Below, piece after piece: positions 1 through 41,488 of a stretch of DNA of 41,488 nt. Position 1 is the first letter of the stretch. Every line of letters starts with the position of its first letter. The position numbers and the translations under genes are program-made. The stretch spans positions 1-41,488 of the forward strand of contig WQVN01000007.1 in the NCBI GenBank assembly GCA_009785795.1, read 5' to 3'. Source of the stretch: Coriobacteriia bacterium. GTDB lineage: Bacteria; Actinomycetota; Coriobacteriia; WRKU01; WQUG01. Under the pieces are notes generated by a model. That model had not been told where the DNA came from. It saw only the letters and a list, made by a program, of their open reading frames with translations, and ran no database searches.

Positions 1-1
1 C

Positions 2-553
2 CATCGTCACTATGCAGACTATGATCGAAGTCTACAAATAACACGGGCAGACTATCAAAAACATTATCATCCTAGTGAGACTAGCGGCAAAATTGCCTGC
101 TACGTTCCTGCGCACAAGATGACACGTGCAATACTCAAGAATATCAATTTTGCCAACGAACTTAGCAACAACGTCACACTGCTGCACGTTGCGCGCGACG
201 CAGATGCAGAGCAGGAATTCCGTCGTCAATACCGCGAACTAGGAGTGAGTGTGCCGCTTGTAGTTCTCAAAAGTCCTTATCGTGATCTTGCAACGCCTAT
301 CGTTAATTTCCTTGATGACCAAGAAGCAAGGCTTGAAAGTGGTCACAGCATTGCCGTTGTTATGACGCGCATTACCTTTGACCACTACTATGATAATCTG
401 CTGCATAATCAGACAGCCTACTTCCTAACGCGTGCCTTACGTGACTATAAAGACACTGCTACAATAGCGGTTCCGTATCACATGAATTTGCAAAAAATCC
501 GCGATACGTATGTCTCTGCGGACGATCAGTTGCAAGAATCAAGCAAAAAGTAA
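2..553 (+). CDS. APC-family amino acid permease, C-terminal part (5' end outside window)
   Basis: The frame is open from the first complete codon at base 2, so this is the tail of a larger gene, although an internal ATG at 119 could mislead a gene caller. The 183 visible residues form the cytoplasmic C-terminal domain of APC-type transporters: a YVPAHKMTRAILKNINFA stretch, then a DVTLLHVARDADAE-like strand and helix, then SPYRDLATPIVNFLDD. This resembles the universal-stress-like tail of many bacterial permeases of this superfamily. No membrane helices are visible because they lie upstream. The substrate cannot be deduced from this part. The gene ends with a Lys/Ser-rich tail and TAA. No clear terminator follows; an IS-like scar starts at the stop codon. 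Family assignment is from recognition of the tail pattern and is moderately sure. Confidence 0.72.
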   Translation, partial: HRHYADYDRSLQITRADYQKHYHPSETSGKIACYVPAHKMTRAILKNINFANELSNNVTLLHVARDADAEQEFRRQYRELGVSVPLVVLKSPYRDLATPIVNFLDDQEARLESGHSIAVVMTRITFDHYYDNLLHNQTAYFLTRALRDYKDTATIAVPYHMNLQKIRDTYVSADDQLQESSKK

Positions 554-657
554 TTGGCAGAGTCTGTCCATTTCAGGACAGTTCTCCTATCTAAATCTTG
601 GCGGAATTTGTACAAGCTTACAACGATTTGTTCTGGCTTGTAATGCTTTCTTGCCAT
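526..657 (-). pseudogene. Truncated IS3-type OrfA transposase start (IS scar)
   Basis: On the minus strand a 43-codon ORF starts at ATG 657 behind a good ribosome binding site (AAAGGAAT, seven to eight bases upstream). Its first residues, MARKHYKPEQIV, are typical of the helix-turn-helix N-terminus of IS3-family OrfA proteins. After about 15 residues the sequence loses resemblance, and the frame stops at 526-528 inside the permease gene. A dyad TGTCC...GGACA at 565-580 could be a relic of an element end. I read this as a deletion remnant of an insertion sequence, not a working gene. The match is short, so the family label is tentative. Confidence 0.4.
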
Positions 658-665
658 GATTATTC

Positions 666-703
666 CTTTCAAAGTAGTAGTGCTATTCTACTAACTATGA
701 AAG
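666..703. repeat. Imperfect inverted repeat in the intergenic scar
   Basis: Nested complementary arms are visible: CTTTCA (666-671) pairs with TGAAAG (698-703), and TAGTAG (675-680) pairs with CTACTA (688-693) around a 7-base loop. It lies between the transposase-like start and the hypothetical gene at 779. It may be part of an old IS end or an operator or hairpin. No T-run follows, so it is not a typical terminator. Confidence 0.5.
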
Positions 704-778
704 TGGTACAGGATTAGGGGGCAAGATCATGCCAGTTCAAGCAGTGATGACTTTTCAATTCTAGTTTTTGTTACAGAT

Positions 779-1063
779 TTGTCTTTTGGGTTAGATGATC
801 TGGGAATGTCACTTGAGGAATACGAAGAATTATTTTTCAATCATGAAGTTGCAGACTATCAAGGCTATAAACTTACTAGTATTGATATTGAGGTAGGTAC
901 TATTGAAGTGCGTAGGCAGGAAGAAGACGGCTTTTCATCATATATTCTCCTAATTGGGCAGAGCTACGTTCAAATATCTGGCGCAGGCAAATCAGATGTG
1001 ACTCTGCTAACTGAGGCAGAAAACAACAAGCTAACTTCTATCGTGGCCACAATTTCGTATTAG
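779..1063 (+). CDS. Small hypothetical acidic protein, start uncertain
   Basis: A 94-codon frame ending with TAG at 1063. The sequence is acidic with alternating polar and hydrophobic stretches (LEEYEELFFNHEVADYQG, then SIDIEVGTIEVRR), suggesting a small mixed alpha/beta cytosolic protein; I recognise no family. The start is a problem. TTG 779 has no ribosome binding site; ATG 806 has only a GGGA next to it; and the frame stays open back to 701 without an ATG. Because an IS-like scar lies directly upstream, the original 5' end may have been lost and the gene may be decaying. It could also be an immunity- or antitoxin-like protein, but nothing in the sequence shows that. Confidence 0.45.
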   Translation: MSFGLDDLGMSLEEYEELFFNHEVADYQGYKLTSIDIEVGTIEVRRQEEDGFSSYILLIGQSYVQISGAGKSDVTLLTEAENNKLTSIVATISY

Positions 1064-1066
1064 TTG

Positions 1067-1117
1067 TGGTGCAAATCGGGAAAAATATTCCTGATTTGCA
1101 CCAATGTCTGCTATACT
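1067..1117 (+). promoter_or_regulatory. Large inverted repeat overlapping the promoter of the AAA_14 gene
   Basis: Arms 1067-1082 and 1088-1103 (GTGCAAATC... / ...GATTTGCAC) pair over 16 bases, with a single G-T position and a 5-base AAATA loop. A -10 box TATACT sits at 1112-1117, exactly six bases before the ATG at 1124, so transcription should start at or next to the start codon. The repeat therefore covers the -35 region, as expected for an operator. It could also act as a hairpin ending transcription of the upstream gene, but it has no T-run. Confidence 0.6.
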
Positions 1118-1123
1118 GCTGGC

Positions 1124-2305
1124 ATGATTAAGCGAGATATTGAGCAAACTCTAGCACGACTCATGAATGGATTTCCAGTAGTGGTTGTGGCAGGTCCCAG
1201 ACAGTCGGGAAAGACAACTCTGCTTCAGCAGATGCTGCCAGACTATCATTATTTCAATTTAGAAGATCCTGATACCTTTGTTTTGGTCGAGGCTGATCCT
1301 GGTGGCTTTATTCGAACCAATAACAAAAATGTCATCATTGATGAAGTTCAGAAAATGCCTCAATTGCTTTCCTACATCCAAGTGCTTTCTGACGAACAAA
1401 AAGAAATGGGCAATTTTTTGCTTTCGGGATCAGAAAACATACTACTTTCTGAAAAGATAAGCCAATCTTTGGCGGGACGAGCTGCATATTTGAACCTGTT
1501 CCCATTTGCGCTTACTGAAATTGCGAAAACGACAAATCCAGCAGATGATGTTTATGAACAGCTGTTAAAAGGGTGCTACCCGGCAGTTTACGATCGCGAT
1601 GTGACGCCTCTCGACTACTACAATCAATATTTGGCAACTTACATAGAGCGAGATGTTAAGCAAATTACGAATGTACACAATTTAGCACTCTTTCGCAAAT
1701 TCCTAGCACTTCTTGCAGGAAGGGTTGGCAACCTTGTCAATTATGCTTCACTCTCGAATGATGTTGGTGTTGATGCAAAGACAATAGAAAATTGGCTGTC
1801 GATACTTGAAGCATCTTTTCTTTTAGTTCGCCTGCAGCCGTTCCATTCTAATCTGGGTAAGCGCCATATAAAGTCAGCAAAAATGTATTTTACTGATCCA
1901 GGGATTGTGTGTAGACTGTTGGGGATAAGGAGTGCAAATGAGCTTTTTGCACATCCGCTCATAGGAAATATTTTTGAAAATTTCTGCATTGCTGAAGCAC
2001 TCAAGCAAAGAGCAAATTTTGAATTGCCAAGCAAATTTTACTTCTACAGAGATGCAAAAGGTAAAGAACTTGACCTCATCGTAGAGGATGGATTAACGCT
2101 CACTCTTGTAGAAATCAAGTCAGCGCAAACCTATGCGTCGAATTTTCGGGCAGGGCTAGATTTTTTTGAAAGCCTCATACAGGATTCCCATTATAGAATA
2201 GGTGAAAAATCCATAATCTATACAGGAAAAACTGCGCAAGTAGGTGATGTTGTTCTATACAACTGGCGTGATTGCTCACAATTGTTTCATGCAGGTGCAC
2301 AGTGA
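1124..2305 (+). CDS. AAA_14 / DUF4143 ATPase
   Basis: A 393-residue protein of the widespread AAA_14-DUF4143 ATPase family. The Walker A motif GPRQSGKT is at residues 24-31, the Walker B motif NVIIDEVQ around 69-76, followed by a sensor-like LLSGSENILL and the LAGRAAYLNLFPF segment characteristic of the family. The C-terminal DUF4143 part has a restriction-endonuclease-like pattern, ELDLIVEDG...LVEIKSA, giving the E/D-x-D and E-x-K residues of a PD-(D/E)XK fold. ATG 1124 is chosen over the upstream GTG/TTG frame because a TATACT box lies six bases before it and no ribosome binding site exists, suggesting a leaderless mRNA. The stop overlaps the next gene by four bases. The role of the family is not established; mobile or defence-like functions have been suggested and copy number varies between strains. 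Family confidence is high, function unknown. Confidence 0.88.
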   Translation: MIKRDIEQTLARLMNGFPVVVVAGPRQSGKTTLLQQMLPDYHYFNLEDPDTFVLVEADPGGFIRTNNKNVIIDEVQKMPQLLSYIQVLSDEQKEMGNFLLSGSENILLSEKISQSLAGRAAYLNLFPFALTEIAKTTNPADDVYEQLLKGCYPAVYDRDVTPLDYYNQYLATYIERDVKQITNVHNLALFRKFLALLAGRVGNLVNYASLSNDVGVDAKTIENWLSILEASFLLVRLQPFHSNLGKRHIKSAKMYFTDPGIVCRLLGIRSANELFAHPLIGNIFENFCIAEALKQRANFELPSKFYFYRDAKGKELDLIVEDGLTLTLVEIKSAQTYASNFRAGLDFFESLIQDSHYRIGEKSIIYTGKTAQVGDVVLYNWRDCSQLFHAGAQ

Positions 2306-4200
2306 CCGATATAGAAGAAGGCAGCAATACATTGTGGTCGAAAATTGAACCACTGCTTGCACACGTTGAGCGTCCTTCGCGCTATATTAATGGCGAATAT
2401 GGGGTGCCGCACTTGCCACTGTCGCAATCATCACAAGTGCAACTTAATGTTGGACTGTGCTATCCAGCTGCCTATGAATTGGGACAGTCCAATCAGGCGC
2501 TGCATGTGTTGTACGATCAGGCGAGCAGAGTAGAGGGTGTTCGCGTACAGCGCACATTTCTGCCAGGCGAGGACATGGCTACGTTGCTGAAAGAACAGCA
2601 GCTGTCACTGTTTACGCTTGAAGATTGCACGGCAGTAAATAAACTTGACGTGTTGGGCATTACTCTGCCATTTGAACTGTGCTTTCCTGCAGTGCTTGAG
2701 ATACTTGATTTGAGTGGATTACCTGTGCGTGCTGCGGATCGCACAGCAGATATGCCACTTGTTATTGTGGGTGGTCCTGCTGCCTATAATCCAGAGCCTA
2801 TTGCACCCTTTGTTGATGCTGTGTTTTTGGGCGAAGCTGATGGGGGAGCGCTAAGTGACATTTTAATTGCGCTACGTGATTTGCAGGCGAGCGATACATC
2901 ACCTAGCAGGCAGATGCAGATGGAAGCTTTAGCGCAAATACCTGGTGTTTATGTGCCCTGTCTTTTCGATAGCGGTGTGCAAGCTGAGCCAATCATGCGT
3001 CGTGTTGCACATGACTTTCATAGCGCAGACTTCACTCCGGCTTGTCTAATGGTTCCCTATGCAGAGCTTATTCATGATCGCCTTACCGTAGAAGTCAGAC
3101 GTGGATGTACACGCGGTTGTCGTTTTTGCCAGGCGGGCATTACCTATCGTCCGGTGCGTGAACGTAGTGCAGATAGCATTGTTGCAGCTGCGGTAACGGG
3201 CATAGAGCGCACGGGTTTTGACGAGGTCTCACTGACGTCATTGTCCACTACAGATTACAGCTTGATTGAAGAAGTCTTGCAGCGCCTGAAGCGACGTTTT
3301 GCTGGTACCGGCGTTAGCGTCAGCATACCTTCACTGCGCGTTGACAACTTCAGCATTGATCTCGTGCGCATTCTAGCTGACAGGGGAACAGGAGCTTCTA
3401 AAAAAAGCAGTTTAACTTTTGCACCAGAAGCAGGATCGCAGCGTCTGCGCGATGTCATCAATAAGGGTGTTACTGACCAACAGCTCCTTGATACTGTTGC
3501 CTATGCCTTTGAAAATGGTTGGACGCGCGTGAAGCTGTACTTCATGATTGGACTGCCTACCGAAACCGATGAAGATGTTACCGCTATAGGTGATCTGGTC
3601 AAGCAGGTTTTGCATACAGCACGCGAAAATGTCAATCCTAGCAAGCGCGGTTCAGTACAAATATCGGTCAGCGTTTCAACTTTTGTGCCTAAAGCACATA
3701 CACCCTTTCAGTGGGAGCCGCAATTGCTGCCAGAAGAAACGTTACGTCGCCAGAAAATCCTCCAAGGGGCGATTCCTCGCAAGGGCATAAAGCTCAGCTG
3801 GCATGACGCATCGGGTTCCTTTATTGAAGGACTTGTTGCACGTGGCGGACGAGAAATCGCTCCATTAATCGAGGAGGTCTGGCGCAGTGCGCAGGGAGCT
3901 GTTGCCTACGTAGATAATTTTGACTTTGATTACTGGGAAACGGCTGCGAACAATCTTAACGTCAACCTAGAATCACTTATTAACAATAGACTAGATTCAC
4001 AGGATTCGCTGCCTTGGAGTCACCTACATGCAGGAGTCAGCACAGATTGGTTGCTTGATGAGGCGGCAGCAGCTCGCAATGAACAGTTTACCCCAGACTG
4101 TGCTTTTGATACTTGCAGCAATTGTGATGTCTGCGACAACCTCAATGTTGACATTCACCTTGCAGATGACACAGTGCGGGCAGGTGCGCGCCATGACTAA
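2302..4200 (+). CDS. TIGR03960-family radical SAM protein
   Basis: A radical SAM enzyme of about 632 residues. The iron-sulfur motif VRRGCTRGCRFCQAG, with CxxxCxxC at about residues 269-276, is preceded by a long N-terminal region with an FVDAVFLGEADGG-type segment as in B12-binding-like radical SAM proteins. It is followed by TFAPEAGSQRLRDVINKG and MIGLPTETDEDV, typical of the MiaB/YgiQ-like SAM fold. The C-terminus is Cys-rich (CAFDTCSNCDVCDN) and may bind a second cluster or zinc. GTG 2302 is the start: AGGTG precedes it and it overlaps the previous stop as GTGA, implying translational coupling. In many Gram-positive bacteria this gene is followed by the DUF2344 gene and RNase E/G, exactly as here. 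The substrate is unknown; a role linked to RNA or ribosomes is inferred from that neighbourhood. Confidence 0.9.
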   Translation: MTDIEEGSNTLWSKIEPLLAHVERPSRYINGEYGVPHLPLSQSSQVQLNVGLCYPAAYELGQSNQALHVLYDQASRVEGVRVQRTFLPGEDMATLLKEQQLSLFTLEDCTAVNKLDVLGITLPFELCFPAVLEILDLSGLPVRAADRTADMPLVIVGGPAAYNPEPIAPFVDAVFLGEADGGALSDILIALRDLQASDTSPSRQMQMEALAQIPGVYVPCLFDSGVQAEPIMRRVAHDFHSADFTPACLMVPYAELIHDRLTVEVRRGCTRGCRFCQAGITYRPVRERSADSIVAAAVTGIERTGFDEVSLTSLSTTDYSLIEEVLQRLKRRFAGTGVSVSIPSLRVDNFSIDLVRILADRGTGASKKSSLTFAPEAGSQRLRDVINKGVTDQQLLDTVAYAFENGWTRVKLYFMIGLPTETDEDVTAIGDLVKQVLHTARENVNPSKRGSVQISVSVSTFVPKAHTPFQWEPQLLPEETLRRQKILQGAIPRKGIKLSWHDASGSFIEGLVARGGREIAPLIEEVWRSAQGAVAYVDNFDFDYWETAANNLNVNLESLINNRLDSQDSLPWSHLHAGVSTDWLLDEAAAARNEQFTPDCAFDTCSNCDVCDNLNVDIHLADDTVRAGARHD

Positions 4201-4927
4201 TCCGACACTTTTTCGCTTACGCATAGCTTATGCAAAACAAGGTCGTGGACGCTTTCTATCTCACCTGGAAGTTCAGCGCTACTTGACGCGTCTTGTTAGA
4301 CGTAGCGGACTGCCCTATGCTGTCTCGCAGGGCTTCAATCCCCAGATGCGTCTTGCCACAGGTCCTGCTCTTAGCGTTGCCGCTGCAGGCAAGCGCGAGT
4401 ACTGTGATCTTACCCTGATGACCTACGTAAAGCCTATGGACGCACTCCGCTGTCTGAATGAAGTTCAAACTGACTACTTGCCTGTGCTTGATGCTGCCTA
4501 TGTCGGCACAAAAGAGCCGTCACTCAACGCTGCGATTTGCGCACAAGCTATCTGCGCTACAATAGAGGATGCGTTTGCAGATATTAGCGCGGACGTCCAG
4601 CCAGAGGAACTGGCACAGCAATTGCAAGCGGGGTTGGCAGCCTTGCAGGCACGCGACACACTGGAAGTAGAGCTCAAAGACAAGACAAAAGTTTTTGATT
4701 CGGCCATGCATGTCCCGAAAGACATAGATGTGGTGACAAAGGGGTCAGCGCTACAGATTGGGCTGACTCTGCGAATCTCCCCTCAGGGGTCACTGCGCCC
4801 CGACGCTCTGCTCGCAGCATTGTTTCGTGCGGCAGATCTTCCTGCCCCAGACATAGGCTCAGTGAAGCTGCAAAGAACAGCACTCTATCTAGATGATGGA
4901 GAGGGCGGTTTGCGCCTACCGCTGTAA
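4193..4927 (+). CDS. TIGR03936 / DUF2344 protein, partner of the radical SAM enzyme
   Basis: A 244-residue protein beginning MTNPTLFRLRIAYAKQGRGR, with the conserved RFLSHLEVQRYLTRLVRR segment and SQGFNPQMRLATGPAL motif of the DUF2344 (TIGR03936) family. ATG 4193 is preferred over the more upstream in-frame ATG at 4028: it follows CAGGTG and overlaps the radical SAM stop by eight bases, whereas the longer frame would run deep into that gene. In some organisms the domain is fused to the upstream radical SAM protein, so the two probably work in one complex. No catalytic residues are recognised. It is likely cotranscribed with both the upstream gene and the RNase gene 78 bases downstream. Confidence 0.88.
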   Translation: MTNPTLFRLRIAYAKQGRGRFLSHLEVQRYLTRLVRRSGLPYAVSQGFNPQMRLATGPALSVAAAGKREYCDLTLMTYVKPMDALRCLNEVQTDYLPVLDAAYVGTKEPSLNAAICAQAICATIEDAFADISADVQPEELAQQLQAGLAALQARDTLEVELKDKTKVFDSAMHVPKDIDVVTKGSALQIGLTLRISPQGSLRPDALLAALFRAADLPAPDIGSVKLQRTALYLDDGEGGLRLPL

Positions 4928-5005
4928 TCGTTGCAGGATGAGCCGCCCTAGGCAGAGCGCGTCCATTGCGGACGGGTCTAGGCAATCTATGAGGGGCAAG
5001 GAGTG

Positions 5006-6535
5006 ATGGCAACATCAATTACACGTGAGATGCTCATCTCGCAAGACCATTCAGAGCTTCGCGTTGCCATATGTGAGGATAAGCAGCTGGTCGAGCTGTA
5101 TATCGAGCGTGCCAAACGCAGTGTCGTGGGCAACATTTACTTAGGTAAAGTTACCGATGTTCTGCCTGGTATGCAGGCAGCCTTTGTTGATATCGGGCTT
5201 GAGAAAAACACTTACTTATACATTGATGATTTGCGCGTTGATGGTGAAAGGGTTGAGTCTGCGCGTCAGATTTCAAGCTACCTACAAGTAGGGCAAACCG
5301 TTATGGTGCAAGTGGTCAAAGATGCAATGGGCACAAAAGGTGCACGCGTGACGATGGAATTGTCCATACCAGGACGTTTCCTTGTGCTTTTGCCTTATAG
5401 TGATCGCCGTGCTGTGTCAAAGAAGATCGGGGAATCGCAGCGTGAGGAACTGATTGCGCTAATGCAGCACGAATTATCAGAAGGTGTTGGTGCCATTGCA
5501 CGTACTGCCACAAAAGATGCTGCCACAGAAGATATTATTGCTGACATTAAGCTACTAACGCGCATCTGGGATCGTGTTAAGCGGCAAAGTATTGAGGTTG
5601 CAGCGCCTGATGTCTTGTACACAGAGGTTGATCTTGCTATGCGCAGTGCACGTGATATCTTTACTTCTGAATACAGTAGTCTGACCATTGACAACAGACA
5701 GACCTATGACAAGGTTGTAGGACTGATGAAGCGCTCGGCTCCCGAGCTGGTAAAGCGTGTCAATCTGTACCGTAGTCGCGGTGAGCCGCTTTTCAACCGC
5801 TACGACATTGAAGATGCGATTGCACAGTCATTGCGACGTGAAGTTTCCCTGCCCAGTGGCGGCTCAATTGTTATTGATAAAACAGAAGCATTAGTCACCA
5901 TTGATGTAAATACAGGCAGTTTTGTAGGCAAGCGTACGCTTGAAGATACACTGCTTAAAACAAACCTTGAGGCAGCGATAGAAGCAGTTCGCCAGTTACG
6001 TTTGCGTGATCTGGGCGGAATTATTATCATCGACTTCATCGACATGCAATTAGATGCCAGCAAGGAAAAGCTGCTTGAAGAATTGCAGGAATTACTTGCA
6101 CGCGATCGCACGCGAACAAAGCTTGTGGGACTTGACAGTTTGGGCTTGGTTGAGATTACGCGCAAGAACATCTCTGATGGCTTATTTCAAACGATTAGTG
6201 AAGTCTGTTCATATTGTGCAGGACAGGGACGACGTCTATCTGCAGCAACGCGCAGAATAGAAATTGACCGCAGGCTGCGCAACTATGTTGTGAGCAGTAA
6301 ACAGCAGTCCTTCCTTTTTGCCATCAATGATGAAACTTATGAAATTGTAACTGCTGCAGGTATCAATCTGGCAGCGGCCATCAAGGCAGATACAGGAAAA
6401 ATGGTTAGGCTATTTCCTGATTCTTCACTGCAGGCAATTGACTTTGAATGTTTGATAGAGGGACAAAGTCCGTCTAGTGCTGAACAGCGCAGTGTGCAAG
6501 CACCCGCTGCCGCTCGCTTCTTTGGCAGAGGTTAA
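5006..6535 (+). CDS. rng: Ribonuclease E/G family endoribonuclease
   Basis: About 509 residues, the length of RNase G-like proteins without the long RNase E scaffold tail. An S1 RNA-binding domain lies near residues 35-115 (VGNIYLGKVTDVLPGMQAAF...VDIGLEKNTYLYI). The catalytic Mg-binding acidic residues are in TIDVNTGSFVGKR near residue 298 and IIIDFIDM near 341. The Zn-link CSYCAGQGR near 400 holds the dimer in this family. It cleaves single-stranded AU-rich RNA in rRNA maturation and mRNA decay. ATG 5006 has GAGGGG nine bases upstream; a GTG three bases earlier is also possible. It ends one base before the stop codon of the converging lipoprotein gene, so there is no room for a terminator. 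The usual followers rplU-rpmA-obg are absent. Confidence 0.95.
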   Translation: MATSITREMLISQDHSELRVAICEDKQLVELYIERAKRSVVGNIYLGKVTDVLPGMQAAFVDIGLEKNTYLYIDDLRVDGERVESARQISSYLQVGQTVMVQVVKDAMGTKGARVTMELSIPGRFLVLLPYSDRRAVSKKIGESQREELIALMQHELSEGVGAIARTATKDAATEDIIADIKLLTRIWDRVKRQSIEVAAPDVLYTEVDLAMRSARDIFTSEYSSLTIDNRQTYDKVVGLMKRSAPELVKRVNLYRSRGEPLFNRYDIEDAIAQSLRREVSLPSGGSIVIDKTEALVTIDVNTGSFVGKRTLEDTLLKTNLEAAIEAVRQLRLRDLGGIIIIDFIDMQLDASKEKLLEELQELLARDRTRTKLVGLDSLGLVEITRKNISDGLFQTISEVCSYCAGQGRRLSAATRRIEIDRRLRNYVVSSKQQSFLFAINDETYEIVTAAGINLAAAIKADTGKMVRLFPDSSLQAIDFECLIEGQSPSSAEQRSVQAPAAARFFGRG

Positions 6536-6955
6536 CTATTCGGCCGGTTGCGTGAACAGACGATGCATAACGTTATCTTCAACGGTGATGCTGTCTGCCA
6601 TAAAGACCCACATGGCTCCCACATATTCAAATCTGCCAGTCATGTCAACGACATCGCCTGGCACAGGCATAGGTGAGCCACCCACGTTGTTTGCAAGCAT
6701 TCTAGTGGTTCCACAGTTTAGATATCCGCAGCCCAAAATATAGACATTGTCTACGATGGCAAAGGTAGCGGGATGATCAGGAGAAATTTGTGTGACGGTG
6801 GCAGTTAGCTCGAATGGCTGCTGATACTCAAGAGGATTGTCAAAGACATCGCCAACTTGTAGGGGACCACCACCACAGCCCATTAGTGCAAATACAGCAA
6901 AGGTGCTTAAAGTAGCAATGGCAGCAAATTTCATGAGTGTAGTAGCTCTTAGCAC
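6536..6955 (-). CDS. Small lipoprotein with OB-fold (tRNA_anti-like) character
   Basis: A 139-residue secreted lipoprotein. The hydrophobic stretch AAIATLSTFAVFALMGC ends in a lipobox (LMGC), predicting lipidation at Cys 26 and attachment to the outer face of the membrane. The mature part (FDNPLEYQQPFELTATVTQI...PGDVVDMTGRFEYVG...VFMADSITVED) alternates strands as in tRNA_anti-like/OB-fold lipoproteins; this assignment is by pattern and moderate. The GTG start at 6955 has a perfect AGGAGG five bases upstream (6961-6966), which decides it over the inner ATG. It lies 37 bases downstream of hypF on the same strand and is probably cotranscribed with it; no metal-binding motif linking it to hydrogenase is seen. 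Two Cys (GCGYLNCG) might form a disulfide. Confidence 0.8.
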   Translation of the reverse strand: MLRATTLMKFAAIATLSTFAVFALMGCGGGPLQVGDVFDNPLEYQQPFELTATVTQISPDHPATFAIVDNVYILGCGYLNCGTTRMLANNVGGSPMPVPGDVVDMTGRFEYVGAMWVFMADSITVEDNVMHRLFTQPAE

Positions 6956-6992
6956 AAGATCCTCCTAAAGTATGTACAACTTACCGTTCATT

Positions 6993-9587
6993 TTACACTA
7001 CTAAATTGACTGGTGTGCTTAGGTGTGCTTGGGCGATTACCAATTGCCCAAAAGATATATTCCCATCATTGGGGGGCAACTGTTCGTCAGTGACTACATA
7101 GAGACCTTTCGCACTTAAGATTTGTTGTGAGCCTGTGAGCAGTAGACGATTCATGAAGACGCCTCCTGATAGGGCTACGGTATCCAGTCCGTACTGACGA
7201 GCTGCTTTTGTGCTGACATCACCAACCATAGTTACTACTGCATCATGGAAGCGGCGAGATAACTCTGCGGTAGTTAGGTCGCTTTCGCTGTCTTCCATTG
7301 CCACAAGGTCATCAAGGAGGGCACGAATCACGGGCTCTGGGTCGATGATTACTTGCGCTGTGTGCATTGAAGCGTTGCTGCTTGTTGAGCTGTGGGAGCT
7401 CTTCGCATCTGTGTCTGTGTGAGCTGCATTATTTGCGCGCAGAGCAAAGCGATAATGTGGGGGAGTGTGCCGCACATTCAAATCAGTGCTCATTGCTTCA
7501 AGCATCATAGCGGGCGAGCCTTCAAATGCCGCATCATCAGCTACTCCCAGCAGGGATGCAATTGCATCAAATAGACGTCCCATCGATGAGGTTAGGGGAG
7601 TGTTCAGCTCGCGCTGCACCATGGCAAGCATTGTTTCGCCTTCGTGCTGTTCTAGCCTGCGGGCAATACGTAGCGCAGCAGGATGGTCGCGCAGACCATA
7701 GCTGTCTAGCAGCGCATACAGGGTACGGATGGGTCGCTTAATGGCACCTGCTCCACCGGGCAAGGCGAAGGGACGCAGATGAGCATAACGTTCAAAAGTT
7801 GGTGTATTGGTGCTGGCAATCAGCACTTCACCACCCCAGATCGTGCCATCAGTACCATATCCTGTGCCGTCAAAGGCAATGCCAATGACGGGGCTTGTAA
7901 TGTCGTGTTGTGCAGCTGCTGCTGCGATATGTGCGTGGTGATGCTGCACGCCAATCAGTTGGATGGGGTTTTTGCTAGATGCGCTTTGTTCTTCTTGCAC
8001 CTGAGCCCATTTAGTTGAGAGGTATTCGGGATGCAAGTCATGTGCAATGACCTGTGGAACGATCTTAAATAGGCGCTGGTATTGCTCAATGCTGTCAGTA
8101 AAGGCGTCAAGTGTTTCGCTATTTTCAAGGTCGCCAATGTGCTGTGAGACAAAGGTATAGTTTGACTGTTCGCCGTCACTGCCATTGATGCTGTCAGCAA
8201 GGGCAAAGGTATTTTTCTGTTCACTGCCTACTGCAAGGATTGCGAGGATATCGGCAGCTTCATTCTGTGCATCTGTGGAAACAGGACTGGTGGCAACTGC
8301 AGGCGCAGGCTTTACGGTAGTTTTTACAGGCATGGGCGCATAGCCACGTGCGCGCCGTATCATTTGCAATTGATTGTCCACTACACGCACGACACTGTCA
8401 TCATAGCGTCCTGCAATGGGACGGTCGTGCATTAAAAATGCATCTGCAACAGAGCTGAGTTGTTTCAGTGCAGTTGCGTTGTCGCAAACAATGGGCGCAC
8501 CACTAACATTGCCACTAGTCATAATCAGTGGACCATAAAATTCTTCTAGCAGTAAATGGTGAAATGGAGTATAGGGCAGCATTACTCCAACTTCGTCTAG
8601 CCCTGGGGCAACTGACAGGGCAAGGTCTGGTCCGCCATCAGGGACTTCACGACGCTTGCACAATACGATGGGGCGTACGCTGCCTGCAAGTATTGCTTGT
8701 TCGTGTTCGCTTAGCTCAACGTAGCGTGCGACTTGCTCTATGTTTGCAAACATGACGGCAAGAGGCTTGCCCCAGCGAAACTTGCGGTCACGCAGGCGAC
8801 TGACAGCTCTCTCGCTACGCGCATCACAGGCAAGTTGAAAGCCACCCAGGCCCTTTATGGCAAGTATTTTGCTCTGTGCGAGGACTTCGGTAGCCTCTGT
8901 CAGCGCAGCTTGCGAGCGTGTGCGTTCAAAGGTGATGTCTTTGCTGCCATCGCCATTATCATCGGTGGCATCTATATTGCCCACAATTTCATCATTGTTG
9001 TCTGCAGAATAGCAAAATTGCAGTCGTGGACCACAGATAAAGCAGGCATTTGGCTGAGCATGAAAACGACGGTCTTTGGGATCTTCGTATTCTGTAGCGC
9101 ACTGAGAACACAGAGCAAAGTTGCGCATAGTAGTTTTTGGTCTATCGTAGGGGGTATCTTCGATAATCGTAAAGCGAGGTCCACAGTCGGTACAGTTTGT
9201 AAAAGGATAGTGATAGCGGCGATTTTCTGAATCGTATAGTTCATCAAGACACGCTGTGCAGGTTGCAACATCAGGCGAGATAAAAGTGCGTTCATTCACA
9301 TCAATTTGTGAAGGGCGAATTTCAAAAGTGGCAAAATTATTTACAGGAACGCTGCGAATGGTCACGCTCTCGATATGTGCTGCAGGAACGTCTATTGCGG
9401 TACGAGCTTCCATTATCTGCGGAAAAGAATCTACGAGGGCGGTGCTGCCTTCAATGCAGATGTGCACACCGTCACTGGCATTCAGCACCCAGCCACGCAA
9501 GGATAGCTCACCTGCGAGCTTGTAGACATAAGGTCTAAAGCCAACTCCTTGTACCACACCAGTAACCTGCAAACGTAGCGCCTTCAT
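6993..9587 (-). CDS. hypF: Carbamoyltransferase HypF, [NiFe]-hydrogenase maturation
   Basis: HypF makes the cyanide ligand of [NiFe]-hydrogenases from carbamoyl phosphate and ATP, passing it to HypE. All domains are present in order: acylphosphatase (1-90, with GVVQGVGFRPY and N36), two zinc fingers (C110/C113/C132/C135 and C160/C163/C182/C185), a YrdC-like domain (from about 240, AIKGLGGFQLACDA, later TSGNVSGAPI), and a Kae1-like domain (HHHAHIAAAA, GIAFDGTGYGTDG, LSGGVFMNR). At 864 residues it is about 100 longer than usual; the excess sits in polar low-complexity linkers near 190-230, 425-450 and a Ser/Thr-rich stretch near 715-735. The ATG has AAAGGAA upstream. No other hyp or hydrogenase gene is in the window, so partners must be elsewhere. 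Confidence 0.96.
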   Translation of the reverse strand: MKALRLQVTGVVQGVGFRPYVYKLAGELSLRGWVLNASDGVHICIEGSTALVDSFPQIMEARTAIDVPAAHIESVTIRSVPVNNFATFEIRPSQIDVNERTFISPDVATCTACLDELYDSENRRYHYPFTNCTDCGPRFTIIEDTPYDRPKTTMRNFALCSQCATEYEDPKDRRFHAQPNACFICGPRLQFCYSADNNDEIVGNIDATDDNGDGSKDITFERTRSQAALTEATEVLAQSKILAIKGLGGFQLACDARSERAVSRLRDRKFRWGKPLAVMFANIEQVARYVELSEHEQAILAGSVRPIVLCKRREVPDGGPDLALSVAPGLDEVGVMLPYTPFHHLLLEEFYGPLIMTSGNVSGAPIVCDNATALKQLSSVADAFLMHDRPIAGRYDDSVVRVVDNQLQMIRRARGYAPMPVKTTVKPAPAVATSPVSTDAQNEAADILAILAVGSEQKNTFALADSINGSDGEQSNYTFVSQHIGDLENSETLDAFTDSIEQYQRLFKIVPQVIAHDLHPEYLSTKWAQVQEEQSASSKNPIQLIGVQHHHAHIAAAAAQHDITSPVIGIAFDGTGYGTDGTIWGGEVLIASTNTPTFERYAHLRPFALPGGAGAIKRPIRTLYALLDSYGLRDHPAALRIARRLEQHEGETMLAMVQRELNTPLTSSMGRLFDAIASLLGVADDAAFEGSPAMMLEAMSTDLNVRHTPPHYRFALRANNAAHTDTDAKSSHSSTSSNASMHTAQVIIDPEPVIRALLDDLVAMEDSESDLTTAELSRRFHDAVVTMVGDVSTKAARQYGLDTVALSGGVFMNRLLLTGSQQILSAKGLYVVTDEQLPPNDGNISFGQLVIAQAHLSTPVNLVV

Positions 9588-9990
9588 TTGTTCCTTTCCG
9601 TGTTGGACTGCAATGGACGCACTCTACATCATGTTAAGTTGCTCAACAATAGGCATATCAGTATTGTTTGTGCGGAATGCTTTTCAAATAGCAATTCGTA
9701 CCTCACAAATAGTATCAGTACCTGCAAGGATTTAACGAAAGTACCACTGTTTGTTTCCTTATGGTAGAATGACTGTTCACCAGTTCTGCACCAGCCGTAC
9801 ATCACCTTTGTATTGGTCGCGAAATTATCGCACTGTGGGTGCATCATATTGTGGTCAAATAATGACCAGTGTAGGAATGAAGTAGCGACATATGGAACAG
9901 CATGTAATGCACAACAACATGTCGACTTCAAATAGATTTCTAAGTAGGCTTAGAATAGGTTTATGAAAGTCCGGATTTTAGGGGGTTCTT
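9588..9990. other. 403-base intergenic region upstream of the synthase operon
   Basis: This holds the divergent control region between hypF (minus) and the biosynthetic operon (plus). I see a perfect inverted repeat TGGTCA-AATAA-TGACCA at 9852-9868, compatible with a GntR- or MarR-type operator, and a possible -10 TAGAAT at 9765-9770 with no good -35. The operon start has AGGGGG five bases before ATG 9991. A 34-codon plus-strand frame (9631-9735) is not enriched in branched-chain codons, and I find no T-box consensus. Nothing here is convincingly coding. Confidence 0.4.
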
Positions 9991-11208
9991 ATGACAGCAA
10001 TTCGCATTACAGAAGATTTTAGTGCAGAAACTACCACGCACGCCTGTGATTTGCCCGTCGAATCAGCCATGGGTGATCGTCGCGTAAAGCTTGATGATAC
10101 AACTCTGCGTGATGGCGAACAAACTGCGGGTATCGTATTTAGCGACGAAGAAAAGTTCAACATCGCTGTTATGCTTGACGAGATTGGCATTGACCAGATT
10201 GAAGCAGGCATTCCAGAGATGGGTGGCGGCGAGGTTGAGGTTATTACACGTATCGCTAATGCAGGACTAAATGCATCTGTCTTGGGCTGGAATCGTGCGG
10301 TTCCTTCTGCCATTAAGGCATCAATTGACTGTGGTGTAGATGCAGTGGCAATTTCACTTGCGACCAGTGACCTGCACATCAAGACAAAACTTTTTAAAGA
10401 TCGTGCCTGGGTGCTGGACTCAATTCGCAAGAGCGTTGCCTTTGCAAAAGAACATGACGTGTATGTGTCAGTAAATGCAGAGGACGCGTCTAGAACAGGG
10501 CTTGACTTCCTGGTTGAGTTTGCAGCAGCAGCTGCTGCTGAGGGTGCTGACAGGTTGCGCTTTTGTGACACCATTGGATTGATGGAGCCATTCCGCATGT
10601 ATGCTGCGGTAAAAACACTGATTGAAGAGACTGGTCTGGAAATTGAAATGCACACGCACAATGACTTTGGCTTGGCGACGGCAAATGCGCTCGCAGGCAT
10701 TCATGCAGGTGCAACATGGGTAAATGTCACCGTAGGTGGCTTGGGTGAGCGCGCGGGTAATGCCTCACTGGAGCAAGTCGCGATGTCGCTGAAGTACCTT
10801 GAGGGTCAAGACATCAACATCGACACGACAAAACTCTATGACCTAACCGACTATGTTTTGCGTGCTGCAGGTCGCGAATTGTCACCGTCTACTCCTGTTG
10901 TGGGCAACAGCATGTTTAGCCACGAATCAGGCATTCACGCAGATGGCGTCTTGAAGAATCCTGAGACGTATGAAGTCTTCCCGCCTGAAGAGGTTGGACA
11001 AGAGCGTCGTCTGGTTGTGGGCAAACATTCAGGTGGAGCAACAATTGTTGCAAAGCTGCGTGATCGCGGCATAGAGGTCGGGCGTGAAGATGCACAGGCA
11101 ATCCTGGCATTGGTACGTGCGAAATCAAGCAAGCTAAAGCGTGCGCTGACTGAACGTGAACTATTCACGATGCACGCAGACTATATGGAAAAGAAAGAGA
11201 CGACTTAA
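9991..11208 (+). CDS. 2-isopropylmalate / homocitrate synthase family protein (NifV/LeuA-like, no regulatory domain)
   Basis: A DRE-TIM metallolyase of 405 residues condensing acetyl-CoA with a 2-oxo acid. The active-site signature DDTTLRDGEQTAGIVFS (R40, D41, E43) and metal-binding HTHND near residues 221-225 are intact, with GGLGERAGNASLEQV as in isopropylmalate, homocitrate and NifV synthases. The protein is short: it ends after the HSGGATIV subdomain and lacks the LeuA C-terminal leucine-feedback domain, so it should not be leucine-inhibited in the usual way. It has a roughly 30-residue N-terminal extension before the barrel. It heads an operon with LeuC, LeuD and a dehydrogenase. The 2-oxo substrate (2-oxoisovalerate, 2-oxoglutarate, pyruvate or oxaloacetate) cannot be settled by eye. 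RDGEQ argues against a typical Re-citrate synthase, whose motif I remember as RDGQQ. Confidence 0.85.
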   Translation: MTAIRITEDFSAETTTHACDLPVESAMGDRRVKLDDTTLRDGEQTAGIVFSDEEKFNIAVMLDEIGIDQIEAGIPEMGGGEVEVITRIANAGLNASVLGWNRAVPSAIKASIDCGVDAVAISLATSDLHIKTKLFKDRAWVLDSIRKSVAFAKEHDVYVSVNAEDASRTGLDFLVEFAAAAAAEGADRLRFCDTIGLMEPFRMYAAVKTLIEETGLEIEMHTHNDFGLATANALAGIHAGATWVNVTVGGLGERAGNASLEQVAMSLKYLEGQDINIDTTKLYDLTDYVLRAAGRELSPSTPVVGNSMFSHESGIHADGVLKNPETYEVFPPEEVGQERRLVVGKHSGGATIVAKLRDRGIEVGREDAQAILALVRAKSSKLKRALTERELFTMHADYMEKKETT

Positions 11209-11222
11209 AAGAAGTGGAAACC

Positions 11223-12509
11223 GTGGGAAAAACAATAGCTGAAAAAATATTTGCAACGCATGCTGGTCGAGAGGTCAGCGCAGGCGACATTGTGGTTGCC
11301 GACGTTGATTTTGTCATGGCACAGGACGGGACGTCCCCCCTTGCCATTCGAGCGCTTGAAGAGATGGGTGTTGATTCGGTCTTTGACCCGACAAAGGTTG
11401 CCTTGGTCATGGATCACTCTGCCCCCAGTCCCCTTGAGGGAGTCAGTGCTCTGCACACTATGATGCGTGATTTTGGCAAGAAAACAGGTGCAATTATCTA
11501 CGATGTTGGCTGTGGTGTATGCCACCAGCTAATTCCCGAGCAAGGACATGTTGTTGCAGGTGATTTGGTGGTTGGCTGCGACAGTCATACCTGTACCTAT
11601 GGTGCGATTAATGTGTTCTCGACAGGTGTTGGCAGTACCGATGGTGCAGCTGCAATGGCGTCTGGCAAGCTGTGGTTCAAAGTTCCTGAAACTATCAAGG
11701 TAGTTGTTGATGGCAAGTTGCCAAAAGGTGTGTATTCCAAAGACATCATCTTGTATTTGGCAGGGGTGCTGGGTGCTGATGGTGCAAACTATCAGGCACT
11801 TGAGTTCAGTGGTAGCACCATTGATGATATGTCGATTGATGCACGCATGACCATTAGCAACATGGCGATTGAGCTTGGTGCTAAGGCAGGCTTGATGGCA
11901 GCAGACGACAAGGTCGTCGAATGGTGCCAGGCACACTCGGACAAGGAAGTGCGTCCAGCTAATCCTGACGCGGATGCGAACTACATTAAAGTTGTGGAAA
12001 TTGATGCAGCAAAGCTGGTTCCACAAATTGCAAAGCCTCATACCGTTGATAATGTTTGCGACATTGATGAAGTCGCAGGGCTGCCCATTCAGCAAGGTGT
12101 GCTAGGTACCTGCACCAATGGTCGACTCGAAGATCTGGCGATTGCCGCTAAGATCATGGAAGGCAAGAAAATTGATCCTGACGTGCGCTTTATTGTGGCA
12201 CCTGCATCAAAGCAGGTCTACTTAGATGCGATGGAGGCAGGATACATTCAGACCTTTGTAGCTGCTGGTGCCTGTGTGGTGACTCCAGGATGTGGGCCCT
12301 GCGTAGGAACGCATAATGGTGTTCCCAGCGATGGAGAAAATGTTATCTCAACCGCGAATCGCAATTTCAAGGGACGCATGGGCAATAGTAATGCCTTTAT
12401 CTATCTGGCAAGTCCAGCTGTAGTAGCGGCAAGTGTGCTTGCGGGTAAAATTGTTGATCCTCAAAGTCTTGATGGTGGTCTTGAGTGCTGTGATTGGTGT
12501 GGTGAGTAA
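11223..12509 (+). CDS. leuC: 3-isopropylmalate / homoaconitate dehydratase large subunit
   Basis: An aconitase-superfamily large subunit of the compact type (about 428 residues, TIGR01343-like). The three [4Fe-4S] cysteines are in VGCDSHTCTYGA (one cluster Cys) and GACVVTPGCGPCVGTH (two). DHSAPSPLEG and STGVGSTDGAAAMASG are typical active-site segments. It isomerises the product of the upstream synthase together with the small subunit encoded next. GTG 11223 gives the usual MGKTIAEKIFA start; a GTG nine bases earlier is also in frame. The gene starts within 20 bases of the previous stop. Substrate class (isopropylmalate, homocitrate or citrate) follows that of the synthase and is open. Confidence 0.9.
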   Translation: MGKTIAEKIFATHAGREVSAGDIVVADVDFVMAQDGTSPLAIRALEEMGVDSVFDPTKVALVMDHSAPSPLEGVSALHTMMRDFGKKTGAIIYDVGCGVCHQLIPEQGHVVAGDLVVGCDSHTCTYGAINVFSTGVGSTDGAAAMASGKLWFKVPETIKVVVDGKLPKGVYSKDIILYLAGVLGADGANYQALEFSGSTIDDMSIDARMTISNMAIELGAKAGLMAADDKVVEWCQAHSDKEVRPANPDADANYIKVVEIDAAKLVPQIAKPHTVDNVCDIDEVAGLPIQQGVLGTCTNGRLEDLAIAAKIMEGKKIDPDVRFIVAPASKQVYLDAMEAGYIQTFVAAGACVVTPGCGPCVGTHNGVPSDGENVISTANRNFKGRMGNSNAFIYLASPAVVAASVLAGKIVDPQSLDGGLECCDWCGE

Positions 12510-12510
12510 T

Positions 12511-13035
12511 ATGTCTACTTCGAATGGTGTCTTAAAGGCAAAAGCCTTCAAATATGGCGATGACATTAACACTGACTACATCATTAGCGGTAAATATAAA
12601 TTTAAGTCGAACGACATGCAAGAAATGGCTGTGCATGCCATGGAGGAACTTGATCCTGACTATTATGATAAGGTCAGCCCTAACGGCGGCTTTCTGATAG
12701 CAGGAACGAATTTTGGCTGTGGTTCAAGTCGCGAGCAGGCGCCCTTAGTGCTAATTAACAGCAACACAAAGGCGGTAATCGCAAAGAGCTTTGCACGCAT
12801 ATTCTTTCGTAATGCGATTAACACGGGACTTCCTGTAGTTACTCTTGATACCGATCAAATTGCGCAGGGCGATGAACTGGAGCTTGACCTTGAAGCAGGA
12901 GTTGTGCGAAACCTGACACAGGATACGGTAATGGAGTTTGCTCCGCTGCCTCCTGTAATGGCACAGCTGTTAAGCGATGGTGGGCTAGTTGCTCACATGC
13001 GCAAAAATAATGGCAAATTCAATCTAGAGGATTAA
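12511..13035 (+). CDS. leuD: 3-isopropylmalate / homoaconitate dehydratase small subunit
   Basis: A swivelling-domain subunit of 174 residues that completes the dehydratase. GDDINTDYIISGKYKF and FGCGSSREQAPL are the family motifs; the latter carries the catalytic Ser-Arg pair. The loop after DINTDYI (GKYKFKSND) is the region that sets substrate preference in this family, but I cannot read the preference from it. ATG 12511 begins one base after the leuC stop, with GGTGAG as ribosome binding site. The last residues are a short charged tail. Tightly coupled to leuC, with six bases to the next gene. Confidence 0.9.
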   Translation: MSTSNGVLKAKAFKYGDDINTDYIISGKYKFKSNDMQEMAVHAMEELDPDYYDKVSPNGGFLIAGTNFGCGSSREQAPLVLINSNTKAVIAKSFARIFFRNAINTGLPVVTLDTDQIAQGDELELDLEAGVVRNLTQDTVMEFAPLPPVMAQLLSDGGLVAHMRKNNGKFNLED

Positions 13036-13041
13036 TACATA

Positions 13042-13818
13042 ATGGCACAGAGCTTTACTGTTGAGTCGCCCATTGCAGAGACGGTTGATGCAGCGCGGCG
13101 CAAAGTTACAACACGGCGTGAGCTGGCAGAGACATTAGGGCACTCGACGCGTGCGATGCGCGAGTATGCCGCGCAAGTGATTGTCGAGCTTGTTCGCATT
13201 GACGCAGATTTACTGCAGGATTTTTCAGGTGATATTGTAGATGCCTTGAATCGTCCAGAATCTCTAACGCGTTACAGCATGCTAGAGATTATTGGCGAGA
13301 TGATGATTTCAAATCCGCGCATTGTGACTGATTCTTATGAACTGCTGCAAGAATGCCTGTATGATGAAGATTCTGGTACAGTGCGACTTTATGCTTTTCG
13401 TGTTCTGGCGCGCTATGGTGCAACAGGGCCTGCTCGGTCGTTAAAAGTCTGGCCAGATTTGTCAATGGCACTACGCTGCTTCCATGGTGATTCTGAATTC
13501 ATTGCCATGCTAAATGAGCTAATTAATATGCTTGCAGGGCGCGCAGATCAGCAGGTCAAAGATGCGGCAGTTGAGCTGTTTGCCTTTGATGCAGAAAATG
13601 CGCGTGGCATGCTGCGTCGCAAGGCACGCACCATCGCAACTTTTGCTCCTGATGTGCTAGAGCGCATTCAGGCAGAAGCGCAGGCTGTGGCAGATGCGGC
13701 AGCAGCTCGCAAAGAAGCCGAAAATGTTGCTACAGAAGAAGATGATACAAGTGATGATGCAGCAACAGATACAGATAGTGATGCAGTAAAAGATACAGGC
13801 ACAGAGAAAAAGGAGTAA
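13042..13818 (+). CDS. HEAT-repeat-like helical protein of unknown function, inside the biosynthetic operon
   Basis: A 258-residue, almost wholly helical, probably cytosolic protein. Helix pairs such as STRAMREYAAQVIVELVRI, SLTRYSMLEIIGEMMI and GTVRLYAFRVLARYG recur about every 35-40 residues, like HEAT/armadillo repeats. From about residue 215 it turns into an Ala/Glu helix and then a very acidic Asp/Thr/Glu tail (TEEDDTSDDAATDTDSDA), probably disordered. No enzyme motif is seen. It sits between leuD (6 bases upstream) and the dehydrogenase (9 bases downstream), so it is surely cotranscribed. Context suggests a scaffold or chaperone for the pathway enzymes, but that is inference. The fold call is by pattern only. 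Confidence 0.75.
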   Translation: MAQSFTVESPIAETVDAARRKVTTRRELAETLGHSTRAMREYAAQVIVELVRIDADLLQDFSGDIVDALNRPESLTRYSMLEIIGEMMISNPRIVTDSYELLQECLYDEDSGTVRLYAFRVLARYGATGPARSLKVWPDLSMALRCFHGDSEFIAMLNELINMLAGRADQQVKDAAVELFAFDAENARGMLRRKARTIATFAPDVLERIQAEAQAVADAAAARKEAENVATEEDDTSDDAATDTDSDAVKDTGTEKKE

Positions 13819-13827
13819 GTCGACGTA

Positions 13828-14943
13828 ATGGCAACAACAGGAATAACTCACACAGTAACGCTCATTCCAGGAGATGGCATAGGTCCTGAAATCACCCGTG
13901 CGATGCAGACAGTTATTGCGGCCTCTGGTGCAGATATCAATTGGGAAATCCAACAAGCAGGTGAGGCGTCCTTTGAGATGAGCGGCGAGCTACTGCCACA
14001 GGCAGTGCTGGACTCAATTCGCAGCAATAAGGTTGCATTGAAAGGACCGCTAACGACTCCTGTCGGACACGGATTTCGCTCACTTAACGTGACGCTGCGC
14101 AAAGAATTGGATCTGTTTAGCTGCATTCGCCCATCCCAATCTTTCCATGGTACAGGAGCGCGCTACGAAGACGTAGACATTGTGCTGTTCCGCGAGAACA
14201 CAGAGGATTTGTACGCAGGTATTGAATTTGAGCAAGGCAGCGAGGGAGTACGTCGCATTGCAGAAGTAGTTGCAGATCTGGGCGCTGGTGATATTCGTGA
14301 CGATGCAGGATTATCACTTAAGCCTATCAGTGTTTTTGGTACGCGCCGCATTATGAAAGCGGCTATGGATTATGCAGTTGCCAATGGACGTAAAAAAGTG
14401 ACGATTATCCATAAAGCTAATATTATGAAGCATACTGACGGGCTGTTCCTGCGCGTATGTCGCGAAGTGGCCGCAGAGTATGCGCAAAGCGCACCAGAGA
14501 TCGAAGTCGATGACTGGATTGTAGATGCTGCCTGTACGCGCCTTGTTACAAATCCAGAGCTGTTTGACGTATTGGTATGCCCAAATCTTTTTGGTGATAT
14601 TGTGTCAGATCTTTGTGCTGGACTAGTAGGCGGTCTGGGCATTGCTCCTGGTGCAAATATTGGCGATGATTTTGCCCTGTTTGAGCCAGTACATGGCAGT
14701 GCTCCTTCGTACGCAGGTCAGAACTTGGCAAATCCAACGGCGATAATGTTGTCTGCGGTAATGATGCTGCGTCATCTGGGCGAGCAAAATGCGGCAGAGC
14801 GCGTTCATAAGGCAATTGCCGAAGTAATTGCAGAAGGCAAAGTGCTGACCTATGACTTAATGCGCATGCGCTATGGCACTACTGATGGTGCTTCGAGTAC
14901 GCAGGAATATGCTGATGCAATTGCCGAGAGAATTGTCGGATAA
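13828..14943 (+). CDS. Isocitrate-type dehydrogenase (isocitrate/isopropylmalate/homoisocitrate dehydrogenase family)
   Basis: A beta-decarboxylating dehydrogenase of 371 residues oxidising a 2-hydroxy acid to a 2-oxo acid with loss of CO2. Substrate residues look like isocitrate dehydrogenase: GFRSLNVTLRK (S85, N87, R91), R101, FRENTEDLYAGIE (R122, Y129), HKANIMK (K196), with metal Asp residues in GDIVSD. Isopropylmalate dehydrogenases normally have an RELTGG-type segment instead. For the cofactor, the HGSAPSYAG segment has Ser at the position of the NADP-binding Lys344 of E. coli Icd, but keeps the equivalents of Tyr345, Tyr391 and Arg395. The length fits NAD-type members. Ninth base after the HEAT-like gene; AAGGAG lies about 12 bases before the ATG. 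No separate leuB is in the window. Confidence 0.87.
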   Translation: MATTGITHTVTLIPGDGIGPEITRAMQTVIAASGADINWEIQQAGEASFEMSGELLPQAVLDSIRSNKVALKGPLTTPVGHGFRSLNVTLRKELDLFSCIRPSQSFHGTGARYEDVDIVLFRENTEDLYAGIEFEQGSEGVRRIAEVVADLGAGDIRDDAGLSLKPISVFGTRRIMKAAMDYAVANGRKKVTIIHKANIMKHTDGLFLRVCREVAAEYAQSAPEIEVDDWIVDAACTRLVTNPELFDVLVCPNLFGDIVSDLCAGLVGGLGIAPGANIGDDFALFEPVHGSAPSYAGQNLANPTAIMLSAVMMLRHLGEQNAAERVHKAIAEVIAEGKVLTYDLMRMRYGTTDGASSTQEYADAIAERIVG

Positions 14944-15087
14944 ATGACGGCACCACAGAGCATGCCATAAGAAGCCTGTATATCTGATTCTGTGCTCACC
15001 AGGAATGAGCTACCTTGCTGTGGCTGCTGGAGTCTGGACATACAGCTTCCTTGCTGACGTATTCTGAGGCATCTAAAGAGGGTAATC

Positions 15088-16062
15088 GTGAAACGCTTCT
15101 TACCTGAAAATATTGACCATTCTGTGTTGGACGCGCGAACAGTGGCCATTATTGGCTATGGATCGCAGGGTTGTGCACAGGCTTTGAACGTGCGTGATAG
15201 TGGCATTTCTGTTGTTGTTGGTGTGCGCGACACGGACAGCGACAGTGCGCGTGCTGCCGCTGCCGAAGGCTTTACAGTACTACCTCTTTTTAAAGCTGCT
15301 TGTAAAGCTGACTTGATCATGCTGTTGACCCCAGACGAAACCCATGCAAAGCTATTTGCAGATCTTGCCCAGAATGTCGATTTGGCAGGCAAGACAGTCG
15401 GTTTTGCGCATGGCTATGCCTACACCTATGGACTTATCGATTCGCCACCTGATACAGACATTGTGCTTATCTCGCCAAAAGGCATTGGACCTGCGGTACG
15501 CGAACAATACGTGCAGGGCAATGGCGTAGCAGCACTGATTGCAGTGGCATGCGATGCAAGTGGGCAGGCACAAGACAAAGCTCTTGCTTATGCTGCTGCT
15601 ATTGGGTCGGATCGTGTCGCTATTTTTGAAACAACGTTTGAGGAAGAAACAGTCGCTGACCTATTCAGCGAACAGGCAGTTATTGTGGGTGGCGTGACAG
15701 AGCTTATTCGTGCAGGGTTCGAGACCATGCTAGATGCAGGTATTGCGCCAGAAGTTGCCTACTACGAATGCGTTGTTGAAGCGAAATTGATTCTGGATAT
15801 GATTGTGCGTGATGGCTTCACGGGCATGTTTGAAAAAATCAGCAATACTGCAGAGTACGGTGCGCAGCAGTCAGGCAGTCGCATCATCAGTGACACAGTT
15901 CGTGCAGACATGGACATGCTTATGCAAGAAATCAAGACGGGCACATTTGCAAAGTCTTGGAACAAAGAAGTTGCAGACAGATATCCTTCTTTACTAGCAC
16001 AACGCCAGAAATGGGTGACAAGCCAAATAGACAAAACTGCCACAAAGATGCGCAAGCTCTAA
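15088..16062 (+). CDS. ilvC: Ketol-acid reductoisomerase, class I, predicted NADH-preferring
   Basis: The second common step of valine, leucine and isoleucine synthesis, rearranging and reducing acetolactate or acetohydroxybutyrate. 324 residues, class I length. The Rossmann motif GYGSQGCAQALN is at 23-34, the general-acid His in GFAHGY at 108, Mg ligands D191, E195, E227 and E231, and ISNTAEYG at 251-258. The cofactor loop reads VRDTDSDSA: D50 and D52 occupy the places of the two Ser that usually grip the NADPH phosphate, predicting NADH use. GTG 15088 has AGAGGG seven bases upstream. A 144-base gap separates it from the dehydrogenase gene; whether it shares that transcript is unsure, but both are in the same direction. 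Confidence 0.95.
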   Translation: MKRFLPENIDHSVLDARTVAIIGYGSQGCAQALNVRDSGISVVVGVRDTDSDSARAAAAEGFTVLPLFKAACKADLIMLLTPDETHAKLFADLAQNVDLAGKTVGFAHGYAYTYGLIDSPPDTDIVLISPKGIGPAVREQYVQGNGVAALIAVACDASGQAQDKALAYAAAIGSDRVAIFETTFEEETVADLFSEQAVIVGGVTELIRAGFETMLDAGIAPEVAYYECVVEAKLILDMIVRDGFTGMFEKISNTAEYGAQQSGSRIISDTVRADMDMLMQEIKTGTFAKSWNKEVADRYPSLLAQRQKWVTSQIDKTATKMRKL

Positions 16063-16168
16063 TTCCTGCTATATGAACGCATGGTAAAATTTACTCTCTA
16101 GCAGTGTGGAATTGACTGTCCATTTTACTGATGGATTGACTTGTCACTAATCTGAAGGGAGTAGGATT

Positions 16169-16810
16169 TTGCGCCTAATGATTATTGGAGCAGGCGGCCA
16201 CGGTCGCGTTGTTGCAGATGTCGCACGTGCGGCCAACATTGATATTTTTGCTTTTGTCGATCAGAGTCCGCCCGCAGCAAAGCTTGGTGACATTCCTGTA
16301 TACGCTGATATTGAAACTGCACTTGCAGAAAATGAATATGAACAGCCACATTTCATTACTGCTATTGGCGACAATCAGATTCGTGCGCGTGAATACTCAC
16401 GTGCAGTAGCAGCAGGTCTGCAACCTGCGAGTGTTGTCCATCCCTCTGCGGTCATTAGCGATCAATCCTATATTGCGCCCGGCACCTTTGTTGCAGCACT
16501 CTCTGTCGTCAACAATGATGCGTCGGTAGGCGAAAACGTTATCATCAATACAGGTGCAATAGTTGAACACGACTGTGTTGTTGGTTCGCATGCCTTTATA
16601 TCGCCAGGAGCGGTACTGTGTGGAGCGGCTCGCGTAGGGGCCTACACCTTTGTCAGCACAAACGCCACCCTGATTCCTTTTGCAAAAGTGGGTGAGAATG
16701 CCATGGTCGCTGCCGGTGCTGTTGTCACAAAGAACTTCCCCGACGACGTGCGGCTGATGGGAGTTCCTGCGGTGCATCGTCCCATAAAACAAACAGATAG
16801 CACGGACTGA
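16169..16810 (+). CDS. NeuD/PglD-family sugar O/N-acetyltransferase
   Basis: A left-handed beta-helix acetyltransferase of 213 residues. It has the N-terminal nucleotide-sugar-binding Rossmann part (IIGAGGHGRVVADVARAA) followed by hexapeptide repeats from about residue 90. The catalytic His is probably that of IVEHDCVVG, as in PglD. The family acetylates the C4 amine of UDP-4-amino sugars or hydroxyls of sialic acids. TTG 16169 is chosen because AGGGAG lies seven bases upstream; ATG 16178 is an alternative. Its stop overlaps the start of the aminotransferase by one base (TGATG), so the two are translationally coupled, which fits a PglD-PglE pair. Promoter elements in the 106-base gap are weak. 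Confidence 0.87.
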   Translation: MRLMIIGAGGHGRVVADVARAANIDIFAFVDQSPPAAKLGDIPVYADIETALAENEYEQPHFITAIGDNQIRAREYSRAVAAGLQPASVVHPSAVISDQSYIAPGTFVAALSVVNNDASVGENVIINTGAIVEHDCVVGSHAFISPGAVLCGAARVGAYTFVSTNATLIPFAKVGENAMVAAGAVVTKNFPDDVRLMGVPAVHRPIKQTDSTD

Positions 16811-18066
16811 TGACTGACCTTGCGACAAGCTGGCCACGTATTCCCAAAGATGTAGCTGCAGCTGCTCAGCGTGTTCTTGCATCGAATCGCATAAACTACT
16901 GGACGGGCACAGAGTGCCGCCAGCTTGAAGCAGAGTACGCCCAGTACCTGGACGTTCCCTACACATTAACCGTTGCCAACGGCACGCTTGCACTTGAGCT
17001 TGCCCTGCGTGCCCTTCGCATAGGTGCAGCGAACGGTGGTAGCAAGACCGATGAAGTCATTGTGCCCTCGCGTACCTTTATTGCGACTGCAGGCGCAGTA
17101 GTTGCGGTAGGTGCAGTGCCAGTAATTGCAGATATCGATCCTGCAACCAACAATTTGACAGCAGTTTCAGTGGCACAGGTCACAACACCGCGCACTCGTG
17201 CTGTTATTGCGGTGCATTTGGGTGGCTATCCTGCACCGATGACAGAGATTTGCAATTTTGCCGACCAGCTCGATATTGCAGTTATTGAAGACTGTGCGCA
17301 GGCACATGGCGCGCTGTATCAAGGTAAGCCAATTGGCAGTATGGGGGACGCAGCAGCCTTTAGTTTTTGCCAGGAGAAAATCCTGCCAATGGGTGAGGGT
17401 GGCTTGATAGCTTTTTCTGGTCGTAAGGGCAACAGTGATGCGACAGAGCAATTTGAGCGTGCATGGTCGTATCGTGATCACGGCCGCAATTATGCGAAAG
17501 CACACAATCAGACGGTGAGCGCTGCGTCGTCGCAGTTTCAATATTTGAATGATTCCTTTGGCACGAATGCGCGCATGACAGAGATACAGGGCGCAATGGG
17601 GCGCGAACTACTGCAGTTGTTACCGCAGTGGCACAGCGCACGCAGCAGTAACGCAGCTATATTAAAACGCGAACTTGCAGATTATGAATCTGTGCTGGAA
17701 TTTTGCGACCTATCTGACGAACAGATGCAACAGGGTGGCTGCCATGCCTATTATCGTCTGTACGCAAATTTAGACATCAAGCAACTCAATGCAGGCTGGA
17801 CGCGCGATAGAGTTATTGATGATGCTAATAAGCTGGCTGCCGCTGAAGGTGTTCCTGTAGGTATTGTGCAGTACGGCTCATCTGCACTCATTGGCAAAGA
17901 ACTTGCCTTTCTCCGTGCAGGAATCGCAATACCTCCTGTTTTGCCTGGTGCAGAAACTGCAGATGCAACCAGCCTGGCATTCTTTGTTGATCCAGGCAGA
18001 AACGGGGCAGACATGCGGCAAGCTGCGCAGTGCATGGCACGCATCTTGCAAGATGCAACCACCTGA
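16810..18066 (+). CDS. DegT/DnrJ/EryC1 (PglE-like) PLP-dependent sugar aminotransferase
   Basis: A 418-residue aminotransferase that would add an amino group, usually from glutamate, to a 4-keto nucleotide sugar. PLP Lys is K190 in FSFCQEKILPMGEGG, the ring-nitrogen Asp is D161 in IEDCAQAHGA, and the phosphate-binding ANGTLALELAL is near 57. IVPSRTFIATAGAVVAVG is a typical family strand. Compared with common members it has a longer insertion around 205-250. It overlaps the acetyltransferase by one base. With the 4,6-dehydratase gene at 19033 these are the three enzymes needed to make a UDP-2,4-diacetamido-trideoxy hexose such as bacillosamine; the exact sugar is inferred. Confidence 0.88.
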   Translation: MTDLATSWPRIPKDVAAAAQRVLASNRINYWTGTECRQLEAEYAQYLDVPYTLTVANGTLALELALRALRIGAANGGSKTDEVIVPSRTFIATAGAVVAVGAVPVIADIDPATNNLTAVSVAQVTTPRTRAVIAVHLGGYPAPMTEICNFADQLDIAVIEDCAQAHGALYQGKPIGSMGDAAAFSFCQEKILPMGEGGLIAFSGRKGNSDATEQFERAWSYRDHGRNYAKAHNQTVSAASSQFQYLNDSFGTNARMTEIQGAMGRELLQLLPQWHSARSSNAAILKRELADYESVLEFCDLSDEQMQQGGCHAYYRLYANLDIKQLNAGWTRDRVIDDANKLAAAEGVPVGIVQYGSSALIGKELAFLRAGIAIPPVLPGAETADATSLAFFVDPGRNGADMRQAAQCMARILQDATT

Positions 18067-18135
18067 AGTGCTTGAGTGTGTAACGCGTAACTTTATCTAA
18101 GGTTGCTAACTGAGTGCTGGTCAGACTCGTCATTG

Positions 18136-18918
18136 CTATTTTTTGAACTGGCACAATTTATCTGAGCATGAGGTACAGCGCAGATTTCTATTTGTCTGGT
18201 GGGAAAAGAACGGTGGACTTCTGTAGAAAGCTAACTCCCAGCGCATGATTACAGTTAGGGCGAGCACCGCAAGAGTGACTGAGAAGAAGCTTGGGAAAAG
18301 CACTAGGGGTAGGCACATCATAAGATAATCCCAGTTGTGTATGCGACATACGGCACAGCATCTGTTGCGCATAAATAGCTTTTGAAAAGGACAGAAAAAG
18401 ATGATGAAAATTAGGTCGAGCACGCCAAAGGCAAGTGCGATGACCAGCACCACTGCAGGAGTAAGTGTTCCATAAAGGTAAAGTGCGAGAAGTGCTACAG
18501 AGGTTATCGTGAGCCATGACAAAAGGCTTAGTAAAGCGCCTTTGTTCATAGACTTGCGAAGCGTGCGCTTTGCCTGAGGCGCAAGATTGTCTGCCTTGGC
18601 AGGCTCATACGAGCAGGCAAACTGTTTGCGAGCACCAATGGCAATGCGCCGGTTGGGTATAATTCTGAATAGCATGCCGTAGGTTAAGCTAAGCCAAATT
18701 AGCCAGAGAAAAGCCTGTGTAATTCCAACTTGAAGGGGAGGCTCAAGCAGTTGAGTATAGTTTAGTGCCTCACTGTTTGTTGCGAGTAGCACCAGAGCTA
18801 CTGCAAGCAGCACAATACGGAACACGAGCTTTTCTATATGACGATGAATCGTCTTTATGATGAATGCCTCCTTGCTGCGGACATGCCTAATTGCGGCAAT
18901 TTTGATAACTGTCAGCAT
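18136..18918 (-). CDS. Hypothetical polytopic membrane protein with two Cys pairs
   Basis: A 260-residue protein with about five or six hydrophobic segments: near 32-48, 66-88, 128-150, 152-176 and 205-228. Between the last two is a conserved-looking CCAVCRIHNWDYLMM; the C-terminus has NLRCTSCSDKLCQ, so the two Cys clusters might bind a metal together. I do not know its function. The start is uncertain: ATG 18918 has no ribosome binding site, while an ideal AAGGAGG occurs inside the frame about 50 bases downstream, in front of ATC/ATA codons but no ATG. It faces the aminotransferase gene and separates the sugar genes without obvious relation to them. Confidence 0.65.
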   Translation of the reverse strand: MLTVIKIAAIRHVRSKEAFIIKTIHRHIEKLVFRIVLLAVALVLLATNSEALNYTQLLEPPLQVGITQAFLWLIWLSLTYGMLFRIIPNRRIAIGARKQFACSYEPAKADNLAPQAKRTLRKSMNKGALLSLLSWLTITSVALLALYLYGTLTPAVVLVIALAFGVLDLIFIIFFCPFQKLFMRNRCCAVCRIHNWDYLMMCLPLVLFPSFFSVTLAVLALTVIMRWELAFYRSPPFFSHQTNRNLRCTSCSDKLCQFKK

Positions 18919-19020
18919 ATTGCTATTGACATATTGATATCGCCTTAAGAATTATGCCACAGCTTATCAATTGGTCGCATCCTTACGTAGTAGCTCCTAC
19001 ACATCGGCTCAGAGTTGCGC

Positions 19021-19026
19021 GATAAT
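19021..19026 (+). promoter_or_regulatory. -10 box GATAAT, six bases before the dehydratase ATG
   Basis: GATAAT is followed by AAACCC and then ATG 19033; no Shine-Dalgarno precedes the ATG. This spacing would start the transcript at the start codon. No convincing -35 is seen. Confidence 0.45.
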
Positions 19027-19032
19027 AAACCC

Positions 19033-20868
19033 ATGCAAGTTTTCAGACGAATCATACACTGGCTGCGCACGGTGCGAGGAGCTCGCAGGCTCTGGCAATG
19101 CTTACTGCTCTCGCTTGATGCTGCGGCCATTGTGCTTGCAACCGCCATTACCTATCTTGCGCGCTTTGAGGGGCAAATTCCGCAAGACTTTGGACAATTC
19201 ATGCTACCGTTTACTGCTGCTTCAATTGTTGTCTACGTGCTTGCAGCCTATTTGTTTGGCCTGTACCGAGTTGTATTGCGCTATGTGGGCATTGATACCT
19301 TGTTCAGAATTGTTGCTGCTACCGCATGTGCAGCAGCAGTGCTGACCATAGGAAGTCTGACATTTTCATCTGTGCTGGGCTACGGATATCGATTGATTCC
19401 TTTAGGCGTGCTGCTTATCCAGAGCATCTTTATCGCGATTGCGCTTTCAGGTATTCGACTGACGGTGCGAGCTGCCCATCATTTGCGTGCCAACAATGCA
19501 CAGGGGCTTCGTACCATAATTATTGGTGCTGGTAGTGCTGGTGCATTGCTGCAGCGAGACATCAGTCAGAGTCGCCACCTAAACATTGAAGTCATCGGTT
19601 TTCTTGACGACAATCCAGCCTTGCGTGGAGCACTCTTAGGTGGAAAGCCAGTACTGGGCGTTATTAATGATTTAGAAAAAGTGGCAGAGGACGTCCAGAT
19701 CGAGCAGGTTTTCGTAGCACTTCCTTCTGCGGATTGGCAGGGCGTACAGCAGGTGCTGAATCGCGCTACGGACCTGGGACTGCAGACACGCATCATGCCA
19801 AAAATCGTTATTGAAAAAGGCAAAGTTGCTGTGTCAGACCTGCGCAAGATTGACGTGACTGACCTGTTGGGTCGCGACTTCACTCCCATTGATGAGGACA
19901 GTATTAAAGCCACCATTGCTGGCAAACGTGTTGTGGTGACTGGCGCTGCAGGCTCTATCGGTTCAGAACTATGTCGTCAATTGCTTGCAGTGGGTCCAGA
20001 GAGCATTGCTTTGTTAGAAGTAGACGAGAGCAGATTGTATAAACTGTGGTTTGAACTAGAGGAGCGCAGTCCAGGACGGACAAGCATGCACATCGCAGAT
20101 ATTCGTGATCGCGATAAGCTGCGTGACATCTTTACAGACGTGCGACCACAGGTAGTTCTACACGCTGCTGCCTACAAACAAGTTCCTCTGATGGAGTCAG
20201 AACAAGTAGAGGCCATTCATAACAATGTCGTCGGAACGCATAATGTTATGCGTGAGGCTATTGCAGCAGGCACGGAACGCTTTGTGCTGATTAGTACTGA
20301 CAAAGCAGTTGCCCCCGCAAGTGTTATGGGCAAGACTAAGGAACTGGCTGAAAGATTGCTGTTGTTCTACTCTGAGAGCACTGAGATGGTGTCGTGTGCT
20401 GTGCGCTTTGGAAATGTACTGGGATCGCGAGGATCAGTTGTGCCGATCTTTGAAGAGAAGCTTGCACGTAATGAAGCCTTGACGGTGACTGATCCAGAGG
20501 TATCCCGATATTTCATGACTATTCCAGAGGCAGCACGACTTGTCTTGCAGGCGCAAGCAATTGGGCAATCTGGCGATGTGTTCCTGCTAGAGATGGGACA
20601 GCCTGTCAAGATTGTTGATCTTGCGCGCAAAATGATAGCCCTCTCGGGTGCACCAGCAGACGTGGTATTTACAGGGTTGCGCCCTGGCGAAAAGCTACAT
20701 GAATCCCTAATCACAGACCAAGAGGAGCTAGAAGACACCATCTGCCCTGGCATAAAACGCATCAAGCAGGCAGAAGCGCAGGCACTAGATGGACGTACTC
20801 TAAAAATTCTGGAAGAGGCTGTTCAAAGCCGACAACCTGTAGACCGACAAAAATTCTTCTCACTGTAA
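19033..20868 (+). CDS. Membrane-bound nucleotide-sugar 4,6-dehydratase (PglF/CapD/WbpM-like)
   Basis: 611 residues. The N-terminal third has four membrane helices (WQCLLLSLDAAAIVLATAI, FTAASIVVYVLAAYLFGLYR and two more), then a first Rossmann-like domain (TIIIGAGSAGALL), then the catalytic extended SDR domain with GAAGSIGSELCRQ, HAAAYKQVPLMES, STDKAVAPASVMGKTK and RFGNVLGSRGSV. In this family Met replaces the usual catalytic Tyr (VMGKTK), as seen here. It converts UDP-GlcNAc to the 4-keto-6-deoxy sugar, the substrate of the aminotransferase encoded upstream. ATG 19033 looks leaderless; a TTG at 19015 is in frame. The last residues DRQKFFSL end with TAA; no strong terminator follows. Confidence 0.93.
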   Translation: MQVFRRIIHWLRTVRGARRLWQCLLLSLDAAAIVLATAITYLARFEGQIPQDFGQFMLPFTAASIVVYVLAAYLFGLYRVVLRYVGIDTLFRIVAATACAAAVLTIGSLTFSSVLGYGYRLIPLGVLLIQSIFIAIALSGIRLTVRAAHHLRANNAQGLRTIIIGAGSAGALLQRDISQSRHLNIEVIGFLDDNPALRGALLGGKPVLGVINDLEKVAEDVQIEQVFVALPSADWQGVQQVLNRATDLGLQTRIMPKIVIEKGKVAVSDLRKIDVTDLLGRDFTPIDEDSIKATIAGKRVVVTGAAGSIGSELCRQLLAVGPESIALLEVDESRLYKLWFELEERSPGRTSMHIADIRDRDKLRDIFTDVRPQVVLHAAAYKQVPLMESEQVEAIHNNVVGTHNVMREAIAAGTERFVLISTDKAVAPASVMGKTKELAERLLLFYSESTEMVSCAVRFGNVLGSRGSVVPIFEEKLARNEALTVTDPEVSRYFMTIPEAARLVLQAQAIGQSGDVFLLEMGQPVKIVDLARKMIALSGAPADVVFTGLRPGEKLHESLITDQEELEDTICPGIKRIKQAEAQALDGRTLKILEEAVQSRQPVDRQKFFSL

Positions 20869-20895
20869 TCGCACACCGACATACATTGTAAGAAG

Positions 20896-21012
20896 TGGAG
20901 CCAGCGACCGGATTTGAACGAAAGCAAAATGAGTGAAACAGATATTTATATCTGTTTCCGAATGACGCGCATCGTAGCCGCAGGCAACCGGTAACCTATT
21001 CAGTTACAGCAA
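20896..21012 (-). pseudogene. Interrupted tRNA-Thr copy (pseudo-tRNA)
   Basis: Bases 20896-20919 repeat the 3' end of the intact neighbour tRNA-Thr (CCA, acceptor strand, T-stem and T-loop half) without change over 24 bases, and 20986-21000 repeat the next 15 bases (T-loop end, T-stem, variable loop). Between them is a 66-base insertion. Beyond 21000 the anticodon and D-arm region is degenerate and the 5' acceptor strand is missing. It cannot fold as a tRNA, so I call it a dead tandem copy. Confidence 0.75.
20920..20985. mobile_element. 66-base insertion with hairpin inside the tRNA-Thr copy
   Basis: The insert splits the T-loop and is flanked on both sides by AAC, a possible 3-bp target duplication. 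It contains a perfect 10-bp stem (20935-20944 with 20949-20958) around TTTA. No terminal inverted repeats or ORF are seen. It might be a tiny non-autonomous element or a REP-like repeat; only a genome-wide search could tell. Confidence 0.4.
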
Positions 21013-21037
21013 AGCGCTAAGTATGGGAGATAGGGAA

Positions 21038-21112
21038 TGGAGCCAGCGACCGGATTTGAACCGGTAACCTATTGATTACAAATCAATTGCGCTGCCGTTG
21101 CGCCACGCTGGC
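21038..21112 (-). tRNA. trnT-UGU: tRNA-Thr(UGU)
   Basis: Read on the minus strand from 21112, the sequence folds as a complete cloverleaf: acceptor GCCAGCG/CGCTGGC, D-stem GCGC/GCGC, anticodon stem ATTGA/TCAAT with loop TTTGTAA (anticodon TGT), T-stem ACCGG/CCGGT with loop TTCAAAT, discriminator T and an encoded CCA at 21040-21038. Decodes ACA and probably other Thr codons. The encoded CCA is noteworthy but common. Confidence 0.95.
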
Positions 21113-21285
21113 TCGGAAATTGCTGTAAATCACAGCAGTGAAGTAGTATAGCGGATTATTGTGTTCTTGTGTAGGGGACCTAATGTTTTATTCCTTCTCA
21201 TCCAGACGAATATGAACTTCAATAGACTTGTGCGCACCATTTTATCTGCGCAAAGAAACAATTTTGACATATTTCTAATTCGCCC

Positions 21286-21315
21286 TTGACCAGCATATGT
21301 TGTGTGCGGTACTCT
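21286..21315 (+). promoter_or_regulatory. Candidate promoter upstream of nrdJ
   Basis: TTGACC (21286-21291) and TACTCT (21310-21315) are 18 bases apart. Transcription would start about 21322, directly at a terminator-like hairpin, so if real it would make either a very short RNA or an attenuated leader. The rest of the 334-base gap between tRNA-Thr and nrdJ holds no gene that I can support. Confidence 0.35.
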
Positions 21316-21320
21316 ACTTA

Positions 21321-21349
21321 GGCTCAACATCTTGTGGTTGGGCCTTTTT
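21321..21349 (+). terminator. Rho-independent terminator-like hairpin before nrdJ
   Basis: GGCTCAAC (21321-21328) pairs with GTTGGGCC (21337-21344), allowing one G-U pair, followed by TTTTT. Orientation is plus, about 100 bases before nrdJ. It may end read-through from the sugar gene region or serve as an attenuator. Confidence 0.6.
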
Positions 21350-21446
21350 ACTCACTATATGTAGATATCCTTATCTATTGTGACTACTTAAACTGCTGTA
21401 AGCGAGCTGCTTAAACGCAACAAATCGGAAAAGGAAGAGGAAGTTC

Positions 21447-23807
21447 ATGACAAAAACTGCTGCAAAATCAACGGGAAAGAAGTCAAATGCTGACATAAAA
21501 GCAGCAAAATCTACAAGCTATGATCGTGCGATTGATAAGCGCATCAAGCCTAATGCTTTGACCGTTCTTGAGCGTCGTTATCTAAAAAAGGATAATGATG
21601 GCAATCCCACCGAAGAAGTAGCAGATATGTTTGTCCGCGTTGCAGAAAACATTGCAAGCGCAGAAAAGGTTTGGGGTGCAACAGATAGTGAGGTTGCCGA
21701 CCTGGCACTAGAATATTATGACCTGATGACGAATCTTGAGTTTCTGCCCAACTCTCCCACATTGATGAATGCAGGGCGTGACCTGCAGCAATTATCTGCC
21801 TGTTTTGTACTGCCTGTTGGCGACTCTATGGAAGAGATATTCGAATCCATTCGCAATACGGCATTGATTCACAAATCTGGTGGCGGCACAGGATTTTCTT
21901 TTTCACGTTTACGCCCCAGTGGCGATAATGTGCGCAGTACTCAGGGCGTTTCTTCTGGACCAATCTCGTTTATGCGCGTCTTCAATCAGGCAACAGAAGC
22001 AGTTAAGCAGGGTGGAACCAGACGCGGTGCAAATATGGGTGTGTTGCGCATTGATCATCCAAACATTATGGACTTTATCACCTGCAAGCAAGAAGGCAAT
22101 GACTTTGACAATTTCAACATCAGTGTCGCGCTGACAGAAGACTTCATGGAAGCTGTTCGCGAGGGCAAGAACTATACCTTGCACAATCCGCGTACTGGCG
22201 AAGTAGAGGGCGAGCTGGATGCTGCAGATGTCTACGACACAATCGTTAGCCTGGCCTGGGCAACAGGAGATCCTGGTATTATCTTTATTGATCGCATCAA
22301 TCGTGCGAATCCTACACCAGATTTGGGTGAATTTGAGGCAACAAATCCTTGCGGTGAGCAGCCACTTCTGCCCTATGAAGCCTGCAATTTGGGCTCTATC
22401 AACTTGTCACGCATGGTGACGGAGACCTGCGCAAATGGCAAAGAAGGTGTAGAAGTAGATTGGGATAAGTTACGAGAGGTTGTCCATAAATCTATCCGCT
22501 TCCTCGACGATGTCATTGAAGTCAACAAGTACCCGCTGCCAGAGATTGATGAACTAGCGCGTGGTAATCGCAAGGTTGGTCTGGGCGTCATGGGCTGGGC
22601 AGATTTGCTTATCATGCTGGGGATTCCTTATGACAGTGAGGAAGCTGTCAATCTGGGTGATTTGGTCATGGGCTTTATTAATGACGAGGCAAAGATGGCA
22701 TCGCGTGAGCTTGCAAAGGTGCGCGGAGCATTTCCAAACTTCAAGGGCAGTACCTATGACACGCCAGGTGCTGAGCCAATCCGCAATGCAACGGTGACTA
22801 CTATTGCACCAACGGGAACCCTTTCGATTATTGCAAGCTGTTCATCTGGTGTTGAGCCACTGTTTGCGATTTCTTATGTTCGCAATGTCATGGATGATGA
22901 CAAGCTGGTTGAGGTCAACCCATTGTTTGAGGCGATGGCACGTGAGCGTGGATTCTATTCAGATGATCTAATGGAAAAAATCGCAGAACATGGTTCTGTT
23001 GACGGACTAGAAGAGGTACCAGAGGATCTGCGCAAGATTTTTGTGACTGCACATGATATTGGTCCAGAGTGGCATATTCGCATGCAAGCAGCCTTCCAAA
23101 ACCATGTTGATAATGCCGTTTCAAAGACGGTGAACTTTGCCAACGATGCAACGACAGAAGATGTGCGCCTAGTGTATGATCTGGCGTATAACCTCAAGGT
23201 CAAGGGTGTCACTATTTATCGTGATGGTTCAAAGGATGCGCAGGTATTGACAACAGGTGCTACTGCGAAAGCGGGCACTATACCTGCTGCTGGTAGTGTC
23301 GCGGCTGACGGAACATCTTTTGGTGAGCTTGAGCCACGTCCACGTCCTAGTGTGACTATGGGACGCACTGAAAAAGTTAAAACAGGCTGCGGAAATCTAT
23401 ACGTGACAGTGAATTGGGATGAGGCAGGTATTTGTGAGGTCTTTACCCAGATGGGTAAGAGTGGCGGTTGTGCTGCGTCACAGATGGAAGCACTTTCGCG
23501 TATGATTTCTGCAAGTTTGCGCGCAGGAATTGATCCAGCATCACTAGTGTCGCACCTGCGCGGTATTCGCTGCCCCTCGCCAATGTGGGCGCAAGGTGGC
23601 ATGGTGCTGTCCTGCGCAGATGCGATTGGTATTGCCATGGAGCATGCGATTGAATATGCATCAACAGGTAAAGAGTCAAATGGTGTATCACGCCACATAG
23701 ATGCGCTGGACAATAAAGCAGGAGGTTGTCCAGAGTGCGGTAGCTCACTAGAGTACGAATCAGGTTGTCATGTATGTCGTTCCTGCGGGTATTCGAAATG
23801 CGCCTAA
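21447..23807 (+). CDS. nrdJ: Vitamin B12-dependent (class II) ribonucleoside-diphosphate reductase
   Basis: 786 residues. Reduces ribonucleotides to deoxyribonucleotides using adenosylcobalamin, independent of oxygen. The substrate-binding NSPTLMNAG and HKSGGGTGFSFSRLRP motifs, the active site NPCGEQPLLPYEACNLGS (Asn, Cys and Glu near 300-304) and APTGTLSIIASCSSGVEP are all present. From about residue 600 follows the TSCPD domain (KTGCGNLYVTVNWDE), and the C-terminus is a zinc-ribbon-like CPECGSSL...CHVCRSCGYSKC, which also supplies the redox Cys pair. The first 25 residues are a Lys/Ala-rich tail. ATG 21447 has GGAAGAGGAAG upstream. It stands alone, with its own terminator downstream. I see no cobalamin riboswitch in the leader. 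Confidence 0.97.
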   Translation: MTKTAAKSTGKKSNADIKAAKSTSYDRAIDKRIKPNALTVLERRYLKKDNDGNPTEEVADMFVRVAENIASAEKVWGATDSEVADLALEYYDLMTNLEFLPNSPTLMNAGRDLQQLSACFVLPVGDSMEEIFESIRNTALIHKSGGGTGFSFSRLRPSGDNVRSTQGVSSGPISFMRVFNQATEAVKQGGTRRGANMGVLRIDHPNIMDFITCKQEGNDFDNFNISVALTEDFMEAVREGKNYTLHNPRTGEVEGELDAADVYDTIVSLAWATGDPGIIFIDRINRANPTPDLGEFEATNPCGEQPLLPYEACNLGSINLSRMVTETCANGKEGVEVDWDKLREVVHKSIRFLDDVIEVNKYPLPEIDELARGNRKVGLGVMGWADLLIMLGIPYDSEEAVNLGDLVMGFINDEAKMASRELAKVRGAFPNFKGSTYDTPGAEPIRNATVTTIAPTGTLSIIASCSSGVEPLFAISYVRNVMDDDKLVEVNPLFEAMARERGFYSDDLMEKIAEHGSVDGLEEVPEDLRKIFVTAHDIGPEWHIRMQAAFQNHVDNAVSKTVNFANDATTEDVRLVYDLAYNLKVKGVTIYRDGSKDAQVLTTGATAKAGTIPAAGSVAADGTSFGELEPRPRPSVTMGRTEKVKTGCGNLYVTVNWDEAGICEVFTQMGKSGGCAASQMEALSRMISASLRAGIDPASLVSHLRGIRCPSPMWAQGGMVLSCADAIGIAMEHAIEYASTGKESNGVSRHIDALDNKAGGCPECGSSLEYESGCHVCRSCGYSKCA

Positions 23808-23842
23808 CCGTGTACTAGGCACCCAGATTCGACCCTGAATCA

Positions 23843-23886
23843 AAACAAGCTGCTCGTGTAAATTATGCACTTGCAGCTTGTTTTTT
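23843..23886 (+). terminator. Rho-independent terminator of nrdJ
   Basis: AAACAAGCTGC (23843-23853) pairs with GCAGCTTGTTT (from 23873), 19-base loop, followed by a run of six T. A strong, textbook terminator. Confidence 0.88.
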
Positions 23887-23901
23887 CAATTTCCAATAGT
23901 G

Positions 23902-23950
23902 TTGACAATGAGAAACTACATCTGTAGAATATGAAGTACGACAAATGTAG
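23902..23950 (+). promoter_or_regulatory. Promoter with BlaI/MecI-type operators
   Basis: TTGACA (23902-23907) and TAGAAT (23925-23930) are 17 bases apart, a near-consensus promoter. A dyad TACA-TC-TGTA (23917-23926) overlaps the -10, and a second, GACA-AA-TGTA-like dyad lies at 23940-23949, just after the expected start. TACAnnTGTA is the core recognised by BlaI/MecI repressors, so autoregulation of the gene pair is expected. Confidence 0.8.
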
Positions 23951-24005
23951 AAAGCGAGTACTGCGTCACATGGTGCAAAGTACTTGTCAGCGTGATTGGA
24001 GCAAA

Positions 24006-24380
24006 ATGAGCATGATTAAGCGATTGCCAGATGCAGAATTTGAGCTGATGAAAATCATCTGGCGCAGTGAACCACGCATCACCACTTCAAAGATTATTGA
24101 TAGTCTTGGCGATGCTAGCAATTGGAAGCCTCAAACAATTCTGACTATGCTGACACGTCTTATTGAAAAGGGATTTCTGACAAGTGAGCGCATAGGCAGG
24201 CAGCGCAATTACACAGCCATAGTAAACGAAGCTGAATACATGAGTGTAGAGACAGACGGATTCATGTCTCGCTATCGGGGCAATTCCCTTGGCAGTCTGG
24301 TAAAGGCTATGTATGACGGCAAAGACATGACAGAAGAAGAAATCAATGAGCTGCGTCAATGGTTAAAAGAGAAGGAGTAA
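24006..24380 (+). CDS. BlaI/MecI/CopY-family transcriptional repressor
   Basis: 124 residues, the normal length. A winged helix (LPDAEFELMKIIWRSEPRIT...KPQTILTMLTRLIEKGFLTSERIGRQRNY) is followed by a C-terminal dimerisation helix ending MTEEEINELRQWLKEKE. The start is ATG 24006, with GGAG five bases upstream; the frame extends back to 23931 but that ATG lies in the promoter. Four bases before the next start. The family represses its own operon and is inactivated by the partner metallopeptidase. Operators matching this family lie in the promoter. Confidence 0.92.
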   Translation: MSMIKRLPDAEFELMKIIWRSEPRITTSKIIDSLGDASNWKPQTILTMLTRLIEKGFLTSERIGRQRNYTAIVNEAEYMSVETDGFMSRYRGNSLGSLVKAMYDGKDMTEEEINELRQWLKEKE

Positions 24381-24384
24381 CAAC

Positions 24385-26001
24385 ATGTCCCAATTCTTTC
24401 TTTCATTTTTAGCAACGTCACTGTTCATGACGATAATAATAGCTGCAGTTCTGATTATTCGGGCACTGCTTCCTAATGTATTCAGTCCAAAAATACGTTA
24501 CGTGGTATGGATAATCATACTGCTTGGCTTGATAATTCCTGTTAGGCCTTTTCTTGGTGATGGCTTAGTTGATTTTCAATTGCCTTTTGCTGTATCTACC
24601 GAAGGTCAGACTGTACCTATTTTGTCCGGTACGGGCAGTACAGGTAATTCAGGCATTACTGGTAGTGCAGCTGCTGGACAAAATTTGCCTGTGCAGGAAC
24701 CACTTGTCGCCGCCATTCCTGACGGAGGAATTGGTATGGTGTCCAGCTTGCGGGCACTATCTGTGATTGAAATGCTCGCAATTGCGTGGATGGTAGTTGC
24801 CCTTGCGGTCTTGGCATATCACGTGTGGAAGCATGCACGCTTTCTTGGACTGGTTAGGCGCTGGGGTAGTCCTGTAGACGATAAAGAAGCCCTGACTATT
24901 TTGCAAGGAGTGCTGACAGAAAAAGGAATCGCTGCTAAAAAGATTGCTCTAAAGAGGTGCGAATTTGTATCAACGTCAATGATTGTTGGATTTTTTCGCC
25001 CCATGATACTTTTGCCAGACAATAATTTCGACGCTGATGAACTTGAAATGATTTTTCATCATGAACTGATCCACTGGCGACGCGGTGACTTGTTTGTGAA
25101 GTTACTTTCTGTCATTGCGCTCTCACTAAATTGGTTTAATCCAGCAGTCTACATCATGAATTCTGTCATGCAGGCAGACTGCGAAGCGTCATGTGATCAG
25201 TTAGTAATTGCGAGTGTTGGCAATGAGAACAAGCACTTCTACGCAGAAACAATCATGGAAATGATTGGCTATAGATCAGCAAACGTAACAGCACTTTCAA
25301 CCTGTTTTTATGGCAGCAGGCGAGGGATAAAAACACGAATGGAGGCTATTATAAGTACTGCAGATAATAGCAAGAAGGTTGCGATTGTCACGCTGGCTAC
25401 ATCCCTTTCTACCTTGGTTCTAGTGATGGGATTAGTGGTATTTGCTGGATCAGTCTTTATCTTTTCTGAACAAGGCCAATCAGATCTGGAGCGCATGACT
25501 GATGTGGCTGCTGTTGATGATGGCTATGATAACGATGTTTATGCAGATGTTGACGACCTCAATTTTGATTCGCCCGCTTTTTCCTTTGAGCAGATAGAAG
25601 AAGACGATAAAATTAACGTTGTTTTTCAATTGGAAGATGGGACAACTGCTCGTGCATTTGTTAATGAGCTTGGCACGATTTCAGTTCTTTGTGACGATGG
25701 GACAATAAGCTGGGCGACGCCCAGGTATCCCCCAGGGGGTACCAATATTTCCTCGGAAGAAGCAGTCGAGATCGCGCGAGAAGATCTCATAGATCGCAAT
25801 GTGACAGCAGCGCTTGGTGGGCTTGATTATGGTTGGGGCGAGGGCATAGATATATCTTGGGAATTTGAAGAAGTGTGGGTATGGGTACTGTTATTTTACG
25901 TACAAGATGAATCCGAGCTTCGATTTAGATACCTCATTTGCACGCAGACTGGTGACATCATAGACTACATACAGGAATCACCACCATTTGATATTGGGTG
26001 A
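24385..26001 (+). CDS. BlaR1/MecR1-like M56 family membrane metallopeptidase with unusual sensor region
   Basis: 538 residues. Membrane helices near 4-30, 37-56, 124-147 and 331-359 match BlaR1 topology. The zinc site is H226-E227-x-x-H230 (HHELIHWRRGD), followed by ADCEASCDQLVI with the third ligand. On a signal such proteins cleave the repressor encoded just upstream. BlaR1 and MecR1 carry a penicillin-binding sensor after the last helix; here there are only about 180 residues, an acidic stretch followed by a PepSY-like region (NISSEEAVEIAREDLIDRNV...). No SxxK/KTG beta-lactam motifs are visible. GAAGGAG precedes the ATG. No beta-lactamase or transporter gene follows; the operon ends at a terminator. 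Confidence 0.88.
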   Translation: MSQFFLSFLATSLFMTIIIAAVLIIRALLPNVFSPKIRYVVWIIILLGLIIPVRPFLGDGLVDFQLPFAVSTEGQTVPILSGTGSTGNSGITGSAAAGQNLPVQEPLVAAIPDGGIGMVSSLRALSVIEMLAIAWMVVALAVLAYHVWKHARFLGLVRRWGSPVDDKEALTILQGVLTEKGIAAKKIALKRCEFVSTSMIVGFFRPMILLPDNNFDADELEMIFHHELIHWRRGDLFVKLLSVIALSLNWFNPAVYIMNSVMQADCEASCDQLVIASVGNENKHFYAETIMEMIGYRSANVTALSTCFYGSRRGIKTRMEAIISTADNSKKVAIVTLATSLSTLVLVMGLVVFAGSVFIFSEQGQSDLERMTDVAAVDDGYDNDVYADVDDLNFDSPAFSFEQIEEDDKINVVFQLEDGTTARAFVNELGTISVLCDDGTISWATPRYPPGGTNISSEEAVEIAREDLIDRNVTAALGGLDYGWGEGIDISWEFEEVWVWVLLFYVQDESELRFRYLICTQTGDIIDYIQESPPFDIG

Positions 26002-26005
26002 TATT

Positions 26006-26040
26006 AAGAGAGGCTGCATCTTTTGATACAGCCTCTCTTT
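26006..26040. terminator. Bidirectional terminator between convergent genes
   Basis: AAGAGAGGCTG (26006-26016) pairs with CAGCCTCTCTT (26029-26039) around a loop of 12 bases. T-rich on the plus side (CTCTTT). It separates the BlaR1-like gene from the lipoprotein gene on the opposite strand. Confidence 0.75.
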
Positions 26041-26060
26041 AGTAAAGATATGTGCGGGGT

Positions 26061-26591
26061 TTAGTCAAGTGAGAAAATAACAGCGTTTCCGCCAAATTCT
26101 CCTGCTTCGAATTGCAGCTCAAGACCAGTAGCACCTTCAGGAATCTCAACAGCATATTCACCTGTTAAGGATCTGCCAGGTGGAAGGGTGCCATCAATTC
26201 TACCTTGAGCGTCTGCGCTCCATGACTCGTCTAGCTGACGTCCATCGGCATCAAACACTCTAATTACTCCCGACCAAAGGCTTTGCTCTTCGTCAGAGAT
26301 GTTCTCAAAGGTCATATCGATAAAGAAAAACTCATTGCCTTCGTCTGGAGAATTCCATTCGTCGGTACCAGTATCAGTGCGCGTGCCATTAATTGTCACG
26401 CGGTAGTTACCGATTTCTACCGTATCGCCCACATTAAAGATTTCGATAGAAGCAGGCTCTTCCTCTACAGGCTCTTCCGTTACCGCTGGCTCATTTGAGT
26501 CAACAAGTGTTGGACCATCGTCAGTTCCAGCGCAGGCTGCAAGAGCCATCGCAAGAGCCAAGACTACAATCAAATAAAGTAACTTTTTCAT
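26061..26591 (-). CDS. DUF4352-like lipoprotein
   Basis: 176 residues. Signal peptide with MKK start, hydrophobic LYLIVVLALAMALAAC and lipobox LAAC, predicting a lipoprotein on the outer face of the membrane. A short Glu/Pro-rich linker (EEPVEEEP) leads to an immunoglobulin-like beta domain: VGDTVEIGNYRVTINGT, FFFIDMTFENISDEEQSL, PPGRSLTGEYAVEIP, the pattern of DUF4352/TRF2-like secreted proteins. Binding partner unknown. AGAGGG precedes the ATG. It lies downstream of the CDF gene on the same strand, 166 bases away, with a hairpin at the end of that gene, so likely separately transcribed. Confidence 0.85.
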   Translation of the reverse strand: MKKLLYLIVVLALAMALAACAGTDDGPTLVDSNEPAVTEEPVEEEPASIEIFNVGDTVEIGNYRVTINGTRTDTGTDEWNSPDEGNEFFFIDMTFENISDEEQSLWSGVIRVFDADGRQLDESWSADAQGRIDGTLPPGRSLTGEYAVEIPEGATGLELQFEAGEFGGNAVIFSLD

Positions 26592-26757
26592 TTCCCTCTA
26601 CTTTCTAACGGACGTACTTTACAAGAGCATTAGGGTAGCATTATTTTTGCAGTGGGTAAAGCTGTGCGAGTGCTAAGGAAGTCTACTTTTTAATCTGGCG
26701 CAGATTCTGCCTGCTTAGGATACAACTATGCAGGGCTGATCTCGTCTGCTCTGTATC

Positions 26758-27744
26758 TCACTCGGTAGCTGATACAGGCGCTGTATCAGCTACCTTGCTT
26801 GGATTAATGTGTACCATGCAATGCTTTACCTGTGACATTTGATCCTCTATGTCATCGTGGATTGCGGTTCCAATTTTATGCGCTTCATCAAGAGTGTAAT
26901 CTCTTGGCAAGCTGATTTCAACGTCAACGTAGATGCGGTCGCCAAAGATACGCGTTAAAATCTTGTCAATGCTTGCGACTTGATCGTATTGTGCGATTAT
27001 TGCGCGTATCTTCAACTCAACGTCAATGCCAGCACTTTTATCAGTCACCTGGCCAGCTGCTCCTATAATGATGCTAATCCCCGTTTTTATGATTATCGCT
27101 GCGATGATTAAGCTGGCGATAGGATCCATGATAGGCATGCCCAGCTGTGCTGTTGCAATGCCGATGAATACTGCTGATGTTGCCAGAACATCTGACCAGT
27201 GATCTGCTGCCGCTGCTGCCAGCACGTCGCTTTGATAGCGCTTTGCGCGGTTGCGCGTAAAAAGAGTCATAAATATCTTGAATGCGATGACAATGGCAGC
27301 CACCCAAAGTGCTGCTGGATGAGGCGCTTCAAGACCGTAGTTTGCGCCTTGCCAGACCTTCTGCACTCCATCAAAAGCGATAAAGGCACCAGTAAGTGTT
27401 ACTACTGCGCCCAGCAGCATAGTGACAAGACTCTCAAAGCGTTCATAGCCGTAAGGATGTTTTTCATCGGCTTCGCGCCCTGCAAGTCGTACTCCCAGCA
27501 GTACGATAATGCCATAAAACACATCGGCAGCACTGTTTACTGCATCTGATAGTAATGCAGCAGATCCTGCAAGTAAGCCAGCAACGCCCTTTAGTGCTGT
27601 TAGAGCAATATTGGAAAGCAGGGTAAGAAAGGTAATTCGCAGTACTCCACGCCGTGCAGTTTCACGACACAGAAGTTCTGTCTGCCCAACGCCACTTTTA
27701 GCAGATGCTTTATTGTGGATGCTCTTTCGCCAGAGTTTGTCCAT
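26758..27744 (-). CDS. Cation diffusion facilitator (possibly manganese-type)
   Basis: 328 residues, six membrane helices, exporting divalent metal in exchange for protons. Metal site A: helix 2 SDAVNSAAD gives N70 and D74 in place of the usual H/DxxxD, and helix 5 has D181-HWS-D185. NxxxD/DxxxD sites are known from manganese-exporting members, while zinc exporters use HxxxD, so Mn is my best guess. A cytoplasmic C-terminal domain follows from about 220 (VDVEISLPRDYTLDEAHKIG, HCMVHINP). The N-terminus has a 25-residue polar extension. ATG 27744 has TATTAT six bases upstream and no ribosome binding site, so the mRNA is probably leaderless. Divergent from the acetamidase gene. Confidence 0.9.
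   Translation of the reverse strand: MDKLWRKSIHNKASAKSGVGQTELLCRETARRGVLRITFLTLLSNIALTALKGVAGLLAGSAALLSDAVNSAADVFYGIIVLLGVRLAGREADEKHPYGYERFESLVTMLLGAVVTLTGAFIAFDGVQKVWQGANYGLEAPHPAALWVAAIVIAFKIFMTLFTRNRAKRYQSDVLAAAAADHWSDVLATSAVFIGIATAQLGMPIMDPIASLIIAAIIIKTGISIIIGAAGQVTDKSAGIDVELKIRAIIAQYDQVASIDKILTRIFGDRIYVDVEISLPRDYTLDEAHKIGTAIHDDIEDQMSQVKHCMVHINPSKVADTAPVSATE
26764..26794. repeat. Perfect 14-bp inverted repeat at the 3' end of the CDF gene
   Basis: GGTAGCTGATACAG (26764-26777) and CTGTATCAGCTACC (26781-26794) are exact complements around GCG. They encode the last residues of the transporter. As RNA on the minus strand this is a strong hairpin next to the stop codon, with no T-run; it may protect the 3' end or help terminate. 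Confidence 0.85.
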
Positions 27745-27750
27745 TACTAG

Positions 27751-27756
27751 ATAATA
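27751..27756 (-). promoter_or_regulatory. -10 box TATTAT of the CDF gene, leaderless arrangement
   Basis: On the minus strand TATTAT is followed by CTAGTA and then the ATG at 27744; no Shine-Dalgarno is present. Same six-base spacing as at 1112-1124 and 19021-19033. Confidence 0.5.
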
Positions 27757-27843
27757 GCAAACTGCAGGGTCGCAAAGCGATACAATGTAAGTGAAAGTGC
27801 AAGGATAAGGCGTACCATAGATTCTAAGTAGGGGAGTATGACC

Positions 27844-28719
27844 ATGTATAAAATATCAAATGACCAAGTTGTGTATGCAATGGATGCAGGGAATGCTCCC
27901 GTGTTGACGGTTAATTCAGGCAGCCGCATTGAATTTGAAACAGTTGATGCCTTATCGGGACAGATTACTTCTGAAGCCGACCAGTTTGATGCGCTGGACT
28001 GGAATCGCGTTAATCCAGCAACAGGTCCTGTGTACATTAATGATGCACAACCAGGGGATGCGCTGGCCGTTACGATTGAGCGTATTGACGTTGCAGATGT
28101 AGGTGTTACTATTACAGGTTCAAATATGGGCGTGCTGGGTAATGTGCTGCAAGAAAATACCATCAAGGTAATTCCCATCCGTGATGGTAAAGCAATTTTC
28201 TCTGATAAAGTCCACCTGCCACTAAACAAGATGGTTGGCGTTATTGGAACTGCTCCTGCAGGGGCGGGTATTAGTTGCGGCGTTCCCTGTGCGCATGGTG
28301 GCAATATGGACTGCAAGGAGGTACGTGAGGGCGCAACGGTAATTCTGCCTGTCAATGTGCCAGGTGCATTGCTTGCAATGGGAGACCTGCACGCAGTGAT
28401 GGCAGACGGCGAGGTTTGCGTGAGCGGTCTTGAGGTTGCGGGCAGTGTGACGGTGAGTATAAAATTGATAAAAGGTGCAAATTTGCCACTGCCTATGATT
28501 ATGCGCGACAGTCACGTAATGACCCTCGCCTCACATGAAGACCTTGATGAAGCAGTCAATATGGCAGTGCGCAATATGGTGTCTTATCTGTGTGACAAAC
28601 ACGACTTTGACAAGGCAGAGGCGGCTATGTTGATCTCACTTGCAGGCGATGTGCGCATCTGTCAGGTGGTTGATCCTAAAAAGACTGCACGTGTAGAGCT
28701 ATTGAAAGAGTATTTGTAA
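27844..28719 (+). CDS. Acetamidase/formamidase family protein
   Basis: About 291 residues, matching the FmdA/AmdA family that hydrolyses short amides such as formamide to acid and ammonia. The N-terminal IEFETVDALSGQI, the glycine-rich GPVYINDAQPGDALAV, the metal-site region (CGVPCAHGGNMDCKEV) and the GDLHAVMADGEVCVSGLE motif with its HA(V/x)MxDGE pattern are all present. ATG 27844 has GGGGAG eight bases upstream; ATG 27838 is too close to it. Cytosolic. Nothing around it shows the physiological substrate; the next gene (28755) is 35 bases away in the same direction and may be cotranscribed. Confidence 0.9.
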   Translation: MYKISNDQVVYAMDAGNAPVLTVNSGSRIEFETVDALSGQITSEADQFDALDWNRVNPATGPVYINDAQPGDALAVTIERIDVADVGVTITGSNMGVLGNVLQENTIKVIPIRDGKAIFSDKVHLPLNKMVGVIGTAPAGAGISCGVPCAHGGNMDCKEVREGATVILPVNVPGALLAMGDLHAVMADGEVCVSGLEVAGSVTVSIKLIKGANLPLPMIMRDSHVMTLASHEDLDEAVNMAVRNMVSYLCDKHDFDKAEAAMLISLAGDVRICQVVDPKKTARVELLKEYL

Positions 28720-28754
28720 TTTATTTCCAGATGAAATTGGAGGACTAGGTCATC

Positions 28755-29591
28755 ATGAGCATTCTTGTTAGGGTAGCGCAGCAAGCGGAAAATGCGGCAA
28801 TTCAAGCCCAACAGCACCTTGAAGGTGTCAGGGCAGGTATGGCAGCTGCAACATCTGACAGGGAAAGAGCACAGTGGGCAAAGGCTTTAGAAAAGGCCGA
28901 AAAGAATAGCTCAAAGGCAAGAGCAAAAGCAGATAAAGCAAATAGGGATGCTGGAATCACGAATGCTCAAGAAGATGAAGTTCCTCAACAGGAATCCGCT
29001 GATGTGGTAGCCACAGGATCACCTCGAACCGCTGCAGAGATGTGGCAATATTGTGAAAAGTACGAATTGGCAAGTGGAGTTTCTCAGGCAAAGGGATTGA
29101 GGAACTTTACGCTGATTGAAAACAGCCTGAATGACGACGAAAAGGTCTTAACATGCTTTTGTGGGCTGCACAACTACGTCAGCATGACCGAACATGATAA
29201 TAATTATTCATACGCAGTGACAAGCAAAAGAATAGTTATGGCCCAAGATCGAATGCTGGGCGAAAATTTTAACTCTGTATCGCTGGATAATGTTAATAGT
29301 ACGTCACTTGGTACAAAGCTCTTAATGGGAATAGTTAGAGTTGATACTTTGGGAGGAGGGTTCAGTGTAGGTCTGAATAATGATGCTGCCAAGCTGGTCA
29401 GTGAAAAGCTGCACGAAGCCCTTGCTGTGGTTAAAAAAGCCGATGAGCCTGTTCCAGCTGCTACAGCAGCAGCCCCTACTGCAGCTGTAGACATAGCTGC
29501 TGAAATTAAGAAGTTTGAAGAGTTGCTATATGCGCGCTTAATTACCCAAGAAGAATTTGATGCAAAGCGAAAGCAACTTTTAGGTTTATAG
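28755..29591 (+). CDS. PH-like domain protein with C-terminal SHOCT motif
   Basis: 278 residues. An Ala/Glu/Lys-rich helical N-terminus (about 1-75, probably coiled coil) is followed near 120-215 by a bacterial PH-like (YokE/bPH) domain: NSLNDDEKVLTCFCGLHNYV, YSYAVTSKRIVMAQ, SVSLDNVNSTSLG. After a Pro/Ala linker the last 30 residues (IAAEIKKFEELLYARLITQEEFDAKRKQ) form a SHOCT motif, a short oligomerisation helix. No membrane segment. Such proteins are common and mostly uncharacterised. GGAGG lies 11 bases before the ATG, rather far. It faces the histidine kinase gene. Confidence 0.8.
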   Translation: MSILVRVAQQAENAAIQAQQHLEGVRAGMAAATSDRERAQWAKALEKAEKNSSKARAKADKANRDAGITNAQEDEVPQQESADVVATGSPRTAAEMWQYCEKYELASGVSQAKGLRNFTLIENSLNDDEKVLTCFCGLHNYVSMTEHDNNYSYAVTSKRIVMAQDRMLGENFNSVSLDNVNSTSLGTKLLMGIVRVDTLGGGFSVGLNNDAAKLVSEKLHEALAVVKKADEPVPAATAAAPTAAVDIAAEIKKFEELLYARLITQEEFDAKRKQLLGL

Positions 29592-29667
29592 TTGCGTACG
29601 ATATTTGAAGCTTCTATTTGTCAGAATGATCGTTGCCACTTTGTGGACGTATCTTGTTGGCAATTGC

Positions 29668-30627
29668 CTATGCAACAAGCAGAGCTACAGTAAAAGTACT
29701 GCCAGTGCCAGCTTCTGACTGTAGGTCGATATTGCCGTTCCAGCGTTCAACTGCTTTTTTAACTAAGGCAAGACCCAGACCCGTTCCTGCGGGATTATGT
29801 GTACGACTGGATTCTGCGCGGAAAAAACGCTCAAAGACACGTTGTTGATCATTTGAGACAATGCCCATTCCACTATCACGTATGCTGAGCAGCCACATCT
29901 GTTTATCCGCAGTTAGACGTAACTCTACGCTAATTGTTCCAGAATCTGTGTAGTGCAGAGCGTTTTCTAACAGGTTATCTAATATGATGCTGGCGTCGGT
30001 GGGTGAGACTTTTGCAAGAAGTGTCCCACTGAGAGATGAATCAATCTGCACGTCTAATTTGATACCTTTTGTCTCCGCAGTGCGGCTAGGCATGATGGTA
30101 GCCTGCTCAAGAATGGTTCGTAGGTCGCTGACACTGTCTGCATCAGGATTTTCATCAAAGCGCGACAGGTCAAGCAATCCCTCTGTGAGCTCACGCATCT
30201 TGTTGATTTCTACGGTGATGTGCTGCGCAAATGTACTGGCAGTTTCACTGTCGCCATCTGCCAGTGCCATCTGCAGTGCATCTGACAAGGCTTCGATTCC
30301 TGCAAGGGGAGTCTTTAATTCATGACTTGCTGCAGCAACAAAGTCTGTCCGCATGTGCTCTAAGCGCGCATCTTTGCGCTCATTTTCTGCACTTGCTGCT
30401 TCTGCGACTGCAGAGCTTGTCTGTGCCTGATCGCATTCTGTCTGTAGATGCTGAATCTCTGTCTGCAGGATTGTCCGTGCTTGATTAATGTTGTTTGCGA
30501 GTAAGCGTAGCTGTGGGTCATTGAAGCGAGCATGACCCGTTGCAGCAGCGTGTGCATCGCGACTGCTGAGATCTTGCAATTCTTGCAGCTCGTCTGCGGG
30601 AACTATGTGCCAGTTGAGGATTTTCAT
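29668..30627 (-). CDS. PhoR-like sensor histidine kinase without membrane segments
   Basis: 319 residues. HisKA with H102 in FVAAASHELKTPLAG, then the HATPase domain with N-box LDNLLENALHY, G1 DSGMGI, F-box VFERFF and G2 GTGLGLALVKK. The first 90 residues are a polar helical region (coiled coil 45-95) with no hydrophobic helix, so the kinase is predicted to be soluble. Ordinary PhoR has membrane helices and a PAS domain. Its start overlaps the response-regulator stop by one base, and it is divergent from pstSCAB, so it likely senses the state of the Pst transporter. Gene role by context; family certain. Confidence 0.92.
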   Translation of the reverse strand: MKILNWHIVPADELQELQDLSSRDAHAAATGHARFNDPQLRLLANNINQARTILQTEIQHLQTECDQAQTSSAVAEAASAENERKDARLEHMRTDFVAAASHELKTPLAGIEALSDALQMALADGDSETASTFAQHITVEINKMRELTEGLLDLSRFDENPDADSVSDLRTILEQATIMPSRTAETKGIKLDVQIDSSLSGTLLAKVSPTDASIILDNLLENALHYTDSGTISVELRLTADKQMWLLSIRDSGMGIVSNDQQRVFERFFRAESSRTHNPAGTGLGLALVKKAVERWNGNIDLQSEAGTGSTFTVALLVA

Positions 30628-31397
30628 TATTCAGCGTCAGTATCGAAACGATATCCTACTCCGTGAACAGTTTGCAAATAGTCAGGTGCTCCACATTCTG
30701 ACAGCAAGGCGCGCAGACGCCTAATGTGTACATCGATGGTACGTGAAGAATGCAGGTAGTCATGCCCCCACACTTCCCGAGACAATGATTCGCGACTCAT
30801 GACCTCACCTGATCTGCTTGCAAGTGTGTAAAGCAGCGCGAATTCTTTTGCGCGAAGTGCCATTGGCTGACCATTTGCCGTTGCCTCATGCTTGACAGGA
30901 TTAACAACCAACATATCTATATCTGTGTCATCAGCAGCAAATCGCAATACTGTCATTTTTGTCGCAGCATCTTCACGTTCATCATCAGTATCACTTTGCG
31001 ACCATTTGCTGCGTCGCAGGTTTGCACGTACTCTTTCGAGCAATTCATCAAGTGAGAAGGGTTTGCTTACATAGTCATCTGCGCCCAAGCGCAAGCCTGC
31101 AATGCGATCTTCAGTTTCGCCTAGTGCGCTAATCATGATGATGGCAACGCTAATATCGCTATTTCGCAATTCTTTGCAGATTTCATGTCCATTTTTGCCT
31201 GGCAACATGATGTCAAGCAGTACTAAATCTGGACTGAAGGTCTGTACTGTATCAACAGCGGCCGTGCCACCATCAAGAGCTTTGACTGTGTATCCTTCAC
31301 GACGCAAGGCAAATTCAACGCTATTGCGGATTGCAAAGTCGTCTTCGACTATCAGAATGCGCTGTGCTGCCTGCTTGGTATGACCTTTGTTTTCCAT
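30627..31397 (-). CDS. OmpR/PhoB-family response regulator
   Basis: 256 residues. Receiver domain with acidic pair VEDD (19-20), phosphorylated D62 in LVLLDIMLPGKNG and Lys in VSKPFSLDEL. Winged-helix DNA-binding domain with RAKEFALLYTLASRSGEVMSRESL and SSRTIDVHIRRLRALL. Slightly longer linker than usual between the two (about 125-165). The start has GATTAT six bases upstream and only AGGA next to the ATG, possibly another leaderless start. Partner of the kinase; very probably controls pstSCAB via the repeats in the shared upstream region. Confidence 0.92.
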   Translation of the reverse strand: MENKGHTKQAAQRILIVEDDFAIRNSVEFALRREGYTVKALDGGTAAVDTVQTFSPDLVLLDIMLPGKNGHEICKELRNSDISVAIIMISALGETEDRIAGLRLGADDYVSKPFSLDELLERVRANLRRSKWSQSDTDDEREDAATKMTVLRFAADDTDIDMLVVNPVKHEATANGQPMALRAKEFALLYTLASRSGEVMSRESLSREVWGHDYLHSSRTIDVHIRRLRALLSECGAPDYLQTVHGVGYRFDTDAE

Positions 31398-31457
31398 ATC
31401 CTAATAATCTCATGATGTTGCCTTGCAGACAAAGAAAAAGTGTGCATCAGAAGTCGT

Positions 31458-31494
31458 TTAACAATTTTTTTACAAAGCAGTGTGACATTTTACA
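31458..31494. promoter_or_regulatory. Pho-box-like direct repeats between phoB-like gene and pstS
   Basis: TTAACA (31458-31463) and TTTACA (31469-31474) are 11 bases apart, the spacing of PhoP/PhoB-type half sites, with a third TTTACA at 31489-31494 at a 20-base step. They lie 60 to 100 bases from the regulator start and about 140 from pstS, suiting control of both sides. Confidence 0.5.
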
Positions 31495-31629
31495 TCTGCC
31501 TAACACGTATGCGTGCGCGCTTATCGCACAATATTGCCTGTGTGTCATGTGGGCACACACAGCTGTATGAAAAATCCTAAGGGAAGACGCGTGCAGATAG
31601 GCAAGCACGCAAACAGAAAGGTTCAAAAC

Positions 31630-32535
31630 ATGAAAAAGTTCAAGTGGGGGAGTGCGTCCAAAGCTGCAATATTGGCACTTTCAGTTGCACTCATGCTGAC
31701 TGCAGCATTGCTTGTGGGCTGTGGTGGTGATGGGAACGGCGATGTAGATGTAAGTGATGATGCTGATGCTACAAATGAAGCATTAAGCGGCATGCTGACC
31801 ATTGAAGGTTCAGATACTATGGTAAACATTGCTCAGGCATGGGCAGAGCAGTTTATGGATGAAAATCCAGACGTTATGATTACCATTCGCGGTGGTGGAT
31901 CTGGTGCAGGTATTGCATCGCTTATCAATGGCACCGTTGACTTTTCATTGGCAAGTCGCGATGTGCGTCCCTCAGAATTCGAGGACGGTGCAGCAGTAGG
32001 CGTAGAGATTATTGAAAACACAACATCCTACGACGGTATTGCGGTAATTGTTAATCCAGAGTCAGGAATGACGGAAATCAGCAAGGATGATCTGGGCAAG
32101 GTTTATCGCGGTGAGATTACTAATTGGTCTGACCTGGGTGGAGAGGATCTCGACATTGTCTTATTGGGTCGCGATAGTGCGTCAGGCACCTTTGCTTTTT
32201 TCCAAGAAGTCATCGTTGGCGAGGACGATGACTATTCGCAAACTATGAGAAATATCCAGACAAACATGGGCATTGTGACAGAAGTACAAACTAATCCAGG
32301 CGCTGTTGGCTATGTGGGCATGGGCTATGTTACCGATGATGTTGCTGTGCTTGAAGTTGATGGAGTAGTGGGAACTGTTGATGCTGTGCGTGATGGAAGT
32401 TATGTGTTGGCACGCAGAATGTTGATGAACAGCGATGGTGCTCCAACAGGTCTTGCTGCTGCTTTTCTTGACTGGGTTCAAGGACCAGCAGGTCAGGCAA
32501 TTGTCGAAGAGGAAGGTTTCGTGCCAATCAACTAA
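31630..32535 (+). CDS. pstS: Phosphate ABC transporter, substrate-binding lipoprotein
   Basis: About 301 residues. Signal peptide with hydrophobic ILALSVALMLTAALLVGC and lipobox LVGC. The phosphate-binding signatures GSDTMVNIAQAW, RGGGSGAGIASLINGTVDF and LGRDSASGTFAFF are clear. It captures phosphate outside the membrane and passes it to PstCA. ATG 31630 is chosen over an upstream in-frame ATG at 31513 because AGAAAGG precedes it and it gives a proper signal peptide. First of four genes, 76 bases before pstC. Confidence 0.96.
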   Translation: MKKFKWGSASKAAILALSVALMLTAALLVGCGGDGNGDVDVSDDADATNEALSGMLTIEGSDTMVNIAQAWAEQFMDENPDVMITIRGGGSGAGIASLINGTVDFSLASRDVRPSEFEDGAAVGVEIIENTTSYDGIAVIVNPESGMTEISKDDLGKVYRGEITNWSDLGGEDLDIVLLGRDSASGTFAFFQEVIVGEDDDYSQTMRNIQTNMGIVTEVQTNPGAVGYVGMGYVTDDVAVLEVDGVVGTVDAVRDGSYVLARRMLMNSDGAPTGLAAAFLDWVQGPAGQAIVEEEGFVPIN

Positions 32536-32611
32536 TGCAGACAATGCCAATGTGCTGCATTGCTCAAGCTTTTCAAGCCCTTAGAGGTGTGATTAGTAGA
32601 TTGACGTAAAT

Positions 32612-33604
32612 ATGAATAAACCTGCGAACCAAAAAAAGAATAAAACCGTACGATTCCAAACAGGAATTCAAGAATCTAGGCGCGCTGTTTCAAATAGCTT
32701 GATAGAAAAGATCGCACGCTTTCGGAATACGCGCGCACTAGATTCTGTTGCAACCGTTGTTATCACTATGCTTGGCTGGACAGCCATTTTTGTGCTGATT
32801 GGAATCGCTGGCTTTTTGATACATAGCTCCATAAGAGCATTTGACGAGGTGGGAATCTGGTCGATGATCGCAGGCACCGATTGGTTTCCCACCTCATCTG
32901 ATGCTCGTTTTGGATTTCTGCCTGCACAGGTGGGTTCGGTTTGGGTAACGATTGTTGCCTTAGCTGCCTGTGTTCCCATTGGTGTTTTTTCTGCAGTCTA
33001 TCTGTCAGAATTTGCTAGTAGCAAGTTTCGTGAAACTGCAAAAGCTGTCATTGAGTTCATGGTGACGATTCCTTCAGTTGTCTTTGGCCTGATAGGTCTT
33101 GCAGTCCTGGTTCCGCTTATCCGCACATACCTTCCTGTCGATTCAGGACTCATCGGTCTTACCGCGGGCTTGGTAGTTGGCATTGTGTGTCTGCCGACCG
33201 TCATTTCGATTTCAGAAGACGCCTTGCGTTCTGTGCCCAATGAATTGCGACACGGGTCTTTTGCGCTAGGTAATACCAGGTGGCAAACTGCGTATAAAGT
33301 AGTGCTGCCTGCCGCAAGTAGTGGCGTTTTTGCTGCCATCATGTTGGGCATGGGGCGTGCTATTGGCGAGACGATGGTAGTGCTGATGCTTGCAGGAAAT
33401 GCAGGCATTATTCCCACTAGTCCTTTCGAGGCAGCACGTACCATGACAGGCACTATTGCCCAGGAAACAGGAGAAGTTGTACGTGGAAGCGTTCACTTCT
33501 CAGTGCTGTTTGCTTTAGGCTTGGTGCTTTTTGTGGCCACATTTATTATCAATTTGACCGCTGATATGATCTTAGAGCGCAGCAGAAAGAAGTGGCGCAG
33601 ATGA
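32612..33604 (+). CDS. pstC: Phosphate ABC transporter permease PstC
   Basis: 330 residues with six membrane helices after a 45-residue basic cytoplasmic N-terminus. The BPD_transp_1 loop region SISEDALRSVPNELRHGSFALGNTRWQTAYKVVLPAA carries the EAA motif that contacts PstB, and MGMGRAIGETMVVLMLAGN is the typical PstC end. No ribosome binding site is evident before ATG 32612. Its stop overlaps the pstA start as ATGA. Confidence 0.95.
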   Translation: MNKPANQKKNKTVRFQTGIQESRRAVSNSLIEKIARFRNTRALDSVATVVITMLGWTAIFVLIGIAGFLIHSSIRAFDEVGIWSMIAGTDWFPTSSDARFGFLPAQVGSVWVTIVALAACVPIGVFSAVYLSEFASSKFRETAKAVIEFMVTIPSVVFGLIGLAVLVPLIRTYLPVDSGLIGLTAGLVVGIVCLPTVISISEDALRSVPNELRHGSFALGNTRWQTAYKVVLPAASSGVFAAIMLGMGRAIGETMVVLMLAGNAGIIPTSPFEAARTMTGTIAQETGEVVRGSVHFSVLFALGLVLFVATFIINLTADMILERSRKKWRR

Positions 33605-34494
33605 CTAAGGCAGGCAAAAAAACGACAATTACTTTTAGTGATTACAACAGCAAGGGAGCCCGTAGGGCAGAGGCAATTGTACGTATTTTTACGGCTACCT
33701 GCTGTGTTGCGGTAATGGTATTGGTTGCCTTTTTGTTGGGCTACCTGTTTATTCGCGGAGTTGGATCCATTTCCTGGTCATTTATTTTTGATTCGCCGCA
33801 AGATCGTATGACGGGCGGCGGCATCTGGCCAGCCATCGTGGGAACACTGTGGTTGATAGGACTGGTGAGTGCCTTTGCAATGCCTGTTGGGATTGCAACA
33901 GGCATTTATCTGGCCGAGATTGCGAAACAGAGTAGGCCTGTACGCATGCTTCGAGTGGCGATTGCGAATATGGCAGGTGTTCCATCAGTTGTTTATGGAC
34001 TGTTTGGGTTTGCGGCCTTCTCGCTTGCTTTTGGCCTGGGCAAGTCATTGCTTGCCATGGGACTTACCTTGGCCTGTGTAACCTTGCCTGTTGTGATTAC
34101 GGCAACAGAAGAAGCTTTGCGCCAGATTCCTACTGAGCAGCGCCAAGCTGCAATGGCATTGGGTTGCACACGTGCACGGACATTGGGCAAGATTGTGCTA
34201 CCAACCGCACTGCCAGGCATCATCACTGGTGCCATATTAGGCTTGTCACGTGCTGCAGGAGAAACCGCACCAATCCTGTTTACGGGTGTGGCGTTTTTTG
34301 CACCTGTTGCAACTGATATCATGCAACCATCAATGGCCTTGCCTTACCACTTATACATTATGGCGACACAGCCAACAACACCAGCGCCTCACATTGTGTG
34401 GGGAACAGCACTAGTACTGACAGGAATGTTGAGCATTACTAATGCCGTAATAGCTACGTGGCGCTCACACAAAAGGAGAAAACTGCAATGGTAA
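33601..34494 (+). CDS. pstA: Phosphate ABC transporter permease PstA
   Basis: About 297 residues with six helices. The motif ATEEALRQIPTEQRQAAMALGCTRARTLGKIVLPTALPG is the EAA loop, and LSRAAGETAPILFTG is typical of PstA. ATG 33601 overlaps the pstC stop by four bases, implying coupling; a GTG at 33592 is in frame but less likely. Its 3' end overlaps pstB by seven bases. Confidence 0.95.
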   Translation: MTKAGKKTTITFSDYNSKGARRAEAIVRIFTATCCVAVMVLVAFLLGYLFIRGVGSISWSFIFDSPQDRMTGGGIWPAIVGTLWLIGLVSAFAMPVGIATGIYLAEIAKQSRPVRMLRVAIANMAGVPSVVYGLFGFAAFSLAFGLGKSLLAMGLTLACVTLPVVITATEEALRQIPTEQRQAAMALGCTRARTLGKIVLPTALPGIITGAILGLSRAAGETAPILFTGVAFFAPVATDIMQPSMALPYHLYIMATQPTTPAPHIVWGTALVLTGMLSITNAVIATWRSHKRRKLQW

Positions 34495-35291
34495 CAGCCC
34501 AAAGACAAGAATCCAGCCAGTCTGGACGTTTTGACATAGAAAATGTATCAGTGTCGTATGGCAGCGAAAAAGCTCTGCAGGGGGTAAGTTTTTGTATCGA
34601 GCCACGTAGGGTCACTGCATTGATTGGTCCATCTGGCTGTGGTAAATCGACCTTGTTACGCTGCTTCAATCGCATGAATGATGCTATCGATAATGTAGAG
34701 GTCGAAGGTCTGATTGCGCTAAACGGTGAGGACATCAATGCAAAAGCAGTTGATGCTGTGTCTTTGCGCATGTATGTTGGACAGGTATTCCAACGTCCTA
34801 ATCCTTTTCCTTTGTCCATTTATGATAACGTTGCTTTCGGTCCGCGCACCCAAGGTGTTCGCAAGCGTGACGAATTGGACGAGATTGTCATTGACAGTCT
34901 GAAGAAAGCAGCGTTATATGAAGAGGTCAAAAATAGCATGAAGAAGCATGCCTTTGAGCTGTCAGGCGGACAGCAACAACGTCTATGCATTGCACGTGCG
35001 CTTGCAACAAGGCCAGGCGTACTGCTAATGGATGAACCATGTAGCGCACTTGATCCCATATCAACGGGCATGATCGAAGAAACTGTTCAGCAGCTCAAAG
35101 AAATAATGACGATTGTCATGGTGACACATAACATGCAGCAGGCAGCACGAATTAGTGACACAACTGCATTTTTGCTAAGGGAGTCCATTGAGGAACCTGC
35201 AGAGCTGATTGAAATCTGTGATACCAATACGATGTTTACTCAGCCAAGTGATATTCGGACCGAGAATTATATAACGGGTCGCTTTGGATGA
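34488..35291 (+). CDS. pstB: Phosphate ABC transporter ATP-binding protein PstB
   Basis: About 267 residues. Walker A GPSGCGKST, Q-loop region, signature LSGGQQQRLCIARAL, Walker B VLLMDEPCSALDP and the H-loop MVTHNM are intact. Powers phosphate import by PstCA. ATG 34488 has AAGGAG about nine bases upstream and overlaps pstA; the frame extends to a GTG at 34458. Last gene of the operon: the phoU gene that commonly follows is not present, and a convergent helicase gene begins 30 bases on. Confidence 0.96.
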   Translation: MVTAQRQESSQSGRFDIENVSVSYGSEKALQGVSFCIEPRRVTALIGPSGCGKSTLLRCFNRMNDAIDNVEVEGLIALNGEDINAKAVDAVSLRMYVGQVFQRPNPFPLSIYDNVAFGPRTQGVRKRDELDEIVIDSLKKAALYEEVKNSMKKHAFELSGGQQQRLCIARALATRPGVLLMDEPCSALDPISTGMIEETVQQLKEIMTIVMVTHNMQQAARISDTTAFLLRESIEEPAELIEICDTNTMFTQPSDIRTENYITGRFG

Positions 35292-35311
35292 TGTTGGCAT
35301 TGCACAACTGG

Positions 35312-35332
35312 ACTGGGAAATTTATTTCCAGT
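35312..35332. terminator. Weak hairpin between pstB and the helicase gene
   Basis: ACTGGGAAAT and ATTTCCAGT pair with one bulged G around TT. It overlaps the helicase stop codon. Only short T/A runs are nearby, so its terminator role is uncertain. Confidence 0.35.
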
Positions 35333-38000
35333 TATCCCTGCGTGTCGCACGCTTTCTCTCAAAGAAGCGTTCATTGTAGTCAAAGCTGCCTCTTCGAGCA
35401 CGAAGCAATGCGCTTCTGCCCTCGGTATTTCGCGTATAAATAAGCTTTGATTTTCCGACATGCTTCTTCCAGTGCTTGTGAAATATATCAGCGTTTGATC
35501 TGTTGTTGCCAAACAGGTTGGGCACGTTGAAGTGTGAAGCTCTAATCATCGATTTAATCGTAAGCAAATAGCGAGGATTATCAACACGTGAATATATCTC
35601 CTCGATGCATTTGATATATAGGTTATTTTCATACATAGTTGCTCCATGCAGGCTGGTACTGTGCTCATTAACGGCGGTGTGATTGTCAAACTGTATAGGA
35701 GTCTTTTCCGTGCGGTTGGACACGAGTTCCGGAGCTGTTTTTATTGCACCTAGATCATGAAGGGCAGCCAAGGTAGCTTTACCTACTCTGTCCATATTCC
35801 TAACAGGATTAAAGTGGCCAATCAGCTTGCCAATGAAATAGAGCTGCCATCCAACACCCAACAATGACCAGACAAAAAGTCCAGCATGTTGTCCCTCTGA
35901 TTGCGCAGTCAGAAAAATTGCACCAACAGCCGTAGCCACAAGGCCAAAAATCATTCTTTGCAAGTCAACAAATGCAAAGGTATTGAATCGTCCCTCTAAC
36001 CTGATATTGCCCTGCATGCTATTTACTATTTTGATGTCTTCGCCACCAAATAGTGCCAAAATCTCTTTCCATCGCCTGTGGGTCTCGCTGCGATTTTGTG
36101 CAAGTCCATACATTTTTTGATTGATTTGCTCGTGTTGTCTGAGCAGCTTCTCATCGTCACGTATTTCAAGATTCAAACGCTCAAGTCCGTTCTGGATAAG
36201 AGGCTCAGTGTATGCGATGCCAACAAAGCTCTGGAAGCGACGCTTTAAGGTATGGTAGTCACTCAGCTCAAGTTTCGAAAATAGCCTCCGCTGATAGTCG
36301 TGTCTGGTTATGCTGACCAGATGCCAGATATTTGCAACCTTATTTGGGTCGGCTTTGCTGCGCCTGATTGCCCTGCCACGCATTTGATTCGACAACATAA
36401 ACGAACCAACATAGCTTGCCATAATCAGACTATTGATTGCCTGACAGTCCCATCCCTGCCCAAGCAATGCTGCGGTGCCAACAATAATGCTGATTCGCTT
36501 CTCAATCATCGCCTGCGTGATTATTCCCACTAATTGACTTCTATGTCTGTCGCTAGCGTGGATTGAAACGTATCCCTCAAAGGGCGTGTCGCGGAATTCG
36601 CATTCGGGCAATGCATCCGTGACAAAGGGAATTAGCGAAGTGGGGATTATCTTAAGACCTCCTGTCAGGATTGCAATATTGGGACAATCCCTTGACTGGA
36701 TAAGTCGCTTGAAAATGGGCACAACGCCTATCTTGTTATAATCTTTGTGCTCAAGGGCATCCCTGCGGATATAGTCGGTGAGGATGACCATGCTTAAATC
36801 GTCTTGCAGGCAGTCATATTCACGGCGTGCAATCTCTACAATACTTTCCATCTTGCCGACACTGCTTGCCATGAGGCGCTTAAGCGAGTTGTCGCCCTGA
36901 ATGACAACGCGCCGCCTTTCGATTCCACCAATTTGCCTGAGGTCTTTGCGCAGGGCTTCGATTACATCTGGATGGCGCTCAATTAGTTCATCGTCATCAA
37001 ACAAGATGCCTTGCAGCATAAGCTCAAGCCATTCCATGCTTTGTGGGGGAATGGGAGCTCTGCCGCCTAAAGCACGGGCAATTCTTCCATTTATCTTGCC
37101 GCCAACATCGTTTAGAAAGACGAGTAAGGCGCTGTAATATTGGGGATTTTCGAGAACCTTTTCTTCGTGCTGTTTGTAGTGGGCAAGCTCAGGCATTTCT
37201 GCAATGATGCCGATGAAGTCGTGATTGGATTTAAGCGTGTCAGCAAAATCTTGAAACCTTTCTTGAATGTCGAGGACTGTTCGTTCTTCCTCGCGAGAGA
37301 GCTTGTTAAAGATGACAAAGTCTTGATGAGGGCACAAGTCTCCTGTTGCGACTAATTCGGGAACTGAAATTTCGCAGTCAATTGGTCCAGCCAATTTAAC
37401 GTATCTGTCCCATTCGGCCTTATCGACATCATAGGGAGGCGTTGCGGTGAGTGAAATGGTCTGTACTCCTTCAAGTCCGTCAAGAACTTCGGTAAGGCTG
37501 TTCCACCATGCGCGGCGCAAATGATGAGCTTCATCCAGAACAATAACTTTTATGTCCCGTGCCTTCAATTCGGCAATTAGGTCGTAGTCGATTTCTGCTC
37601 CATGAACAGTGGGAGTGTTTTCATCCTCTTCCTCGGAGCTATCAAGTGTCTCTTCGATTTGCCTGCGCTTATGAGCAAAGTGCAATCCTTGATAGGTGGC
37701 GACATTGAATCTGTCCAGGTTATAGATATCGCTGCTGATAAAGCTTGGAGCAGGATTGCCTTGCACAAATAGGGTCAGGAAGCGGTCAACCCACTGGTTT
37801 TTGATGGTAAGTGTAGGCGAGAGAATCAGAACGTTTTTGTTTAGGCGACGTATGACTTCAAGTCCTAGTACTGTCTTGCCCGCACCAGGAGCTGCCACTA
37901 CGTGCAGCTTATCGTCATGCATATGTCGTTCAAGTTCTGCTAGTACGTTTGCCTGGTACTTTCGCCACGGATATTTGAAAGTGTAGTTTTTAAGAAACAT
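35322..38000 (-). CDS. SF2 DEAD/DEAH helicase with C-terminal membrane helices
   Basis: About 892 residues from ATG 38000, which has AGGA five bases upstream; an ATG at 38048 is in frame but overlaps a likely -10 (TACAAT). Numbering from 38000: Walker A APGAGKT at 37-43, DEAH at 156-159, TATP at 185-188, and the helicase C-terminal motifs GTAALLGQGWDC and QMRGRAIRRS near 540. So it should be an ATP-driven nucleic-acid translocase. A Glu-rich loop (SSEEEDEN) precedes the DEAH motif. Near 680-735 are two hydrophobic stretches, QRMIFGLVATAVGAIFLTA and AGLFVWSLLGVGWQLYFIG, that look like a membrane hairpin; about 160 polar residues follow, ending in a very basic tail. Membrane helices in an SF2 helicase are unusual. 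No nuclease, methylase or phage gene is adjacent. Function unknown; a defence role is speculation. Confidence 0.85.
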   Translation of the reverse strand: MFLKNYTFKYPWRKYQANVLAELERHMHDDKLHVVAAPGAGKTVLGLEVIRRLNKNVLILSPTLTIKNQWVDRFLTLFVQGNPAPSFISSDIYNLDRFNVATYQGLHFAHKRRQIEETLDSSEEEDENTPTVHGAEIDYDLIAELKARDIKVIVLDEAHHLRRAWWNSLTEVLDGLEGVQTISLTATPPYDVDKAEWDRYVKLAGPIDCEISVPELVATGDLCPHQDFVIFNKLSREEERTVLDIQERFQDFADTLKSNHDFIGIIAEMPELAHYKQHEEKVLENPQYYSALLVFLNDVGGKINGRIARALGGRAPIPPQSMEWLELMLQGILFDDDELIERHPDVIEALRKDLRQIGGIERRRVVIQGDNSLKRLMASSVGKMESIVEIARREYDCLQDDLSMVILTDYIRRDALEHKDYNKIGVVPIFKRLIQSRDCPNIAILTGGLKIIPTSLIPFVTDALPECEFRDTPFEGYVSIHASDRHRSQLVGIITQAMIEKRISIIVGTAALLGQGWDCQAINSLIMASYVGSFMLSNQMRGRAIRRSKADPNKVANIWHLVSITRHDYQRRLFSKLELSDYHTLKRRFQSFVGIAYTEPLIQNGLERLNLEIRDDEKLLRQHEQINQKMYGLAQNRSETHRRWKEILALFGGEDIKIVNSMQGNIRLEGRFNTFAFVDLQRMIFGLVATAVGAIFLTAQSEGQHAGLFVWSLLGVGWQLYFIGKLIGHFNPVRNMDRVGKATLAALHDLGAIKTAPELVSNRTEKTPIQFDNHTAVNEHSTSLHGATMYENNLYIKCIEEIYSRVDNPRYLLTIKSMIRASHFNVPNLFGNNRSNADIFHKHWKKHVGKSKLIYTRNTEGRSALLRARRGSFDYNERFFERKRATRRDNWK

Positions 38001-38186
38001 GTACGTCCTAATGTTGCGGTCTATTCCAGTTTGTTTTGTTGCTACCATTGTACGGGATTTGAGTGATTCTCCTCAGGGAGAGAGGGAGAAGTATCTGTCG
38101 CTGTTGCTAAAGTTTGTGATGCAAATCCGTTCCCTACCGTTCTTTGACAGAATGGAGCAGGTGACCTCAAGCAGTAAAAACGTATG

Positions 38187-38254
38187 TATAATATATGACT
38201 ACAGACAAACAATTGCCCTGCTGGCAGTGCTTAGTTGCAATACTTGCTTGCAAC
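38187..38254 (+). promoter_or_regulatory. Promoter -10 and leader hairpin of the surface-protein gene
   Basis: A consensus TATAAT lies at 38187-38192; -35 is weak (TGACCT at 38162-38167, 19-base spacer). The roughly 80-base leader contains a perfect 7-bp hairpin, GTTGCAA (38234-38240) with TTGCAAC (38248-38254), ending 23 bases before the ATG. Confidence 0.5.
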
Positions 38255-38277
38255 GATCTAGTTCGCAAAGGAATAAT

Positions 38278-41200
38278 ATGGCTTTATATAATGCGGGTCA
38301 TGACTCATCACAGAATTCAATAGGTAAGAGCTGCTTGAGGAAGCGGATACGTGCCGCACAAAGGTCAATGCAATACAGCGCTTCTGGGCAAGAATCATCT
38401 GTAGGAAAAATCATTCTGGCCGTAGTGGCCTTTCTTCTTTTGGCACTTCCTTTAGCAGCGACTGCCACTGTTGGCGAATTGCAGAATTCCCTTGATCAGG
38501 CTTTGGGTTCCAACGCAGATCCTATTAGCCTACAGTGGATTACTCCAAATGTAGATTCAAGCCATTTAGAACTTGATCCTGAGAATAATCTGATACAGAG
38601 ACTTGTTTTTCAGCTTAATTTTTCCCTTGAAGGACATGAAACTTTCGAGACAGGTGATCTTGAAATCAGGATGCCAAGAGCGCTTTTCGAAGACAGGAAT
38701 GGCAATTTAATTGTTGGGAACGTGCCAAACCCGCTTGATGGACCTGCAATGATTGCGCCGCACATGTTTATTCCGCTTCCTGCACCTGGCATTCCTTACA
38801 ATTACAGGATAGATACTGCTACTAATGAAGTTGTTATTTACAACTATCGGACTGTTTCTGCAGACGATCTGCATACAAATATCCAGATTGAAATACATTA
38901 TTTGCCCAGTCAAAGTCCAAATGGCTTTAGCAATGAATTCAGTGCGACAGCGAGCTTTGCGCCACAGCACGACAGACCGCCTGCGCAGAGCAATTCTTTG
39001 AGCTTTGATCTTACAACAAGAGTAGTTCCTTTTGATGTTGCGACAAGTCCTGGAGCTCAGGGACAGGCAAAATTGTTACAAAATTCATTTGCTGTATGGC
39101 AGCCCATGTGGGGAACACCCATTGTAAATAGTGAAGATTTCTTTTTTGTCCAGTATTCGCTGCACTGGAGATTTGACACTCGAACAACGCAGCCTGCAGT
39201 TTTGCGGTTGATTGAATCACCTCTTGATGGTGGTGAAGTAGTTGCGTGGGGTCCATTAAGTAATGGTGTATCAAACACACCGCCAACTTCCTTTACGCGT
39301 GGCACGACGGCAAGCTTTAATGCTGAAGCAGCCAGAACGTGGAATTATACCGTGCCTGCTGCACCAGGAGCCAACGCTGCATTTACCGCGCGCAATCAAT
39401 CACTGATTGTTGCCTATCCTCGCACAGGAGCATCAGAACAAGTTGTTACAAATACAGCACAGTTAGAAATTACTCCTGCAGACTATGTTCGCGATGCAGT
39501 GGCAAATCCGCGCATCATTCAAGAATTGGAAAGAGAATACACTTTTCACACGCTTGAATATGAGGGAGACTTGTTTAATCATTCAAAGATTATGGGCTTT
39601 TCACCGACGACGGTCTGGAGTCCTGTTCTCACTATTCTCGAGGCAGGTTATGACACCCTTGTTATGCCAAATAATCTTGAAAGCGGTGCTGGAAATTGGC
39701 CAAATCACGGCTTTGATGCTCCTATTCCTCGAATATATCAAACAATTATTGGAAGTGCGCGAGGATACGAAGCTTCGCTGGAAGCAACGCAACCCTTTAC
39801 AACAACACTCATTGATGACCATGTGTATCTGGGGACAGGAGCCACAACATCATTTGGACCGACCTTGGAATTGCACCAATTAGAACCAGAAGATTACACC
39901 TTCACACAGGTAAGAATTCACTACTTAAGGGAACTGGAAGCTGTGCAGAGTAGCGCGGGCGACTTCTTAGGTGCACGCCGTGTTCCAAATGCACAAAGAG
40001 CGCCTAGTGGAATTCGCTTGTACTATAAAACGTCAGCAGCGTCTGGATGGCAGCATCTGAGCACTTGGAATCCTGCAGCAGATGTAGGTAGCGCGTGGTT
40101 TACCCTTCCTAATGAGGGAGTCAGTCAGGTAAAAGCAGTGCATGTGGATGGTACTTTTGCAGTGGAATTTACTTTGGCATATCGCATACGCTTAAATGCG
40201 ACCCCTAATGTTCTTGACATAATTGACGGCTGGGATTTTGTTGACGTAAGAAATTTTAGTGCCATGATTGTCACAGATCACACAGGCGCAATTGTAAATA
40301 CCGTAGACAGTTATGCTGGCACTGCATGGCGAGATTTCGAAGACAGGGATCGTGAAACATTTGGCGATCTAGTAATGCGTGCATCTGACTTTATGCGCGT
40401 AGGCAGAGTGAATTATACTTCTGATATGCAGAAGGGACTTCGTGGTGCTACTACTCATGATGCAGAAAATGCGCGAATCATCATACCGTACCGAATATGG
40501 GGCAGTGCTCGTGCCCAAGGAAATAGTTTTAGTGCTGGTCATTCAGTTCCATTTCCCCCAACCGTATATGCGCAGCTTCTAACAGAGCAGACATCAGCAG
40601 TTTTCTATGATTTGCTGCCCTCGGGGACATTGATTGATCCTTCAAGCATTGTTGCACGCAATGCCCTTGGCGCTACCGTTGATAGCGTGCTTGTTCTTAC
40701 AGAAAATTGGCAAAACAGTGGGCGGACTCTAGTTGAAATACATGTGAGCGCTGCCGAGGGAACAAATTTCCGGCAAGCTGACGCATCTCAGAATTTGATG
40801 ACCGTTACGACGCCATTGTTGTCAGGCACAGGCTTTACCGTAGATTTCAATGTGTTCTATTCATGGGATAGTGCTACATTGTTTGGCACATCGCTGAGAA
40901 ATATAGCAAGTTATCAGTCGCGAAATGGCGCATTTCAAGGACCCTTAATTCAGTCGGGCGGTCAGCCACATTCAAATAGCAACAATACAGCTACTGTGCT
41001 TACCGAGGCAGAGCGACTGTTTATGCAAAATTTTCCAAATACAGATATGCTTAATCAAAATGAGCGAAATACGCGATCGGCAGGATTTAACCACACTGTG
41101 TTGCCCGTGGCGGCACAGCATGTAGGCTTTAGTAAAACAGTGCGAGCGTCAACTGATACAAGTTATGGCATGGATACAAGCGTGCGACCTGGGTCTACCT

Positions 41201-41488
41201 ATAGCTATAGATTAGCTTATTCCTTGAGTCCCACAGGTGGGCAAGCAAGCAATATCGTTATTTATGATGTGCTAGAAAACGCACACGATGGCAGCAATTA
41301 TTGGCGCGGCATACTTGAAAGCGTCGATGTGAGTCACCCCAGAATGCTTAACATTCAGCCAGTTGTCTACTACTCGACAGTGTCTGGACTTAATCCACAA
41401 GGAAATGCGGCACATGCAAATTTAGCAAACGCTGCTATTTGGTCAACAACAGCACCAACAGATCGATCTACCATCACTGCAGTTGCCA
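38278..41488 (+). CDS. Very large secreted surface protein (adhesin-like), 3' end outside window
   Basis: Open reading frame without a stop from ATG 38278 (AAGGA six bases upstream) to the window end: 1070 complete codons. A basic 40-residue leader (KRIRAAQRS) precedes a hydrophobic core, KIILAVVAFLLLALPLAATA, near residues 44-63: a long-type Gram-positive signal peptide. The rest is rich in Asn, Thr, Ser and aromatic residues with beta-strand patterns, and almost free of Cys. A segment near 945-985 (GFSKTVRASTDT...PGSTYSYRLAYSLSP...VIYDVLENA) resembles DUF11-like repeats of actinobacterial surface proteins. No exact internal repeats are seen in this part. A C-terminal LPxTG anchor or Cna-type repeats may lie downstream. 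The ligand is unknown. Confidence 0.85.
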   Translation, partial: MALYNAGHDSSQNSIGKSCLRKRIRAAQRSMQYSASGQESSVGKIILAVVAFLLLALPLAATATVGELQNSLDQALGSNADPISLQWITPNVDSSHLELDPENNLIQRLVFQLNFSLEGHETFETGDLEIRMPRALFEDRNGNLIVGNVPNPLDGPAMIAPHMFIPLPAPGIPYNYRIDTATNEVVIYNYRTVSADDLHTNIQIEIHYLPSQSPNGFSNEFSATASFAPQHDRPPAQSNSLSFDLTTRVVPFDVATSPGAQGQAKLLQNSFAVWQPMWGTPIVNSEDFFFVQYSLHWRFDTRTTQPAVLRLIESPLDGGEVVAWGPLSNGVSNTPPTSFTRGTTASFNAEAARTWNYTVPAAPGANAAFTARNQSLIVAYPRTGASEQVVTNTAQLEITPADYVRDAVANPRIIQELEREYTFHTLEYEGDLFNHSKIMGFSPTTVWSPVLTILEAGYDTLVMPNNLESGAGNWPNHGFDAPIPRIYQTIIGSARGYEASLEATQPFTTTLIDDHVYLGTGATTSFGPTLELHQLEPEDYTFTQVRIHYLRELEAVQSSAGDFLGARRVPNAQRAPSGIRLYYKTSAASGWQHLSTWNPAADVGSAWFTLPNEGVSQVKAVHVDGTFAVEFTLAYRIRLNATPNVLDIIDGWDFVDVRNFSAMIVTDHTGAIVNTVDSYAGTAWRDFEDRDRETFGDLVMRASDFMRVGRVNYTSDMQKGLRGATTHDAENARIIIPYRIWGSARAQGNSFSAGHSVPFPPTVYAQLLTEQTSAVFYDLLPSGTLIDPSSIVARNALGATVDSVLVLTENWQNSGRTLVEIHVSAAEGTNFRQADASQNLMTVTTPLLSGTGFTVDFNVFYSWDSATLFGTSLRNIASYQSRNGAFQGPLIQSGGQPHSNSNNTATVLTEAERLFMQNFPNTDMLNQNERNTRSAGFNHTVLPVAAQHVGFSKTVRASTDTSYGMDTSVRPGSTYSYRLAYSLSPTGGQASNIVIYDVLENAHDGSNYWRGILESVDVSHPRMLNIQPVVYYSTVSGLNPQGNAAHANLANAAIWSTTAPTDRSTITAVA

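Follow-up and report, generated by a model that had tools for sequence, protein, structure and literature searches.

SF2 helicases are well known, and the solved structures closest to the protein considered here are those of the XPB, Hef and RIG-I type. Helicases are also part of several defence systems. PbeA is the helicase of PbeABCD (DNA phosphorothioation), whereas Mokosh combines a helicase with a PLD nuclease, either fused or as a partner. HamB of Hachiman is described as a sensor helicase (PMC12278908). The window analyzed here, i.e. the whole stretch of 41,488 nucleotides from a Coriobacteriia bacterium (contig WQVN01000007.1), encodes a protein that shares the motor motifs and the two-RecA architecture of the XPB/Hef/RIG-I-like helicases. 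The identity to these enzymes is about 14%, and the window protein differs from them by a predicted membrane hairpin and a C-terminal domain without a match. This hairpin architecture and the C-terminal domain are undescribed in the libraries and papers that we searched, and the same literature yielded nothing relevant on a membrane-anchored antiphage helicase. The features of the gene are as follows:

35322..38048, minus strand: whole gene, SF2 helicase with a predicted hairpin and a C-terminal domain, 908 aa
36309..37973, minus strand: helicase core, residues 26-580 (Pfam ResIII/DEAD; AlphaFold2 pLDDT 86; Foldseek)
Within the core, minus strand: RecA1 26-235, helical insert about 250-395, RecA2 396-580 (AlphaFold2 and Pfam)
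36864..37301, minus strand: helical insert between RecA1 and RecA2, residues 250-395 (secondary structure of the AlphaFold2 model)
35814..35981, minus strand: predicted transmembrane hairpin, residues 690-716 and 721-745 (hydropathy, homologue alignment, AlphaFold2)
35325..35807, minus strand: C-terminal alpha/beta domain and basic tail, residues 748-908, NPRYL..VPxxFG..YTRxxxGR (models, homologue searches)

An alternative start at position 38000, which is Met17 of the 908-residue frame, is the likelier beginning of the gene, because most homologues start nearby. As the preliminary description had claimed, the protein retains intact helicase motifs: Walker A (APGAGKT, with Thr59 as the last residue), DEAHH (172-176), LTATPP (200-205), GTAALLGQGWD (524-534) and NQMRGRAIR (554-562). 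Walker A, DEAH and motifs III, V and VI thus follow in order across two RecA domains, as expected of an SF2 enzyme of the ResIII/DEAD type. The Pfam scan of the window protein matched ResIII (E = 2.4e-19) and DEAD (E = 9.4e-10) and no domain other than the helicase; a nuclease or toxin domain that could act as effector was not recognized. The AlphaFold2 model of the whole protein, built with 68 aligned sequences (pLDDT 86, pTM 0.86), is composed of RecA1, the helical insert, RecA2, a helical bridge, two long helices and an alpha/beta domain. The insert presumably occupies a position comparable to that of the insert in Hef, RIG-I and Dicer helicases. The GC content of the gene (0.461 vs 0.474) is ordinary.

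The best solved structures found by Foldseek were XPB-Bax1 (3.7e-14), Hef (4e-12), RIG-I (5e-12) and FANCM (2e-11), with Dicer also matched; the TM-scores were modest, as several domains were compared at once. The protein scored 34 bits against the NCBIfam XPB equivalog, for which the cut-off is 610. Among the PADLOC models, PbeA gave the most frequent match in the family (E-values as low as 5e-15), but the match covered only some 220 residues of RecA1; the remainder of the protein was unmatched, and there were no partner genes. For the window protein and the members tested, no PADLOC 2023 model gave a full-length match, only partial ones in the helicase region. The likeness to Mokosh, Hachiman and other helicase-based defence systems lies in the helicase as a possible sensor; in contrast to them, neither a nuclease partner nor a fused PLD domain was found. 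Pfam detected no PLD in the protein and PADLOC no Mokosh model, and the gene stands alone in the window, with no HamA nuclease beside it and no match to a Hachiman model.

Where the preliminary description had seen a basic tail, AlphaFold2 placed mostly a folded domain (748-895), and only a short end after it is basic. Modelled alone, the C-terminal domain reached a pLDDT of 89.8. Its comparison with Pfam gave single weak matches, that with PDB sequences gave no match of note, and no PDB fold was found by Foldseek below E = 0.18; judging from the model, the fold may be new. In 548 Bacillota and Bacteroidota genomes, all convincing matches to the domain sit in frames of 876-931 aa, that is, in full-length helicases, and for this reason it seems to be a module private to the helicase family.

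Scans with the single sequence returned no relatives in either genome or viral contigs. An alignment scan succeeded for the genomes, with 119 relatives in genome contigs, 80 of which were kept; in viral contigs, it matched nothing beyond generic helicases. The relatives belong to Bacillota, Bacteroidota, Actinomycetota, Pseudomonadota, Verrucomicrobiota, Melainabacteria, Planctomycetota and archaea, including Thorarchaeota, and the closest of them are at most 39% identical to the window sequence. The family is rare and patchy, even inside one genus: of the genomes searched, 3/250 from the window's class, 25/201 from Flavobacteriaceae and 33/147 from Streptococcus contain it, and the gene is absent from the window's genus mate. 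Since the family tree groups largely by phylum, we infer that losses were many and that transfer over long range was limited. Two records labelled as phage carry a family member. One of them, a GenBank 'Bacteriophage sp.' from a fecal sample (L034), resembles a bacterial chromosome, with ABC transporter and pyruvate formate-lyase-like genes. Two copies are broken. In another genome of the window's class (L264:8496-11330), an otherwise intact frame is interrupted twice by TAG, first in place of the motif VI glutamine, so that the copy looks recently inactivated; stop-codon recoding was ruled out there, as all three stop codons terminate long frames at this locus. The copy on a Rhodovulum plasmid (L032:8293-11183) is divided between two annotated genes and also looks inactivated.

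In the window, the gene indeed lies between a transporter operon and a surface-protein gene, namely the pst operon on one side and a large surface-protein ORF on the other. When compared with the genus mate and with a member of the same taxonomic family, the DNA is similar across the pst operon up to 35287 or just before, which is the end of pstB, and both relatives carry a different gene after pstB. In consequence, the helicase gene occupies a lineage-specific spot. Contamination was ruled out: PstB is 86% identical to that of the genus mate, and the contig therefore belongs to the lineage. The surface-protein-like ORF (38000-41487) runs past the contig end, and its third-position GC is 0.36, compared with 0.42-0.48 in seven other window genes.

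The preliminary description had suggested a single-gene antiphage system, and whether homologues with the same C-terminal part lie in defence islands depends on the lineage. In mitis-type streptococci, the helicase gene adjoins a conserved gene for a VTT-domain (TVP38-like) protein, and downstream of it lie HsdR, HsdM and HsdS, SIR2/HerA-like pairs or KAP-like ATPases (HerA and KAP were named by eye). Twenty genomes have the VTT gene and lack the helicase; in 17 of them the site holds restriction or other defence-type genes, and in 3 it holds none. A defence hotspot of these streptococci therefore carries the helicase gene as optional cargo. A control with random Streptococcus regions gave 3 generic matches in 57 proteins. 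The VTT-adjacent site is polymorphic across the loci inspected (L223-L242, L298-L317), with type I RM, SIR2/HerA-like genes, KAP-like ATPases or nothing. The hotspot supports a defence role but does not prove it, because hotspots also gather other accessory genes. No such adjacency to defence genes was seen in the diverse other lineages, where PADLOC gave one generic match (E up to 1e-25) among 134 immediate neighbours, a set that covers lineages other than Streptococcus and the flavobacteria described next. In most Flavobacteriaceae genomes inspected, the gene lies between hemB and hemF (gene names assigned by eye). Clustering of the neighbours produced no clear recurrent partner apart from this synteny and the Streptococcus VTT gene.

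We place the two hydrophobic stretches at 690-716 and 721-745, slightly later than the 680-735 given originally. Their best 19-residue Kyte-Doolittle means in the window protein are 1.75 and 1.39, and since a segment of the RecA2 core (458-476) reaches a comparable 1.72, the hydropathy of this copy is marginal and alone would not decide on a hairpin. The homologues are more telling. Two segments at the hairpin position reach 1.2 or more in 63 of the 85 full-length members, which come from bacteria and archaea; the medians are 2.08 and 2.09, whereas the best score outside the hairpin has a median of 1.54. The hairpin is strong in, for example, the Oceanobacillus (L082) and Tenacibaculum (L068) copies. 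A short loop (median 8) joins the segments, and the mean number of Lys and Arg is 2.8 in the N flank, 1.2 in the loop and 3.4 in the C flank. Column conservation at the hairpin (0.24) is the lowest in the protein; it is 0.41 in the C-terminal domain and reaches 0.53-0.54 in the two RecA domains. Hydrophobicity that is kept while the sequence is not, together with basic flanks, is the signature of a membrane hairpin, and AlphaFold2 models both stretches as long helices, albeit with modest confidence (10-residue block means of about 60-78). Several members (L033, L097, L104, L110, L111, L112) have no hairpin, and it is therefore dispensable in part of the family. These absences, the marginal window copy and the modest model confidence would also suit a soluble helicase with the hydrophobic helices packed inside the protein. 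We consider that arrangement improbable, given the short loop, the basic flanks, the low conservation and homologue segments with mean hydropathy of up to 3.3. The nucleic-acid motor tied to the membrane, as proposed originally, is thus well supported as a prediction.

The protein is very probably an accessory stand-alone SF2 motor with a predicted membrane hairpin and a C-terminal domain, and likely an uncharacterized membrane-tethered helicase that belongs to the accessory genome in most lineages. In the mechanism that we propose, an XPB/Hef/RIG-I-like motor would be anchored in the cytoplasmic membrane by the two-helix hairpin, with motor and C-terminal domain both cytoplasmic. At the membrane, the motor would bind duplex or branched nucleic acid and travel along it, chiefly to the benefit of the cell against incoming phage or plasmid nucleic acid, and the C-terminal domain may recognize the substrate or act as effector. 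An anti-phage role is plausible, at somewhat less than even chances, and the whole proposal of a tethered motor with a defence benefit is as tentative. Patchiness, the lineage-specific site in the window, the Streptococcus hotspot and the broken copies speak for the proposal; the single match among 134 neighbours, the hemB/hemF place, conserved like that of an ordinary gene, the lack of a nuclease or toxin domain and the hairpin-less members speak against it. The most specific version is doubtful: a single-gene immune system, common to bacteria and Asgard archaea, in which the tethered RIG-I/Hef-like motor would meet foreign nucleic acid on its entry and act by way of a C-terminal domain with a new fold.

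A defence role and a cellular role in nucleic-acid metabolism weigh about equally in our view. A membrane-associated helicase of the accessory genome could serve DNA repair, stress response or RNA metabolism without any part in defence, and the Streptococcus hotspot would then be a coincidence, an insertion site open to any accessory gene; this is quite possible, if short of an even bet. The neighbours outside Streptococcus, which are not defence genes in the lineages scanned, the conserved hem-cluster site, the tree largely by phylum and the generic helicases in viral contigs are all compatible with such a role, whereas strong patchiness within a genus, the lineage-specific window site and the broken copies fit it poorly. 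Many streptococci are naturally transformable, and the occurrence of the family among them, together with the predicted link of the motor to the membrane, could suggest a motor for DNA uptake or conjugation, which had also been proposed originally. Nothing in our results points to uptake, and we regard it as very improbable: the recurrent neighbours that we read include no competence or conjugation gene, most Streptococcus genomes searched lack the family, and members occur in archaea as well as in unrelated lineages.

It is unusual for a helicase to have a membrane hairpin of its own, and the family described here adds a dedicated tail domain without a recognized relative. Should the gene serve in defence, it would provide a single-gene sensor positioned at the membrane, and one overlooked by island-based searches because it is seldom found in islands. 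The Streptococcus hotspot, where related genomes differ in the presence of the gene, makes the defence question directly testable.
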